From Oceanobacillus senegalensis (GTDB lineage Bacteria; Bacillota; Bacilli; Bacillales; Amphibacillaceae): 64,000 nucleotides of DNA. Both the position numbers and the translations under genes were made by a program. Position 1 is the stretch's first letter. Each line of letters opens with the position of its first letter. The stretch is taken from contig NZ_LT839648.1 in assembly GCF_900176885.1 (NCBI RefSeq), positions 1,143,049 through 1,207,048 on the forward strand. Direction: 5' to 3'. The notes under the pieces were generated by a model that searched no databases, was not told the origin of the DNA, and saw only the letters and a list, made by a program, of their open reading frames with translations. Shown here in pieces: positions 1 to 64,000 of the stretch.

Positions 1-555
1 ATAGAAGCTGTAACAAGCAAATATGCTTATTCTCATTTACATTCTAAACTAAGCATTTTAAAGAATTCTTCTAAGCTGCTTAAAGCAAATGAAGAGAAAG
101 TACCCGAAAGAATTGAGGGCTTGTTTCAAGAAATAAAACAACTTGAGAAGGAAAATGAATCTCTTAGTGCAAAGCTAGCAAGCGCAGAAAGTTCTTCTAT
201 ACTTGAGCAAGTGGAAACCATTGAGGGTGTTTCAGTCTTAGCTCAACAAGTGAATGTTAAGGACATGAACCAGCTTCGAACAATGATTGATGATTTAAAA
301 CAGAAACTTACTTCTGGTGTTATCCTGTTGGCAACCGAAAATAATGGTAAAGTACAGCTTGCCTCGGGCGTTTCAAAAGATTTAGTTGATAAAGGATATC
401 ACGCAGGGAATTTGATTAAACAAGCTGCTAGTGCCTGTGGTGGAGGCGGTGGTGGCCGTCCGGATATGGCGCAAGCGGGTGGAAAAGACCCTAATAAGAT
501 AAAAGAAGCAATACAAACGGCAAAAGAATATGTTCTAGCTCAAGCTAGTAAATGA
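1..555 (+). CDS. alaS: Alanyl-tRNA synthetase, C-terminal fragment (cut by window edge)
   Basis: The frame is open from base 1 and ends at TGA 553-555, giving the last 184 residues. AlaRS charges tRNA-Ala with alanine. Visible parts are a coiled, charged stretch at the start and a DHHA1-type C-terminal domain whose glycine-rich run (GGGGGGRPDMAQAGG) is a hallmark of the AlaRS C-terminus. The catalytic core and the editing domain lie upstream of the window. The order alaS, ireB, yrrK, yrzB, mltG is the usual Bacillus one, which supports the call. Confidence 0.95.
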   Translation: MEAVTSKYAYSHLHSKLSILKNSSKLLKANEEKVPERIEGLFQEIKQLEKENESLSAKLASAESSSILEQVETIEGVSVLAQQVNVKDMNQLRTMIDDLKQKLTSGVILLATENNGKVQLASGVSKDLVDKGYHAGNLIKQAASACGGGGGGRPDMAQAGGKDPNKIKEAIQTAKEYVLAQASK

Positions 556-576
556 TATAAGAAAAGTTCATCCTTG

Positions 577-608
577 CTAACTTCTAGGAAAACTATCCTA
601 GAGGTTAG
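577..608 (+). terminator. Intrinsic terminator-like hairpin after alaS
   Basis: A 13-bp stem (577-589 with 596-608, one G-U pair) closes a 6-base loop. It is followed by a moderately T-rich stretch, and lies 21 bases after the alaS stop. Confidence 0.6.
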
Positions 609-812
609 TTTCACTTTATTGTACTTACATGTTAGAATAGTTACAGTAGAATTTCGCTACGATCATATTTTAATAAAATTACCATATGCTGCAAATAGTG
701 AAATAGTAGTGTTAATTTTTTTCAAACAGCTTAAAGGACGAAGTATAATAATAAGCAATTTATTCGCAGAGGAAAGAGCGAATACGAGTCTTTCTAAAAA
801 TGAGGTGTTAGA

Positions 813-1079
813 ATGTCTTCGATTGATAAAACGATGAAGTTTAACTTTTCAGAAGAACCATATGATCAGGATATTAAGGAAATTCTTTTTACGGTACATA
901 ATGCCTTAAAAGAAAAAGGGTATAATCCAATAAATCAAATTGTTGGCTATCTATTGTCTGGTGATCCGGCTTATATTCCTAGATATAACGATGCTAGGAA
1001 CTTAATACGGAAGGTTGAGCGTGATGAAGTAATAGAAGAATTAGTGAAATATTATCTAGAACAGCAGAAGGCGGATTAA
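813..1079 (+). CDS. ireB: IreB family regulatory phosphoprotein (YrzL, UPF0297)
   Basis: This 88-residue protein matches the IreB/YrzL family along its full length. It starts [10 protein letters not shown], with the threonine at position 7 that is in the phosphorylated N-terminal segment of the Enterococcus protein. In enterococci IreB is a substrate of the Ser/Thr kinase IreK and affects cephalosporin tolerance; its role here is inferred. A GAGGTG ribosome binding site precedes the ATG. The gene abuts yrrK (stop 1079, next start 1080), so the two are cotranscribed with yrzB. Confidence 0.9.
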
Positions 1080-1493
1080 ATGAAAACAATGGGACTTGAT
1101 GTTGGCTCGAAAACGATTGGAGTCGCAATAAGTGATGCACTTGGTTGGACTGCTCAAGGCTTAAAAACCATATATTGGGACGAATCTAATATAAAATCGG
1201 CAGATGAGGAACTAAAAGAAATTATAAGAGAACACGAAGTTGGTAAAACTATTATTGGTCTACCCAAAAACATGAACGGAACAATTGGGGAACGAGGCGA
1301 GGCATCGCAGAAGTTTGCAAAACACATAGAGGATACGTTTCATATTCCCACTGTTTTATGGGATGAAAGATTGACCACAATGGCTGCTGAGAGGGTTTTA
1401 CTGGAAGCAGATATGAGTAGAAAAAAACGAAAAAAGGTAATTGACAAAATGGCAGCAGTAATGATATTACAAGGTTATTTAGACCACAAGTAA
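1080..1493 (+). CDS. yrrK: YqgF/RuvX family RNase H-fold nuclease (YrrK)
   Basis: A 137-residue protein of the YqgF (RuvX) family, the usual length. It has an RNase H fold with the first acidic motif [15 protein letters not shown] at the N-terminus, GLPKNMNG in the middle, and WDERLTT plus a C-terminal aspartate (VIDKMAA) completing the acidic site. Members have been proposed as Holliday junction resolvases and as nucleases in 16S rRNA maturation. It starts directly after the ireB stop and is followed 13 bases later by yrzB. Confidence 0.92.
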
Positions 1494-1506
1494 AAGGGGT
1501 GTAAGT

Positions 1507-1788
1507 GTGTCACTAGAAAGAAAAGAACGAATTATTGTTCCTAATGAAGACGGCGAAGAACATTTATTTGAAGTATTATTTACCTTTGACGTGGATGATA
1601 CGGGAAACTCTTATATTGCAGTAGTTCCTGTTGAGCAATCAGAGGATGAGGAAGTGGAAGTTTATGCCTTTCGCTATGAAGAAAACGAGAAGGAAGATCT
1701 AACACTGTTCCCAATTGAATCAGATGAAGAATGGGATATGGTAGAGGAAATGTTAAATACCTTGTCTGATGAGGAATTAACTGAATAA
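1507..1788 (+). CDS. yrzB: DUF1292 family protein YrzB (UPF0473)
   Basis: A 93-residue, strongly acidic protein with the DUF1292 pattern: an N-terminal segment IIVPNEDGEEHLFEVLFTF and repeated Glu/Asp patches at the C-terminus. The function is unknown in all relatives. It starts with GTG behind AAAGGGGTG and sits third in the ireB-yrrK-yrzB operon, a combination conserved across Firmicutes. A good intrinsic terminator follows at 1797. Confidence 0.88.
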   Translation: MSLERKERIIVPNEDGEEHLFEVLFTFDVDDTGNSYIAVVPVEQSEDEEVEVYAFRYEENEKEDLTLFPIESDEEWDMVEEMLNTLSDEELTE

Positions 1789-1796
1789 ATCAACGG

Positions 1797-1829
1797 ACTG
1801 GTGTCGAAATACGGCATCAGTTTTTCTTT
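1797..1829 (+). terminator. Intrinsic terminator after yrzB
   Basis: A 10-bp stem (1797-1806 with 1812-1821, two G-U pairs) closes the loop AAATA and runs into TTTTTCTTT. It ends the ireB-yrrK-yrzB unit. Confidence 0.85.
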
Positions 1830-1898
1830 GGTTGCTATTATATTGACGTTAAATGAAAATAATAATAATCTTTATTCTCTTAACTTCCCCAAAAAATA

Positions 1899-1927
1899 TG
1901 GATATTATTGTACTTTTTTAGTATAAT
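1899..1927 (+). promoter_or_regulatory. Candidate sigma-A promoter of mltG
   Basis: TGGATA (1899-1904), a 17-base spacer, then a perfect TATAAT (1922-1927). Transcription would start near 1934, only about 20 bases before the mltG start codon and just upstream of its GAGAGGGGG ribosome binding site. Confidence 0.5.
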
Positions 1928-1952
1928 AAGTCGAATGAGAGGGGGAAACGGT

Positions 1953-3071
1953 ATGTCCAAAAAGAGAAATAAAGAAGGTTTCAAGGACAATCTCATTAAA
2001 CGAAGTAAAGAAGCAAAAAAGGTTCGTAAAATTGTATCCATTATTATTTTATCTATTTTAGTTATATTCATGATTAGTGTAACAGCAGGTTTTCTATATA
2101 TTCAGTCTGCTTTGAAACCAGTTGATCCATCTAGTGATGAAAATATTCATGTTGAAATACCACTTGGTTCTTCCACTTCGACTATAGCAAATATTCTAGA
2201 GAAGAACGGTATTATTAAGAATGCTATCATTTATCAATTCTATATAAAATTTAATAATGAGTCTGATTTTCAAGCTGGTAATTACACGTTCTCACCATCA
2301 ATGACATTAAATGAAATCACACAAGCTCTGAAAACTGGAAAAGTAATGGAAGAACCGTTATATTCTATTACGATTCCTGAAGGACTTAATATTGAAGAAA
2401 TAGCAGAAATTTATGCGGAGCATTTACACTTTACGAAAAAGGAATTTATTGACGTTGTAAATGATAAGGGCTATGTCGAGGAATTAGTTGACCGCTTCCC
2501 GATTTTACCGGATGTCATTCTAGAGAATGATGAAATTAAGATGCCTTTAGAAGGTTACTTATTTGCCGCTACCTATGATTATTATGAAAAGGAACCTAGT
2601 ATAAAGTCTATAATTGAAAAAATGTTAAGTCAGACACAAGAAGTAGTATCTCCATATTTGGATAGGATAAAAGAGAAAGAACTTACAATACACGAGGCTT
2701 TAACACTCGCTTCATTAGTTGAAAAAGAGGCAGCTAAAAAAGAACAAAGAAAAACGATTGCTGGTGTATTCTATAATCGATTAGAAAAGGGTATGAGACT
2801 ACAAACGGATCCAACCGTTGCTTATGCGGTAGGGGAACACTTGGAAACGACGTTAAATAAACATCTAGAAACAGAATCACCCTACAACACTTATCAAATT
2901 ACTGGACTACCAATAGGTCCAATTGCAAACTTCTCAAAAAGTTCTCTAGAAGCAGTGATTAATCCCGAAGAAACAGATTATATATTCTTCTTGCATGATA
3001 ATGAGGGAAATATTCACTATGCTGAAACGAATGAAGAACATAATAAGAATAGAGCAAAGTATTTAGATTAA
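1953..3071 (+). CDS. mltG: Endolytic murein transglycosylase MltG (YceG-like)
   Basis: A 372-residue, membrane-anchored lytic transglycosylase that cleaves nascent peptidoglycan strands outside the cell. A basic cytoplasmic tail (about 28 residues) is followed by one membrane segment (IVSIIILSILVIFMIS). A LysM-like region comes next, then the YceG domain with the catalytic glutamate in ASLVEKEA and the conserved RLQTDPTVAYA and SPYNTY motifs. The ATG at 1953 was chosen because GAGAGGGGG lies 8 bases upstream; an in-frame ATG at 1908 has no such site. Confidence 0.93.
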   Translation: MSKKRNKEGFKDNLIKRSKEAKKVRKIVSIIILSILVIFMISVTAGFLYIQSALKPVDPSSDENIHVEIPLGSSTSTIANILEKNGIIKNAIIYQFYIKFNNESDFQAGNYTFSPSMTLNEITQALKTGKVMEEPLYSITIPEGLNIEEIAEIYAEHLHFTKKEFIDVVNDKGYVEELVDRFPILPDVILENDEIKMPLEGYLFAATYDYYEKEPSIKSIIEKMLSQTQEVVSPYLDRIKEKELTIHEALTLASLVEKEAAKKEQRKTIAGVFYNRLEKGMRLQTDPTVAYAVGEHLETTLNKHLETESPYNTYQITGLPIGPIANFSKSSLEAVINPEETDYIFFLHDNEGNIHYAETNEEHNKNRAKYLD

Positions 3072-3148
3072 AACAAGGAATTTCCCTTATATGCATCGCT
3101 ATAATTATAGTTAGTACAATTTTTTAGAAAACAACCAAGATAATTTTA

Positions 3149-3184
3149 GAAATGTGATCACCTTTCACATTTCTCATTTTTTTT
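3149..3184 (+). terminator. Intrinsic terminator after mltG
   Basis: A perfect 9-bp stem (3149-3157 with 3165-3173) with loop TCACCTT is followed by TCATTTTTTTT. Confidence 0.85.
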
Positions 3185-3235
3185 ACTGAGAAGCTTAATA
3201 CTTGATAAACGGTTTACAGGAAAGAGGTAATGGAT

Positions 3236-3889
3236 ATGAGTGAAACTCAAAATAACTATTTGAATCAAACACTACCTCCAAACGAAGAATGGGTTTTGGA
3301 AATAGAAGATCAAGCTATAAAAGATAACGTTCCGATAATGGATCGAGTTGGAATAAATTTTGTTATGCAGTTGGTTCGAATTTCAAAACCAACGTGTATC
3401 TTGGAAGTTGGAACCGCTATTGGTTATTCAGCTTTACGTATGTTACAAGCAAATCCTAAAACATCCATTGTGACCATAGAAAGAGATGAAAAACGCTACC
3501 AACAAGCATTGGATAACATTAAACATCAAAAAAAGGAAAGTAATATTGATGTCATTTTTGGTGATGCATTAGAGGAATTGCAACATTTAGAAAAGGGCAA
3601 GTTTAACCTGATATTTATTGATGCTGCAAAGGGACAATATAAACATTTTTTTGATCTTTGTTTGCCTTTACTTTCAGAAAACGGAATTATTGTAACCGAT
3701 AATGTATTATTTAGAGGTTTTGTTGCCAATCCGGAATCAGCACCAAAACGATATAGGAAAATGGTTGATAAGCTAAGAGATTATAATGAGTACTTAATGA
3801 AACACGAAGATTTCCACACAACCATTATTCCAATTGGAGATGGAGTTGCAGTAAGTTATAAGAAAGCGAAAGGGAGATATCATACATGA
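3236..3889 (+). CDS. trmR: tRNA 5-hydroxyuridine O-methyltransferase TrmR (YrrM)
   Basis: A SAM-dependent O-methyltransferase of the caffeoyl-CoA type, 217 residues. The SAM-binding motif is [14 protein letters not shown]; later motifs are [19 protein letters not shown] and VTDNVLFRG, with the metal-binding acidic residues of the family. In B. subtilis YrrM/TrmR makes 5-methoxyuridine at the tRNA wobble position; the same role is inferred here. An in-frame ATG at 3230 is only about 2 bases from the AGAGG site, so the ATG at 3236 is preferred. The stop overlaps the udk start (ATGA). Confidence 0.88.
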
Positions 3890-4536
3890 AAGGAAAACCA
3901 GTAGTAATTGGTGTAGCTGGCGGAAGTGGTAGTGGTAAGACTTCTGTTACCCGGTCAATATTTGAACGTTTTTCAGATAAAACCATTCTTGTCATCGAAC
4001 AAGATTATTACTATAAAGACCAAAGTCACCTACCTTTTAAGGAACGATTAAATACAAATTATGATCATCCACTAGCATTTGACAATGATTTATTGATTGA
4101 ACATCTTCATAATTTATTAGAGAATAAATCAATTGAAAAGCCTGTTTATGATTATTCCATACATACTAGGTCTAAACAGGTTATTCCGGTAGAACCAAAA
4201 GATGTAATTATTTTAGAGGGAATTTTAGTATTGGAAGATCCAAGGTTGTTAGATTTGATGGACATTAAGGTATATGTTGATACTGATGCTGATCTTCGAA
4301 TTATAAGAAGATTGACAAGGGATATCAAAGAGAGAGGGAGAACTTTAGACTCTGTAATTAATCAATATCTAAATGAGGTAAGACCGTCACATTTACAATT
4401 TATTGAGCCAACAAAACGATACGCAGATATTATTATTCCTGAAGGTGGACAAAATCAAGTTGCCATAGATATTATAGCTTCAAAGATTGAAAATATTTTA
4501 TCAAAAAAGAAATTAAATGAAGGGGAAATTTCTTGA
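3886..4536 (+). CDS. udk: Uridine kinase
   Basis: A 216-residue uridine/cytidine kinase that phosphorylates the nucleosides with ATP or GTP in pyrimidine salvage. The P-loop [12 protein letters not shown] is at the N-terminus. The nucleoside-site motifs DYYYKDQ and NYDHPLAFD and the lid region [11 protein letters not shown] follow. Its start overlaps the trmR stop by 4 bases, so the two are translationally coupled. The yrrN-yrrO peptidase pair that lies between these genes in B. subtilis is absent. Confidence 0.95.
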
Positions 4537-4644
4537 TTATTTACAGAAAGTCTGCCATAGTAATGATTAGCATATTTTACTACTAGAAACTAGAGCGTAA
4601 TCAAAACGCTTATTTGATATGTTTGTAAAAGGAGTGTTTTTTAA

Positions 4645-5121
4645 ATGGCTGAAGAAAAAAGTTATTATATGACAAAAGAGGGGAAAGAAAAATTAGAAAA
4701 AGAATTAGAATACTTAAAAACAGATCGAAGACAAGAAGTGGTTGAACGAATCAAAATAGCACGTGACTTCGGAGACCTTTCTGAGAACTCTGAGTATGAT
4801 GCAGCAAAAGATGAACAAGCTTTTGTGGAACAGCGTATTACACAAGTCGAAAAGATGATTCGCAATGCTGTTATTATCGAGAATGATGAGGCAAATGCTA
4901 ATATTGTTTCGCTCGGTAAATCTGTTACATTCATTGAATTACCAGATGGTGATGAAGAGACATATACAATTGTTGGTAGTGCTGAGGCAGATCCATTTGA
5001 AGGAAAAATCTCTAATGACTCACCAATGGCAAGAAGCTTACTTGGTCAAGAAATTGGTGCAGAGGTAACGGTTGCAACACCAGGTGGCGATATTCAAGTA
5101 AAAATCTTAAAAGTAGAATAA
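4645..5121 (+). CDS. greA: Transcription elongation factor GreA
   Basis: A 158-residue Gre factor of normal length. The N-terminal coiled coil (residues 1-77) carries the tip motif [19 protein letters not shown], whose acidic residues enter the RNA polymerase secondary channel and stimulate cleavage of backtracked RNA. The C-terminal FKBP-like domain ends at [14 protein letters not shown]. The start follows AAAAGGAGTG. A strong terminator lies 10 bases after the stop. Confidence 0.97.
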
Positions 5122-5130
5122 ATGAATGGA

Positions 5131-5163
5131 AGTAGGAGTTACTATGACTCCTGCTTTTTCTTT
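5131..5163 (+). terminator. Intrinsic terminator after greA
   Basis: A 9-bp stem (5131-5139 with 5147-5155, one G-U pair) with loop TACTATG runs into TTTTTCTTT. Confidence 0.88.
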
Positions 5164-5306
5164 ATACGTTTTAAGAGCCTATGTTCGTTTATTATTAACA
5201 TTTTTAGATTGTTAAAATGCATATTGAAAAATAAAAACATTTTCCTATTTCATGTAATCTATACTATGATAATATAATAAAGGTATGATATGAGGAGGGG
5301 AGTAAA

Positions 5307-6020
5307 ATGAGTAACAAGAAACATACAAGAAAAGTTAAGTTTGAAAAACGAAGGAAAAATACAAAATTTACTTCTTTGATTTTAGTTATTGGTGTAATAT
5401 TGTTTATATCGCTGACAGCTATTTGGTTGTTTGGTGGAGGAAGTGAAGTAGCCGATGATTCAGAAACGGAAGAACAAGAAGTAAAAATTACTCAAGAAAA
5501 TGATGATAATGAGACTGATGTAAAAGTGAATGAAAAAGAAGAAGAAGAAGCTATATCACAAAAGGAAACACAGCATTCCGTGAAAGAAGAAAAACAAGAC
5601 GAGCAAGAAACTATCGATGAAGATGAAGATAAAAAAAATGATGAAAATAAAGATGAAACAACAAATAATGATCAAGATGTTGTAATAGAGGAAGTAGAAT
5701 CTAGTGATGAAAATGTCTTAAAAGCCTATGAAGGTGATTGGGAACCAGTTGGTACAATTCAAGAAGGACCACATACCGTTACATATGACAGTGGTTCACA
5801 AGATAGAAAAGAAATGAAAAAGGCAATTTTATTGGCTACAGGTTTAAATGGGAATGATTACACCGTATGGTGGATTGGCAATGGGGGAGATCAAAAAGTC
5901 ATAGCCACTGTGTCTGATAAAGCAGAATCAGAAATTTACCGAGTTTATTTATCTTGGGTAGATGAAGAAGGTTGGAAGCCAACGAGGGTGGAAGAACTAA
6001 AGGAAAACGATAAGAAATAA
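5307..6020 (+). CDS. yrrS: YrrS family membrane-anchored protein (DUF1510)
   Basis: A 237-residue protein. A basic N-terminus is followed by one membrane helix (about residues 21-42, [16 protein letters not shown]). A long, low-complexity acidic linker (Glu/Asp/Lys/Asn, about residues 48-140) leads to a C-terminal DUF1510 domain ([18 protein letters not shown] to the end). The domain probably lies outside the membrane; no enzymatic function is known. RBS GAGGAGGGG. It ends 34 bases before mtnN and probably shares its transcript. A TATAAT stands 29 bases upstream of the ORF, but I see no good -35 partner. Confidence 0.85.
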
Positions 6021-6054
6021 GAGCAAGAATGTATTAGAAATTGGAGGCTACAAA

Positions 6055-6747
6055 TTGACGATAGGAATTATTGGAGCAATGGATGAAGAAGTCAAGTTAT
6101 TATTAGAAAATATGAAGGACCAATCAGAACAGAAGGTAGCGGGCTGCCTTTTTGTTGAGGGAAAATTACATGATCACCATGTTGTCCTTTTAAAATCAGG
6201 AATAGGAAAAGTTAATGCAGCGATGGCAACAACCATTATGCATGAGCGATATGCCCCATCCCATGTCATTAATACAGGTTCTGCGGGTGGTTTCTCTAAA
6301 AAGTTAGAGGTAGGTGATGTTGTACTGTCATCTAAGGTTGTCCACCATGATGTGGATGTGACAGCATTTGATTATGAATATGGCCAAGTACCAGGCTTAC
6401 CTTCAATGTATGAAGCAGATTCATATCTAGTTTCGAAAGCTATTTCGGCAGTCAATCAATTGAAATTAAATTACGAAGAGGGAATAATAGCAACTGGTGA
6501 CTCATTTATGGAAGATCCGAATCGGGTTGCCTTCGTTAGGGAAAAGTTCCCATCGATGATTGCTTCTGAAATGGAAGCTGCGGCGGTTGCACAAGTATGT
6601 CACCAATATGGAAAGCCATTTGTAATTATTCGAGCGCTGTCTGACATTGCAGGCAAGGAATCTTCTGTTTCATTTGATGCTTTCCTAGACAAAGCAGCAA
6701 AAAATGCAGCAGAACTTATTATGACAATGATTAAATTCATGAAGTAA
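6055..6747 (+). CDS. mtnN: 5'-methylthioadenosine/S-adenosylhomocysteine nucleosidase
   Basis: A 230-residue nucleosidase that splits MTA and SAH into adenine and the thioribose product, clearing by-products of SAM use. Family motifs are [11 protein letters not shown] at the start, NTGSAGGF, the substrate-site block [12 protein letters not shown], and the catalytic aspartate in IRALSDIAG. Translation starts at TTG, 7 bases after TTGGAGG; no ATG fits. It follows yrrS, and a repeat element begins 5 bases after the stop. Confidence 0.95.
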
Positions 6748-6752
6748 ACTAA

Positions 6753-6863
6753 TTTATCGCAGGTTAAGGGACAGTAATACCCCCACCTCAAAATGGAGGA
6801 AATATTAATCATTTTAGGTGGGGGATGAAAGAAAAACCCCATTGGTTGAAAATTCACTTTATG
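6753..6863 (+). repeat. Dispersed hairpin repeat, copy 1
   Basis: A roughly 111-base element with the same conserved blocks as 13995-14103 and 50421-50579. It opens with TTTATCGCAGGTTAA. A hairpin follows: CCCCCACCT at 6780-6788 and AAAAT at 6790-6794 pair with 6811-6824, with one bulged C. The end block is GAAAATTCACTTTATG. It lies directly after the mtnN stop and may also act as a terminator. Its conserved ends and sub-terminal palindrome resemble a small non-autonomous IS200/IS605-like element; that origin is an inference. Confidence 0.7.
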
Positions 6864-6874
6864 AAGAGCGACTA

Positions 6875-6985
6875 TGGAACAAAGGCTAAGAACGCCACGT
6901 CCTGTGGAAACGCCTTCGTGATCACCATCGTGTTGGCCTGAAGTAGGCTCAGCAGCGCCTAAGGTGAGCGTAGTTTATTTCCGTA
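6875..6985. other. GC-rich, structured non-coding patch
   Basis: About 110 bases are clearly richer in G+C than the surrounding DNA. They contain short stems such as CCAC/GTGG and the palindrome GTGATCAC. No frame is open across it with a start and ribosome binding site. From memory, similar patches recur between genes in related Bacillaceae, but this is the only copy I see in the window. The rest of the mtnN-sigK gap holds copy 1 of the repeat and plain AT-rich sequence. Confidence 0.4.
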
Positions 6986-7065
6986 GTGGTCTATATGCAC
7001 GACCTGTTCGGATTTTACTTTGATATAAACACTTTTGTTCTAGTCTCTGTTTAAATATGGTGGGA

Positions 7066-7773
7066 TTATATATTATCTCTTTCTTGACGATAATATTCGT
7101 GAAATACCTTCATTAAGGCTCTTTTTTCTATTCGTGAAACATAACTACGAGAAATATTTAGTTTTTTAGCTATCTCTCTTTGTGTCATTTCTTTTGAATC
7201 ATTAAGACCATATCGATATACAATAACTTCACGTTCTCTGCTATCTAAAATTGAAAAGTATTCTTGCATTTTTTCAATTTCCATATTGAGCTGGATGTAC
7301 TCAATGATATTTTCATTTTCTGCCTCTAATATATCTATGAGGCTAATTTCATTTCCCTCTTTATCTTGACCAATTGGATCATGAAGAGAAACATCTTTTT
7401 TAACCTTTTTTAAAGCCCTTAAATGCATAAGTATCTCGTTTTCAATACAGCGTGCAGCATAGGTGGCTAGCTTAGTACCTTTATCTAATGAAAAACTTTC
7501 AACCCCTTTAATTAATCCAATCGTACCAATTGAGATAAGATCCTCCATATCTTCCCCTGTATTTTCAAACTTTTTTACAATATGAGCGACAAGGCGCAAG
7601 TTATGTTCAATCAGTTTGTTCCTAGCGATTTCACTACCTTCCTGCATTTCTTTTATATATTTCTTTTCTTCATCTGGTGGTAATGGCTGAGGAAAGGCAT
7701 GATTTTTTACATAGGAAACAAAGAAGAGGACTTCCTTTACAAGAAGAGCAAGTACTGTTAATATTCCAGACAA
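7066..7773 (-). CDS. sigK: Sporulation sigma factor, pro-sigma-K (uninterrupted)
   Basis: A full-length mother-cell sigma factor of late sporulation, about 235 residues. A hydrophobic pro-sequence precedes the SYVKN cleavage region. Region 2 follows ([31 protein letters not shown]), and region 4 contains the helix-turn-helix [20 protein letters not shown]. The gene is one piece, unlike B. subtilis, where the skin element splits it. The TTG at 7773 gives a 20-residue pro-sequence and lies 9 bases from GGAGG. An ATG two codons earlier (7779) is only 3 bases from it. The basic tail of the B. subtilis protein is absent. Confidence 0.93.
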
Positions 7774-7896
7774 ACACATGCACCTCCTATAATAATATTC
7801 AAACTGTGTAAAAAGAATTCTTGTGTTTGGGTATTTGCCTATATTACAACTCTATGTAGGGAAGGGGGCTTTTGTGTCTGTCCATTAAAATAAAAC

Positions 7897-7927
7897 ATAA
7901 AAAAGTGACCTTTTTAAAAGGTCACTT
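7897..7927 (-). terminator. Intrinsic terminator of the mrp operon
   Basis: A perfect 11-bp stem (7903-7913 with 7917-7927) overlaps the mrpG stop codon. On the minus strand it runs into TTTTTATG. Confidence 0.88.
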
Positions 7928-8299
7928 GTTGTTTAGATTAGCTTTATATTGTTCATAAGCATCGTTGCGATTTTTAATAACTGGTGAAATTCCTTTTGAA
8001 TGAGCTGCTCTGGATATCATATGAGCTGATACAGGATTGGTTATCATCATAAATAAAATCGCAATTAACAACTTCCCACTAATAATATCGTGGTGAAGGT
8101 ATAAATATAGAAATGCTGCAATTAAAATTCCAGCAATTCCTAGTGTGGATGCTTTAGTTGCGGCATGTAGCTTTGTATAAACATCCGGAAATCGAATAAT
8201 TCCAATGGATGCAGATACTATAAGGAATGCACCAATTAGTATGGAGAGGATGATTAGTATATTTATAATAATTTGGAAGAACATTTCAGTTTCTGTCAA
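7922..8299 (-). CDS. mrpG: Na+/H+ antiporter subunit G (MrpG)
   Basis: A small membrane subunit of the Mrp multi-subunit Na+/H+ antiporter, with three predicted membrane helices. The typical motif is GIIRFPDVYTKLHAATK. A TTG start at 8299 gives 125 residues, close to the family length, and lies 9 bases after AGAGG. Upstream in-frame ATGs at 8335 and 8317 have weaker context. It overlaps the mrpF end by 14 bases and is the last gene of the operon. Confidence 0.9.
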   Translation of the reverse strand: MTETEMFFQIIINILIILSILIGAFLIVSASIGIIRFPDVYTKLHAATKASTLGIAGILIAAFLYLYLHHDIISGKLLIAILFMMITNPVSAHMISRAAHSKGISPVIKNRNDAYEQYKANLNNK

Positions 8300-8591
8300 T
8301 GATAGCACCCTCTTCATAGTATTTAGCAATACCAACCGTTCCTAAGAAAGCAAGGATACCAATTAGTAGAACCACATCATTTAGTTTATCTGTAACAAGA
8401 TAGATGGATAGTAATCCAGCAACAGCCATTAAATTTGCACCAATTGTATCTAATGCAATCGCTCTAATAGCATTATCTGGGCCAATAATGATTTGATACA
8501 TTAAGATTGCAAGGGATATGGCAATTGCTAAAAATCCAATAGTAACCGAAATCTCGACAATATTATTTGTTATCTCTAAGATCTCCCTCAT
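8286..8591 (-). CDS. mrpF: Na+/H+ antiporter subunit F (MrpF)
   Basis: A 101-residue membrane protein with three helices and the MrpF motif IIGPDNAIRAIALDTIGANLM. It is part of the Mrp complex that exchanges internal Na+ for external H+. The ATG follows GGAGG by 7 bases, and the start overlaps the mrpE stop by 4 bases. The acidic and polar C-terminus (KYYEEGAIIDRN) overlaps the mrpG start, which suggests coupled translation down the operon. Confidence 0.93.
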   Translation of the reverse strand: MREILEITNNIVEISVTIGFLAIAISLAILMYQIIIGPDNAIRAIALDTIGANLMAVAGLLSIYLVTDKLNDVVLLIGILAFLGTVGIAKYYEEGAIIDRN

Positions 8592-9064
8592 CTTGTCACC
8601 TCCATAATAGCTTTTTCAAATGAATTTTTGATATCATTTATCGATTCCTCTGTATCGTCAATATTCATAGCATGGACATACAAATAATGGTTATCAGCAG
8701 ATACAGCTACAGATAAGGTTCCCGGCGTTAATGAAATGAGAGTGGTTAGAATAGTTATTTCCCAATTTGATTTAACGTCAAGAGGTATTTCAAAGATCCC
8801 TGGTTCAGCTAATTGCTTTGGTGAGTAAATATATTTAAGCATTGTAATATTTGATAAGATTAATTCTCTAATAAAAATTAAAATTAACTTAATAATATTT
8901 TTGACTTTAATTAGATAAAAAGGACCTGGTATAAACCTCCTTAACACAAATAGTAAAATAATCCCTAAGAGATATCCAATAATAAAACTTGGTGCAGTGT
9001 AGGATTCACCTAGAAACATCCAAAGAATAGCAATTGTTATATTAATAATAATTTGAAAGGCCAT
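8588..9064 (-). CDS. mrpE: Na+/H+ antiporter subunit E (MrpE)
   Basis: A 158-residue subunit, the same length as in B. subtilis. Two N-terminal membrane helices precede a soluble domain with the family motif LISLTPGTLSVAVSADNHYLYVHAMN. MrpE is needed for assembly and activity of the antiporter in studied systems. It starts 6 bases after the mrpD stop, behind AAAGGAG, and overlaps mrpF by 4 bases. Confidence 0.94.
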   Translation of the reverse strand: MAFQIIINITIAILWMFLGESYTAPSFIIGYLLGIILLFVLRRFIPGPFYLIKVKNIIKLILIFIRELILSNITMLKYIYSPKQLAEPGIFEIPLDVKSNWEITILTTLISLTPGTLSVAVSADNHYLYVHAMNIDDTEESINDIKNSFEKAIMEVTR

Positions 9065-9070
9065 GTTTCA

Positions 9071-10552
9071 CTACTCCTTTAGTACAGAATCAATATAAAC
9101 CTCAGGATTAAGTAAATATCCTGCAATGGAATCGGTGATTGGATAAAAGTATTCTGCCCCTACACCTAATATAACTGTTAAGGATATTAGAAAAACAACT
9201 GGTGCAATTAAACCTTTTGTAGATACTGGTTTTAAGTTTTTCATTTCATCTTTCTTTCCCCAAAAAGCATGAATGAAGATTTTTATGATAGAATAGAGGA
9301 TTAAAAGACTTGTTATAAGGGCAATGACAGCAATAACAACCTCATCACTTCTAAATGCACCATCAAGTAGCATCAGCTTTCCAATAAATCCACTAAATGG
9401 TGGGATACCTGCTAAAACAAAAGCACTAATAAATAACAGCCATCCTAGAACAGGGTAATGATGGATTAATCCACCCATCTTACGTAAATCTGACGTGCCA
9501 GCCACATATGCAATTACACCTACTAATAGGAATAGTGCTGCTTTAACTATAATATCCTGCATGAGATAATAAATGGACCCACTTAAAGCCTCTTGATTGA
9601 ATATACCAATTCCCATAATGATATAGCCAATAGCAGGGATAATATTATAAGCTACTATCAGTTTAATATTATTTGTAGAGAGTGCTCCAATGACACCGAA
9701 AATCATGGAAAGTCCTGCTACCCAAATAAAGAAATCATGGGTGAGTTCTAATTTTTGATTGAATATTAATGTAAATACCCGTAATATCGAATAAATACCG
9801 ACTTTTGTTAATAATGCACCAAATAAAGCTGAAATAACTGGGTTTGGTACTATGTAGGAATTAGGTAACCAATAATATAACGGGAATAACGCTGCTTTCG
9901 TTGCAAAAACAAAGAACAGCAAGAAGGCGATTGTTGTTAAAATACCTTGTTGATCAACTTCTGCCACTCGTTTAGCAATTTGTGCCATATTAACTGTACC
10001 TACCGCACCATAAACAAAGGCGACTGCCGTAACGAATAACATGGAAGAAAATACATTGATTAATACATATTTCATAGATTCTCTTAATTGAACTCTATCT
10101 CCACCTAAGACAATTAGGGCATAAGAGGCCATTAATAATACTTCAAAGAATACAAAAAGGTTAAATAAATCCCCAGTAATGAACGCACCGGACACACCAG
10201 TAATTAGGAAAAAGAAAAAGGGATAGAAATAGTACTTCTCTTTTTTTTCAAGGCCCGCATGTGGTGCATAAAAAGCACATCCTACAGCAACTAAATTAGT
10301 TGAGAGAACTAATAATGCTGCCAACATGTCAACAACTAATATGATTCCATACGGTGCAATCCAATCACCTGTTTGCAATACTACCGTTCCATTTTCATCT
10401 ACATATAGGAAGAGATAAATTGCAACGGCTAAGCCAATTAGTGAAAACACTTTCGTCAATAATCTTGAAATTTTAACATTAGAGTTAAAAAATATTAAGA
10501 TTATTGCTGATAGTAACGGCAAGACAATCGGTAAAACTGCTAAATTACTCAT
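9071..10552 (-). CDS. mrpD: Na+/H+ antiporter subunit D (MrpD)
   Basis: A 493-residue polytopic subunit homologous to the NuoM/NuoN proton-pumping subunits of respiratory complex I. Visible family features are the conserved glutamate in LFVFFEVLLMASYALIVLGG, the lysine in FATKAALFPLYYWLPNSY, and the block AGIPPFSGFIGKLMLL near the C-terminus. It forms one of the two ion-translocation modules of the antiporter, the other being MrpA. It overlaps mrpC by 8 bases. Confidence 0.96.
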   Translation of the reverse strand: MSNLAVLPIVLPLLSAIILIFFNSNVKISRLLTKVFSLIGLAVAIYLFLYVDENGTVVLQTGDWIAPYGIILVVDMLAALLVLSTNLVAVGCAFYAPHAGLEKKEKYYFYPFFFFLITGVSGAFITGDLFNLFVFFEVLLMASYALIVLGGDRVQLRESMKYVLINVFSSMLFVTAVAFVYGAVGTVNMAQIAKRVAEVDQQGILTTIAFLLFFVFATKAALFPLYYWLPNSYIVPNPVISALFGALLTKVGIYSILRVFTLIFNQKLELTHDFFIWVAGLSMIFGVIGALSTNNIKLIVAYNIIPAIGYIIMGIGIFNQEALSGSIYYLMQDIIVKAALFLLVGVIAYVAGTSDLRKMGGLIHHYPVLGWLLFISAFVLAGIPPFSGFIGKLMLLDGAFRSDEVVIAVIALITSLLILYSIIKIFIHAFWGKKDEMKNLKPVSTKGLIAPVVFLISLTVILGVGAEYFYPITDSIAGYLLNPEVYIDSVLKE

Positions 10553-10883
10553 TTGATTTACCCCTTAACTGTTCCATATTATCTGTATTGTTTTCTCTTG
10601 TTGTTCGGTATGCTAATACAAGAAGAAGACTTGTAATACCAAAACTAATAACAATGGACGTAAGAATTAAAGCCTGTGGTAAAGGATCTGTGTACTCTGT
10701 AATACCATCCATTAAAATAGGTGGTTGACCGGTTTTTAGTTTACCCATTGTCAAAATAAGCAAATGGGCACCATGGGATAACAATACAGTACCTATAATA
10801 ATACGTAGTAACTGTTTCTGTAACAAATTATAAATGGCAGGTGCAAAAAGAACACCACCAAGAATAATAATTAATATTTCCAT
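10545..10883 (-). CDS. mrpC: Na+/H+ antiporter subunit C (MrpC)
   Basis: A 112-residue NuoK-like subunit with three membrane helices and the conserved segment LLSHGAHLLILTMG, followed by DPLPQALILTSIVISFG. It sits directly against mrpA, whose stop codon immediately precedes the mrpC ATG. The ribosome binding site (AAGGAGG) lies inside the last mrpA codons. In B. subtilis mrpB lies between these two genes; here there is no room for it. Confidence 0.95.
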   Translation of the reverse strand: MEILIIILGGVLFAPAIYNLLQKQLLRIIIGTVLLSHGAHLLILTMGKLKTGQPPILMDGITEYTDPLPQALILTSIVISFGITSLLLVLAYRTTRENNTDNMEQLRGKSNE

Positions 10884-13205
10884 TTATTCCGCCTCCTTTT
10901 TCTTTTTTAATTTAATAAGAGAAAAGATGGCCAGTGCTGCAATTCCTAGCACAGTTATTTCGAATAATGTATCTAGTCCACGGAAATCCACTAGAATTAC
11001 GTTAACGATATTATCCCCACCACCGAGTTTATAGGAATTCTCGATAAAATAATCAGAAATGGATTTGAACCAATTGGAGCTATGTGCCGATATTCCTATT
11101 AAGATAATTAATAATCCAAATCCAGCAGAAATAAAGATGTTTGTAAATTTATTTGATAGTGTTTCTTCCCTTTTTCTTAAATTCGGCAAGTGATAGAAAC
11201 ATAATAAGAACAGAGCAATGGATATCGTTTCCACAGTTAACTGTGTTAATGCAAGGTCTGGAGCACGGTAGATTACAAATAACATAGATACGCCATAACC
11301 TACGATTCCAGTTACTAAAATAACTGCAACATTATTATTTACAAATAGAGTAGCTATAGCAGCAATCATAATTATTGTTACGAGAGCAACCTCAAGGCTC
11401 GTTACATCAGCTACCTGGCTAAAGTCAATTGTAAATCCATTTGTTAACCACATATACATCAAAGTTACGATGAATGTAGTGCCTAATATTAAAATCATAT
11501 ATGTTCTAAGAGAACCAGTCATATATGTATTCGTAATACCTGCAGAGTAGGTATCCAATTTTTCTATTATTGTGTTATATACGCGATTAAAGCTTAAGTT
11601 ACCTGGTAAAATGTTGTAGATACCTTGCCACTTTTTACGGGTCAAGAATAGAATGATTCCTACGCCTACTACGATTAATGACATGATTAATGGTGGATAA
11701 TTAAACCCATGCCAAAATGCTATATCATGGTATTCTACATTACTATTAACCGCTTCCGCAGCATGTTGTAGGAATGTGCCATTCACCATATTAGGGAATA
11801 ATCCAATTAAAACAACACCAAGCACAAGAATAATAGGGGAGATTAACATCCCAATTGGTGCTTCATGAGGTTTCTTCGGTAGCTTGTCCAGTTGTTTCGG
11901 TCCAGTAAATACTCCAAAAAAGAAGTACATGGAATAAACAAAGGTAAAAATACTACCGAAAACAGCAAGGTATGGTATAGCTTGACTAAGCCATGCTGCA
12001 CCTTCCAAACCAAGTGTTGCGTCGAAAAATAATTCTTTACTATAAAATCCATTTAGGAATGGTAACGGTACACCTGCCATGGAGAACGTAGCAAATACGG
12101 CTAATGTACCTGATATAGGTAATAGGGTAAATAGACCACCTAGTTTCCTTATATCACGTGTCCCGGTTTCATGGTCAATTATTCCAGCAATCATAAACAG
12201 GCTACCTTTAAATGTCGCATGGTTTAAAATATGAAATACAGCAGCAAATACGGCGGCTTCTGTTCCAAAACCAAGCATTGCCATAATCATACCTAATTGA
12301 CTGATGGTAGAGAAAGCCAAAATACCTTTTAAATCGGTCTGCCTGACTGCCATGTAGGAGCCCCAGCAAAGCGTTACAATACCGATAAGGCTTACAATAA
12401 TAAAGAAACCTTCATATAAAGCAAAGATAGGTGAAAATCTAGCAACTAAAAATATGCCTGCTTTTACCATGGTTGCTGAGTGTAGATACGCACTAACAGG
12501 GGTTGGTGCTTCCATTGCGTCAGGTAACCAAATATGGAATGGAAATTGTGCAGATTTTGTAAATGCACCTAGTAGTATGAAGATTAAAGTTAGAAGTAGA
12601 TAATCACTTTCTAAAATAATATCTACCTGTTCTATCATTCCTTGAATACTAGTTGTACCAGTAATAATCGTTAGAAGTATGAACCCTCCAAGTAAACTTA
12701 AACCACCAAATACGGTTATAAGCATTGATTTTAACGCGCCATATCTTGAACGCTCTTTAAAATTCCAATAACCAATTAATAAAAATGATGAAATGGATGT
12801 TAATTCCCAGAATGCATATAATGCAAAAACGTTATCAGATAATACAACACCTAACATTGCAGCCATAAACATTAATAGGTAGACATAAAAATGTCCCAAC
12901 TTTTCTGATTTGTCTAAGTACCATATTGAATAGAGTACGACTAATGACCCAATTCCACTAATTAGTAAAACAAATAGTAAACTTAGTCCGTCTAAATAAA
13001 AGTCTAGGTTCAATCCTAGGGATGGTATCCAATTGTATGTTTGTCTAATTGGACTAAAGTTGGCTCCGATAAATTGGATAAAGTAAAGAAAGATGATAAA
13101 AGGGATGAAAAAAACAAAAATACCAGTATGTATTCGATCTTTTACTTTACTAATCCATGGTACAAATATAGCAAACAGTAATGGAGCGAAAACTGCGTAA
13201 ATCAT
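10884..13205 (-). CDS. mrpA: Na+/H+ antiporter subunit A (MrpA)
   Basis: A 773-residue polytopic protein, the first gene of the operon. The N-terminal two-thirds is NuoL-like, with FWELTSISSFLLIGYW, the lysine-containing FTKSAQFPFHIWLPDAMEAP and INHATFKGSLFM-type motifs (here LNHATFKGSLFM). The C-terminal part carries the DUF4040/MbhE-like region APDLALTQLTVETIS and ends with DFRGLDTLFEITVLGIAAL. That end is the normal MrpA terminus, so MrpA is not fused to MrpB. RBS AAAGGAGGAA. It is slightly shorter than the roughly 800-residue B. subtilis protein. Confidence 0.96.
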   Translation of the reverse strand: MIYAVFAPLLFAIFVPWISKVKDRIHTGIFVFFIPFIIFLYFIQFIGANFSPIRQTYNWIPSLGLNLDFYLDGLSLLFVLLISGIGSLVVLYSIWYLDKSEKLGHFYVYLLMFMAAMLGVVLSDNVFALYAFWELTSISSFLLIGYWNFKERSRYGALKSMLITVFGGLSLLGGFILLTIITGTTSIQGMIEQVDIILESDYLLLTLIFILLGAFTKSAQFPFHIWLPDAMEAPTPVSAYLHSATMVKAGIFLVARFSPIFALYEGFFIIVSLIGIVTLCWGSYMAVRQTDLKGILAFSTISQLGMIMAMLGFGTEAAVFAAVFHILNHATFKGSLFMIAGIIDHETGTRDIRKLGGLFTLLPISGTLAVFATFSMAGVPLPFLNGFYSKELFFDATLGLEGAAWLSQAIPYLAVFGSIFTFVYSMYFFFGVFTGPKQLDKLPKKPHEAPIGMLISPIILVLGVVLIGLFPNMVNGTFLQHAAEAVNSNVEYHDIAFWHGFNYPPLIMSLIVVGVGIILFLTRKKWQGIYNILPGNLSFNRVYNTIIEKLDTYSAGITNTYMTGSLRTYMILILGTTFIVTLMYMWLTNGFTIDFSQVADVTSLEVALVTIIMIAAIATLFVNNNVAVILVTGIVGYGVSMLFVIYRAPDLALTQLTVETISIALFLLCFYHLPNLRKREETLSNKFTNIFISAGFGLLIILIGISAHSSNWFKSISDYFIENSYKLGGGDNIVNVILVDFRGLDTLFEITVLGIAALAIFSLIKLKKKKEAE

Positions 13206-13392
13206 CTAATACTATTCCTCCTTTATAAATTAAGTCTTCTTGAGCATAACCATATTATTTCCTATAATAGGAAATAATGTAAAAGAATGCCTAATCTTGT
13301 AAAAGTGTCTAATAATGGTTTTTGATGGTGAACTATCCATTGGGAATTGTAATATGTTGTGGAATTTTGTTTACTTTGGGAATCCAACTTTT

Positions 13393-13421
13393 ATCATAAT
13401 ATATAATAAAAGTTTATACAA
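13393..13421 (-). promoter_or_regulatory. Candidate sigma-A promoter of the mrp operon
   Basis: On the minus strand, TTGTAT (13421-13416), a 17-base spacer and TATGAT (13398-13393). The -10 is good and the -35 is weak. The remaining bases between here and mrpA are AT-rich, and I see nothing else in them. Confidence 0.35.
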
Positions 13422-13445
13422 ACATAGTCTATCGTAGTCATTATT

Positions 13446-13488
13446 ATATTAAAAAATAAATAACTCCTGCTTGGGGGGAGCAGGAGTT
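13446..13488 (-). terminator. Intrinsic terminator of sda
   Basis: A perfect 10-bp stem (13462-13471 with 13479-13488) has a 7-base loop. On the minus strand it runs into ATTTATTTTTT, so it serves the minus-strand gene sda. Confidence 0.85.
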
Positions 13489-13520
13489 TGGAAAAAACCG
13501 ATATTATTTGGTATCCATGA

Positions 13521-13667
13521 TTAACTAGTTTTAATCCATTTAATTTTGTGTGATAACTTTCTTCTATGAATTTCTTCTTCTATTAATGAGATAAAATCAG
13601 GGCTTAAATTTAAATCGTTTGCTGTATAATAGGATTCAATTAGTAGGTCATCAGATAAATGTTCCAT
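13521..13667 (-). CDS. sda: Sporulation checkpoint inhibitor Sda
   Basis: A 48-codon gene starting at ATG 13667, 8 bases after GGAGGG. The product begins [18 protein letters not shown] and has a second helix around [15 protein letters not shown]. This matches B. subtilis Sda (LSDELLIESY, IELIENEIKRR) in length and pattern. Sda is a helical hairpin that binds the dimerisation domain of sporulation kinase KinA and blocks phosphorelay entry when replication is disturbed. It is divergent from yqeG, as in B. subtilis, and DnaA boxes lie upstream. The four-base-offset upstream ATG runs into an early stop. Confidence 0.88.
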
Positions 13668-13753
13668 CCATACAGCCCTCCTAAGTAAATTGTCTTGCTT
13701 GATTTAAGTTAATAATAATTTACCATGTTTCTCAAACTAGGACAAGACACAAG

Positions 13754-13853
13754 TTATCTACATAAGCCTGTAGATAACTTGTTAGTAATATCACATTTCT
13801 CTGTAAAAAATGGATAACTTAGCCTGTTGAAAATGTTAGTAAAGTTATCCACA
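13754..13853. promoter_or_regulatory. DnaA-box cluster upstream of sda
   Basis: Four sites lie within 100 bases: TTATCTACA (13754-13762), the same on the reverse strand (13769-13777), a weaker reverse TTATCCATT (13809-13817) and a perfect TTATCCACA (13845-13853). The first two form an inverted pair. In B. subtilis DnaA binds upstream of sda and links its expression to replication; the same control is inferred here. Confidence 0.75.
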
Positions 13854-13994
13854 TTCGAAACATGGAGATATTTGTCGAACGATTTTTTAAAATCTTATCG
13901 AAAAAACACATATTTAGTATGATTTTTATCATATATTTACTGTTTGCCCACCTAAAGGAAATATGTCTTACACGATGAAAGGTTCGTTAGCCTG

Positions 13995-14103
13995 TTTATC
14001 GCAGGTTAAGAGGCATCATACCCCACCTCAAAGATGGAGGAAAAACGAATCCCTTTTAGGTGAGGGATGAGAGAAAACCCCACTGATTGAAGATTTACTT
14101 TAT
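13995..14103 (+). repeat. Dispersed hairpin repeat, copy 2
   Basis: A 109-base relative of copy 1, in the same orientation. The start TTTATCGCAGGTTAA and the arms CCCCACCTCAAAG and CTTTTAGGTGAGGG are clear. The end is GAAGATTTACTTTATC. It lies between the DnaA boxes and yqeG. Its inner sequence differs from copy 1 at many positions while the ends are kept. Confidence 0.7.
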
Positions 14104-14190
14104 CTGGGACAGAACTATCATATTATGGTAAATTATTGTAGGATTGTTTTATGTAATTATAGCCGAAGAAATTTGATGAGGTGTAATAAC

Positions 14191-14706
14191 GTGTTAAGTA
14201 AATTTTTGCCCAATGAGCATGTAAAAAGCATTTTTGATATTCACCCTAGTACCTTAACGGAGAAAGGAATTAAAGGCATCATAACCGATTTAGATAATAC
14301 GCTTGTAGCCTGGGATGTTGCTGATGCGACACCAGAGGTTATTCAGTGGTTTAAATTAATGAAGGAACATGATATTCAAATAACGATTATTTCTAATAAT
14401 AATCTTGACCGAGTTAAGGTGTTTTCTGAACCATTAGGCACGCCATTTGTTTATAGTGCCAGAAAACCATTACGTCGTGCTTTCAACAAAGTTCGGAAAC
14501 AAATGAAATTAAAAAAAGAAGAAATAGTAGTTATTGGTGATCAAGTTTTAACTGATGTCCTTGGTGGGAACATTGCTGGTTTCTACACCATATTAGTTGT
14601 TCCGATAGTAAAATCTGATGGAAGAATAACAAGAATAAATCGGAAAATAGAACGGAGAATATTAAACTATTTTAGAAACAAAGGTAAAATCAGCTGGGAG
14701 GAATGA
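14191..14706 (+). CDS. yqeG: HAD-superfamily phosphatase YqeG
   Basis: A 171-residue HAD-type (IIIA) phosphatase. The nucleophile motif is GIITDLDNTLVAWD, motif II is TIISNNN, and VVIGDQVLTDVLGGN carries the metal-binding aspartates. The substrate is unknown. The GTG at 14191 was chosen because GATGAGGTG lies 7 bases upstream and the length then matches the B. subtilis protein; the open frame extends to 14125 without a good site. It overlaps yqeH (ATGA) and opens the yqeGH-aroE-yqeI-nadD-yqeK-rsfS-yqeM operon. Confidence 0.92.
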   Translation: MLSKFLPNEHVKSIFDIHPSTLTEKGIKGIITDLDNTLVAWDVADATPEVIQWFKLMKEHDIQITIISNNNLDRVKVFSEPLGTPFVYSARKPLRRAFNKVRKQMKLKKEEIVVIGDQVLTDVLGGNIAGFYTILVVPIVKSDGRITRINRKIERRILNYFRNKGKISWEE

Positions 14707-14708
14707 GT

Positions 14709-15809
14709 GTGGAACATATTTTTTGTCAAGGTTGTGGAGCAAAAATACAAACAGAAAAACCTGATAAAATAGGGTATACTCCAAAGTCTTCACTAGAAAA
14801 GGAAAATGTAATGTGTAAGAGATGTTTTCGATTAAAACATTACAATGAAATTCAGGATGTATCTATAAGTGATGATGATTTCTTAAAAATGGTTAGCTCG
14901 ATTCGAAACGCTAGCGGTTTAGTTGTCCATGTTATTGATATATTTGATGTAAATGGAACGTTAATTAAAAGTCTTCCTAGGATTATCGGAGACAATCCAA
15001 TTATCTTAGTTGGTAATAAGGTGGACTTGTTACCGAAATCAACAAATAAGCGTAAATTGGTTCAATGGTTACAAGGCGAAGCAAAAAACGCAGGAATTAA
15101 AGTATTGGATGTCTTTTTAATATCATCTATTAAGGGACACGGCATGGATGACCTTACTTATCAAATCGAAGCATATCGAAAAAATAGAGATGTGTTTATA
15201 GTAGGGACAACCAATGTAGGTAAATCTACATTTATAAATCGGTTAATTAAACAAACAACAGGTTATCAGGATGTAATTACTACATCGTATTTTCCAGGAA
15301 CTACCCTAGGTTTTATTGAAATACCTTTGGATGATCACTCTTCATTAATAGATACTCCTGGAATTGTAAATCGTCAACAAATTGCTCATTATGTTGATGA
15401 CGAGGACTTGAAATTGATTACTCCTAAAAATGAGATTAAGCCACGGATATATCAGTTAAATAGTTCACAGACGTTATTTTTTGGAGGATTGGCCCGATTA
15501 GACTTTATGAAAGGGGGAAGACAACCCTTTGTCTGCTATTTTTCTAATCAACTATCCATTCATCGAACGAAACTGGAAAAAGCCGATCATCTATATAAAA
15601 ATCATGTAGGAGAATTACTATCACCTCCAAATGAAAAGTCATTAGAAAAATTACCAAAGTTAATAGAAAGCACATTTAAAATTTCGCAGGATAAGACAGA
15701 CATCGTTTTCCCAGGATTAGGATGGGTAAGTTTATCAGGGGAACCAGCTACGGTTGTAGCTTATAGTCCTAAAGGAGTAGCTGTTACAATTAGGAAATCA
15801 TTGATTTAA
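14709..15809 (+). CDS. yqeH: Circularly permuted ribosome-biogenesis GTPase YqeH
   Basis: A 366-residue GTPase needed for 30S subunit assembly in B. subtilis. An N-terminal zinc finger (CQGCG and CKRCF) is followed by GTPase motifs in permuted order: G4 NKVD, G5-like SSIKG, then the P-loop GTTNVGKST and DTPG. A C-terminal domain follows. GTG at 14709 lies 7-8 bases from GGGAGG and gives the B. subtilis length. ATG 14703 is only 1-2 bases from it. Confidence 0.94.
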   Translation: MEHIFCQGCGAKIQTEKPDKIGYTPKSSLEKENVMCKRCFRLKHYNEIQDVSISDDDFLKMVSSIRNASGLVVHVIDIFDVNGTLIKSLPRIIGDNPIILVGNKVDLLPKSTNKRKLVQWLQGEAKNAGIKVLDVFLISSIKGHGMDDLTYQIEAYRKNRDVFIVGTTNVGKSTFINRLIKQTTGYQDVITTSYFPGTTLGFIEIPLDDHSSLIDTPGIVNRQQIAHYVDDEDLKLITPKNEIKPRIYQLNSSQTLFFGGLARLDFMKGGRQPFVCYFSNQLSIHRTKLEKADHLYKNHVGELLSPPNEKSLEKLPKLIESTFKISQDKTDIVFPGLGWVSLSGEPATVVAYSPKGVAVTIRKSLI

Positions 15810-15890
15810 AGAGACCTTACTACGCATTCTGTACATCTCAATTTAAAGTCTGGCTTCACTAAAAAATTGAATATTGGGGGAGGAGAAATC

Positions 15891-16736
15891 ATGTCTTATA
15901 ATTTTAAATTAATTGGTTATCCAATTGAGCATTCACTGTCACCATGGATACATGAGCAATTTTTGAGAAAAACTAACATACAGGGAAGCTATACAATTAA
16001 TGAAATACCAACAGATGCTCCATTTGCAGAGAGCATTGAAAAGATGAAAAAAGAAAAAGTAAATGGATTTAATGTTACCGTACCATATAAACAAAAAATA
16101 ATTCCGTTATTAGACGAAATGGATCGTAATGCTAAAAATATTGGGGCTGTCAATACGGTATTAATAAAGGATGGAAAATTAATTGGTTACAATACTGATG
16201 GAAAAGGATATGTCCGTTCTTTAGAAAATAAAATTCCTAACCTGGTAAATGAGAAATCAAAACGTATTTTAATTCTCGGGGCAGGTGGTGCTGCTCGAGG
16301 AATCTACTATGGTTTGAGTGATGCAGGATATCAACATATTGATATCGCTAATAGAACGAAGGAAAAAGCAGAGGAAATAGCAAGTATTAAGCAAACCTCT
16401 ACAGAAACGCAGATTATAACATTAAAGGAAGCTGAACGAAACTTAAGTGAATATGACGTTATTATTCAAACTACCTCTGTAGGGATGAAACCCGAAGTGG
16501 ATAATTCGGTTGTCTCTTTACAGAGATTAAAGCCAGAAACTATTGTAAGTGATATCGTATATCAACCAATTAAAACAACTTTTTTGAAACAAGCTAAACA
16601 AAAAGGATCTACCATCCATTTTGGACATACTATGCTTTTATATCAAGCAAAATTAGCTTATGAAATTTGGACAGAAATCGATGTTCAGATAGATAATATG
16701 GATGAAGAACTACAATTAATTTTGGAAGGAAGATAA
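15891..16736 (+). CDS. aroE: Shikimate dehydrogenase
   Basis: A 281-residue NADP-dependent enzyme that reduces 3-dehydroshikimate to shikimate in aromatic amino acid synthesis. Motifs are GYPIEHSLSPWIH (shikimate binding), NVTVPYK with the catalytic lysine, NTDGKGY, the dinucleotide-binding GAGGAARGIYYGL and NRTKEKA. The ATG at 15891 follows GGGGGAGGAG. It ends 1 base before yqeI. It is called aroD in older B. subtilis maps. Confidence 0.96.
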   Translation: MSYNFKLIGYPIEHSLSPWIHEQFLRKTNIQGSYTINEIPTDAPFAESIEKMKKEKVNGFNVTVPYKQKIIPLLDEMDRNAKNIGAVNTVLIKDGKLIGYNTDGKGYVRSLENKIPNLVNEKSKRILILGAGGAARGIYYGLSDAGYQHIDIANRTKEKAEEIASIKQTSTETQIITLKEAERNLSEYDVIIQTTSVGMKPEVDNSVVSLQRLKPETIVSDIVYQPIKTTFLKQAKQKGSTIHFGHTMLLYQAKLAYEIWTEIDVQIDNMDEELQLILEGR

Positions 16737-16737
16737 T

Positions 16738-17028
16738 ATGCTAACAGGTAAACAAAAACGATTTTTGCGTTCAGAAGCGCACCATATGAAGCCGATATTC
16801 CAAGTTGGAAAAGTTGGAGTAAACGAGAATATGGTAAAGCAAATTAGGGAGGCATTGGAAAAACGGGAGCTATTAAAAGTGAGCATTTTGCAAAATTGCA
16901 TGGAGGATAAGGATTCCGTTGCAGAGCAGATTGCGGAGGGTACGGAGGCAGAAATTGTTCAAATTATTGGTAACAATATTGTTTTGTACAAGGAATCACA
17001 AGAAAATAAACAATTACAGTTACCTTAA
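16738..17028 (+). CDS. yqeI: RNA-binding protein YqeI (CRS1/YhbY domain)
   Basis: A 96-residue protein consisting of one CRM (YhbY) domain. It has the N-terminal GKQKRFLRSEAHHMKPIFQVGKVG and the later basic KRELLKVSI strand. YhbY proteins associate with pre-50S ribosomal particles. The start follows the GGAAGG near the end of aroE by a few bases. Position between aroE and nadD is the conserved one. Confidence 0.93.
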   Translation: MLTGKQKRFLRSEAHHMKPIFQVGKVGVNENMVKQIREALEKRELLKVSILQNCMEDKDSVAEQIAEGTEAEIVQIIGNNIVLYKESQENKQLQLP

Positions 17029-17040
17029 AGGAGTTATAGA

Positions 17041-17610
17041 GTGAAACGGATAGGTATTTTAGGTGGTACATTTGATCCACCACATCTTGGTCATTTAGTT
17101 ATTGCTGAAGAAGTTCGTGTTGCATTGGAATTAGAAGAAATTTGGTTTATTCCAACATATACACCACCACATAAGAATGATTCCCAGACAAGTGCTTACC
17201 ACCGTATGAAAATGTTGGAAAGTGCAATTGACAGTAATAATAGTTTTAAATTAAATACGATAGAAATGGAACGTTTAGGTAAATCATACACGATAGATAC
17301 CGTCAAAGTATTAAGAAGTGAATTTCCGGATTACAAGTTCTATTTCATTATTGGTGCAGATATGGTGGAGTATTTACCAAACTGGAATAAAATTGATGAA
17401 TTGGTCCAGTTGATACAATTTGTAGGTGTAAAAAGGCCCGGTTATAAATTAGAGACTCATTATCCATTAATAGAAGTAACTGTACCAATACTTGATATTT
17501 CTTCAACAATGTTAAGAAGAAGGTTACGAAATAAAGAGTCCATCAAGTATATCGTACCAGATAAAGTTCATAGATATATTAGGGAGAAGGGGTTATATGA
17601 AGATAGATGA
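17041..17610 (+). CDS. nadD: Nicotinate-nucleotide adenylyltransferase
   Basis: A 189-residue nucleotidyltransferase that makes deamido-NAD from nicotinate mononucleotide and ATP. The ATP-binding motif GGTFDPPHLGHL (HxGH class) is at the N-terminus and ISSTMLRRRL (the ISSTxxR motif) near the C-terminus. The start is GTG behind AAAGGAG. It overlaps yqeK by 14 bases, which suggests coupled translation. Confidence 0.96.
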   Translation: MKRIGILGGTFDPPHLGHLVIAEEVRVALELEEIWFIPTYTPPHKNDSQTSAYHRMKMLESAIDSNNSFKLNTIEMERLGKSYTIDTVKVLRSEFPDYKFYFIIGADMVEYLPNWNKIDELVQLIQFVGVKRPGYKLETHYPLIEVTVPILDISSTMLRRRLRNKESIKYIVPDKVHRYIREKGLYEDR

Positions 17611-18184
17611 TGCAATAAAAGTGGTTGAACCCTTTTTAACGAAGAAAAGATTTGAACATACAATAAGGGTAAAAGATACTGCTGTTTTGTTAGCTGAAAG
17701 GTATAATGTATCTCAATCTAAAGCTGAGCTTTCTGCCATTTTTCATGATTATTGTAAGTATCGATCACTAGAAGAAATGAAACGAATTATAAAGGAAAGC
17801 TCTCTTCCAAAGGATTTATTACAATATCACCATGAATTATGGCACGGTCCTGTAGCATCCATATTAATTGAAAGAGAATACGGGATTCGAAACCGTGACA
17901 TACAGCAAGCAATTTATTATCATACTACTGGAAGAGCAAATATGAGTAATTTAGACATGGTATTGTTTCTTGCAGATTATATGGAGCCTGGCAGGGATTT
18001 TCCGGGGGTAACACAAGTGAGGGAAATGGCAGAAAAAGACTTAGTAAGAGCTTGCTGGATGGCATCCAAAAATACAATAACATTTTTAATGCACAAAAAT
18101 TCCAGGATATATCCAGATACATTTTATGCCTATAATGATCTTACATTACGGATTAATGGAGGTAATGGAATAAATGGAGATTAA
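17597..18184 (+). CDS. yqeK: HD-domain Ap4A hydrolase YqeK
   Basis: A 195-residue HD-domain phosphohydrolase. The metal site is visible as RFEHTIRV, AIFHDYCKY (the HD pair) and the later histidines in QYHHELWHG and YYHTTGR. YqeK homologues hydrolyse diadenosine tetraphosphate symmetrically to ADP; the role here is inferred. It overlaps nadD by 14 bases and rsfS by 11 bases. Confidence 0.93.
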   Translation: MKIDDAIKVVEPFLTKKRFEHTIRVKDTAVLLAERYNVSQSKAELSAIFHDYCKYRSLEEMKRIIKESSLPKDLLQYHHELWHGPVASILIEREYGIRNRDIQQAIYYHTTGRANMSNLDMVLFLADYMEPGRDFPGVTQVREMAEKDLVRACWMASKNTITFLMHKNSRIYPDTFYAYNDLTLRINGGNGINGD

Positions 18185-18530
18185 GGAAATAGTACAACAA
18201 ATTGCTATAGCATGTGATGATAAACGCGCGGAAGATATTATTGCGCTTGATATGCAACAGGTATCATTAGTTGCTGATTATTTTGTCATTTGTCATGGTA
18301 GTAATGAGCGGCAAGTACAATCCATTGCTAGAGAGATTAAAGATAAAATGGATGAATTAAAGATAGATGTCAAAAGAATGGAGGGGTTAGAACAAGCACG
18401 TTGGGTTTTAGTGGATGTAGGTGACGTAGTTTGTCATATATTCCATAAGGATGAACGTAGCTATTATAATCTTGAGCGACTTTGGGGAGATGCGGACCGT
18501 ATTCCATTAGAAATAGGATTGGAAGGGTAG
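18174..18530 (+). CDS. rsfS: Ribosome silencing factor RsfS (YqeL)
   Basis: A 118-residue RsfS/Iojap protein of normal length. It binds ribosomal protein uL14 and blocks joining of the subunits when nutrients are short. Recognisable segments are ADYFVICHGSNERQVQSIA, EGLEQARWVLVDVGDVVCHIF and the C-terminal YYNLERLWGDA. The ATG sits inside the yqeK end, behind GGAGG. Confidence 0.96.
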   Translation: MEIKEIVQQIAIACDDKRAEDIIALDMQQVSLVADYFVICHGSNERQVQSIAREIKDKMDELKIDVKRMEGLEQARWVLVDVGDVVCHIFHKDERSYYNLERLWGDADRIPLEIGLEG

Positions 18531-18533
18531 AAG

Positions 18534-19277
18534 ATGGAATATAAGCAGATGGCCTATGTGTATGATAAATTTATGGCTGAGGCTCCCTATGACAAATGGA
18601 TACAGTTTACCCTTGAAAGGTTGAAAAACAAAAAAATAAAGACAATAGCCGATTTAGGATGTGGGACAGGAGAAATTACTGTCCGATTAGCAGAAGAAGG
18701 TTTTCAAATGATTGGTGTTGATTTTTCGATGGACATGCTTTCTTATGCAGAACATAAAGCTAGTAATAAAAATGTACCAATCACTTGGCTACATCAGAAT
18801 TTACAGGAATTAGAGGGGCTAAATGATCTTGACGTAGCCATTAGCTATTGTGATGTTATCAATTATATTACGGAAGAAGACAACCTAAAGAATGTTTTCC
18901 AAAGAATTTATCAAAGCTTAAAAAAGGATGGGGTTTTTATATTTGATGTTCACTCGATTTATCATGTAGAACAAAACTATAAAAACCAAACCTTTGCTGA
19001 TGTGATGGAGGATGTTTCTTATATTTGGTTTTGCTTAGAAGGTGAAACCATTGGTGATATGTATCATGATTTAACTTTTTTTGCCTTAGATGGTGACAAA
19101 TATATACGTTTTGATGAAATCCATCATCAACGGACTTATTCTATAGATTTTTATAAAAAGTTATTATATGAAATTGGATTTCATCATGTACAAGTATATG
19201 CTGATTTTCGATTAGAAGAAGAGAATATAACAAGTGATTCAGAGAGAATATTTTTTGTGGCTGAAAGATGCGAGTGA
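18534..19277 (+). CDS. yqeM: SAM-dependent methyltransferase YqeM
   Basis: A 247-residue class I methyltransferase. The SAM motif is IADLGCGTGEITVRLAEEG, and GVDFSMDML is motif II. No substrate is established for YqeM. It follows rsfS by 3 bases and closes the operon, as a terminator overlaps its stop codon. The comER gene found next to it in B. subtilis is absent. Confidence 0.9.
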   Translation: MEYKQMAYVYDKFMAEAPYDKWIQFTLERLKNKKIKTIADLGCGTGEITVRLAEEGFQMIGVDFSMDMLSYAEHKASNKNVPITWLHQNLQELEGLNDLDVAISYCDVINYITEEDNLKNVFQRIYQSLKKDGVFIFDVHSIYHVEQNYKNQTFADVMEDVSYIWFCLEGETIGDMYHDLTFFALDGDKYIRFDEIHHQRTYSIDFYKKLLYEIGFHHVQVYADFRLEEENITSDSERIFFVAERCE

Positions 19278-19299
19278 TTAAAAACTCGTATCTTTTTTT
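19264..19299 (+). terminator. Intrinsic terminator after yqeM
   Basis: A 12-bp stem (19264-19275 with 19284-19295, one G-U pair) ends in a run of seven T. It overlaps the last codons of yqeM. Confidence 0.88.
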
Positions 19300-19415
19300 A
19301 AAAAAATAAAGGATTTTGTAAAGTGATGTCGAAAATATTAGTGTACCCAGTTAGTCATATAACCTAGCGTAACCTCCCCTTTATCCCCAAATTCTATAAT
19401 TGGAAGTGATTCTAC

Positions 19416-20009
19416 TTGTTTGAACTCCTGAAAAAATATTCTTTTTTTCTCATATTAGGTATCCTCATTGTTATGTTTATCGTGTTTTCCGGTGAAAGTA
19501 AAATACAACCAGAGTATCAAGCTGCACATCCACTTCCGTCTGCAGATACAAATACCGAGCAAAACAATTTGGAAGTAGAGTTAAATAACTTGGTTGTAGA
19601 TGTAAAAGGCGCAGTAACAAGCCCTGGTGTATACGAAATGGAAGAAGGTATGCGAGTAAATGATGTTATCCAACAGGCAGGTGGTTTTACCGATAGTGCT
19701 GATACTTCTCAAGTAAATCTAGCACAGAAATTAATGGATGAGATGGTTATTATCGTCCCAGATTTAAGTGATGGAACGGCACCTGTTTCTGAATCAAACA
19801 ATAATAGTAATAATGGTAAAGTTAGATTAAATTATGCTACGAGAGAAGAAATAGAATCTTTAAATGGTATAGGTCCTTCGAAAGCACAAGCTATCATTCA
19901 ATATAGAGACGAAAATGGACTTTTTCATTCGATAGAGGACCTACTAGAAATCTCTGGAATTGGAGAAAAGACATTGGAACAAATGAAAGATTCTGTCCAG
20001 GTTCCATGA
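19416..20009 (+). CDS. comEA: Competence DNA receptor ComEA
   Basis: A 197-residue membrane-anchored DNA-binding protein of the uptake machinery. One N-terminal membrane helix (FFLILGILIVMFIVF) is followed by an SLBB-type domain (VVDVKGAVTSPGVYEM) and a Ser/Asn linker. A C-terminal pair of helix-hairpin-helix motifs (NGIGPSKAQAIIQYR and ISGIGEKTLEQM) binds double-stranded DNA. The start is TTG, behind GGAAGTG. A TATAAT at 19395-19400 has no -35, as is common for activator-dependent promoters; I did not find a convincing ComK box. Confidence 0.93.
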   Translation: MFELLKKYSFFLILGILIVMFIVFSGESKIQPEYQAAHPLPSADTNTEQNNLEVELNNLVVDVKGAVTSPGVYEMEEGMRVNDVIQQAGGFTDSADTSQVNLAQKLMDEMVIIVPDLSDGTAPVSESNNNSNNGKVRLNYATREEIESLNGIGPSKAQAIIQYRDENGLFHSIEDLLEISGIGEKTLEQMKDSVQVP

Positions 20010-20191
20010 TGACGTAGCACATAACGATAATTAATTTTAAATGGGTATGGCATCATACCGAAAGAGAAGGTAGTAATAAGAATATACACCGGTGTTTATG
20101 TCGAAAAACTTCATGAAGCGTCGGATATTGACGGATTTTTATGTTGGCGTGTAAACTAATTGTAATGTAAAAAAGAGTTTGGAGGATTTAT

Positions 20192-20755
20192 ATGGAAAGA
20201 ATTTCATGGAATCAGTATTTTATGGCACAAAGTCATCTTCTTGCCCTTAGAAGTACTTGTAAGAGATTAATGGTAGGCGCTACTATTGTTCGAGATAAGA
20301 GAATAATTGCAGGCGGTTACAATGGAAGTGTTTCAGGTAGTGTACACTGTATGGATGATGGTTGTTATGTGATTGATGGTCATTGTGTGAGAACAGTCCA
20401 TGCAGAAGCAAATGCATTATTACAATGCGCGAAATTTGGTGTGCCTACAGATAATGCAGACATATATGTAACGCATTACCCATGTTTGCAGTGCTGCAAG
20501 CAAATCATACAAGCTGGTATTAAAACTGTTTATTATGCCGAGGATTATCGCAATCATAAGTATGCCATTCAGCTATTTAATGAAGCGGGTGTGGACACCA
20601 TAAAAGTAAAGTTAGATTACCTAGCAGTTGACACAAATTATAAAGAAAAACATCGATTAGTAAACGAACTTCTAAATAAACTAGAAGAATCAAACGATGA
20701 TGAACAAGAAATTAGAAACCTAAAAGATAGAGTAAGTAGTTTATTTACTTTATAG
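20192..20755 (+). CDS. comEB: ComE operon protein 2, dCMP deaminase family
   Basis: A 187-residue zinc deaminase. The catalytic motifs are HAEANALL and PCLQCCK, with additional cysteine and histidine residues near CMDDGCYV and GHCV. It deaminates dCMP to dUMP in characterised members and is not essential for transformation in B. subtilis. The start follows TTTGGAGG. It is 16 bases from comEC and probably cotranscribed. Confidence 0.93.
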   Translation: MERISWNQYFMAQSHLLALRSTCKRLMVGATIVRDKRIIAGGYNGSVSGSVHCMDDGCYVIDGHCVRTVHAEANALLQCAKFGVPTDNADIYVTHYPCLQCCKQIIQAGIKTVYYAEDYRNHKYAIQLFNEAGVDTIKVKLDYLAVDTNYKEKHRLVNELLNKLEESNDDEQEIRNLKDRVSSLFTL

Positions 20756-20771
20756 AAGCAGGGTGAAATGA

Positions 20772-23051
20772 ATGAAGGGATCTTGGTATATTGTAGCCAT
20801 AGCAATAATTATCTCCACCATGGCTATATATTTTAATAGCTATTTCTTCCTTATCTTTTATGGGTTGTGGTTATTTTATTTGTATAGGAGTAAACGGTTA
20901 GGGAATATTCCCATCCTTGTTTCCTTAACCTTTCTTCTCTTTTCACTTTATTATATCCCCGATGTAACTAATAATCCAATTCACAATATAAAAATTAATT
21001 CAAAAGAGCAGATTGAAGGAAAAATTGTAAGTACTGTTCTATCCACTAAGAAAAAAGTCGAATTTACACTTCAAGAAACCAACACACGCAATAAACTTCT
21101 AATCGTTCACTTCCCTCATTCCAACCTAGATACATCGAAACTCAAGCACGGAGCAGTGTGCACCGTTACAGGACAAAGGGAGAAACCAAAAGAACCAAGT
21201 AGTCCTGGACAATTTCGTTATGGAGATTACTTAAGAAAACAGGGAATAACAAATCAGTTTATCGTCTCTTCCATGGAGGATATAAAATGTGAGGGTTCCT
21301 CATTTTTTCATCGTTTTCATCATATTCGTTCGAATTTAATTACAAAGATGGAAGAAAATCTAAGCCCATTTACTTCTGCTTGGCTTAATGCATTAGTATT
21401 AGGGGATGATAGTAGTTTACCGGAAGAAACGGTACGTGTATTTCAAAGATGGGGGCTTACTCATCTTGTGGCGATTTCAGGAACACATATTGCATTGTTA
21501 TTAGGCTTTTTTTATTTTTTAGTGATAAAATTATCCATTTTAACGCGAGAAAAAGCACAATGGATGGTGGTGATTTTGCTTCCAATCTATGCAATTTTAG
21601 CTGGTGGCGAACCATCTGTTTGGCGTGCTAGTGTTATGGTTATTATGGTTATACTACTACATAAACTTCGCTTTAGGTTTAGTGCATTAGACGTGTTTTC
21701 ATTTGCTTTTATTGTACTGATTTTTTTGAACCCGTATTTTGTTTATCAGGTAGGATTTCAATTGTCCTTTCTTGTTACGTTTGGAATTATATTATCGAGA
21801 AGGTGGCTTGGTATTACAAATAATTCTTTTTACCAAGCACTAAAAATTAGTCTTGTCGCTCAATTAATTATACTTCCTCTACAATTTAATTATTTTTCCT
21901 TACTACAGCCCTTATCTATTCTCTTAAATGTTATTGTCATTCCTTATTTTTCACTTATTGTACTTCCATTGATGTATGTATTATTACCCATAACTCTTCT
22001 TCCTTTTTCATTCTTCCATATAATAGATCATTTTTTTATTATGATACATTCATTTATTCTATCCCTTCTAACATGGCTTGATTCATCTGTGAATTTTACA
22101 TGGATACTTGGTGAATTTACGCCTGGAATGTCTGTAATTTATTATATTATTTTCTTTAGCCTAATGATTAAAATACAGAATGACAAAAAGAAATTGGCAT
22201 TTTCATATGGGATTATATTAGTTTTATTTCTTTTTCTTCTAATTGTTCGACCTTATTTTTCACCAATAGGATCCGTATCGATGCTAGATATCGGTCAGGG
22301 TGATGCATTTGTCATTGAACTGCCATATAGAAAAGGGGTAATTATGATTGATGCTGGGGCGAAAGTTTCTCTTGAAGATGGATTAGCAAGTGACAAAATA
22401 TATAATCATACCATCAAACCATTTTTAGATTCAAAAGGGATACAAAGGATAGATGCCTTATTTTTAACTCATGAGGATGCCGATCATGTTGGAAGTGTAG
22501 AGTATTTACTGAAGGATATAAATGTTGAAAATATTTATATATCCACCTTTTACGAGGTATCGAAAGAAGAAGAACAATTATGGAGTTATAAAGATATCCC
22601 AGTTCGCCGAATTTCTGATGGAGAACAAGTTACAATCCAAGACCATTCTTTCTTTGTCCTTGGACCAAGCAAAAATGCAAAGACACCAAATGATAATTCA
22701 ATTATTTTATTTACAGAATTTGGAGGTTTAAAATGGCTCTTTACAGGGGATATAGGTAAAGACATCGAAAAAGATTTAATGAACAGATACCCTAATATTA
22801 GAGCGGATGTTCTAAAAGCCGCACACCATGGAAGCATCACATCAACAGATGAGGATTTTTTAAAACAGTTAAATCCATCAACTGTCCTTATATCAGTAGG
22901 GGAGAATAATCGATATGGTCATCCAGCAGATGAAGTTATACAGCGAATTAAAGCGAGTAATGATGTTCGTCTTTTACGTACTGATAAACATGGAACAGTT
23001 ACATTTCGTTTTAAATATGATACAGGAACCTTTTTTACATATTTACCATAG
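20772..23051 (+). CDS. comEC: DNA channel protein ComEC
   Basis: A 759-residue polytopic protein thought to form the channel for single-stranded DNA during transformation. Two or three membrane segments and an OB-like DUF4131 region fill the first 180 residues. The competence domain (about 190-470) contains HLVAISGTHIALLLG and GGEPSVWRASVMV. The C-terminal metallo-beta-lactamase domain has LDIGQGDAFVIE, LTHEDADHVGS and KAAHHGS. All key motifs are present and the gene is intact, so competence may be functional. Confidence 0.95.
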   Translation: MKGSWYIVAIAIIISTMAIYFNSYFFLIFYGLWLFYLYRSKRLGNIPILVSLTFLLFSLYYIPDVTNNPIHNIKINSKEQIEGKIVSTVLSTKKKVEFTLQETNTRNKLLIVHFPHSNLDTSKLKHGAVCTVTGQREKPKEPSSPGQFRYGDYLRKQGITNQFIVSSMEDIKCEGSSFFHRFHHIRSNLITKMEENLSPFTSAWLNALVLGDDSSLPEETVRVFQRWGLTHLVAISGTHIALLLGFFYFLVIKLSILTREKAQWMVVILLPIYAILAGGEPSVWRASVMVIMVILLHKLRFRFSALDVFSFAFIVLIFLNPYFVYQVGFQLSFLVTFGIILSRRWLGITNNSFYQALKISLVAQLIILPLQFNYFSLLQPLSILLNVIVIPYFSLIVLPLMYVLLPITLLPFSFFHIIDHFFIMIHSFILSLLTWLDSSVNFTWILGEFTPGMSVIYYIIFFSLMIKIQNDKKKLAFSYGIILVLFLFLLIVRPYFSPIGSVSMLDIGQGDAFVIELPYRKGVIMIDAGAKVSLEDGLASDKIYNHTIKPFLDSKGIQRIDALFLTHEDADHVGSVEYLLKDINVENIYISTFYEVSKEEEQLWSYKDIPVRRISDGEQVTIQDHSFFVLGPSKNAKTPNDNSIILFTEFGGLKWLFTGDIGKDIEKDLMNRYPNIRADVLKAAHHGSITSTDEDFLKQLNPSTVLISVGENNRYGHPADEVIQRIKASNDVRLLRTDKHGTVTFRFKYDTGTFFTYLP

Positions 23052-23119
23052 TATAATCACGGAAACAGTTATGGAAATTAAATTGAATGAACAATCTACA
23101 TCACCAGATGAAAAATAAA

Positions 23120-23148
23120 AAAGAGACTGTCTATACATCAGTCTCTTT
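23120..23148. terminator. Hairpin between convergent comEC and yqzM
   Basis: A perfect 10-bp stem (23120-23129 with 23139-23148) with a 9-base loop. The T-run is better on the minus strand (CTTTTTTATTTTTC), so it mainly serves yqzM but may stop both. Confidence 0.75.
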
Positions 23149-23196
23149 CATATGCGAGTGGAATATGAAAAATATTCATCCTCTGTAAACAATCGA

Positions 23197-23331
23197 TTAG
23201 CCACCAACCACACTGATGATGACACCAATAGTAAATATCCCTACAAAGAAAATAAATGAACCTAGAAATCCTTTAATGGAATCAACTACATCGTTATTTC
23301 TTGATTGTGGATTATTTTCGAATTCGTTCAC
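23197..23331 (-). CDS. yqzM: YqzM-like small membrane protein
   Basis: A 44-residue protein starting with GTG at 23331, 6 bases after AGGAGGGG. The N-terminal half is polar (MNEFENNPQSRNNDVVDSIK) and the C-terminal half is one membrane helix ending in VVGG. Length, layout and position between comEC and holA match B. subtilis YqzM. The function is unknown. Confidence 0.75.
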   Translation of the reverse strand: MNEFENNPQSRNNDVVDSIKGFLGSFIFFVGIFTIGVIISVVGG

Positions 23332-23526
23332 AATTACCCCTCCTATTTCATCAATAGTATATAGCAAATAAACTAAAAAATCTACTTATGTATAAAGATT
23401 GTCACAAATGTTGGGACAGTTGAGTAGACCAAGAAAGTACTTTTGTTTAGTTTATTATAAACGAAAAAAGATATGACTTACTTCCATTTCCATCCATTAA
23501 CAGGGAATAAATTTATACATTCTTAC

Positions 23527-23554
23527 TTAACTAGAAAGACTTAACAACTATACT
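23527..23554 (+). promoter_or_regulatory. Candidate sigma-A promoter for the holA leader
   Basis: TTAACT (23527-23532), a 16-base spacer and TATACT (23549-23554). Transcription would begin near 23561, giving a leader of about 220 bases before holA. The first part of the yqzM-holA gap (23340-23520) shows nothing else. Confidence 0.4.
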
Positions 23555-23561
23555 TTTGCTA

Positions 23562-23682
23562 AGAACGCATAAGCTATAAGCAAATATCGCTTTAACATTT
23601 AGTTTCTAGAGCTAAGTGTTAAGCGTTCATATAGATCTGGAGGGAAATTCAATGGGTATTAAAGGTGGTGAAATTTCCCTCC
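23562..23682 (+). promoter_or_regulatory. Structured leader upstream of holA
   Basis: Two stem-loops follow each other. The first pairs 23588-23602 with 23612-23625 (one bulge, one mismatch). The second pairs GGAGGGAAATT (23639-23649) with 23672-23682 and would bury the ribosome binding site of the small ORF at 23652. The 5' segment GAACGC near 23562 can also pair with GCGTTC near 23623, in competition with the first hairpin. Base pairing was judged by eye. Confidence 0.4.
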
Positions 23683-23732
23683 ACTTACTTCTTGCTATTC
23701 CTTTATATACAATTTACCATATATGTATATAA
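23652..23732 (+). CDS. Possible 26-residue leader peptide or small membrane protein
   Basis: An ORF of 26 codons starts at ATG 23652, 8 bases after GGAGG. The product starts MGIKGGEISLHLLLAIPLYT and is hydrophobic in its C-terminal half. I do not recognise a family. It ends 49 bases before holA. Its ribosome binding site is paired with its own codons 7-10 in the hairpin 23639-23682, so translation may be conditional. The ORF could also be chance. Confidence 0.35.
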   Translation: MGIKGGEISLHLLLAIPLYTIYHICI

Positions 23733-23781
23733 AAAATGAACTAAAAAGTAAAAAAGTTCATTTTGTAATGGAGTGAAAAAG

Positions 23782-24804
23782 ATGTCGACATACATAGAAT
23801 TGTTAAAAGAAGTAAAAAAAAATCAAATTGCTCCTGTCTATCTTCTCTATGGAACGGAAAATTATTTAATTGACACTATTAGAAAGGAAATAGTTAATCG
23901 AGTATTAGGATCGGATAAAGAAAATCTGTCTATTTTCGATTTAGAGGAAATTCCCATACAAGAAGTAATTGCTGATGTTGAAACCTATCCATTTTTTGGT
24001 GATAAGAAATTAATTATTGCTAATAATCCAGTTTTTTTAAAGACAAAACCAGATAAGTTGCCATTTGAACACAATTTAGATGTATTGGATGTCTATTTGG
24101 AAAATCCTGTTGATTATTCCATATTGCTTATTATTGCACCTTATGAAAAGCTGGATGAACGGAAAAAAATAAGTAAACTCTTAAAACGAAAAGCCGCTGT
24201 AGCAAATTGTGAGCCTATTAAGGAAAAAGATGTTAAAGGCTGGATTAAATCTTTAGTTCAACAATTCAATATTACGATGGATGATGGTGCATACGAAGTT
24301 ATTGAGAGTGAGCTTTCCACAAATCTTCAATTATTAGAGCAGGAATTAAAAAAGTTTGCTCTATACGTTGGTGAAGATGGTCATGTAACAAAAGATATGG
24401 TTGAAAATTTAATATCTCATACTTCCAATAGCTCTTCTTTACGTTTAGTAGACGCGGTAATTGCTAGAGATATGCATAGAGCAATTTCGATTTATAGAGA
24501 TCTTGATAAAATGAACGAGGAACCTATTGCTTTAATTGGGTTACTTGCTTTTCAGTTTCGTACCATATTACGAGTGAAGTTATTAAGACAAAAGGGATAT
24601 AGTCAATTTCAAATGCAAAAACAGTTGGGGGTTCACCCTTATGTAATTAAAATTGCTATGAGTAGAGAAAGGCAATTTACAGTGGAAAAACTGCAATCCA
24701 TTATGGACAGGCTTGCAGAAACGGATGCTGTTATGAAGCAAGGGAAAATGGAAAAACAACTTGCATTTGAGCTGTTGTTACATCATTTAATTCAAGTAGC
24801 TTGA
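23782..24804 (+). CDS. holA: DNA polymerase III delta subunit
   Basis: A 340-residue clamp-loader subunit that opens the beta clamp. Recognisable segments are APVYLLYGTENYLIDTI at the N-terminus, FDLEEIPIQEVIADVETYPFF, LLIIAPYEKLDERKK, and the C-terminal collar region NEEPIALIGLLAFQFRTIL. The ATG at 23782 lies 8 bases after TGGAG; an in-frame GTG three codons earlier overlaps that site. It is convergent with rpsT, with a shared terminator between them. Confidence 0.95.
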   Translation: MSTYIELLKEVKKNQIAPVYLLYGTENYLIDTIRKEIVNRVLGSDKENLSIFDLEEIPIQEVIADVETYPFFGDKKLIIANNPVFLKTKPDKLPFEHNLDVLDVYLENPVDYSILLIIAPYEKLDERKKISKLLKRKAAVANCEPIKEKDVKGWIKSLVQQFNITMDDGAYEVIESELSTNLQLLEQELKKFALYVGEDGHVTKDMVENLISHTSNSSSLRLVDAVIARDMHRAISIYRDLDKMNEEPIALIGLLAFQFRTILRVKLLRQKGYSQFQMQKQLGVHPYVIKIAMSRERQFTVEKLQSIMDRLAETDAVMKQGKMEKQLAFELLLHHLIQVA

Positions 24805-24850
24805 AGAGCTTTTTCTAATGTAAACTGTGAAGTATGAATAAAACGAATAG

Positions 24851-24890
24851 GCATAAAAAAACGATCCGTATTGGATCGTTTTTTTTATGC
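24851..24890. terminator. Bidirectional terminator between holA and rpsT
   Basis: ACGATCC pairs with GGATCGT around loop GTATT, flanked by a run of A and a run of eight T, and by GCAT/ATGC outside. It can stop transcription in both directions. Confidence 0.92.
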
Positions 24891-24914
24891 ATTATCAGTT
24901 AAGCATTAGAGCAA

Positions 24915-25181
24915 TTATGCTCCAAGATTATTAACTTTTTCAGCTAGACGTGATTTTTGACGTTTTCCATTGTTTTTATGGATAATCCCTTTTTGAACAG
25001 CTTTATCAATTTGCTTCACTGTATCTTTAAGAGCAGCTTTCGCGTTTTCTAAATCTTTTGCTTCAACTAATTTCTCTACATTCTTAATAGCAGTACGCAT
25101 TTCAGATTTTTGAGCTTGATTAGCTGAACGTTTTTTATTGTTTGTTTCAACACGTTTAATTGCAGATTTAATATTTGCCAT
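24915..25181 (-). CDS. rpsT: 30S ribosomal protein S20
   Basis: An 88-residue basic helical protein that starts MANIKSAIKRVETNNKKR and contains KNNGKRQKSRLAEKVNNL near its end, both standard for bS20. It binds 16S rRNA early in 30S assembly. The ATG at 25181 lies 8 bases after TAGGAGG; an ATG three codons earlier overlaps that site. It is the only plus-to-minus switch in this stretch and is placed between holA and gpr as in B. subtilis. Confidence 0.97.
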   Translation of the reverse strand: MANIKSAIKRVETNNKKRSANQAQKSEMRTAIKNVEKLVEAKDLENAKAALKDTVKQIDKAVQKGIIHKNNGKRQKSRLAEKVNNLGA

Positions 25182-25245
25182 GTATTTCACCTCCTAGTAG
25201 GACACGGTTAGACTTCATTAACATCCATAGAAGATTCTTCATTTA

Positions 25246-25275
25246 AATATAGTCTACCAAATCAATAACTTTGAA
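25246..25275 (-). promoter_or_regulatory. Candidate sigma-A promoter of rpsT
   Basis: On the minus strand, TTCAAA (25275-25270), an 18-base spacer and TATATT (25251-25246). The leader would be about 60 bases. Confidence 0.4.
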
Positions 25276-25470
25276 AGTTAACAAAGGTTATTTTACCAGA
25301 GGAAGTGGTGTATTTCAATATCTTTGTTAGTAATTAGGATATTATTCCCTGAATTTGAATATTCAATCTATTGTGTGCTGTAGCTTTTACAAGCTTTTCA
25401 TACATGTTGTATGATTTTAGTTTTCTTGTTCATTCTAATAAATAAGATGTTTGGAAAGGATGTCATTATA

Positions 25471-26583
25471 ATGGATGAAACCAAAAAAGATGAAAATTTG
25501 AAAGCCTTTCAAGTAAGAACCGATTTAGCCGTAGAAGCTAAGGATATGTATGTTAATTCAGAACAAAAAAAGGAGGACGAGATAAAAGGTGTAACATTTA
25601 AGGAAAGACATCAAGATGATATTAAAATTTCCTACGTAGATATAGACGAAGATGGTGCTGAATTAATAGGGAAAAAACCAGGTTCTTATGTAACTATTTA
25701 TGCAGATGGTGTGAAAAGGCAAGATACCAAACGCCAGGAAAATGCAGCAAAAATTTTAGCAAAAGAACTGGAGGAATTGGTTGAAAAAAATAATATACCA
25801 AAGGATGGCATGGGGCTTATCGTTGGGTTAGGTAACTGGAATGTCACACCAGATGCACTCGGTCCGATGACTGCTGAAAAAACACTTGTTACAAGTCATT
25901 TATTTAAACTTCAGTTTGAAAGTGTTTCAGAAGGTTATCGACCTGTAGCAGCAGTTACTCCCGGTGTAATGGGGGTTACAGGTATTGAAACTAGTGATAT
26001 TATCTTTGGGATTGTAGAGAAGGCTAAGCCTGATTTTGTCATAGCAATCGATGCTTTAGCTTCAAGGTCCGTTGAACGTGTGAATGAAACCATTCAATTA
26101 TCTGATTCCGGAATTCATCCTGGATCTGGGGTTGGGAATAAGAGGAAGGAATTAAGTAAGAAGACACTAGGAGTACCGGTCATAGCAATAGGTGTTCCTA
26201 CGGTCGTCGATGCTGTTACGATTACAAGTGATACGATAGATTATATTCTAAAGCATTTTGGAAGAGAGTGGAAGGAAAAGGATCGTCCTTCCAAAGCATT
26301 ATCCCCTGCAGGTATGGCATTTGGGGGAGAAAAATTAACGGATGAGGATTTACCAGATGAAGAAAAAAGAAAAACGTTTATGGGAATAGTAGGAACTTTA
26401 TCGGAAGAAGAAAAAAGAAAACTAATTCAGGAGGTATTAACACCGTCTGGAAATAATTTAATGGTAACACCAAAGGAAGTAGATGGATTTATGATAGATA
26501 TGGCTAGTTTACTTGCGGAAGGGATTAATGCAGCCTTACATGAGAAAGTTGATATTACAAATTTTGCCTCCTACTCCCGGTGA
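25471..26583 (+). CDS. gpr: Germination protease GPR
   Basis: A 370-residue aspartic-type protease (family A25) that degrades small acid-soluble spore proteins during germination. It has a short N-terminal propeptide ending near [11 protein letters not shown], then [28 protein letters not shown] and [19 protein letters not shown] 25471 follows AAAGGA by 10 bases; the frame is open further upstream without a better site. CATACAT at 25399-25405 resembles the -10 of forespore sigma-F/sigma-G promoters, as expected for gpr, but its -35 is not clear. Confidence 0.95.
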
Positions 26584-26694
26584 AATCTCATAAATTTCTA
26601 TTAACTTTTATAAAAAAAATAGATAGTAACTGTTCTACTCTCTGATAGCCGTTCATAGAGTTAAGTATGGATGACATCAGAAAGAGGTGGAAGA

Positions 26695-27870
26695 GTGGCT
26701 TCGAAATATGGAGATATCAAAAGGCGAACATATCTTTTTTATAAAAGAAGTGGACTGTATCTAGTTAGCTTAGCTGTTTTATTTATTTTAATTGGATTAC
26801 TCACTACCATACAGCCTGCATATCGAATTTCATCTGAAATGATTACTAAATGGACTAGTGATATTGATAGTTCCGTCTTTTTAAATTTAATTGGAATGGA
26901 GAACAGAGGTTTTAAGCAGGCACTTCCAGAAGAAAATCAATTTCCTAGCTTATCCTCTTCTCTGTTTCAGGTAGCAACAAGTATTAAGCCTAATGATCCT
27001 AGAAGCTTACTGGGAAATGAGATACCAGGATTTTCAATTTATGATAATCAAATTTTAATTGCTGGTGAGGGGACAGATTATACTAACCTTCCATATGAAT
27101 CCTCGCCACCATTGGAAGAAGTGCTAAAGGATAGAGAGGCAGTGGTGGAAACAGAAGAAAATGATAATGTCGAACAAAAACAAGATGAAAATATGCCTAC
27201 TACTGGTGAAAGAGAAGTTGTTTATCTTTATAATTCTCATAATCGGGAGTCTTTTTTACCGCATTTACCCGATGAAACAGACCCAAATTTAGCCCATCAT
27301 TCTGAAGTGAATATAACAAAGGTTAGTGAACGCTTAGCAAAATCTCTTGAAGCAAAAGGGATTGGAACAGAGGTTGAAGATGCGGATATTGGAAATCTAT
27401 TAAATAAAAAAGGTTGGGAGTATCATCAATCCTATGATGCTGCAAGGGGAGTAGTAGAAGAAGCAATAGCCGGAAATAAAGATATACAATTCGTGTTTGA
27501 TATACACCGAGATGCTATGCCTAGGGAGCATACGACTATGGAAATGGATGGAAAGTCTTACGCAAAAATTATGTTTGTTGTTGGAAAAGAACATGCAAAT
27601 TATGAGAAAAATTTAGAATTGGCTACGGAATTACATTACTTGTTTGAGGAAAAATACCCTGGACTGAGTAGGGGGGTACTACCTAAAGGTGGGGCAGGTA
27701 CTAATGGGGTGTTTAATCAGGATTTATCTGAAAATGCAGTATTAATCGAATTTGGTGGTGTAGGAAATAATTTAGATGAATTATATCGAACAGCTGATAT
27801 TGTAGCAGAAGTATTTAGTGATTATTATTGGGATGCAGAAGAAGTAGATAGTAATTCTCAGGAGGAATGA
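26695..27870 (+). CDS. spoIIP: Stage II sporulation protein P
   Basis: A 391-residue cell-wall amidase/endopeptidase that works with SpoIID and SpoIIM in engulfment. One N-terminal membrane helix (LVSLAVLFILIGLLTTIQ) is followed by a conserved block (DPRSLLGNEIPGF, GTDYTNLPYESSPP), an acidic linker, and the catalytic domain with YNSHNRESFLP, IHRD and FGGVGNNLDEL. The GTG at 26695 lies just after AAAGAGGTGG; an ATG at 26671 has no site. It directly follows gpr as in B. subtilis. Confidence 0.94.
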   Translation: MASKYGDIKRRTYLFYKRSGLYLVSLAVLFILIGLLTTIQPAYRISSEMITKWTSDIDSSVFLNLIGMENRGFKQALPEENQFPSLSSSLFQVATSIKPNDPRSLLGNEIPGFSIYDNQILIAGEGTDYTNLPYESSPPLEEVLKDREAVVETEENDNVEQKQDENMPTTGEREVVYLYNSHNRESFLPHLPDETDPNLAHHSEVNITKVSERLAKSLEAKGIGTEVEDADIGNLLNKKGWEYHQSYDAARGVVEEAIAGNKDIQFVFDIHRDAMPREHTTMEMDGKSYAKIMFVVGKEHANYEKNLELATELHYLFEEKYPGLSRGVLPKGGAGTNGVFNQDLSENAVLIEFGGVGNNLDELYRTADIVAEVFSDYYWDAEEVDSNSQEE

Positions 27871-27872
27871 AA

Positions 27873-28196
27873 ATGATCCGTTCGGTTGTTATTTTATTAT
27901 TGTTAGCTGTATTTTTTCTATCTGGCACTCTATATGGAATGAATTCAACAAATAATAATCTACAAGCAAATAATAATAGCAATAAAGTAGAACAATTAGA
28001 GACGACCGCTAGTCTCGAAAAACATATGGAAAAGGTCGAAGTAGAAACACCACAGACAGTAAAAGAGGATGTTATGGATATGGAAAATAATATACAGCTT
28101 ACACAAAATACCGCATCTTTTTTGGAAACAAGTGTACAAGGCTTTTTTGAATTAGTTGTGGGTATTCTTTACCAAATAGCCGAAATATTCTTCTAA
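27873..28196 (+). CDS. yqxA: YqxA-like small membrane protein (DUF3679)
   Basis: A 107-residue protein with one N-terminal membrane helix (SVVILLLLAVFFLSGTLYGM), an Asn/Glu-rich middle and an amphipathic C-terminus (FFELVVGILYQIAEIFF). The sequence is only loosely like B. subtilis YqxA; the call rests on its place between spoIIP and lepA and on the layout. ATG 27873 lies 7-8 bases after AGGAGG. An ATG at 27867 overlaps the spoIIP stop. Confidence 0.65.
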   Translation: MIRSVVILLLLAVFFLSGTLYGMNSTNNNLQANNNSNKVEQLETTASLEKHMEKVEVETPQTVKEDVMDMENNIQLTQNTASFLETSVQGFFELVVGILYQIAEIFF

Positions 28197-28241
28197 ATAG
28201 TGAGGTAATAAACGAACGGATTTTAGTATATTGAAGTAGGG

Positions 28242-28310
28242 GCAGAAAACACAATCCCTATTCCCTGATAAGCGTGGAGGGGGGGCTGGGATGTTTTCTG
28301 CTCTTATTTC
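28242..28310 (+). terminator. Terminator-like long hairpin after yqxA
   Basis: GCAGAAAAC (28242-28250) and ATCCC (28254-28258) pair with 28288-28301, leaving a 3-base bulge and a large G-rich loop. A TCTTATTTCT stretch follows. Confidence 0.55.
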
Positions 28311-28434
28311 TATTTATAGGTTCTAGATTGAATATATTGATTTCAATTGCTATAATCATTCTTATTGGATACCCTTCTAAATATTTTAATCTTTTATCAA
28401 AATTGATAAAGGACATGTAGGAGTGAACATCAAA

Positions 28435-30243
28435 ATGGGGAACAAACAAAGGAAAGTACGTAATTTTTCGATTATAGCTCATATTGATCACGGGAAATCG
28501 ACATTAGCTGATAGAATTTTAGAAAATACAGAAACTGTTTCAAAAAGGGAAATGAAAGAACAATTATTGGATGGTATGGAATTAGAACGGGAAAGAGGTA
28601 TAACGATAAAATTAAATGCTGTTCAATTAAAATATACCAGTAAAGACGGCGAGGAATATCTATTTCATTTAATAGATACACCGGGACATGTGGATTTTAC
28701 ATATGAAGTTTCTAGAAGTCTTGCTGCTTGTGAAGGTGCGATATTAGTTGTTGATGCTGCACAAGGCATTGAAGCCCAGACCTTGGCGAATGTTTATTTG
28801 GCAATGGAAAATGATTTGGAAATTATCCCAGTTATAAATAAAATCGACCTACCTAGTGCTGATCCTGATCGTGTGAAACAAGAATTAGAGGATGTTCTTG
28901 GAATTGATGGTGACGAAGCAATTTTAGCATCGGCGAAAGCAAATATTGGTATTGAGGAAATTTTAGAGCGAATTGTGGAGGATATACCTGAACCAGCAGG
29001 CGAGCCAGATGCACCGTTAAAAGCACTAATATTTGATTCTCTATATGATTCTTATCGTGGTGCTATTGCCTATGTATGTGTAAAAGAAGGAACAGTAAAA
29101 GTTGGCGATAAAATTAGGATGATGGCAAATGGCAAAGAATTTGAAGTGAATGAAGTAGGAGTGTTTACTCCAAAGGCTACATCTCGTAACGAATTAACTG
29201 TAGGTGATGTTGGATTTATTACAGCATCCATTAAAGATGTGAAGGATACTCATGTTGGGGATACAATAACCAACGCGTTACACCCTGCTGAGCAAGCACT
29301 TCCTGGATACAGAAGGTTAAATCCGATGGTGTTTTGTGGACTCTATCCAGTTGATTCCAATGATTACAATGATTTACGTGATGCATTAGAACGTTTGGAG
29401 TTAAATGATTCGGCACTACAGTACGAACCGGAAACATCACAAGCACTTGGTTTTGGATTCAGGTGCGGATTTTTAGGGTTATTGCATATGGAAATTTTGC
29501 AAGAGCGTATAGAAAGAGAATTTAATATTAATTTAATTACAACAGCTCCAAGTGTAATTTTCGAAGTAGAAAAGACAGATGGAGAAGTGTTGAACGTGGA
29601 CAATCCGTCAGTTATGCCTGATCCACAAGTGATTCATGAAATTCGCGAGCCTTATGTTGAAGCTACCATTATGGTACCTAATGATTTTGTTGGTCCAGTT
29701 ATGGAAATAGCTCAAAAGAAACGTGGGAATTTTGTCGATATGCAGTATGTGGATGAGATACGGGTAAATGTAGTTTATCATATTCCATTATCAGAAATTG
29801 TGTATGACTTCTTTGATCAGTTGAAATCACAAACGAAAGGGTATGCATCATTCGATTATGAGTTAATTGGATATCAGCCTTCAAACTTGGTGAAAATGGA
29901 TATTCTACTTAATGGTGAGACTATTGATGCATTATCCTTTATTGTCCATCGAGATTTTGCTTATAGTCGAGGCAAACAGATTGTTGATAAATTAAAAGAG
30001 TTAATTCCAAGACAGCAATTTGAGGTACCAGTTCAAGCTGCAATAGGAAATAAAATAGTTGCACGTTCGACAATCAAAGCAGTTCGAAAAGATGTTACTG
30101 CAAAATTATATGGTGGGGATATTTCCCGTAAGCGTAAATTGCTGGAAAAACAAAAAGAAGGTAAAAAACGTATGAAGATGGTTGGTTCTGTCGAAGTACC
30201 TCAAGAAGCGTTCATGGCTGTGCTCGAAATGAATGAAGACTGA
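28435..30243 (+). CDS. lepA: Elongation factor 4 (LepA)
   Basis: A 602-residue translational GTPase involved in 30S biogenesis and in ribosome back-translocation. The P-loop is AHIDHGKST. Other motifs are switch [10 protein letters not shown] and NKID. Domain II, the EF-G-like domains and the LepA-specific C-terminus ([17 protein letters not shown]) follow. ATG 28435 lies 11 bases from TAGGAG; a GTG at 28423 overlaps that site. It has its own terminator at 30297. Confidence 0.96.
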
Positions 30244-30296
30244 GACGAAAGTCAAGACTGTAAGATAAATTAGTTAACAATATATTAAAAGCGGGA

Positions 30297-30337
30297 GGGA
30301 AAACTTAGAAGCACCTGCACTAAGTTTTTCCCTTTTT
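30297..30337 (+). terminator. Intrinsic terminator after lepA
   Basis: GGGAAAACTTAG (30297-30308) pairs with 30320-30332 (one bulged base) and is followed by five T. Confidence 0.85.
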
Positions 30338-30399
30338 ATTTTGAGGCTATATGTGTCAAAGAGTTAAAGCCTATTACCTTAAGAAAGGAACGAATACAA

Positions 30400-31563
30400 G
30401 TGAAGCAACAAGTTCAGTCGGTATATATTCACATCCCTTTTTGCACGCAGATTTGTCACTATTGTGATTTCGTGAAGTTCTTCTATAACGAAAAAAAAGC
30501 AACCGAATATTTGTATGCATTAGCAAATGAAATTAATACTAATATAAAAGGGATGAACCATAAAATTAGTACGATTTATATAGGTGGTGGTACCCCTACT
30601 GCTTTAAGCTATGAACAGTTGAAATTTCTTCTAGAATTTTTAAGTAAAAAGTTCGATGTTCAGAACTGTGAGGAGTATACCATAGAAGTAAATCCAGGAG
30701 ATATTGATAAGGAAAAGGCCAAGCTCTTAAAGGATTATGGAATTACACGAATATCATTTGGAGTCCAAGTAATGGATAATCGGCTATTAGAAGAAATAGG
30801 AAGGGTTCATCGGGTGAAAGATGTTTACAAAACCGTTGACCTTTTCGAGCAACAGCATTTTTCAAATATTAGTCTGGACTTAATGTATGCCTTGCCACAT
30901 CAAACTGTTGAGCAGTTCCAATCTTCCTTGAAAAAAGCATTAGAATTTAATTTGCCACATTATGCGACATACGGATTGCAAATCGAACCCAAAACGGTTT
31001 TTTATATGCGTCATAAAAAAGGTTTATTACATCGCCCGACGGAAGATGATGAGGTAATAATGTATGAAATATTAAAAGAAAATATGAAGAAGAATGGAAT
31101 AAATCAATATGAAATTAGTAATTTCGCCAAACCTGGTTATGAGAGTAAGCACAATCTTACCTATTGGAGTAATGGATATTATTATGGATTTGGTGCAGGT
31201 GCCCATGGTTATATACCGGGAAAACGAATTACAAATTTAAGACTGTTACCTGCATATGTTAAAAAGGCCATGGAAGATGGGGAGCCTATTTTACAAACAG
31301 AAACGATTTCATTAAGAGAGAATATTGAAGAGGAAATATTTTTAGGATTACGTAGAATTAAGGGGATAAGTAAAAGCGAATTTTTAAAGAAATTTGGTTT
31401 TGAAATAGATTCGTTCTTTAAAAGAGAGTTAGGGGAGTTAATTAATCAGGATTTACTCTATGAAAAAAATGATTCAATCCGTCTAACTGACAAAGGAATG
31501 CTATTAGCTAATAAAGTATTTGAAAGATTTATGATAGAGGATACCGATTTAGTAAGTATTTAG
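30400..31563 (+). CDS. hemW: Radical SAM heme chaperone HemW
   Basis: A 387-residue radical SAM protein. The iron-sulfur cluster motif is CTQICHYCDF (CxxxCxxC). GGGTPTAL and a HemN-type C-terminal domain (NLTYWSNGYYYGFGAGAHGY) follow. HemW proteins bind heme and are not true coproporphyrinogen oxidases, although older annotation calls this gene hemN. The start is GTG behind AAGAAAGGA. It lies between lepA and hrcA, the usual place. Confidence 0.94.
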   Translation: MKQQVQSVYIHIPFCTQICHYCDFVKFFYNEKKATEYLYALANEINTNIKGMNHKISTIYIGGGTPTALSYEQLKFLLEFLSKKFDVQNCEEYTIEVNPGDIDKEKAKLLKDYGITRISFGVQVMDNRLLEEIGRVHRVKDVYKTVDLFEQQHFSNISLDLMYALPHQTVEQFQSSLKKALEFNLPHYATYGLQIEPKTVFYMRHKKGLLHRPTEDDEVIMYEILKENMKKNGINQYEISNFAKPGYESKHNLTYWSNGYYYGFGAGAHGYIPGKRITNLRLLPAYVKKAMEDGEPILQTETISLRENIEEEIFLGLRRIKGISKSEFLKKFGFEIDSFFKRELGELINQDLLYEKNDSIRLTDKGMLLANKVFERFMIEDTDLVSI

Positions 31564-31573
31564 GTCATGATTA

Positions 31574-31602
31574 TTGACAAAGAAAATAGGATTTGTTAAT
31601 TT
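31574..31602 (+). promoter_or_regulatory. Sigma-A promoter of the hrcA operon
   Basis: A perfect TTGACA (31574-31579) is followed by 17 bases and a weak, AT-rich -10 (TAATTT at 31597-31602). The CIRCE operator begins 11 bases further on, so repressor bound there would block initiation. Confidence 0.6.
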
Positions 31603-31612
31603 ATTATTAGCA

Positions 31613-31639
31613 TTAGCACTCGCATTTACCGAGTGCTAA
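31613..31639 (+). promoter_or_regulatory. CIRCE operator (HrcA binding site)
   Basis: TTAGCACTC (31613-31621), nine bases, GAGTGCTAA (31631-31639): an exact match to the CIRCE inverted repeat. HrcA binds it and represses the operon until heat shock. It lies 14 bases before hrcA. Confidence 0.98.
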
Positions 31640-31653
31640 CAGGGGTGAACATC

Positions 31654-32685
31654 ATGCTAACAGAAAGGCAATTATTAGTGTTACAAATGATTATTGATGA
31701 TTTCATCGAGACTGCTCATCCAGTTGGCTCTCGTGCCCTTTCTAAGAAGGAAAAAATTCCATATAGTGCAGCTACTATTCGAAATGAAATGGCTGATTTA
31801 GAAGATATGGGGTTTCTTGAAAAAACTCATTCATCTTCTGGACGCATTCCCTCTGAAAAAGGGTATCGCTATTATGTGGATCATGTAATCGCTCCGTTTT
31901 CAAATCAGCATAATATAAAAATAATAAGAAATATTATTGAAGATGGATTCTATGAGTTTGAACAAATTGTTCAAATGTCAGCAGAGGTATTATCTGAGTT
32001 AACAAATTATACTTCCATCATTCTAGGGCCAGAACTTAGTGAGACGAAGCTTAAGCAGCTACAGATTCTTACTTTATCTGCTCATACTGCGGTAGCGATT
32101 CTAGTAACCGATACAGGTCATGTAGAACATCGTACATTTACCATACCTAATGAAATCCAACCATCAGAACTGGAGAAAATGGTGAATATACTTAATGACC
32201 GTCTGCGGGGGGTTCCCATTCTACATTTGGTAGAAGTTTTTCAAAAAGAAGTTGCTGGTATAATGGGAAAACATATTCGCGACTTTGATAAATCCTTTGA
32301 CTATTTACAGGCTATATTTTTACAAGAACATCCTGTAAAGCTGTATATAGGTGGAAAATCTAATATACTCATGCAACCTGAATTTAATGATGTTGACAAG
32401 ATTAGATCCTTTTATACCATGATGGAAAATGAAAATGAAATAGCTAATTTGTTAAAAAATACAAAGCATGGTATTGGCGTATCCATTGGTAATGAGAATG
32501 AAGTAGAGGCCATAAAGGATTTAAGCTTAATCACTGCTACCTATCAATTAGGTGAAGAGCAACTAGGTACTATTGCATTGCTAGGCCCTACTAGAATGGA
32601 ATATCGTAAGGTGATAACCATTCTATCCAGCCTTTCCAAAGAAATGTCAGAAGCATTTTATAAATGGTATAAGTCTTCTGAATAG
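31654..32685 (+). CDS. hrcA: Heat-inducible transcription repressor HrcA
   Basis: A 343-residue repressor, the same length as in B. subtilis. The N-terminal winged helix includes VGSRALSKKEKIPYSAATIRNEM-like sequence (about residues 20-45), followed by LEKTHSSSGRIPSEKGYRYYVD. It depends on GroE for folding, so its activity reports chaperone capacity. ATG 31654 follows GGGGTGAAC; an ATG at 31633 lies inside the CIRCE repeat and is unlikely. Confidence 0.97.
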   Translation: MLTERQLLVLQMIIDDFIETAHPVGSRALSKKEKIPYSAATIRNEMADLEDMGFLEKTHSSSGRIPSEKGYRYYVDHVIAPFSNQHNIKIIRNIIEDGFYEFEQIVQMSAEVLSELTNYTSIILGPELSETKLKQLQILTLSAHTAVAILVTDTGHVEHRTFTIPNEIQPSELEKMVNILNDRLRGVPILHLVEVFQKEVAGIMGKHIRDFDKSFDYLQAIFLQEHPVKLYIGGKSNILMQPEFNDVDKIRSFYTMMENENEIANLLKNTKHGIGVSIGNENEVEAIKDLSLITATYQLGEEQLGTIALLGPTRMEYRKVITILSSLSKEMSEAFYKWYKSSE

Positions 32686-32696
32686 GAATCATCAAA

Positions 32697-32728
32697 AAAA
32701 TGTGGTAGGGTAATACCTGCCACATTTT
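32697..32728 (+). terminator. Hairpin between hrcA and grpE
   Basis: A 13-bp stem (32697-32709 with 32716-32728, one G-U pair) has no T-run on the plus strand. It is therefore more likely a processing or stability element than a full terminator. Confidence 0.55.
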
Positions 32729-32812
32729 GGAGTGTGCTTTAAGTTAGTATGTAATCATGTAAATATGTTTCATAAAGGGTATAACCTATTCTTATAAATG
32801 GAGGTGGCAGTC

Positions 32813-33373
32813 ATGGAAGAAACAAACAAAGCAATTAACGAAGAAACGAACCAAGAAGAGGTAGTGGATAATAAAAATCATTCTGAAGCTACGGATAATA
32901 TTGACCAAGATTCTTTTAAAGAACTTGAAAGTCAAGTAGAAACATTAAAGGCTGAAAAAAATGATACTTATCAACGCCTGTTACGACTACAAGCTGAATT
33001 TGATAATTATAAAAAACGCACCTTAAAAGAAAGAGAAGCTGATAGAAAGTATAAATCCCAAGATCTGGCCAACGAGTTATTGCCAGCACTTGATAATTTT
33101 GAGCGTGCATTACAAGTTGAAGTTACAGATGAAACAAAGAACTTGATTGAAGGAATAACTATGGTCTACAAGCAGCTAGTTGAAGCTTTAAAATCACAGG
33201 GTGTGGAACCAATAGAATCTGAAGGTAAGGAGTTCGACCCTAATGTTCATCACGCTGTAATGCAGGTAGAGGATGAAACATTTGAATCTAATGTAATAGT
33301 TGAAGAACTACAAAAAGGATATATACTTAAAGACAGAGTTATTCGACCGGCAATGGTAAAGGTTAATAAATAA
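32813..33373 (+). CDS. grpE: Nucleotide exchange factor GrpE
   Basis: A 186-residue protein with an acidic, flexible N-terminus, a long coiled coil (about residues 35-95, including [15 protein letters not shown]) and the beta domain with [15 protein letters not shown]. It releases ADP from DnaK. ATG 32813 lies 8 bases after GGAGG; an in-frame ATG at 32798 overlaps that site. Confidence 0.97.
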
Positions 33374-35239
<1,866 letters not shown>

Positions 35240-35299
35240 TGATTAGAGAGCATGGGTTAATTATTATCATATAATAATTATTAGCTTTCGATTCCTAGA

Positions 35300-35338
35300 A
35301 AAAGTCAAAGTCAGGACTATCTTGACTTTGACTTTTTT
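35300..35338 (+). terminator. Intrinsic terminator after dnaK
   Basis: A perfect 14-bp stem (35300-35313 with 35323-35336) with a 9-base loop ends in six T. It separates dnaK from dnaJ, so dnaJ is at least partly transcribed on its own. The rest of the gap to 35513 is AT-rich; it holds only a short motif pair also seen upstream of era. Confidence 0.9.
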
Positions 35339-35512
35339 ACTAAGGTTGTTTTAGTAGTTTTTGTTGTTTTTTGTAGCAAAATCAAAGTGTTATGCGTAAT
35401 AACATGTTCAGATTATGGGTATGGAAATATCGCTACGGAAATACAGAAAGCATCCTTCACTTAAAATGCAGTTCCAAAAATAGAATATGTGAATGAAAAT
35501 GAATCAAGTTTA

Positions 35513-35541
35513 TTTGCTAACCTAAGTCAAATGATGATAAT
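35513..35541 (+). promoter_or_regulatory. Candidate promoter of dnaJ
   Basis: TTTGCT (35513-35518), a 17-base spacer and GATAAT (35536-35541). The -35 is weak. No CIRCE element is present here. Confidence 0.35.
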
Positions 35542-35582
35542 ATAAAACGTATGCTAAAGTGTGTCGGGAGAGTGATTTTGCA

Positions 35583-36713
35583 ATGAGTAAGCGTGATTAT
35601 TATGAGGTACTGGGAATTGAAAAAGGTGCCTCAAAAGATGAAATAAAAAAAGCTTATCGTAAGTTAGCTAGAAAATACCATCCAGATGTTAGTAAAGAAG
35701 AAAATGCAGCGGATAAATTTAAAGAGGTAAAGGAAGCTTATGAAGTTTTAAGTGACGAGAATAAGCGAGCTCAATATGATCAATTTGGTCATGCTGGAAC
35801 AAGTGGTCAAGGGTTCGGTGGCTTTGGTGGTGGAGCCGAAGACTTTGGTGGTTTTGGAGATATATTTGATATGTTCTTTGGTGGAGGAAGAAGACGTGAT
35901 CCGAATGCTCCACAACAAGGAGCAGATTTACAATATACAATGGTTTTAGATTTCGAAGAAGCAATATTTGGTAAAGAAACCGATATACGTATTCCGAGGG
36001 AAGAGACCTGTGAAACGTGTAGTGGTTCTGGTGCGAAACCTGGTACAAAAGTTGACACTTGTTCCCATTGCCACGGTTCGGGTCAACTGAACCAAGAACA
36101 AAATACACCATTCGGTAAAGTGGTAAACCGTAGAGTATGTCATTATTGTGGTGGATCCGGGAAAATGATTCAAGATAAATGTGGTACTTGTGGTGGCTCC
36201 GGTAAAGTTAAGAAAAATAAGAAAATCCATATTAAAATTCCTGCTGGCATTGATGAAGGACAGCAAATCCGTGTGACAGGTAAAGGAGAACCTGGTAAAA
36301 ATGGTGGGCCGGCTGGTGATTTATTTGTTGTTATACAAATAAAACCACATGACTTTTTTGAACGTGAGGGTGACAACATTTATTGTGAATTACCAATCAA
36401 TTTTGCACAGGCTGCCCTTGGTGATGAGTTAGAAGTACCAACCGTTCATGGGAAAGTAAAATTAAAAGTCCCTGCTGGAACACAAACAGGTAAATTGTTC
36501 CGTTTAAGAGGAAAAGGGGCACCTAATGTACGTGGTCGCGGACAAGGCGATCAATTAATTAGGGTTCGCGTTGTTACTCCAACTAAATTATCGGATAGAG
36601 AGAAAGAGTTATTACGTGAGTTTAGTGATTTACGAGGCAATGATGTGACAGAAGAAGAGGACAGTTCTCTTTTCCAACGTTTTAAAAATGCCTTTAAAAA
36701 CCACAACGAATAA
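35583..36713 (+). CDS. dnaJ: Chaperone protein DnaJ (Hsp40)
   Basis: A 376-residue type I DnaJ. The J-domain contains HPD in [13 protein letters not shown] Gly/Phe-rich region (about residues 75-105) is followed by four CxxCxGxG zinc motifs ([32 protein letters not shown]) and the C-terminal substrate domains. It stimulates the DnaK ATPase. ATG 35583 follows CGGGAGAG; an upstream in-frame ATG at 35559 lacks a site. Confidence 0.98.
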
Positions 36714-36722
36714 ATAATATAT

Positions 36723-36761
36723 AAATGATTCTTTCATATGTGCTTATTGAAAGAATCATTT
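36723..36761 (+). terminator. Stem-loop after dnaJ
   Basis: A perfect 14-bp stem (36723-36736 with 36748-36761) follows the stop by 9 bases. The T-run is short, so termination may be partial and let transcription reach prmA. Confidence 0.65.
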
Positions 36762-36814
36762 CCATACATATTTAGTTTTCCCAAATAAGTATTTAAGAAA
36801 TGGGTGGATCAGAA

Positions 36815-37753
36815 TTGAAGTGGTCAGAAATTTGTATTGAGACAACGAATGAAGCAGTTGAGCCAATATCTAATATCTTACATGAAACAGGTGCGAGTGG
36901 TTTAGTTATAGAGGATCCTCAAGATCTAGTTGCTTCCATGGAGTCACCATTTGGGGAAATATATGAACTTAATCCAGACGATTACCCTGAAGAAGGTGTC
37001 CGGATTAAAGCATATCTTCCTGTTAATAGTTTTCTAAGTGAGACAGTTGAGGAGATTAAACAAGCCATTAATAACCTTCTTACCTATGATATTGATGTTG
37101 GAAAAAATAAGGTTACATTAAGTGAAGTAAATGAAAAAGAATGGGCTACAGCTTGGAAAAAGTACTACCATCCAGTAAAAATCTCAAAAAGAATTACAAT
37201 TAAACCGACTTGGGAGGAATACGCACCTGTATCTAGTGATGAGATTATAATTGAACTAGATCCAGGGATGGCTTTTGGAACAGGTACCCATCCGACAACT
37301 GTTCTGAGTATGCAGGCATTAGAACAATATTTGCAACCGGGAGATGTTGTAATGGATGTAGGTAGTGGTTCCGGTGTGTTGAGTATCGCATCTGCTCTTT
37401 TAGGTGCTGAGAAGGTTTATGCCTTTGATTTGGACGATATAGCTGTGAAGAGTACGATGCAAAATGCGAAACTTAATCAACTGAATAAAGCAATTGAAGC
37501 TAAGCAAAACAATCTGTTAAATGATGTAAATATAAAATCTGACATTATAGTTTCAAATATTTTAGCTGAGATTATTATACAATTTGTAGATGATGCATGG
37601 AAAAACCTTAATAACGGTGGTTTGTTTATTACATCAGGAATTATTCAGAATAAAAAACAACTAGTTAAAGATAGTTTAATGAAACAAGGATTTGAAATAA
37701 TAGTTGTTAATGAAATGGAAGATTGGGTATCCATTGTAGCTAAGAAGGTTTAA
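36815..37753 (+). CDS. prmA: Ribosomal protein L11 methyltransferase
   Basis: A 312-residue enzyme that trimethylates ribosomal protein L11. The N-terminal substrate-recognition domain has ETTNEAVEPISNILHETGASG; the SAM site is DVGSGSGVLSIASALLG, preceded by DPGMAFGTGTHPTT, and SNILAEI follows. The TTG at 36815 gives the start MKWSEI, as in the B. subtilis protein, and lies 6 bases from GGTGGA. An ATG at 36800 would add five unusual residues. Confidence 0.93.
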   Translation: MKWSEICIETTNEAVEPISNILHETGASGLVIEDPQDLVASMESPFGEIYELNPDDYPEEGVRIKAYLPVNSFLSETVEEIKQAINNLLTYDIDVGKNKVTLSEVNEKEWATAWKKYYHPVKISKRITIKPTWEEYAPVSSDEIIIELDPGMAFGTGTHPTTVLSMQALEQYLQPGDVVMDVGSGSGVLSIASALLGAEKVYAFDLDDIAVKSTMQNAKLNQLNKAIEAKQNNLLNDVNIKSDIIVSNILAEIIIQFVDDAWKNLNNGGLFITSGIIQNKKQLVKDSLMKQGFEIIVVNEMEDWVSIVAKKV

Positions 37754-37776
37754 AACGAGAAGAGTAGGTGCAAACA

Positions 37777-38529
37777 TTGCAACGATATTTTATTCCAGCG
37801 AATTTCTGGGAAGAAAGCAACGTTCATATTGAGGGTGATGATGTACACCACATGACAAGGGTTATGCGTCTAACATCTGGAGACCAAATAATTTGTAATC
37901 ATCCAAATGGGGAGGCGGCAGTATGTGAAATTCTAGAAACGAGTAATAATTATGTTAAAGCTGCTATACTTCAATGGATTGAACAACATGTAGAACTCCC
38001 TGTACATGTTACAATTGCTCAAGGTATTCCTAAAGGGGATAAATTCGATTTAGTATTACAAAAGGGAACTGAATTAGGTGCAAATGCTTTTATTCCATTA
38101 AAGTCAGATAGGACTATCGTTGTATGGGATGATAAAAAGGCGGAGAAGAAGGTAAAGCGTTTTAAAAAAATAGTTAAAGAAGCTAGTGAGCAATGTCATC
38201 GGAATAAAATACCAGAAGTAAAAGCGCCCATAGGAATGTCTGAACTACTAAAAGAAAGTTCAGAATATGACTTTAAAATAATTGCTTATGAGGAAGAAGC
38301 CAAAACAAAGAAATATCATACATTTGGCTCGATATTGAGCCGGATGGGAAATGGACAGAAAATACTAGTATGCGTTGGACCAGAAGGTGGGTTCACAGAA
38401 GAAGAAATCGCCTTACTAAAAGATAATAATTTTCATGCAGTACGGTTAGGTCCACGAATATTACGTTCGGAAACAGCTCCATTATATGCACTAGCGGCCA
38501 TTTCCTATCACTTTGAAGAAATGGGTTAA
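37777..38529 (+). CDS. rsmE: 16S rRNA (uracil-1498-N3)-methyltransferase RsmE
   Basis: A 250-residue SPOUT (trefoil-knot) methyltransferase. Typical motifs are DDVHHMTRVMRL, IAQGIPKGDKFDLVLQKGTE, VGPEGGFTEEEI and the knot LGPRILRSETAPLYALA. It methylates U1498 of 16S rRNA. The TTG at 37777 gives MQRYF, as in relatives, 6 bases after AGGTG. It follows prmA by 23 bases. The mtaB gene that follows in B. subtilis is absent here. Confidence 0.94.
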   Translation: MQRYFIPANFWEESNVHIEGDDVHHMTRVMRLTSGDQIICNHPNGEAAVCEILETSNNYVKAAILQWIEQHVELPVHVTIAQGIPKGDKFDLVLQKGTELGANAFIPLKSDRTIVVWDDKKAEKKVKRFKKIVKEASEQCHRNKIPEVKAPIGMSELLKESSEYDFKIIAYEEEAKTKKYHTFGSILSRMGNGQKILVCVGPEGGFTEEEIALLKDNNFHAVRLGPRILRSETAPLYALAAISYHFEEMG

Positions 38530-38630
38530 TGTACATAAATAGAAAAAATTTGTCCGACTTTTATAATGACTGTTCACTTTAATATTTTCCAAGACATTTA
38601 TTATTCTTAGATGTTTCTTAAAATAATTAG

Positions 38631-38659
38631 TTGACCAATTGATAGTATTATATTATACT
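38631..38659 (+). promoter_or_regulatory. Sigma-A promoter of rpsU
   Basis: TTGACC (38631-38636), a 17-base spacer and TATACT (38654-38659): five of six matches at both ends. The leader to rpsU is about 70 bases. Confidence 0.75.
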
Positions 38660-38734
38660 TTAAAGTGGCATGTGAGATATGGATACATATGCCTTATAAT
38701 TTTGGTTTTGTGCTTCGGAGGGAGGGAAATTAGC

Positions 38735-38911
38735 ATGTCAAATACAACTCGCGTTCGTAAAAACGAGTCTCTTGAAGATGCTCTTCGTCGCTTTAAACGT
38801 AGTGTGTCAAAAAGTGGTACACTATCTGAATATCGTAAGCGTGAATACTATGAAAAACCTAGCGTACGCCGTAAGAAGAAATCTGAGGCTGCTAGAAAGC
38901 GTAAATACTAA
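38735..38911 (+). CDS. rpsU: 30S ribosomal protein S21
   Basis: A 58-residue, very basic protein beginning [20 protein letters not shown], followed by a [20 protein letters not shown] segment and a poly-basic tail ([14 protein letters not shown]). This is full-length bS21. ATG 38735 follows a double GGAGGGAGG site; the open frame extends upstream to 38639 but has no fit. yqeY follows by 15 bases. Confidence 0.98.
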
Positions 38912-38926
38912 AGAAGGTGCAGATTC

Positions 38927-39373
38927 ATGTCATTACTCGATACTTTGAACCAAGATATGAAGCAAGCGATGAAGAATAAGGATAAAGAAACCTTAAGTGT
39001 CATTCGCATGATTAAGGCTTCAATACAGAATGAATCGATAAAGCTTGGTAAAGATATACTATCAGAAGACGAAGAATTAACAATATTGTCTAGAGAGGTA
39101 AAACAAAGAAAAGATTCCCTCCAAGAATTTAAATCCGCTGGACGCGACGATCTTGTTAACAAAATGGAAACTGAGTTATCTGTTGTTAAACAATATATGC
39201 CTGAACAGCTTTCAGCTGAAGAGCTAGAGAATATTGTTCAGCAAACGATTCAGGAAGTAAATGCTACAACAAAAAAAGATATCGGTAAAGTGATGAGTGC
39301 AGTTATGCCTAAAGTAAAAGGGAAGGCTGATGGCTCACAAATAAAAGAAGCTGTATTACAACAGTTGGATTAA
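38927..39373 (+). CDS. yqeY: GatB/YqeY domain protein
   Basis: A 148-residue protein made of one helical YqeY domain, related to the tRNA-binding tail of GatB. Segments [22 protein letters not shown] and [14 protein letters not shown] are typical. It may bind tRNA; the exact function is unknown. It forms a two-gene unit with rpsU, closed by a strong terminator. Confidence 0.95.
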
Positions 39374-39376
39374 AAG

Positions 39377-39411
39377 AAAAAGGTTCTTATCTTTGGATAA
39401 GAGCCTTTTTT
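39377..39411 (+). terminator. Intrinsic terminator after yqeY
   Basis: A 15-bp stem (39377-39391 with 39396-39410, one G-U pair) with loop TTTG and a T-run. Confidence 0.92.
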
Positions 39412-39512
39412 ACACGTTAAAAAGGTTTAAATTTTATCAAGGCTGTAATATGACTGACATAGTGAATATTTTCAAAGGTTTCATGTAGTATATCATAAAA
39501 ATAATAAATAAA

Positions 39513-39538
39513 TGAAACCTTTCTTTATACATACCGTA
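39513..39538 (+). promoter_or_regulatory. Sigma-W type promoter of the floA operon
   Basis: TGAAAC (39513-39518), exactly 16 bases, then CGTA (39535-39538). This matches the B. subtilis sigma-W consensus, and the yqeZ-floA-yqfB operon belongs to that regulon there. It lies 35 bases before yqeZ. Confidence 0.85.
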
Positions 39539-39572
39539 TACGTATTATGATGGAAAAGGAGGTGTAAATAAA

Positions 39573-40907
39573 ATGCTGAAAAAATGGTCCACCCCATACA
39601 TAGTATTAATTGCAATGATATGTATTTTTTTTGGTTTTAGCACAAATCATGTAATCAATGCCGAATCAGAGGATAGTAGGGGGAAATTAGTTTATTTCAT
39701 TCCAATCGAGCGAGAAGTAGAACGAGGCTTGCAGGCATTTTTAGAGAGAACAACTTCAGAAGCAATTGGTTCTGGTGCAGATCATATTATTTTTGAGATT
39801 GACACACCTGGTGGACGGGTAGATTCAGCCGGACAGATTGCAACAATTATACAAAATTTAGAAATACCTACTACTTCCTTCATCATTAATGAGGCCTTAT
39901 CTGCCGGTTCTTACATCGCATTAAATACAGATAATATATACTTTGTATCACATGCAACAATGGGGGCTAGTGGAGTAATCACGGGTGACGGAACTGCTGC
40001 TGATAAAAAGGCACAATCAGCATGGAAGGAGAAAATGATTGCGGCTGCAGAATCAAAGGGGAGGGACCCAATTTTTGCTGAGGCTATGGCCGATCCAAGT
40101 ATACACTTACCTGAATACGGAGCACCCGAGGGAGAATTCCTTACACTTAATCCAAATGATGCACTTGAAATTGGATATGCAGAAGGTATTGTAGATGATC
40201 GTGTCGAATTGCTTCATAAGTTAGGCTTATCAGAGGCTAGAATTATTGAAACAGAACCTACCTTAGCTGAAGAAATAGCTAGATTTTTAACCAATCCGGT
40301 TGTATATTCTATTCTCTTGTCTTTGGCAAGTTTAGGACTTATTGTAGAGCTCTATTCTCCTGGATTTGGAATACCAGGAATTATGGGCTTAACAGCATTA
40401 ATTCTCTTTTTCTATGGACACATAGTTGCAGGCTTAGCAGGTATGGAGGCGCTAGTACTACTAGTTTTAGGGATAATCCTAATTATAGTTGAGTTTTTTG
40501 TTCCTGGAGGTATATTGGGTCTACTAGGTATTGGATCAATTCTAGGAGCATTATTAATGTCAGGATATGATATTGGTCAAATGTCAATGAGTATCGGGAT
40601 AGCATTTCTTGTAGCAATTATAACTAGTGTTATCCTATTTAGAAGGATAGGTTTGGATAAAGGTGTTTTTAGACATATTATACTAAGGGACTCCACGGAA
40701 ACAGAATTAGGTTATGTATCGTCTGCAAGTAGGGACGACCTTTTGACGATGGAAGGTATCGCGCTCACTACATTACGTCCTTCAGGTATTGGTGAATTTA
40801 AAGGGGAAAGAATTGATGTAGTCTCAGAAGGAAGTTTCATTGATAAAGATAGTCCTATCAAAGTGGTTAAAGTAGAGGGCTCTCGCGTTGTGGTTAGAAG
40901 AAAATAA
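39573..40907 (+). CDS. yqeZ: NfeD-type membrane serine protease homologue YqeZ
   Basis: A 444-residue membrane protein with three parts. A signal-like helix (about residues 7-28) precedes a ClpP/S49-like protease domain with FEIDTPGGRVDSAG and the serine motif ALSAGSYIALNTD. Four or five membrane helices span about residues 235-350. A C-terminal OB-fold NfeD domain ends in VEGSRVVVRRK. It acts with flotillin in membrane homeostasis and surfactant resistance in B. subtilis. RBS AAAGGAGGTG. First gene of the operon with floA. Confidence 0.92.
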   Translation: MLKKWSTPYIVLIAMICIFFGFSTNHVINAESEDSRGKLVYFIPIEREVERGLQAFLERTTSEAIGSGADHIIFEIDTPGGRVDSAGQIATIIQNLEIPTTSFIINEALSAGSYIALNTDNIYFVSHATMGASGVITGDGTAADKKAQSAWKEKMIAAAESKGRDPIFAEAMADPSIHLPEYGAPEGEFLTLNPNDALEIGYAEGIVDDRVELLHKLGLSEARIIETEPTLAEEIARFLTNPVVYSILLSLASLGLIVELYSPGFGIPGIMGLTALILFFYGHIVAGLAGMEALVLLVLGIILIIVEFFVPGGILGLLGIGSILGALLMSGYDIGQMSMSIGIAFLVAIITSVILFRRIGLDKGVFRHIILRDSTETELGYVSSASRDDLLTMEGIALTTLRPSGIGEFKGERIDVVSEGSFIDKDSPIKVVKVEGSRVVVRRK

Positions 40908-40926
40908 AATAATAGGAGGAGTTTAA

Positions 40927-41919
40927 ATGAATTTTACAGATTTAATGCCGCTTATCATCATAGCGGTCATTCTAATTGCAGTTGTTGTACTATTTACTTT
41001 TATTCCAGTAGCATTGTGGATTAGTGCATTAGCTGCAGGGGTTAGAGTTAGTATTTTCACGCTGGTAGGTATGCGCTTGCGACGAGTTGTGCCGAGTAGA
41101 GTCATTAATCCGTTGATTAAAGCTCATAAGGCTGGTCTTAATGTAAAAATCAATCAGTTGGAAAGCCACTACTTGGCAGGTGGTAATGTGGACCGAGTTG
41201 TTAATGCCTTAATTGCTGCACACCGTGCTAATATTGAGTTAACATTTGAACGTGCTGCTGCTATTGACTTAGCAGGTCGTGATGTATTAGAAGCTGTACA
41301 AATGAGTGTCAATCCAGAAGTTATTGAAACCCCATTCATTGCTGGTATTGCTATGGACGGGATAGAAGTAAAAGCAAAAGCAAGAATAACCGTTCGTGCA
41401 AATATCGACAGACTTGTCGGGGGTGCCGGTGAGGAAACTATTATAGCACGTGTTGGTGAAGGGGTAGTAAGTACCATTGGTAGTTCTGAAACACATGCAC
41501 AGGTTTTAGAAAATCCGGATTCCATTTCTCACACAGTATTAGCTAAGGGGCTAGATGCAGGTACGGCGTTTGAAATCCTATCTATTGATATCGCTGATGT
41601 AGATATTGGTAAAAATATTGGTGCAATCCTGCAAACAGACCAAGCGGAAGCAGACAAAAATATTGCGCAAGCTAAGGCAGAAGAACGTCGTGCCATGGCT
41701 GTTGCTCAAGAACAAGAAATGGTTGCTCGTACTCAAGAAATGCGTGCAAAAGTTGTTGAAGCAGAAGCGGATGTACCACAAGCATTGGCAGAGGCTTTGC
41801 GTTCTGGGAAAATGGGAGTTATGGACTACTTAAACTATCAAAATATCAATGCAGATACAGATATGCGTGACACTATTGGTAAGTTAACAAAAGAAAATGA
41901 TGATAATAATGATAACTAA
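40927..41919 (+). CDS. floA: Flotillin-like protein FloA (YqfA)
   Basis: A 330-residue bacterial flotillin that organises fluid membrane domains. It has an N-terminal membrane-inserting hairpin ([22 protein letters not shown]) and a SPFH/PHB-like domain. A long Ala/Glu-rich helical region ([19 protein letters not shown]) then leads to a short polar tail. The length matches the B. subtilis protein. It starts 19 bases after yqeZ behind AGGAGG. Confidence 0.97.
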
Positions 41920-41952
41920 TAAATTATTTTTTATTAATGAAGGAGGAGTTTA

Positions 41953-42453
41953 ATGGAGGGGTTATTCGAAGCGATTTTTAGTAATTTCTTTTTAATTCTT
42001 ATTGTCATTTCCGGTATTATTGGATTTTTTAGAAATAATTCTGGAGAAGATCAAAAGAAAAAACAATCAAATCGACCGATGCGCCCCGAAACTCCTTCAA
42101 ATAGGAACCAGAGGGCAGACAGTCATTCTAAACCAATAAATCAATCTAGTCCGACAATGACTATGACGGTCGAAGAACAACAACAGCAACAGATGGAGCG
42201 ATTGGCGAGTCGATTAAAAACAAACGCGAACCAGCCCTTAGATGATAATACAGAGAACCCCATGATTAATGAAAATTTAGCGGGCTTATCTAGTCATAAT
42301 TACTCCAAGGAACAAAAGGAGCTAAAAAGGCAAATAGGTACGAATTTAAAGGGGAAAGGGTTAATACAAGGGATTATTATGTCAGAGGTTCTAGGGTCAC
42401 CGCGTGGAAGAAGTCCGTATCGGAATGTTATACAAAAACGTCAGATGAAATAA
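41953..42453 (+). CDS. Membrane-anchored protein downstream of floA
   Basis: A 166-residue protein in the position of B. subtilis yqfB. One N-terminal helix (FSNFFLILIVISGIIGFF) is followed by a polar, Gln/Asn/Pro-rich linker (about residues 30-125) and a conserved-looking basic end (LIQGIIMSEVLGSPRGRSPY). I do not recognise a named domain. It starts 33 bases after floA behind GGAGGAG and ends at a terminator, so it is the last gene of the sigma-W operon and probably works with FloA or YqeZ. Confidence 0.75.
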   Translation: MEGLFEAIFSNFFLILIVISGIIGFFRNNSGEDQKKKQSNRPMRPETPSNRNQRADSHSKPINQSSPTMTMTVEEQQQQQMERLASRLKTNANQPLDDNTENPMINENLAGLSSHNYSKEQKELKRQIGTNLKGKGLIQGIIMSEVLGSPRGRSPYRNVIQKRQMK

Positions 42454-42463
42454 ACATTAAAAG

Positions 42464-42514
42464 AAAAGCTATTAACGGATAAGCATAAGCTTATTGCTGT
42501 TAATAGCTTTTTTT
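42464..42514 (+). terminator. Intrinsic terminator of the floA operon
   Basis: A perfect 13-bp stem (42464-42476 with 42499-42511) encloses a smaller palindrome and runs into seven T. Confidence 0.9.
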
Positions 42515-42572
42515 GTACCGAGAAATTTTGTGTTCAAATTGAAATGTGATGTTCTTATCTCTTTAATACATT

Positions 42573-42580
42573 CATACTAT
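42573..42580 (+). promoter_or_regulatory. Candidate sigma-E -10 box of yqfC-yqfD
   Basis: CATACTAT resembles the sigma-E -10 (CATACAnT) with one mismatch and lies 23 bases before the GTG of yqfC, so the leader would be short. The -35 (near TTATCT, 42555-42560) is weak. Both genes are sigma-E dependent in B. subtilis. Confidence 0.4.
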
Positions 42581-42603
42581 GTATGTGAGAGGGGGATGCA
42601 TAC

Positions 42604-42885
42604 GTGAAGAAATTGCAACAGCGTATCCAATCATTATTAATTAACTCTTTTGCACTTCCTTCTGATGTTATTCTCGAGTTACCAAGAATAACAGTCATTG
42701 GACAAATTCATGTGTACATTGAAAATCATCAGGGATTAGCAACCTATTCTGATACGGAGCTTAAATTAAAAGTGAATAAAGGATATGTACAAATAAAGGG
42801 AAATTCTTTTGTATTAAAAATGATGCTTCCAGAGGAAATATTACTGGAAGGTACTATCACTGACATTACATTTTTGCCAGATTAA
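42604..42885 (+). CDS. yqfC: Sporulation protein YqfC
   Basis: A 93-residue YabP/YqfC-family protein with FALPSDVILELPRITVIGQ and YIENHQGLATYSDTELKLK. It is expressed in the mother cell in B. subtilis; the biochemical role is not known. The start is GTG behind GAGAGGGGG. It is followed 26 bases later by yqfD. Confidence 0.92.
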   Translation: MKKLQQRIQSLLINSFALPSDVILELPRITVIGQIHVYIENHQGLATYSDTELKLKVNKGYVQIKGNSFVLKMMLPEEILLEGTITDITFLPD

Positions 42886-42911
42886 TATATTCAGAGTTTT
42901 AGGAGGAAGAA

Positions 42912-44138
42912 ATGAGACAGGTACAAGGCACTTTTTTCACAGGATATGTAACCATTGTAGTTAAAGGAAATAACCCTGAATTATTTTTTCAAATGTGTAC
43001 AAAAAGAGGTATTACCGTTTGGAATATTAGAAAGTTAGAACAGGATACTTGTGAAGGTAATATTAAAATAGCAGATATTAAAGAAGTAAGAAAATTAATA
43101 AGAAGAACTGAATATAAGCTATCCTTTACCAAAAGAAAAGGGTATCCTTTTCTTTATAAACGGTTTATACGAAAAAAACCATTGCTGGTTGCTCTTACGT
43201 TAAGTATATTATTGGCATTATTCTTATCTAATATTCTATGGAAAATTGAAATAACGAATGTTCCTAAAGAAATAGAAGAAAAAATAGAGAAACAGCTGGA
43301 TAGATATGGTATTCACCGAGGGGCATGGATATTCTCATTAGAGTCTCCCAATACTATCCAGCAAAAATTAGTGGAAGATGTTCCAGAATTATTATGGGTA
43401 GGTGTCGATCAAAAAGGGACAACCTATTATTTAGAAGGAGTAGAAAAGGTCATTGTAAAAGAAGAGCAGAGAAGTGGGCCCAGAAACTTAATAGCCACAA
43501 AAAAAGGTGTTATCAAAAATATGTATGTTGCAAAAGGACAGCCCATGGTTCAAGTCAATGATTATGTGGAACAAGGTGATTTACTTGTATCAGGTGAAAT
43601 CAATGGGAATGAGGACAAAAGTGATCAAGAGGATGAGGAAAAGAAGGAGAAGGCAGTTGATTATGTGGCGGCAGAAGGTGAGATTACAGCACAAACTTGG
43701 TATGAAGTAAAAGCTACTGTTCCATTACAATATAATTATGAAAAATTAACAGGGAATAAAGAAAAGAAGTATTTCCTTGAACTGGGGGATTTTCGATTAC
43801 CTATATGGGGATTTCGTAATCCTGACTTTGATGCAATTCATTATGAGATTAATGAAAAACCAATAAATTTTTTAAGATGGGAATTACCAATAAAAATAGT
43901 GGATACAGTACTTAGTGAGAAAAAATATCTTCAAGGAGAAAGAACACAAGAAGAGGCGATTAAATTGGGGATAAAGCAAGCTAAATCTGATTTATTGTTA
44001 GAATTAGGTCCCGATGCAAAAATATTATCTGAAAAAGTTTTGCATGAATCTATGGACCATGGTAAAGTAAAATTAACCTTATATCTTACAGTAGAGGAAA
44101 ATATTGCACGTGGACAACCTATAAATCAAGGAGATTAG
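42912..44138 (+). CDS. yqfD: Sporulation protein YqfD
   Basis: A 408-residue protein of the YqfD family. A cytoplasmic N-terminal domain (FTGYVTIVVKGNNPELFF) precedes one membrane helix (about residues 90-110, LLVALTLSILLALFLSNIL). A large extracytoplasmic part follows, including RNLIATKKGVIKNMYVAKG and VQVNDYVEQGDLLVSG, which looks like a lipoyl/hybrid-barrel motif. It pairs with yqfC and ends 3 bases before phoH. The function is unclear; relatives are needed for efficient sporulation. Confidence 0.92.
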   Translation: MRQVQGTFFTGYVTIVVKGNNPELFFQMCTKRGITVWNIRKLEQDTCEGNIKIADIKEVRKLIRRTEYKLSFTKRKGYPFLYKRFIRKKPLLVALTLSILLALFLSNILWKIEITNVPKEIEEKIEKQLDRYGIHRGAWIFSLESPNTIQQKLVEDVPELLWVGVDQKGTTYYLEGVEKVIVKEEQRSGPRNLIATKKGVIKNMYVAKGQPMVQVNDYVEQGDLLVSGEINGNEDKSDQEDEEKKEKAVDYVAAEGEITAQTWYEVKATVPLQYNYEKLTGNKEKKYFLELGDFRLPIWGFRNPDFDAIHYEINEKPINFLRWELPIKIVDTVLSEKKYLQGERTQEEAIKLGIKQAKSDLLLELGPDAKILSEKVLHESMDHGKVKLTLYLTVEENIARGQPINQGD

Positions 44139-44141
44139 TTT

Positions 44142-45110
44142 ATGTCTGAAAATTTAACGGAAATTGATTTGCATGTAGCAAATCCAAACGAAGCCTTAGC
44201 TTTATTTGGTACAAATGATAAACATCTTAAATTATTAGAAAAAAAATTAAATGTTTCCATTGTGTCAAGGGGAGAATTAGTAAGTGTATCAGGTGAAGCG
44301 AAGGCAATCACGCTGGTTCAAAATATTTTAACAACCCTTCTTACAGTAGTTCGAAAGGGGATTACAATTTCCGAGCGTGATATTGTTTATGCAGTTGATT
44401 TAGCTAAAGAAGGTAAAATAAATCAACTTGAAACACTCTTTGAAGATGAAATTACTAAAAATGTTAAGGGTAAATCAATTCGTGTAAAAACACTAGGTCA
44501 AAAAAGCTATATTTCCGCAATTAAGAACAATGATCTTGTGTTTGGTATTGGGCCAGCGGGTACTGGAAAAACGTATTTAGCGGTTGTGATGGCAGTTAAT
44601 GCCTTGAAAAAAGGTGAAGTAAAACGAATTATATTAACAAGGCCCGCCGTTGAAGCTGGAGAGAGTTTAGGTTTTCTTCCAGGTGATCTGAAAGAAAAAG
44701 TTGATCCTTATTTAAGACCATTATATGATGCACTGCACGATGTTCTAGGTGCGGAACATACCTTACGATTAATTGAAAGAGAAACTATTGAAATAGCCCC
44801 GCTCGCATATATGCGTGGTAGAACACTAGATGATGCTTTTGTCATTTTAGATGAAGCTCAAAATACGACAACAGCACAAATGAAGATGTTTTTAACAAGA
44901 TTAGGCTTTGGTTCAAAAATGGTTATTACTGGTGATATTACGCAAATAGACTTACCAAAAGGAGCAATGTCTGGTCTGCAGGTTGCAGAAGAGTTATTGA
45001 CAAATGTAGATGGTATATCTTTTATCTATTTGAATCAATCTGATGTAGTTAGACACCCATTAGTTCAAAAAATCATTGAAGCATATGAAAAAAGTGATTC
45101 CAGATATTAA
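44142..45110 (+). CDS. phoH: PhoH family ATPase (YbeZ/YqfE)
   Basis: A 322-residue PhoH-like protein. An N-terminal RNA-binding-like segment is followed by the ATPase core with FGIGPAGTGKTYLAVVMAV (Walker A), RPAVEAGESLGFLPGD and FVILDEAQNTT (Walker B). The neighbour ybeY is a frequent partner, and the pair is linked to RNA metabolism and rRNA maturation. It follows AAGGAG. Confidence 0.95.
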   Translation: MSENLTEIDLHVANPNEALALFGTNDKHLKLLEKKLNVSIVSRGELVSVSGEAKAITLVQNILTTLLTVVRKGITISERDIVYAVDLAKEGKINQLETLFEDEITKNVKGKSIRVKTLGQKSYISAIKNNDLVFGIGPAGTGKTYLAVVMAVNALKKGEVKRIILTRPAVEAGESLGFLPGDLKEKVDPYLRPLYDALHDVLGAEHTLRLIERETIEIAPLAYMRGRTLDDAFVILDEAQNTTTAQMKMFLTRLGFGSKMVITGDITQIDLPKGAMSGLQVAEELLTNVDGISFIYLNQSDVVRHPLVQKIIEAYEKSDSRY

Positions 45111-45120
45111 TAATTAAAGT

Positions 45121-45142
45121 AAGACCCAAATAAATGGGTCTT
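45121..45142 (+). terminator. Short hairpin after phoH
   Basis: A perfect 8-bp stem (45121-45128 with 45135-45142) with loop AATAAA is followed by ATTTCTG. The T-run is weak and pgpH starts soon after, so termination is probably partial. Confidence 0.45.
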
Positions 45143-45179
45143 ATTTCTGTCTCTGAAATCGTGAATAGGTGTGAAACAA

Positions 45180-47309
45180 ATGAAAAGAAATTCTGGATGG
45201 TCAATTTTTCCATTTAAAAAGGTAAAACCAAGATGGTTGATTTTTCCTACTGTCTTTTTGTTAGGTGTAGTCACCTTTTTGGTCACAGTTAATAATATAT
45301 CTACAGAGACATATGATATAGAAAGATTTAGTATCGCTACAGAAACCATTCGTTCACCAATTAGTTTGGAGGATGAACAGGAAACAAAGCGAAAAATTCG
45401 AGAAACTGTTCAATCGGTAGTAGATCGATACGACATACATAATGAGATAACGATAGAGCAGATTAGTTATGCAAATGAGATTTTTGATGCTATTTCAACT
45501 TTAGATAATGAAAATGGTGAGGCAGAATCAACGGAGGAAGAAAATCAAACAACAGGTCAAGAAAGCGTTCGGAAATTAAAGGAGCTATTATCAAAGGAAA
45601 TAACGGAAAATATAAGTGATGAAACACTATTGCAATTAATGCAAATACCTAAAAGGGAACGGGAAATTGGACTCCATTTTCTACTTCGTAATTTAGAGGA
45701 AACATTTAATAACGGTGTTCGAACAGAAAATTTACAAACAGCAAAAGCTAAGATAGGAGAAAGTATTAAAAATTCTACACTATACGAGGACTTAAAAGAG
45801 CCTTTACAGAATCTAAGTGAATTTCTTGTTGTCGAGAATTCATTTTTTGATGTGGAACAAACGATGGAGGCACGAAAAGAAGCAGCTAGCAGAGTAGAAC
45901 CAGTAATGATAACAGCTGGAGAAGTAATTGTCCATGAAGGTCAAACGATTACAGATGAGATATATGATAATTTAGAATTAGTTGGTGTTCTAGATGGGCA
46001 GCGTAATGTTCTTCCAATTATTGGTTTAGCTTTATTAATCATATTATTATGTTCTGTGTTAGTATTTGAGATGAACTTATTAGACAGGAATAATAAATTA
46101 AATCAAGCTAAGATTATAACTGTAATTATTGTTTCTATTCTTAGTATTGTCTTGATGAAAATTGTAAGTTTATTTATTCAAGAATATAGTCAATTATTTT
46201 ATCTTGTACCGATTGCAACTAGTGCACTTCTTTTGAAATTACTCATCAATGAACGGATTGCCTTTATATTATCCATATTTTATGCCATTATAGGTAGTCT
46301 TATTTTTAATCATGAAATAGTTGGATACCTAAATGTAGAGGCTGGAATCTATTTACTATTCTCCCAAGTAGCAGCAGTTTATTTTCTAACGAATGTCAAG
46401 GACCGTACCACTATTTTAATGTCTTGTTTTGGTGTAGGTGTAGTTAATCTAACAGTGGTACTATCATTTTTATTTCTTTCTATTGAAAAATATGCACTGC
46501 AGGATTTATTTATTCAGTCAATATTAGCATTGATTTCATCTCTACTATCCGTTGTACTAACGATAGGCTTATTACCGTTTTTTGAAACGATATTGAATAT
46601 GATATCTGATGTAAAATTATTACAACTATCTAATCCGAGTCATCCTTTACTTAAAAAAATATTAACCGAAGCTCCGGGTACGTATCATCATTCAATAATG
46701 GTTGCTAATTTAAGTGAGACTGCTTGTGAAGCGGTAGGAGCAAATGGCTTATTAGCTAGAGTTGGTGCATATTATCATGACATAGGGAAAACAACGAAGC
46801 CAAATTACTTTGTTGAAAATCAATTGTCGACTAGAAATCCACATGATTTTATTGATCCTATCATGAGTGCTAAAATAATAATTAGCCATCCCTATGATGG
46901 TGCGGAATATTTAAGAAAATATCAATTTCCTAAAGAAATTATTGATATCGCAATGCAACATCATGGAACTTCGTTATTAAAATACTTTTATTTTAAGGAA
47001 AAAGATAATAATAAACATGTAAAAGAATCTGATTTTAGATACCCAGGACCTAAGCCTGCATCAAAAGAAGCAGCTATTATTTGTATCTGTGATTCTGTTG
47101 AAGCTGCTGTTAGAAGCTTAAAGGAGCCTACTGAAGAAAAAATAGAAAATCTTGTATCGTCCATTATTAATGACCGAATGATGGATAATCAATTGGATGA
47201 AAGTCCGTTAACACTCAAGGAATTAAAAGTTGTACAAAATACAATTTGTGAAACACTTAAGGGAATATTTCACTCTAGAATACAATATCCAATGGAGGAG
47301 GATAAATAA
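45180..47309 (+). CDS. pgpH: Cyclic-di-AMP phosphodiesterase PgpH (7TMR-HD protein)
   Basis: A 709-residue membrane enzyme that hydrolyses the second messenger c-di-AMP, which controls potassium and osmotic balance. One membrane helix near the N-terminus precedes a large extracytoplasmic region (about residues 40-275). Seven membrane helices (about 280-480) come next, then a cytoplasmic HD domain with PGTYHHSIMVANLSE, VGAYYHDIGKT and MQHHGTSLLKYFYF. The ATG at 45180 lies 8 bases after AGGTG; a GTG at 45171 is less well placed. Confidence 0.94.
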   Translation: MKRNSGWSIFPFKKVKPRWLIFPTVFLLGVVTFLVTVNNISTETYDIERFSIATETIRSPISLEDEQETKRKIRETVQSVVDRYDIHNEITIEQISYANEIFDAISTLDNENGEAESTEEENQTTGQESVRKLKELLSKEITENISDETLLQLMQIPKREREIGLHFLLRNLEETFNNGVRTENLQTAKAKIGESIKNSTLYEDLKEPLQNLSEFLVVENSFFDVEQTMEARKEAASRVEPVMITAGEVIVHEGQTITDEIYDNLELVGVLDGQRNVLPIIGLALLIILLCSVLVFEMNLLDRNNKLNQAKIITVIIVSILSIVLMKIVSLFIQEYSQLFYLVPIATSALLLKLLINERIAFILSIFYAIIGSLIFNHEIVGYLNVEAGIYLLFSQVAAVYFLTNVKDRTTILMSCFGVGVVNLTVVLSFLFLSIEKYALQDLFIQSILALISSLLSVVLTIGLLPFFETILNMISDVKLLQLSNPSHPLLKKILTEAPGTYHHSIMVANLSETACEAVGANGLLARVGAYYHDIGKTTKPNYFVENQLSTRNPHDFIDPIMSAKIIISHPYDGAEYLRKYQFPKEIIDIAMQHHGTSLLKYFYFKEKDNNKHVKESDFRYPGPKPASKEAAIICICDSVEAAVRSLKEPTEEKIENLVSSIINDRMMDNQLDESPLTLKELKVVQNTICETLKGIFHSRIQYPMEEDK

Positions 47310-47310
47310 A

Positions 47311-47781
47311 ATGAATATAGACTTTCACGATAATACTAAAACAATCAAAGAGGATATAATTGATTTATTGTATCGTCTACTTCAATTTGCAGCTAAGGAG
47401 GAAAATGTTTTAAGTGAGGCTGAAATGTCTGTGAATTTCGTTGATAATAAAGAAATACAAGAAATAAATCGAAACTACCGGCAGAAAAATACGCCAACAG
47501 ATGTTATCTCCTTTGCTATGCAAGAAACAGTTGAAGGTGAAATGGATATAAATGATGACGAAGTGAATTTGCCCCTTACATTGGGAGACATTGTTATTTC
47601 TGTTGAAAAGGCTAAGGAGCAGGCAGAAGATTATAATCATTCCTTCGAAAGGGAAATTGGATTTTTAGCCGTTCATGGGTTTCTTCATTTATTAGGTTAT
47701 GATCATATGACCGAAGAAGATGAAAAAAGGATGTTTGGAAGACAGGAAGCAATTTTAGGTGAATTTGGTCTTGAAAGGTAA
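47311..47781 (+). CDS. ybeY: Endoribonuclease YbeY
   Basis: A 156-residue zinc-dependent RNase for rRNA maturation and ribosome quality control. The metal motif is AVHGFLHLLGYDH (HGxxHLxGyDH). NRNYRQKNTPTDVISFAM is also typical. ATG 47311 lies directly after the pgpH stop, with GGAGG inside the last pgpH codons. It overlaps dgkA, so pgpH-ybeY-dgkA form a tightly packed unit. Confidence 0.96.
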   Translation: MNIDFHDNTKTIKEDIIDLLYRLLQFAAKEENVLSEAEMSVNFVDNKEIQEINRNYRQKNTPTDVISFAMQETVEGEMDINDDEVNLPLTLGDIVISVEKAKEQAEDYNHSFEREIGFLAVHGFLHLLGYDHMTEEDEKRMFGRQEAILGEFGLER

Positions 47782-48139
47782 GAGGAAAAAAATTGGTTTT
47801 ATCTATGCTTGGAATGGATTAAAGGAAATATACAAAACTGAATTTAATTTTCGCATTCACTTATGCGCTGCCATTTTGGTGATTATTGTTAGTGTAGTTT
47901 TACAAATAACTCTAATCAAATGGGCGATAGTTATGCTCGTTATAGCATTTGTATTAGTTGCAGAAATTATTAATAGTGCAGTCGAGAAAATGATTGATTT
48001 TATAAAACCAGAATACCATCCGGTAGCTGGAGTGATAAAAGATGTAGCCGCAGCGGCAGTACTTTTGTCAGCCATTTTTGCGGTAATAATTGGTATTATT
48101 ATTTTTTTACCCGAATTATATGAAATCTTTATAAGGTAA
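47771..48139 (+). CDS. dgkA: Diacylglycerol/undecaprenol kinase DgkA
   Basis: A 122-residue membrane kinase with three helices. Family residues are EFNFRIHLCAA and the catalytic block LVAEIINSAVEKMIDF, then KDVAAAAV. In Gram-positives this enzyme phosphorylates undecaprenol and recycles the cell-wall lipid carrier. The start is uncertain: TTG 47771 has the best distance to AGGTG; GTG 47759 and TTG 47765 are alternatives. The cdd gene that follows in B. subtilis is absent. Confidence 0.9.
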   Translation: MKGKRKKIGFIYAWNGLKEIYKTEFNFRIHLCAAILVIIVSVVLQITLIKWAIVMLVIAFVLVAEIINSAVEKMIDFIKPEYHPVAGVIKDVAAAAVLLSAIFAVIIGIIIFLPELYEIFIR

Positions 48140-48163
48140 GCCAGCAAAAAAGGCTTATCTTAT
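48131..48163 (+). terminator. Terminator-like hairpin after dgkA
   Basis: A 12-bp stem (48131-48142 with 48152-48163, one G-U pair) overlaps the dgkA stop and is followed by a weak T-rich stretch. The remaining 250 bases to era are AT-rich; they carry only the motif pair shared with the dnaJ leader. Confidence 0.65.
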
Positions 48164-48419
48164 TTTAATTGGTTATTTTTGGAAGGTTGTTTTGTGATAA
48201 AATCTATAATACGTTTTAACTTGACTCCTTTGGCAATATGTTGATTTTCGCTACAAAGGTAATCCATTTCTGCATGTTATGCGAATAACGTGTTATTTTA
48301 TAGAAGGAAAGAAACTTTTAATAGCTTTTGTCGAATGTATGAAACTAATAAGAAATTGTAGTATTATATGTATTAATTACATTACAGAAAAAGACACATA
48401 ACGTCCTGGAGGATTCAAT

Positions 48420-49325
48420 ATGGAAATTACGAATTATAAATCTGGCTTTATTGCTATTATTGGTCGACCGAATGTAGGGAAATCTACATTTTTAAATCGA
48501 GTCATTGGACAAAAAATCGCCATAATGAGTGATAAACCACAAACAACACGAAATAAAATTCAAGGTGTTCTAACAACAGATGACGCACAAATGATTTTTA
48601 TCGATACACCTGGTATCCATAAACCGAAACACCGGTTAGGGGATTTCATGGTACAGGTTGCTGAAAATACATTAAATGAAGTTGATGCCGTTCTATTTAT
48701 GATAAATGCAAAAGAAGGTTACGGTAAGGGTGATCAATTTATTATGGATCTCCTCGAAAAAGTTAAAAGCCCTGTTTTCTTAATTATAAATAAAATTGAC
48801 TTGGTTCACCCAGAGGAATTACTTCCGCTAATTGAACAATATAAGGATAAGGTAGATTTTGAAGAGGTTATTCCTATATCTGCATTAGAAGGGAATAACG
48901 TAACTCTCTTATTAGAAGGGTTGAAAAATCATTTGCCAGAAGGGCCACAGTTTTATCCAGAGGAGCAAATTACGGACCATCCTGAACGATTTATTATTAC
49001 GGAATTAATAAGAGAGAAGGTATTGGAGTTAACAAGAGAAGAAGTACCACATTCGATTGCAGTAATAATGGAAAATTTAGAGAAAAGAGATTCGAATGCT
49101 ATCTTTATTCAAGCAACCATTGTGACCGAGAGAAAAACGCAAAAAGGAATATTAATTGGTAAGCAAGGAAGCATGTTAAAAGAAATTGGCAAAAAGGCAC
49201 GAAAGGATATCGAAGCATTACTTGGATCTAAAGTTTATTTAGAATTATGGGTAAAGGTGAACAAGGATTGGAGAAATAAACAGAGTCAACTAAATGAATA
49301 TGGTTTTCGCAAAGATGAGTATTAA
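48420..49325 (+). CDS. era: GTPase Era
   Basis: A 301-residue essential GTPase that binds the 3' end of 16S rRNA during 30S assembly. The P-loop is [13 protein letters not shown]. Other motifs are [16 protein letters not shown] and the C-terminal KH domain with [20 protein letters not shown]. Start behind CTGGAGG. The following yqzL and recO are the usual neighbours. Confidence 0.98.
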
Positions 49326-49425
49326 TTAGTAAACATGGTAAATTTTAATACTTATGATTATGAAAGTGTGGGTCAAGCTAAGGGTACAGTTACATTATTT
49401 AAACTTTAGGAAAGGTGGTTTTTTC

Positions 49426-49572
49426 ATGATCGACCTTACATGGAAACTTTTTAGTCAAACAGGCGATATTGAGACATATTTGTTGTATAAAGAATTAGAA
49501 TCTGAGCAAGGCCACACTAATTATAGTATGAAGGAAAATGAAGAAGAATCACCACTTGAAACAAATTTATAA
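49426..49572 (+). CDS. yqzL: YqzL family small protein
   Basis: A 48-residue protein starting MIDLTWKLFSQTGDIETYLL, which closely resembles B. subtilis YqzL (WKLFSETGNIDTYLL) and lies at the same place between era and recO. The acidic tail is variable. The function is unknown. ATG 49426 follows AGGAAAGGTGG; the frame opens further upstream without a site. Confidence 0.88.
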   Translation: MIDLTWKLFSQTGDIETYLLYKELESEQGHTNYSMKENEEESPLETNL

Positions 49573-49636
49573 TGTAACTTACTCAAGCACTTGCTAATTC
49601 AGGTTCATATATGGTAATTGGGAAAGGTGAAGCGGT

Positions 49637-50380
49637 GTGCTTGAAAAAATTGATGGATTTGTAATGAAAGAAAGAGACTATGGAGAGACACATAAGATTG
49701 TAACGATTTACAGTAAAAAACTCGGTAAATTCACGGCATTAGCTAGAGGTGCAAAAAAGCCAAAAAGTAGAATGGCTGCTGTAACGCAGCCTTTCATTTA
49801 TGCTCAATTTTTTATTTACATCAATAAGGGGCTTAGCACGATTCAGCAAGGAGAAATCATTGATTCGTATCGTTTGATTCGTGAAGACATTGTAAAAACA
49901 GCTTATTCTGCTTTTATCATGGAAGTAGTTGATAAATTGATTGAGGAAAAGCAAAGTGATATTTACCTTTTTGAACAGTTACAGCATACTATGGATTATA
50001 TTTCTAATAATGAGGAAGCAGAAATCCCTGTCATGATGCTCGAAATGAAGTTATATCAAAAAGGCGGGATTGCCCCTGTTGTAGATTGCTGTACTAACTG
50101 TGGAAATAAAGAGCAGCCATTTGTATTTTCGGTTGTAGAAGGTGGTTTATTATGCAGGCGATGTATGCAATTAGATCCTGATGCGTTTCGGCTTTCCAAT
50201 TCATTAGTAAGACTTTTATATATTTTTTCTAAGGTGGAACTTGAAAGAGTAGGTTCCATTTCTGTAAAAGATGAGAACAAAAAAATGCTTCGTCGATTAT
50301 TAGATACATATTATGAGCGGTATGGGGGTTATTATATTAAATCTAGAAAGTTTTTAAATCAGTTAGATATGTTTAAATAG
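49637..50380 (+). CDS. recO: DNA repair protein RecO
   Basis: A 247-residue recombination mediator that helps load RecA onto SSB-coated DNA. An N-terminal OB fold (EKIDGFVMKERDYGETHKIV) precedes a helical domain with a four-cysteine zinc site (CCTNCGN and CRRCM). The start is GTG, 6-7 bases after AAAGGTGA. A strong promoter for the next unit begins 8 bases after its stop. Confidence 0.95.
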   Translation: MLEKIDGFVMKERDYGETHKIVTIYSKKLGKFTALARGAKKPKSRMAAVTQPFIYAQFFIYINKGLSTIQQGEIIDSYRLIREDIVKTAYSAFIMEVVDKLIEEKQSDIYLFEQLQHTMDYISNNEEAEIPVMMLEMKLYQKGGIAPVVDCCTNCGNKEQPFVFSVVEGGLLCRRCMQLDPDAFRLSNSLVRLLYIFSKVELERVGSISVKDENKKMLRRLLDTYYERYGGYYIKSRKFLNQLDMFK

Positions 50381-50387
50381 GCTTTTA

Positions 50388-50416
50388 TTGACATTCTGAA
50401 TGGGATAAAGTATTAT
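50388..50416 (+). promoter_or_regulatory. Strong sigma-A promoter upstream of the glyQS leader
   Basis: A perfect TTGACA (50388-50393), a 17-base spacer and TATTAT (50411-50416). No coding gene with a ribosome binding site lies between it and the T-box, so it probably drives glyQS. The transcript would contain repeat copy 3. Confidence 0.75.
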
Positions 50417-50420
50417 TTGT

Positions 50421-50579
50421 ACATAAAGTGAAACTTCATTCAGTGAGAGGATTTACTTCTTTCACTGAATGTTAATGGAGCGAATTGGGTGTTTACTGGC
50501 TGTTGATTTTCACTTATCTTCATTGATCCACCTAAAACCTTGAAGTGGGTGGTCTTATAGCTAGTTAACCTACGATAAT
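50421..50579 (-). repeat. Dispersed hairpin repeat, copy 3 (longer variant)
   Basis: Read on the minus strand, it begins ATTATCGTAGGTTAA (50579 downwards). The arms CCACCCACTTCAA and TTTTAGGTGG follow, and it ends GAAGTTTCACTTTATGT near 50421. The outer blocks match copies 1 and 2. About 50 extra bases near its 3' end include a perfect 10-bp hairpin (50437-50446 with 50462-50471). It lies between the promoter at 50388 and the T-box. Confidence 0.6.
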
Positions 50580-50596
50580 TCTAATAAAAATAGGAA

Positions 50597-50797
50597 ATTG
50601 CGAAGAAAGAGAAGAGTATCTACTGCATTCTATTCTTAGCGAGTCCGGGATGGTGTGAGCTGGATAGTAGAAAGGTTGAGAAAGGCGCTCTGGAGCAATT
50701 GATATAAAGTGGCTCTATTTTAATAGAGCAATTAGGGTGGAACCGCGGTAAAAGCCGTCCCTATGCTGTTTAACTAGCATAGGGACGGCTTTTACTA
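50597..50797 (+). promoter_or_regulatory. Glycine T-box riboswitch
   Basis: A T-box leader in front of glyQ. Stem I contains the AGAGTA loop-E-like motif and the distal GGGATGGTGTGAGC. The specifier appears as GGC (50684-50686) in GAAAGGC, as in B. subtilis glyQS. The T-box sequence AGGGTGGAACCGCG spans 50734-50747. A terminator of 20 paired bases (50748-50767 with 50776-50795) follows. Uncharged tRNA-Gly would stabilise the antiterminator and switch on glyQS. Confidence 0.96.
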
Positions 50798-50826
50798 TTA
50801 ATAAAACAATTGGAGGTATAAGATAG

Positions 50827-51705
50827 ATGAATATCCAGAACATGATTTTAACACTTCAAAAATATTGGTCTGAGAAAAACTGTATTCTGATGCAAGCCTA
50901 TGATGTAGAAAAAGGTGCGGGTACGATGTCACCGATGACCTTGCTAAGAAGTTTAGGTCCTGAGCCATGGAATGTAGCTTATGTAGAGCCTTCAAGAAGA
51001 CCTGACGATGGAAGGTATGGAGAAAATCCTAATCGTCTTTATCAGCATCATCAATTCCAAGTTATCATGAAACCATCTCCAGAAAATATTCAGGAGTTAT
51101 ATTTAGATTCACTAAGGCAGTTAGGAATTGATCCTTTAAAACATGATATTCGTTTTGTAGAGGATAATTGGGAAAACCCTACATTAGGGGCGGCTGGACT
51201 TGGTTGGGAAGTTTGGCTAGATGGAATGGAAATCACACAATTTACCTATTTCCAGCAGATAGGAGGATTGGAGGCTAATCCTGTTTCTGTTGAGTTAACC
51301 TACGGAATTGAGCGTTTAGCAGCATATATTCAGGATAAGGAGAATGTTTTTGAATTAGAGTGGAATGACGGTGTTACAGTACATGATATTTTCTATCAAC
51401 CGGAATATGAACATTCCAAATATACTTTCGAGGAATCGAACACGGAAATGTTATTTGAATTATTTACAATGTACGAAAAGGAAGCCAAAGTGACAATGGA
51501 AAAAGGATTAGTTTTTCCAGCATATGATTATGTTTTGAAATGTTCTCATACATTTAATCTTCTTGATGCCAAGGGAGTTATATCTGTAACAGAACGGACT
51601 GGATATATTTCAAGAATTCGTAAATTAGCTAGAAATATTGCGAAAGCTTATGTTGCAGAACGTGAAAGACTTGGTTTTCCAATGCTTAATAAGGAGGAGA
51701 AATAA
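50827..51705 (+). CDS. glyQ: Glycyl-tRNA synthetase alpha subunit
   Basis: A 292-residue catalytic subunit of the heterotetrameric GlyRS. Conserved class II segments are [39 protein letters not shown] and [18 protein letters not shown]. It starts behind ATTGGAGG and abuts glyS without a gap. Expression is set by the T-box upstream. Confidence 0.98.
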
Positions 51706-53790
51706 ATGACAAAAGATGTATTGTTTGAAATTGGATTAGAAGAATTACCTGCCCGATTTGTAGATGATGCAGAGAAGCAATTACTAGAAAAAACAAAAGA
51801 TTGGTTAAATGACTTACGAATCTCCTTCGAAAAAATTACTACTTATTCAACACCTAGAAGACTTGCTGTATTGATTAATGGGATAGCAGAATTTCAGGAA
51901 ACGATAGAAGAAGAGGCAAAGGGTCCTGCAGTAAAAATTGCAAAAGATGGTAATGGAGATTGGACGAAGGCTGCCATAGGGTTTACAAAAGGACAAGGAA
52001 AGACAGTAGACGATATTTATACGAAAGAAGTTAAAGGTACTTCCTATATATTTGTTAAAAAGCACATTGAAGGAAAAAAATCAGTGGAATTACTACCTGA
52101 ATTTAAAACTATTATTGAATCTATTCAGTTCGGAAAAAATATGCGTTGGTCTACACAAACAATGAGATATGCACGTCCAATTCGTTGGCTTGTTGCTTTA
52201 TATGGTAAGGAAATTGTACCGTTTGAAATTGCTTCTGTTCAAACAGGAAATAGGACATATGGTCACCGATTTTTAGGTGATAAAGTGATGATTAATAATC
52301 CAGAGGACTACGTATCTGTCTTACGAGAAAATTATGTCATTGCTGACCCTAAGGAAAGAGAGCAAATGATTTTATCACAGATTAAAGAACTGGAAAATCA
52401 GAAGAAATTTCGTATTCCAGAAGATAAGGAATTACTAGATGAAGTACGGAATTTAGTGGAATATCCAACCGTTTTCCTTGGTTCGTTTGAAGACAAATAC
52501 TTGAAATTACCATCAGAGGTGTTAATAACCTCTATGAAAGAGCATCAGCGATACTTCCCAGTGAAATCACATGATGGTGAATTATTACCTGGCTTTATTG
52601 GAGTAAGAAATGGGGATAATCAATTCCTAGAAACCGTTATAAAAGGGAATGAAAAAGTACTTAGAGCACGTTTATCTGATGCAGAATTTTTCTATGAGGA
52701 AGATCAAAAACATTCGATTAATACGTACTTAGAAAAGCTAGAACGTGTCGTTTTTCAAGAAAAATTAGGAACGTATACAGATAAAGTTAATCGTGTAATT
52801 TCTATCACAAAGCAAATTTGTGATTTATTAGAAGTTGATTATGAAACAGCTAAAAAAGCAGTAAGGACTGCTGAAATTAGCAAATTTGATTTAATGACAA
52901 ATATGGTTAATGAATTTACTGAACTGCAAGGTATAATTGGAGAAAAATACGCTGTTTTGTTTGGTGAGGATAAAGAGGTCGCTCAAGCTATTAGAGAGCA
53001 TTATTTACCAAAACAAGCAAGTGGAATACTTCCAGAGACGATGGCGGGTCAGATTGTAAGTATTGCTGATAAATTAGATACCATAGTAGGCTGTATCTCA
53101 ATTGGACTAACCCCTACAGGTTCTCAAGACCCATATGGATTACGACGTCAGGCAACAGGTGTTTTAAGAATTGCTAGTGAGAATAATTGGAATGTCTCAT
53201 TAGAATCAATGTTAAATATTACAAATTCTGTTTATGAGCAAACTAATATCGAGATGCAGGATAAGGAGGAAATTTCAAATGCATTACATGATTTCTTCAA
53301 ATTACGTGCATCATTCTTACTGAAAGAAATGAATGTTGAAACAGATGTTATCCATGCTGTAATTGAAAATAATATTGGTGTATTTAACTATACTGAGAAA
53401 AAAGCAAAGTTATTATCGAAAAAACGCAATGATGAAACATTCAAGCCTATACAGGAAGCATTAGTTAGGATATTGAATTTGGCGAAGAAAGCGGATCAAT
53501 TTCAAGTGAATGAGACATTATTTGAGACAGAATCAGAATCATTCTTGTACAAGGTATTACAAGAAATTAAGGATGATTTTCAACAAGCAAATAAAATTGC
53601 GAATGCAGAATCAGCTTTAGATTCCTTAAGTAAGTTAGCAAATCCTATTCATGAATTCTTTGATCATAATATGGTGATGGCAGATGATGAAAAAATTCGA
53701 GCTAATCGTCTAGCACTTGTAAATACTATTGCTAATACTATTTTAGAGTATGCAGATCTTTCCTTAATTGAATGGAAGCAACATCAATAA
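51706..53790 (+). CDS. glyS: Glycyl-tRNA synthetase beta subunit
   Basis: A 694-residue tRNA-binding subunit that starts with LFEIGLEELPARFV. Later motifs are GPAVKIAKDG, MRYARPIRWLV, LITSMKEHQRYFPV and the HD-like DALR-type C-terminal region. It immediately follows glyQ, with AAGGAGG in the end of glyQ. The alpha2-beta2 GlyRS type is the one usual in this family. Confidence 0.98.
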   Translation: MTKDVLFEIGLEELPARFVDDAEKQLLEKTKDWLNDLRISFEKITTYSTPRRLAVLINGIAEFQETIEEEAKGPAVKIAKDGNGDWTKAAIGFTKGQGKTVDDIYTKEVKGTSYIFVKKHIEGKKSVELLPEFKTIIESIQFGKNMRWSTQTMRYARPIRWLVALYGKEIVPFEIASVQTGNRTYGHRFLGDKVMINNPEDYVSVLRENYVIADPKEREQMILSQIKELENQKKFRIPEDKELLDEVRNLVEYPTVFLGSFEDKYLKLPSEVLITSMKEHQRYFPVKSHDGELLPGFIGVRNGDNQFLETVIKGNEKVLRARLSDAEFFYEEDQKHSINTYLEKLERVVFQEKLGTYTDKVNRVISITKQICDLLEVDYETAKKAVRTAEISKFDLMTNMVNEFTELQGIIGEKYAVLFGEDKEVAQAIREHYLPKQASGILPETMAGQIVSIADKLDTIVGCISIGLTPTGSQDPYGLRRQATGVLRIASENNWNVSLESMLNITNSVYEQTNIEMQDKEEISNALHDFFKLRASFLLKEMNVETDVIHAVIENNIGVFNYTEKKAKLLSKKRNDETFKPIQEALVRILNLAKKADQFQVNETLFETESESFLYKVLQEIKDDFQQANKIANAESALDSLSKLANPIHEFFDHNMVMADDEKIRANRLALVNTIANTILEYADLSLIEWKQHQ

Positions 53791-53881
53791 AAAACATATA
53801 GTATAACTTAATTTCCCTTTCCATCATAAGTGAGTTATAATTATTAGTAATAGTATGTCATATTAGCAAGGCGGTGAAAGG

Positions 53882-54511
53882 GTGGAATTATCAAAGAGAC
53901 AACAAGAAATCATAGAAATTGTTAAGGCTGATGGACCGATCACCGGTGAAAATATCGCAGAGAGGCTTAGTTTAACTAGGGCAACGTTAAGGCCTGATTT
54001 AGCTATATTAACAATGGCTGGCTTTTTAGAAGCTAGGCCAAGAGTAGGCTATTTTTTCACTGGTAAGACTGGTTCTGAATTGCTTTCTGAAAAAATAAAG
54101 AAGTTTAAAGTTCATGAATTTCAGCAAGTACCGATTGTTATTAAAGAAAATGTATCGGTCTATGATGCTATTTCCACTATGTTTTTAGAAGATGTAGGGA
54201 CACTCTTTGTATTAAATGAGAAGGGTTGCTTAAGTGGTGTCCTATCTCGTAAGGACTTATTACGTGCAAGTATGGGGCAGCAAGATTTAAATAGCATTGC
54301 TGTACATATTATAATGACAAGAATGCCTAATATAAATGTTTGTCAAAAGGATGATTTATTGCTTGATGCAGCTCAGCAGCTGATTAACAAAGAAATTGAC
54401 GGACTACCTGTAGTAAAGGAAGGTGAAGAAGGATTAGTTGTAATAGGGAGAATAACAAAAACAACTATTACAAAGGTCTTTGTAGAGCTAGCAATTGATA
54501 GCCATGTGTAA
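53882..54511 (+). CDS. ccpN: Transcriptional repressor CcpN (HTH and CBS pair)
   Basis: A 209-residue regulator. The N-terminal helix-turn-helix (ITGENIAERLSLTRATLRPD) is followed by two CBS domains (about residues 80-140 and 145-205). In B. subtilis CcpN represses gluconeogenic genes (gapB, pckA) in the presence of glucose and senses ATP/ADP. The start is GTG behind AAGGCGGTG. It is 34 bases from ppsR, the standard pair. Confidence 0.94.
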   Translation: MELSKRQQEIIEIVKADGPITGENIAERLSLTRATLRPDLAILTMAGFLEARPRVGYFFTGKTGSELLSEKIKKFKVHEFQQVPIVIKENVSVYDAISTMFLEDVGTLFVLNEKGCLSGVLSRKDLLRASMGQQDLNSIAVHIIMTRMPNINVCQKDDLLLDAAQQLINKEIDGLPVVKEGEEGLVVIGRITKTTITKVFVELAIDSHV

Positions 54512-54545
54512 AATAGTTACATCAGTTTGGGAGGGGTAACGAATT

Positions 54546-55349
54546 GTGAATACTGAACGAAACGTATATATTGTTTCAGATTCTGTTGGTGAAACGGCTG
54601 AGTTAGTTGTTAAAGCTGGCTTAAGTCAATTTAATAGTGAGGAATATAAAATTTCTCGCATCCCTTATGTAGAAGACGAGGGAACGATTAATGAATGTTT
54701 ACAGTTAGCTAAGGACAATAATGGTATTATAGGTTTTACTCTAGTTAATCCTGTTTTACGTAATTATTTAAATAAGAAGGCGAATGAATTAAATATCGAA
54801 GCCATAGATATAATGGGGCCGATGATTGACGCCATGGAACGGGTTTTTGAAAATCCGCCGAGATTAGAAGCTGGTCTTGTTCATAAATTAGATGAGGATT
54901 ATTTTAAACGGGTTGAGGCCATTGAATTTGCGGTTAAGTATGATGACGGTCGTGATCCTAGAGGTATTGCAAGAGCTGATATTATTTTAATTGGAGTTTC
55001 ACGCACTTCAAAAACACCGTTATCTCAGTATTTAGCACATAAGAGATTAAAGGTGGCAAATGTACCAATAGTACCAGAGGTAGATCCACCGGAAGAATTA
55101 TTTGAGGTTGATTCGAAGAAATGTATTGGTCTTCGGATTCGTCCGGAAAAATTAAATGAAATAAGAAAAGAGCGGTTAAAGGCATTAGGGCTTGGTGATC
55201 AAGCAACCTATGCTAATTTAGATAGAATTCATCAAGAACTTGAATATTTCAACAAAATTGTGGATAGAATAGGTTGTAAAGTCATTGATGTTTCGAATAA
55301 AGCTGTTGAAGAAACAGCAAATGTAATTTTACAAATGTATCATAAATAA
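54546..55349 (+). CDS. ppsR: Pyruvate, phosphate dikinase regulatory protein (YqfL)
   Basis: A 267-residue bifunctional kinase/pyrophosphorylase of the DUF299 family. It starts [19 protein letters not shown] and has the P-loop-like [17 protein letters not shown]. Family members switch PPDK or PEP synthase on and off by ADP-dependent phosphorylation of a threonine. In B. subtilis YqfL modulates CcpN activity, consistent with the operon. The start is GTG behind GGGAGGGG. Confidence 0.93.
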
Positions 55350-55362
55350 CATGATATTAACG

Positions 55363-55393
55363 AAAAACATTCTACCTTTTGTAGAATGTTTTT
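55363..55393 (+). terminator. Intrinsic terminator after ccpN-ppsR
   Basis: A perfect 12-bp stem (55363-55374 with 55382-55393) with a 7-base loop ends in a T-rich tail. The 300 bases that follow hold only the promoter candidates below; the yqxD gene usual at this place is missing. Confidence 0.88.
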
Positions 55394-55420
55394 CTTCTGT
55401 TTGGAAAATAAGGAAACTTT

Positions 55421-55450
55421 TTGATAGAAATTTTTATCAAACTGTATTAT
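55421..55450 (+). promoter_or_regulatory. Candidate sigma-A promoter of dnaG-sigA
   Basis: TTGATA (55421-55426), an 18-base spacer and TATTAT (55445-55450). TTGATA and the TATCAA downstream also form a small inverted repeat. The leader would be about 245 bases. Confidence 0.4.
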
Positions 55451-55654
55451 AATATTAATTTGTGTAAAGATGTATATAATAAGAGTAACACTTTATTTGG
55501 AGATATTCTGAAAAATAAAACATTCATTCTAAGGAAGGAATTATAATATTTTTGTAGAAATATACAATAAAGCATTATTAATGGATGCACCTTCACAAAA
55601 TAAGTAATAAGGGAGGAAATTTTTTTCTTCATCATAAAAAAATTGTCGAATTGT

Positions 55655-55681
55655 GAAGGAAAATTAAAAAGAATAACGAAT
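55655..55681 (+). promoter_or_regulatory. Sigma-H type promoter of dnaG-sigA
   Basis: GAAGGAAAA (55655-55663), 11 bases, AACGAAT (55675-55681). Both parts fit the sigma-H consensus (RnAGGAWWW and RnnGAAT). The B. subtilis sigA operon also has a sigma-H promoter that acts at the onset of sporulation. The leader here would be very short, since dnaG begins at 55701. Confidence 0.65.
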
Positions 55682-55700
55682 ACTATAATATGGTGGTAGA

Positions 55701-57521
55701 ATGGCCAATCAAATACCGGAAGAAGTAATTGAAGAAGTAAGGAAATCCAATGACATTGTTGATGTTATTGGAGAGTATGTTCAATTAAAGAAACAGGGTA
55801 GAAACTTTTTTGGACTTTGTCCATTTCATGGAGAAAAAACACCATCTTTTTCTGTTTCACAGGAAAAACAAATTTTTCATTGTTTTGGATGTGGAAAAGG
55901 TGGTAATGCAATTACTTTCCTAATGGAAATGGAAAGCTACTCCTTCATTGAGACAATAAAGTATCTTGCTAATAGGAGTGGAATAAATCTACCAGATATA
56001 GGTAGTGAAAGGGAGTCTCCTCTTTCTAAGGAAAACCAGAATATCTTATCCGCTTATGAATGGTTAACTAAACTATATCATCATTTAATTCGATTTACAA
56101 AGGAAGGTAAAGAAGGACTACACTATTTAAAAGATAGAGGCATTAGCGAACAGGCAATTGATGATTTTCAATTAGGTTTTGCTCCAAACTCAAAGATATT
56201 TACGGCGGAATTTTTGAAGCAAAAGGGATTCAATCAAGCTTTATTAGTCCAATCAGGTTTACTTTCTTTACAAAATGACAATAGTGTAACTGACCGATTT
56301 AGAGGGCGAATCATTTTCCCTATTCGTAATCATTTAGGTAAAACGATTGCTTTTGGTGGGAGATTAATATCAGAAGGTGAACCGAAATACCTAAATAGTG
56401 CAGAAAGTGAACTATTTCAAAAAGGGAAGGTTCTTTATAATTTTGATTTAGCAAAAAAACATATTCGCAGAGAAAATGAAGTAATATTATTTGAAGGATA
56501 TATGGATGTCATATCCGCTTATCAAGCTGGAATTAATAATGTCATTGCTACACTAGGAACCGCGTTAACGGATTACCAAGCAAAGCTGTTGAATCGATAT
56601 GTTGATACAGTAGTTATTTGTTATGACGGTGACCGCGCAGGACTAGAGGCAACTTATAAAGCTGCAAACCTTTTGCGAAAAGTTGGTTGTCAAGTGAAAA
56701 TCTCCAACCTACGTGAAAATTTAGATCCAGATAGTTTTATTAAAGCGTATGGAGGAAAAGCTTTTAAAAAAGAAATAATTGACACGAGTGACACGTATAT
56801 TAGTTTTTATATGCGATACCGGAAAAAGGACTTTAACTTAAGCCTAGAAGGAGATCGTATTCAATATATAGAAGATGTTATTAAAGAAATATCACTTATT
56901 AATAGTTCTGTTGAAAGAGAATATTACTTAAAAGATCTTCATAAAGAATATAATATTTCTATGGAATCTCTCAATGAAGAGGTTGAAGCCCAACGAAATA
57001 AACAAGGATATTATCATAAAAAGGATAATACAGATAAGAACAGAAATACTAATAGAGCAGCAAGTTATCGTAGTAACCATAATTTATTACCTGCTTATCA
57101 AAATGCGGAAAGAAAATTGCTATCATATATGATTCAGGATTCATTTATAGCTGATAAAGTTCAAGAAGAAATAGGTGCAGGTTTTAATATTGATGCGCAT
57201 AAAATACTGGCAACCCATTTATATGCTTTTTATGAAGAAGGGCATTCATCAGATGTTAGTTTATTTATCGAAAAATTAGAAGATCATGATTTAAAAAAAT
57301 TAGTAACAGAAATAGCCATGTTACCATTTTCTGATGAAATAAGTGATAAGGAAATAAATGACTACATCCGAATGATTCAAGCGCAGAAAAACGATTATGT
57401 AAATATTCAATCACTAAAGGAACAACAGAGGGTGGCAGAGCAGCAGAAAGACCCGATAAAAGCTGCCCAAATTGCAATGCAGATTATTGAATTAAAAAAG
57501 CAGATAAAAGGAACAACATAA
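55701..57521 (+). CDS. dnaG: DNA primase
   Basis: A 606-residue primase that makes RNA primers for replication. The CHC2 zinc domain ([13 protein letters not shown] and CFGCGKGG) is at the N-terminus. The TOPRIM domain has [15 protein letters not shown] and [10 protein letters not shown]. The C-terminal helical domain binds the DnaB-type helicase. The ribosome binding site (GGTGG) is weak and close. It lies 31 bases before sigA in the classic dnaG-sigA operon. Confidence 0.97.
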
Positions 57522-57552
57522 AAGTCTATTTAATTTGGAAGGAGGGGGACTC

Positions 57553-58698
57553 ATGACTGATAAAAATCAATCACAAATTAAAGAATCAGAACAAACATTA
57601 GAGCAGGTAAAAGAAGCCTTAACTGAAATTGGTAAGAAGCGTGGTACATTAGCATATGAAGAAATTGCTGACCGCCTTTCGAATTTTGAGATTGAATCAG
57701 ATCAAATGGATGAGTTCTATGAACACCTAGAAGATCAAGGGATAGAGGTTATTGGTGAATCGGATGATGACCCTAATATGAAGGAAATTTCAAAAGAAGA
57801 AAAAGCAGATGATGAAGATGATGAAGATGAAGATTTCAACTTGGAAGATTTAAGTGTTCCACTTGGAATTAAAATTAATGACCCGGTAAGAATGTATTTA
57901 AAAGAAATTGGTCGTGTAAATTTATTATCGGCTGCGGAAGAAATTGAACTGGCGACCCGAATTGAGGAAGGTGACGAGGAAGCCAAGAGACGTCTGGCTG
58001 AGGCTAACCTCCGACTTGTTGTTAGTATAGCAAAACGATATGTTGGACGTGGTATGCTATTTTTAGACCTTATTCAAGAAGGAAATATGGGGCTTATTAA
58101 AGCCGTTGAAAAATTTGATTATCGTAAAGGTTTTAAATTTAGTACGTATGCAACCTGGTGGATTCGTCAAGCTATTACAAGAGCGATTGCTGACCAAGCA
58201 AGAACCATTCGTATTCCAGTTCATATGGTTGAAACGATTAATAAGTTAATTCGAGTACAACGTTCACTTTTACAAGATTTAGGTAGAGAGCCTACACCGG
58301 AAGAAATTGGTGAGGAAATGGAACTGGCACCTGATAAGGTACGTGAAATTTTAAAAATTGCACAAGAACCAGTGTCACTTGAAACTCCGATTGGTGAAGA
58401 AGACGATTCTCATTTAGGTGACTTTATTGAAGATCAGGAAGCGATTTCTCCATCCGATCATGCAGCATATGAATTATTAAAAGAGCAATTAGAAGATGTT
58501 TTAGATACACTTACAGATAGAGAAGAGAATGTTCTTCGTTTACGTTTTGGACTTGATGATGGACGCACAAGAACTTTAGAAGAAGTTGGTAAGGTATTTG
58601 GCGTTACAAGAGAAAGAATTCGTCAAATTGAAGCCAAGGCCTTGCGTAAGTTAAGACACCCTAGTCGTAGTAAGCGACTAAAAGATTTTATGGATTGA
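57553..58698 (+). CDS. sigA: RNA polymerase primary sigma factor (sigma-A)
   Basis: A 381-residue housekeeping sigma factor. Region 1.1 ([20 protein letters not shown]) and an acidic linker precede region 1.2/2 ([54 protein letters not shown]). Region 3 follows, and region 4 has the helix-turn-helix [23 protein letters not shown] 57553 follows GGAAGGAGGGGG. No strong terminator is visible after it; only a weak hairpin near 58717. Confidence 0.98.
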
Positions 58699-58827
58699 TG
58701 ATGAGTAGTGAAGTCATTGAGAGCAGTTCTCTGTAATCAATGGCTCTTCTCTTTGATTTTGTTGGAACGTATTCCCTTTGCAATCGGAATAGCGAAGTTC
58801 GGCACCGTTACATGCTGGGTGATAGGT

Positions 58828-59364
58828 GTGTCAAGTAATCGGGTCGAAACTATTGTTAAAGAAATAAAGTATTGGAAAGAACATAAACTTCTACCTAAAC
58901 AATATTGTGATTTTCTACTTGCTCTTTACACAAACGGAGACAATTAACTACTTGAAAGGATTTCTAAATTTTATGTGGGTGCTTATTTTCAAGTTGTATT
59001 GTTAATGCTCTTGTTACCGTTTTCTTTTCTTGTGATATATTTTACGAAATTTCATGAGGTTTTGCAACTAGCTACCATATTCTTTTTTTCAGTTACTCTG
59101 TTTGGTGTTACATTTATTATAGGTGGAGAAAGGTTTATTACCATCACCTCGCACTTGTTGTTACTTTATTTATATTTCTAATGCTGACCCTATTTTTAAG
59201 TGGTCTGCTATTTAATGAAAATATAGTAGTTAATTCAAGTATTCTTATTCTTCATTTCTTCATTTTGTATGTTGGTTTGCCCTCATTGGAAGGCTCATTT
59301 GAATTATATACTAATAACAGGTATTTTGGGGCTATTAATTACCACTTTTTACATTTTTTTATAA
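58828..59364 (+). pseudogene. Decayed gene for a multi-pass membrane protein
   Basis: A soluble N-terminal part is well preserved (KEIKYWKEHKLLPKQYCDF then LLALYTNGDN, ending at TAA 58945). The same frame continues with membrane-like sequence (LLMLLLPFSFLVIYF). It then shifts frame near 59120 (TLFIFLMLTLFLSGLLF) and shifts back near 59283 (YILITGILGLLITTFYIFL, stop at 59362). One stop and two frameshifts imply a pseudogene. I recall similar intact membrane proteins of unknown function at this place in related Bacilli, but I cannot name them. The first 39 codons might still be translated from GTG 58828. Confidence 0.6.
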
Positions 59365-59470
59365 AAATTCACATCTTTATCCTTTAAACTAAATCAATTT
59401 TCGAGTAAACTATATATAGTCTGATATATTCTAAATATACAAAAGGGGATTACATAAGGAGGAAAACATT

Positions 59471-59839
59471 ATGAAAAAGAACCCACTAATACCTTATGCA
59501 ATTATTGCTGTAGTAGGGGTACTAGCTGTAATTATTATATCTTTTGTTGGCGTCGGACAACGTGATGCAATTCAGCAAGCTGAAGAAGGTGGAACTGAGC
59601 AATCAGCAGAGGGGGAAGTTTCGACAGATCCTGAAGCTGTTTTCCAGGCAAATTGTGCTGCATGTCATGGAGCTGATTTATCTGGTGGTATGGGGCCAGA
59701 CTTAACAACTGTTGGTTCTAAGTATAATGCGGAAGATATTACTGGAATTATTCAAAACGGTAAAGGGCAAATGCCAGCAGTACAAATTCCTGCTGAAGAA
59801 GCTCAATTACTTGCCGAGTGGCTAAGTGAAAAACAATAA
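59471..59839 (+). CDS. cccA: Membrane-anchored cytochrome c-550
   Basis: A 122-residue small cytochrome c. An N-terminal membrane helix (YAIIAVVGVLAVIIISFVGV) is followed by a Glu/Ser-rich linker and the heme domain with CAACH (NCAACHGADLSGGMGPDL) and the methionine ligand in GKGQMPAVQIP. It carries electrons on the outer face of the membrane to terminal oxidase. RBS AAGGAGGA. Placed between sigA and trmK as in B. subtilis. Confidence 0.95.
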   Translation: MKKNPLIPYAIIAVVGVLAVIIISFVGVGQRDAIQQAEEGGTEQSAEGEVSTDPEAVFQANCAACHGADLSGGMGPDLTTVGSKYNAEDITGIIQNGKGQMPAVQIPAEEAQLLAEWLSEKQ

Positions 59840-59855
59840 TACTGAAATATTTGTG

Positions 59856-59890
59856 AAGCTTTCTGCTAACAACAGAAAGCTTTTCTTTTT
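59856..59890 (+). terminator. Intrinsic terminator after cccA
   Basis: A perfect 10-bp stem (59856-59865 with 59873-59882) with a 7-base loop is followed by TTCTTTTTG. Confidence 0.88.
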
Positions 59891-59953
59891 GTTCTTTAGA
59901 ACAGTATAATAAATATTAAGTTGAAGTAGAACATTACACAAGAGGAGAGAATT

Positions 59954-60670
59954 ATGATTAAATCAATTAATCTTTCTACACGGTTATTAACAGTAGCAAA
60001 ATACATACAAAAGGGGGCAAAATTTGCTGATATTGGTTCAGATCATGCTTATTTGCCATGTTATATATGCTTAAAGGATTATACGGCTAAAGCTATTGCT
60101 GGAGAAGTGAACGAAGGTCCTTATAACAGTGCAAAAGAAAATGTGATACACTATAACCTCTCTGATGTAATCGATGTTCGTTTAGGAGATGGTTTAGAGG
60201 TTATAAAGGCTGAGGATGAAATTGATCATGTGATTATTGCCGGTATGGGAGGATCTTTAATCAAAAGTATTTTAGACAATGGTAAAAAAATGTTGGAAAA
60301 CGTTCATCGTATTATTGCACAGCCTAACGTAGATGCAAGAAATGTGAGACAATGGTTAACAACGCACCATTTTATTATAAATCATGAGGCGGTTATAGAA
60401 GAAAGTGGTCATATTTACGAGGTAATTGTAGCAGATAAGGAACCATCAAAAATTTCTAATCCGAAAGAGTTAGACGATAAGGAATTATTATTTGGTCCAA
60501 TCTTATTAAAAAATAAAACGAAAAGTTTTTATGCAAAATGGACTCATGAACAGGAAAAATTACAACGTATTATCGAACAAATGAAACAAGCTAAAGAAGT
60601 AGATGTTGAAAAAATTGTACAATTCGAAAAGGAATTAAAATGGATTGAGGAGGTTTTAAAAGATGACTAA
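59954..60670 (+). CDS. trmK: tRNA (adenine-22-N1)-methyltransferase TrmK
   Basis: A 238-residue SAM-dependent enzyme (YqfN) that makes m1A22 in tRNA. The SAM motif is FADIGSDHAYLPCY, followed by AIAGEVNEGPYNSA, VIIAGMGGSLI and QPNVDARNVRQWL. A C-terminal coiled coil ends the protein. It overlaps yqfO by 8 bases, so the two are coupled. Confidence 0.96.
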   Translation: MIKSINLSTRLLTVAKYIQKGAKFADIGSDHAYLPCYICLKDYTAKAIAGEVNEGPYNSAKENVIHYNLSDVIDVRLGDGLEVIKAEDEIDHVIIAGMGGSLIKSILDNGKKMLENVHRIIAQPNVDARNVRQWLTTHHFIINHEAVIEESGHIYEVIVADKEPSKISNPKELDDKELLFGPILLKNKTKSFYAKWTHEQEKLQRIIEQMKQAKEVDVEKIVQFEKELKWIEEVLKDD

Positions 60671-61784
60671 CCGTAACTTGTTAAATCATTCAACTGTTTT
60701 CCAAGTAATGGAAAGATGGGCACCAAAAGCATTGGCGTATGATTGGGATAATGTTGGTCTTCAAATAGGGTCTTATAATAAAAAAGCAAATAAAATCATG
60801 GTTACATTAGATGTTTTAGAATCTGTCGTAGATGAGGCTATAGAAAAGAATGTAGATCTTATTATTGCTCATCATCCATTATTATTTAAGCCAATGAAAC
60901 AAGTAAATGTCGATACATCACAGGGAAGAATTGTTAAGAAGTTGGTGGAACATGATATAACTGTGTATGCAGCACATACCAATTTGGATGCTGCTAGTGG
61001 CGGTGTAAATGATATGCTATGTGATTCACTTGGTGTCCATTCCGTGGATGTACTTATTGAGACAAAAAAAGAGAATCTCTATAAGATAGTCGTTTATGTT
61101 CCAACCAGCCATATAGATGAAGTTAGAAATGCTTTATCTAATAGCGGGGCCGGACATATCGGAAACTATAGTCACTGCACCTTTCAATTAAGGGGACAAG
61201 GTACATTTAAACCACTTGAAGGAACCAATCCATATATTGGTACAAAGGATGAGCTAGAGATAGTTGATGAGGTTCGGTTAGAAACCATTGTACAGGAAAG
61301 TCAATTACATAATGTGATTCGGTCATTGATTATGGAACACCCGTATGAAGAACCGGCATATGATATTTTTCCGCTCAAAAACGAGGGGAATCGTTATGGG
61401 ATTGGTCGGATTGGACAGGTTTCAAAAGAGATGCGTCTCCGTGACTTTTGTGAACATGTAAAAAAATCCTTTAATATGGATCATATTAGGGTAACTGGTA
61501 ATTTAGATAAAAAAGTTAAGAAGGTAGCGATTCTTGGTGGAAGTGGAGAAAAATATATTCATTTAGCTAAGAGAAAAGGTGCTGATGTATACATTACGGG
61601 GGATATGACATTCCATCAGGCACAGGATGCATGGCAATCTGGACTAGCTGTTATTGATGCAGGGCATTATATAGAAAAAATCATGAAACAGAATACAGTA
61701 AATTATTTACAAAAATCTTTAGATATGGAAGCTAACAATATTATCGTTTCAGAAACAAATACAGACCCCTTTCAGTTTATTTAA
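60663..61784 (+). CDS. yqfO: NIF3 family dinuclear metal protein YqfO
   Basis: A 373-residue Nif3-like protein, often annotated as GTP cyclohydrolase I type 2 homologue. Metal-site motifs are DNVGLQIG, IIAHHPLLFKP, AAHTNLDAASGGVNDML and GGSGEKYIHLAK to DAGHYIE at the C-terminus. A CutA-like domain is inserted in the middle (about residues 130-230). The function is unproven; the pairing with trmK is conserved. In B. subtilis ispH follows at this place; it is absent here. Confidence 0.94.
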   Translation: MTNRNLLNHSTVFQVMERWAPKALAYDWDNVGLQIGSYNKKANKIMVTLDVLESVVDEAIEKNVDLIIAHHPLLFKPMKQVNVDTSQGRIVKKLVEHDITVYAAHTNLDAASGGVNDMLCDSLGVHSVDVLIETKKENLYKIVVYVPTSHIDEVRNALSNSGAGHIGNYSHCTFQLRGQGTFKPLEGTNPYIGTKDELEIVDEVRLETIVQESQLHNVIRSLIMEHPYEEPAYDIFPLKNEGNRYGIGRIGQVSKEMRLRDFCEHVKKSFNMDHIRVTGNLDKKVKKVAILGGSGEKYIHLAKRKGADVYITGDMTFHQAQDAWQSGLAVIDAGHYIEKIMKQNTVNYLQKSLDMEANNIIVSETNTDPFQFI

Positions 61785-61811
61785 ATTAGAGTCTAAAGGA
61801 GTTTTTACATT

Positions 61812-63125
61812 ATGAGTCAAAATCAATTTGAGAGTTTTCATTTTAAGCCTATTATGTACGATGTGGTGGAAGGTTTAAAATTTAGAAAGCCAACAGAAAT
61901 ACAGGAGAAGGTTATTCCAAAAGTATTAAAGGGGCAAAGTATCATCGGACAGTCCAGCACAGGTTCAGGGAAAACGCACGCATATTTGCTTCCTTTATTT
62001 AATCAAATTAAGGTCTCTAAAAGACAAGTTCAATTTGTCATAACAGCTCCAACTCGGGAATTAGCGACGCAAATTTATGATGAAGTTAGGAAAATCATTA
62101 AATTAGCTAATCAAGAAGGAAGCTGGATTGCTAAGTTATTAGTTGGTGGTACAGACAAGCAGAAGATGATCGAAAAGCTAAAAGAACCACCACACATTGT
62201 GGTTGGTACTCCTGGTCGTATTTTAGATTTGGTAAAGGAAGACGCTATATGCATTTATTCAGCTGAAGCTTTTGTAATTGATGAAGCAGATTTAATGCTG
62301 GATTTAGGTTTTATAAATGATGTGGACCAATTATTGATTCGCTCTAAGAAGGATATTCAATTATTAGTGTTCTCTGCAACGATTCCACAAAGATTGGAGC
62401 ACTTTTTCAGAAAATATTTAGAAAACCCGGTTTATGTTAAATTAGCCGATCAAATTTCACCCGAAAAGATGGAACACCGACTTATAGCGGTAAAGCATCG
62501 TGAAGAGGCGGATATTATTATCGAGATTTCCAAAGCAATTAATCCATATTTAGCTATTATCTTTACAAATGGGAAGGAACAAGCAAACGAATTATCATCT
62601 ATTCTAATTAGTAAGGGATTGGATGTCGGTCTTATTCATGGAGGTTTGACACCAAGGGAAAGAAAACGTGTATTAAAAGATATTCAAAATCTTAAGTTTC
62701 AATATGTTGTTGCTACAGACCTTGCTGCAAGAGGGATTAATATAAAAGGGGTTAGCCATGTCATTAATGCGCAAATTCCGAAAGAAGAAGAATTTTATAT
62801 CCATCGGGTAGGAAGAACCGCAAGAGCTGGGATGGAAGGGACAGCGATAAGTCTTTATCAAGAGGATGACTTAACATTAATAAAAAAATTAGAAGAAAAA
62901 GGACTTCATTTCACATATGTAGATGTGCGAAATGGTGAATGGAAAGAGGCAAAGTCTTGGAATGAACGTCATTTGCGAACAAAAACAACAACAAATATAG
63001 AAAAGGAAGCATGGAAACGAGTTCCAAAAGCCAAAAAAGTCAAACCAGGTTATAAGAAAAAAATGAAACAACAACAAGCTTCAATAAAGAGACAGCTCAC
63101 TAAGAAATCAAAATATAAGAAATAG
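61812..63125 (+). CDS. cshB: DEAD-box RNA helicase CshB
   Basis: A 437-residue ATP-dependent RNA helicase. The Q motif region (KPTEIQEKVIP) precedes GQSSTGSGKTHAYLLPLF (motif I), APTRELATQ, GTPGRIL, a DEAD box in VIDEADLML, SATI, and HRVGRTARAG (motif VI). A basic tail (KKVKPGYKKKMKQQQ) may bind RNA. CshB acts in cold adaptation and ribosome or mRNA remodelling. RBS AAAGGAG. Followed by nfo as in B. subtilis. Confidence 0.94.
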   Translation: MSQNQFESFHFKPIMYDVVEGLKFRKPTEIQEKVIPKVLKGQSIIGQSSTGSGKTHAYLLPLFNQIKVSKRQVQFVITAPTRELATQIYDEVRKIIKLANQEGSWIAKLLVGGTDKQKMIEKLKEPPHIVVGTPGRILDLVKEDAICIYSAEAFVIDEADLMLDLGFINDVDQLLIRSKKDIQLLVFSATIPQRLEHFFRKYLENPVYVKLADQISPEKMEHRLIAVKHREEADIIIEISKAINPYLAIIFTNGKEQANELSSILISKGLDVGLIHGGLTPRERKRVLKDIQNLKFQYVVATDLAARGINIKGVSHVINAQIPKEEEFYIHRVGRTARAGMEGTAISLYQEDDLTLIKKLEEKGLHFTYVDVRNGEWKEAKSWNERHLRTKTTTNIEKEAWKRVPKAKKVKPGYKKKMKQQQASIKRQLTKKSKYKK

Positions 63126-63190
63126 ACTTGACGGTATGTTTGAATCAATAAGTATTGGAAGTACTGCTGAATAAAGAAGAGGTGTATGAA

Positions 63191-64000
63191 TTGTTAAAAA
63201 TAGGATCTCATGTATCAATGAGTGGGAAAAAAATGCTTTTAGGCTCAAGTGAGGAAGCCTCAGCATATGGTGCAAATACATTCATGATTTACACGGGGGC
63301 ACCACAAAATACGAGACGTAAACCAATTGAAGAATTAAATATAGAAGCGGGCCTAGAACATATGGATAAACATGGCATGTCTGATATAGTAGTACATGCT
63401 CCATATATTATTAATATAGGAAATACAACGAAACCAGCAACATTTGAATTAGGTGTAAATTTCCTTAGGAGTGAAATAGAGCGAACAGAGGCAATCGGTG
63501 CAAAACAAATCGTCTTACACCCAGGCGCACATGTTGGGGCTGGATCGGATGAAGGAATAAAGAAAATAATTGAGGGTTTAAACGAAGTACTTGATAAAGA
63601 TAACAGTGTTCAAATCGCTCTGGAAACTATGGCAGGAAAAGGAACTGAAATTGGGAGATCATTTGACGAGATTGCAAAGATTATTGATGGGGTAGCCTTA
63701 AACGAAAAACTATCTATATGTATGGATACCTGCCATATTCATGATGCAGGGTATGACATTGTAAATGACTTTGATGGGGTACTTCTAGAGTTCGATAAAA
63801 TAATTGGAATAGACCGAATTAAGGTAGTACATGTAAATGATAGTAAAAATGAACGGGGAGCACATAAAGATCGGCATGAAAATATAGGTTTTGGTCATAT
63901 TGGTTTTAAAGCACTACACTATGTCATTCATCATCCCCAATTACAAGAATTACCAAAAATCTTAGAAACTCCATATGTTGGTGAAGATAAAAAAAATAAA
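63191..64000 (+). CDS. nfo: Endonuclease IV, N-terminal part (cut by window edge)
   Basis: An open frame of 270 codons runs to the end of the window without a stop. It starts with TTG ([15 protein letters not shown]), 6-7 bases after AGAGGTG. The zinc ligands and motifs of AP endonuclease IV are visible: [52 protein letters not shown] and [13 protein letters not shown]. It cleaves DNA at abasic sites in base-excision repair. Family members are about 280-300 residues long, so only a short C-terminal piece is missing. Confidence 0.96.

Follow-up and report, generated by a model that had tools for sequence, protein, structure and literature searches.

The mrp operon in the window

The window, a stretch of 64,000 nucleotides of the 4.3-Mb Oceanobacillus senegalensis genome (G000:C4:1143049-1207048), carries on its minus strand an Mrp antiporter operon with the gene order mrpA-C-D-E-F-G, from which the second gene, mrpB, is absent. 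The operon is bordered by a divergent gene that we take to be yqeG (14125-14706) and, just downstream, by a sigma factor gene that is presumably sigK (7066-7779), and these two neighbors mark the slot that it occupies. The features are:

14125-14706, plus strand: yqeG-like gene, divergent neighbor of the operon and slot marker
10884-13205, minus strand: mrpA, 773 aa; normal C-terminus (MbhD, MbhE), MnhB domain absent
10892-10897, minus strand: AGGAGG ribosome binding site of mrpC, within mrpA, read from the sequence
10881-10886, minus strand: junction of the mrpA stop and mrpC start, 0 bases between; the place of mrpB in complete operons
10545-10883, minus strand: mrpC, 112 aa; Oxidored_q2
9071-10552, minus strand: mrpD, 493 aa; Proton_antipo_M
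8588-9064, minus strand: mrpE, 158 aa; MNHE
8286-8591, minus strand: mrpF, 101 aa; MrpF_PhaF
7922-8335, minus strand: mrpG; PhaG_MnhG_YufB; TTG start listed mechanically, the true start probably nearer 8284
7066-7779, minus strand: sigK-like sigma factor gene just downstream of the operon; the other border of the slot

All six products (MrpA, C, D, E, F and G) carry their expected Pfam domains, and these matches, together with the gene coordinates, bear out the initial annotation of an mrpA-C-D-E-F-G operon without mrpB. It was also right that the stop codon of mrpA touches the start codon of mrpC, with TAA (10886-10884) directly abutting ATG (10883-10881), and that the mrpC ribosome binding site (AGGAGG, 10897-10892) lies inside mrpA. 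MrpA has the normal C-terminus attributed to it, with MbhD at residues 611-674 and MbhE at residues 690-765 of 773, and Pfam gave no MnhB match on this protein. We therefore rejected a fusion of MrpB to MrpA, as the initial annotation had done.

Comparison of the junction in related genomes, proposed at that stage, revealed a zero-length junction in all seven Oceanobacillus operons of the six-gene type and an mrpA-mrpC gap of -1 to +7 bp in all 27 six-gene operons read, which represent 13 families. Because the same junction recurs in 27 of 27 operons, an assembly deletion was rejected as the cause of the gap.

A detached mrpB in the cytochrome c maturation cluster

Searching the source genome for MnhB-domain proteins with the PF04039 profile, a check that had likewise been suggested, gave two matches above the cut-off. 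One gene belongs to a second mrp operon, which is complete (A, B and C in L002, all seven genes in L017). The other is a detached mrpB (G000:C4:1435371-1435793, minus strand; L001) that is adjoined by no mrp gene and lies 282 kb from the window mrpC in a ccd (cytochrome c maturation) cluster. It is flanked by ccdA and ccdC, its neighbors encoding CcdA (DsbD_TM), CcdC (PF07301) and, convergently, a DUF2621 protein. The initial annotation had named an mrpB in Mrp-type context elsewhere as evidence against its reading; the second operon does hold such a gene, yet it is the detached copy, set in a non-Mrp context, that is informative. Detached MrpB is 50% identical to the MrpB of the complete operon and matches chain B of structures 7qru (E = 5e-44) and 6z16 (E = 7e-40) over nearly its full length, entries that we assume to be from B. 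pseudofirmus and A. flavithermus, respectively.

We read 27 detached loci (7 from Oceanobacillus and 20 others, covering all 13 families), and every one lies in a ccd cluster, with ccdA upstream in 25, ccdC downstream in 26 and the DUF2621 gene in 26. A CheY-like gene of ~120 aa, which we take to be yneI/ccdB, stands between mrpB and ccdC in 12 of the 27. For comparison, we read 30 ccdA loci from 31 non-split genomes, partly of other families. There, ccdA occurs with ccdC in 22 loci, 12 of them with yneI in between, and mrpB is found in none of the 30 loci, hence in none of the 22 ccdA-ccdC clusters. Since the non-split ccdA loci have no mrpB, the gene appears to have been inserted between ccdA and yneI. 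It is also kept in clusters from which ccdA (L049, L053) or ccdC (L042) has gone; in two genomes where ccdA has left the cluster and mrpB stays (G213 and G174), there is no close ccdA, the nearest ccdA-like matches reaching 41% and 37% identity.

Named genomes yielded at least 496 relatives. Of the best 80, three (from Ammoniphilus and two Paenibacillus) are part of an mrp operon, and the other 77 belong to a ccd cluster. These ccd-located relatives come from, among others, Virgibacillus, Ornithinibacillus, Halobacillus, Gracilibacillus, Pontibacillus, Lentibacillus, Thalassobacillus, Salinibacillus and Pseudalkalibacillus. A ccd-located mrpB also occurs in records titled Roseburia sp. 1XD42-34 and Rossellomorea aquimaris EaN35-1 (L142, L202); given the gene order, the Roseburia title looks wrong.

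Distribution and history of the split

The two parts of the split set co-occur closely. Across 28 Oceanobacillus genomes, we found 45 MnhB matches and 45 mrpC matches, of which 38 pairs are adjacent; the seven unpaired mrpC and seven unpaired mrpB all fall within the same 7 genomes, such that all 28 genomes are consistent, 7 with both parts and 21 with neither. The six-gene operon is present in 7 genomes, type A (complete mrp operons adjoining the detached or six-gene group in our trees) in 14 and neither form in 7, with mrpB detached in exactly the first 7. Two genomes of the genus (G006 and G020) have the split set only, and one (G008) has two complete mrp operons and no split.

At the family level, we drew 120 genomes evenly from 46 genera, defining window-type mrpC by at least 69% identity (one per genome, 84 genomes) and calling it unlinked when no mrpB lay within 1,200 bp on the same strand. 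None of the 84 window-type mrpC adjoins an mrpB, while the 51 mrpC that make up the other main class all have a linked one, as do 8 remote mrpC. Detached mrpB is present in 83 of the 84 genomes with a six-gene operon, the exception (G128) being 80% complete, and in none of the 36 genomes without that operon. In 61 of the 84, there is no linked mrpB-mrpC pair at all. One detached copy (G070) is cut by a contig end beside ccdA, and another (G097) is frameshifted in a genome where the mrpA, ccdC and DUF2621 matches are also split over frames (L256, G097:C3:1328000-1337000; L258), which suggests sequencing error in an indel-rich assembly. In the 34 genomes (35 rows) where the two loci share a contig, they always occupy the same strand and are separated by at least 262 kb, mostly 260-480 kb; the conservation thus extends to the larger gene order.

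In an order-level sample of 110 genomes, 32 of 105 mrpC matches were unlinked. The split with a detached mrpB occurs in 30 genomes from 13 of the 40 families having mrpC, and 29 of these 30 genomes contain no linked mrpB-mrpC pair. The split is thus old and conserved across 13 families. The 'old, tolerated deletion' of the initial annotation holds as to age; as to kind, it was a relocation. The other two unlinked mrpC belong to G142, a remote match at 32% identity, and to G242 (family f35). In G242, mrpA and mrpC are 69 bp apart with no mrpB between them (L093 4335-4405), and a lone MrpB-like ORF (L094 4208-4723, 171 aa, ~30% identical) lies between peptidase-like and GTPase-like genes rather than at ccd, apparently a second, separate case of an mrpB-less operon.

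An unrooted MrpB tree of 66 rows, built with a quick method, placed the 27 detached proteins in one clade with an SH-aLRT of 94 (below 95), beside type A (grouping 82). The unrooted MrpC+MrpD tree likewise united the 27 six-gene operons (100) and set them and type A apart from the remaining complete operons (98). In both trees, type A falls beside, never inside, the split group. The two G242 loci were omitted from the trees, and 8 of the 14 type-A operons were included, the other 6 being classed by mrpC identity and slot.

Gene neighborhoods follow the same division. Divergent yqeG adjoins all 27 six-gene operons read and none of 19 other loci read from the order sample (L078-L093 and L095-L097; 18 complete operons and the G242 six-gene operon). 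Of the 14 Oceanobacillus genomes with type A, all without detached mrpB, 12 carry it at the yqeG-sigK slot, as do 3 of 3 other such genomes read; in G009 and G016, both type A, no yqeG lies within the stretch read. Among congeners lacking both forms (7 genomes), we read the slot in 3: G001 and G027 have yqeG beside sigK and no mrp gene, and G025 has yqeG and no mrp gene, with sigK outside the stretch. Depending on the species, the slot (window 7066-14706; L022, L024, L026-L028, L032, L236-L238 and L247-L252) therefore holds a six-gene operon, a type-A operon or no mrp operon, and its contents look to have been swapped in place among species of one genus. Mapping the split label on the Oceanobacillus LepA tree takes 5 changes, of which 2 fall on supported branches, and operon states have therefore turned over. 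A co-loss test within the genus had only 2 independent pairs on well-supported LepA branches, too few for significance. The simplest history would be that of a complete ancestral operon at the slot, from which mrpB moved to ccd in the split line.

A probable two-locus Mrp complex and its alternatives

We consider it highly probable (roughly 0.87) that a seven-subunit Mrp complex is produced from two loci following one ancient relocation of mrpB, its assembly being deduced from sequence comparisons. The window operon would supply six subunits of a group-1-type Mrp cation/proton antiporter, and the seventh, MrpB, would be made from the detached gene, placed between ccdA and ccdC at a distance of ~282 kb, and join the complex in the membrane. 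In a single event, mrpB would have left the complete ancestral operon at the yqeG-sigK slot and come to rest downstream of ccdA and upstream of the CheY-like yneI/ccdB gene, an arrangement then presumably inherited across the 13 families. This agrees with one option raised by the initial annotation, that the subunit is encoded elsewhere; the retention of detached mrpB in 83 of 84 genomes and the purifying selection described below speak against its other two, a complex that works without MrpB and an impaired operon.

To follow the divergence of detached MrpB, we compared distance correlations in the 23 of 27 split genomes in which ccdA, ccdC and the DUF2621 gene are all present. MrpB correlated with MrpD at 0.79, MrpA at 0.74, MrpF at 0.70, ccdA at 0.67, MrpC at 0.62, MrpE at 0.61, DUF2621 at 0.60, MrpG at 0.56 and ccdC at 0.36. 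After removal of the three ccd-cluster genes, partial correlations were 0.46 for MrpA, 0.55 for MrpD and 0.45 for MrpF (0 of 500 permutations as high), 0.19 for MrpE (3 of 500), 0.16 for MrpC (24 of 500) and 0.17 for MrpG (22 of 500). Conversely, removal of MrpA, MrpC and MrpD left -0.03 for ccdA, -0.24 for ccdC and -0.00 for DUF2621. MrpB divergence follows MrpA, MrpD and MrpF, not the ccd neighbors.

Residues important in a characterized system are conserved too. According to the accessible part of PMC5703873, the B. pseudofirmus MrpB-P37G mutant retains antiport but loses the monomeric complex, and F41A does not fully restore Na+ resistance; the corresponding residues of detached MrpB are P35, kept in 13 of 14 aligned rows, and F39, kept in all 14. 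What is accessible of that paper agrees with the earlier statement that every one of the seven subunits matters in the Bacillus systems studied. The complex here would presumably need its MrpB. Among the seven congeners, dN/dS is ~0.076 for mrpB, ~0.058 for mrpC and ~0.10 for mrpE (NG86; 17, 16 and 14 of 21 pairs usable, respectively, many near saturation), and the detached mrpB is under purifying selection.

The constant company of ccd genes, found in all 27 loci, invites a different explanation, in which the six-gene complex functions without MrpB and the detached protein has been recruited to a ccd role in thiol reduction or cytochrome c maturation. We regard this as improbable, because detached mrpB occurs in none of the 36 family genomes without the six-gene operon and in none of the 22 non-split ccdA-ccdC clusters, persists where ccdA or ccdC has left the cluster, shows no ccd co-divergence once MrpA, MrpC and MrpD are accounted for and retains MrpB-specific residues. 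A redundant detached gene, with MrpB coming from a complete second operon like that of the source genome (L002), is a little less probable still: most split genomes have no linked mrpB-mrpC pair (61 of 84 in the family sample, 29 of 30 in the order sample), G006 and G020 within the genus have the split set only, and the two MrpB proteins are 50% identical. The complete second operon was accordingly rejected as the usual source of MrpB. That the operon is impaired, or its gap an assembly deletion, has nothing in its favor beyond the absent mrpB and is very improbable indeed, given the junction shared by 27 of 27 operons in 13 families and the low dN/dS of mrpB (~0.08) and mrpC (~0.06).

Mrp complexes are described as encoded by single operons and classified by operon layout (accessible parts of PMC5703873 and PMC7419157), and none of the three cluster groups in the former, as far as its accessible text goes, has mrpB outside the cluster. 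Group 1 (mrpABCDEFG in one cluster; many Bacillus, S. aureus) has the same seven subunit types as the source genome, a separate MrpB and an MrpA with the MbhD/MbhE C-terminus, and the order A-C-D-E-F-G is kept here; however, mrpB lies outside the cluster, 282 kb away in ccd. Group 2 (mrpA'CDEFG, B fused to A; Pseudomonas, Vibrio) likewise comprises six genes starting A-C, but the window MrpA has no MnhB domain and MrpB is a separate protein. Group 3 (irregular, for example cyanobacterial CDCDEFGBB) shares the departure from the standard arrangement, although mrpB is inside the cluster there in the accessible account of PMC5703873. The 7qru and 6z16 complexes, unlike the window operon, are described as coming from seven-gene operons (listing of PMC9568556; accessible portions of PMC7419157). 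The split is a new gene arrangement of a known Mrp system, not a new kind of transporter.

We found no report of a detached mrpB in the open-access titles and abstracts searched, and subscription papers may hold one. O. iheyensis is credited with two mrp clusters in the accessible text of PMC5703873, and that of PMC10203224 reports an 'mrpABCDEFG operon' in a data set concerning Aquibacillus salsiterrae; in the record of the latter species, the mrpB that we found lies in the ccd cluster (L137). The presence of mrpB at a separate locus in 13 families, mainly of halophiles, breaks the one-operon rule and provides a naturally occurring case in which to ask if a complex-I-like membrane complex needs operon co-translation for its assembly. 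In practice, a six-gene operon cloned alone from such species would yield an incomplete complex, and annotation based on gene neighborhood misses the MrpB subunit.

The ccdA-mrpB gap spans 6 to 213 bp across 25 loci, and we counted promoter boxes in the 18 gaps of at least 35 bp, dropping the 7 shorter ones. When one mismatch is allowed, a TATAAT-like box is present behind ccdA in all 18 gaps (mean of 13.5 in shuffles, 4 of 1,000 of which were as high), and 8 of the 18 have an exact box (mean of 2.0 in shuffles, 0 of 1,000 as high). mrpB is probably transcribed from a promoter just after ccdA, by read-through from ccdA or both. Because similar boxes were seen by eye after ccdA in several non-split genomes, mrpB may, tentatively, have landed behind a pre-existing promoter. 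In the solved complex, MrpB is found at the dimer interface (accessible part of PMC7419157), so its dose could act as a switch; it is nonetheless unlikely, if less so than the alternatives above, that MrpB supply from the ccd locus ties Mrp dimerization or assembly to cytochrome c maturation, with antiport capacity following respiratory capacity. A cmscan search of the window and two further loci (L003 and L017) found neither a riboswitch nor any other known RNA close to the operon or to detached mrpB, its only matches being a Bacillaceae-1 RNA (Rfam RF01690) at window positions 6870-6936 (plus strand) and a T-box leader at 50594-50765 (plus strand), ahead of two genes resembling those for glycyl-tRNA synthetase subunits.
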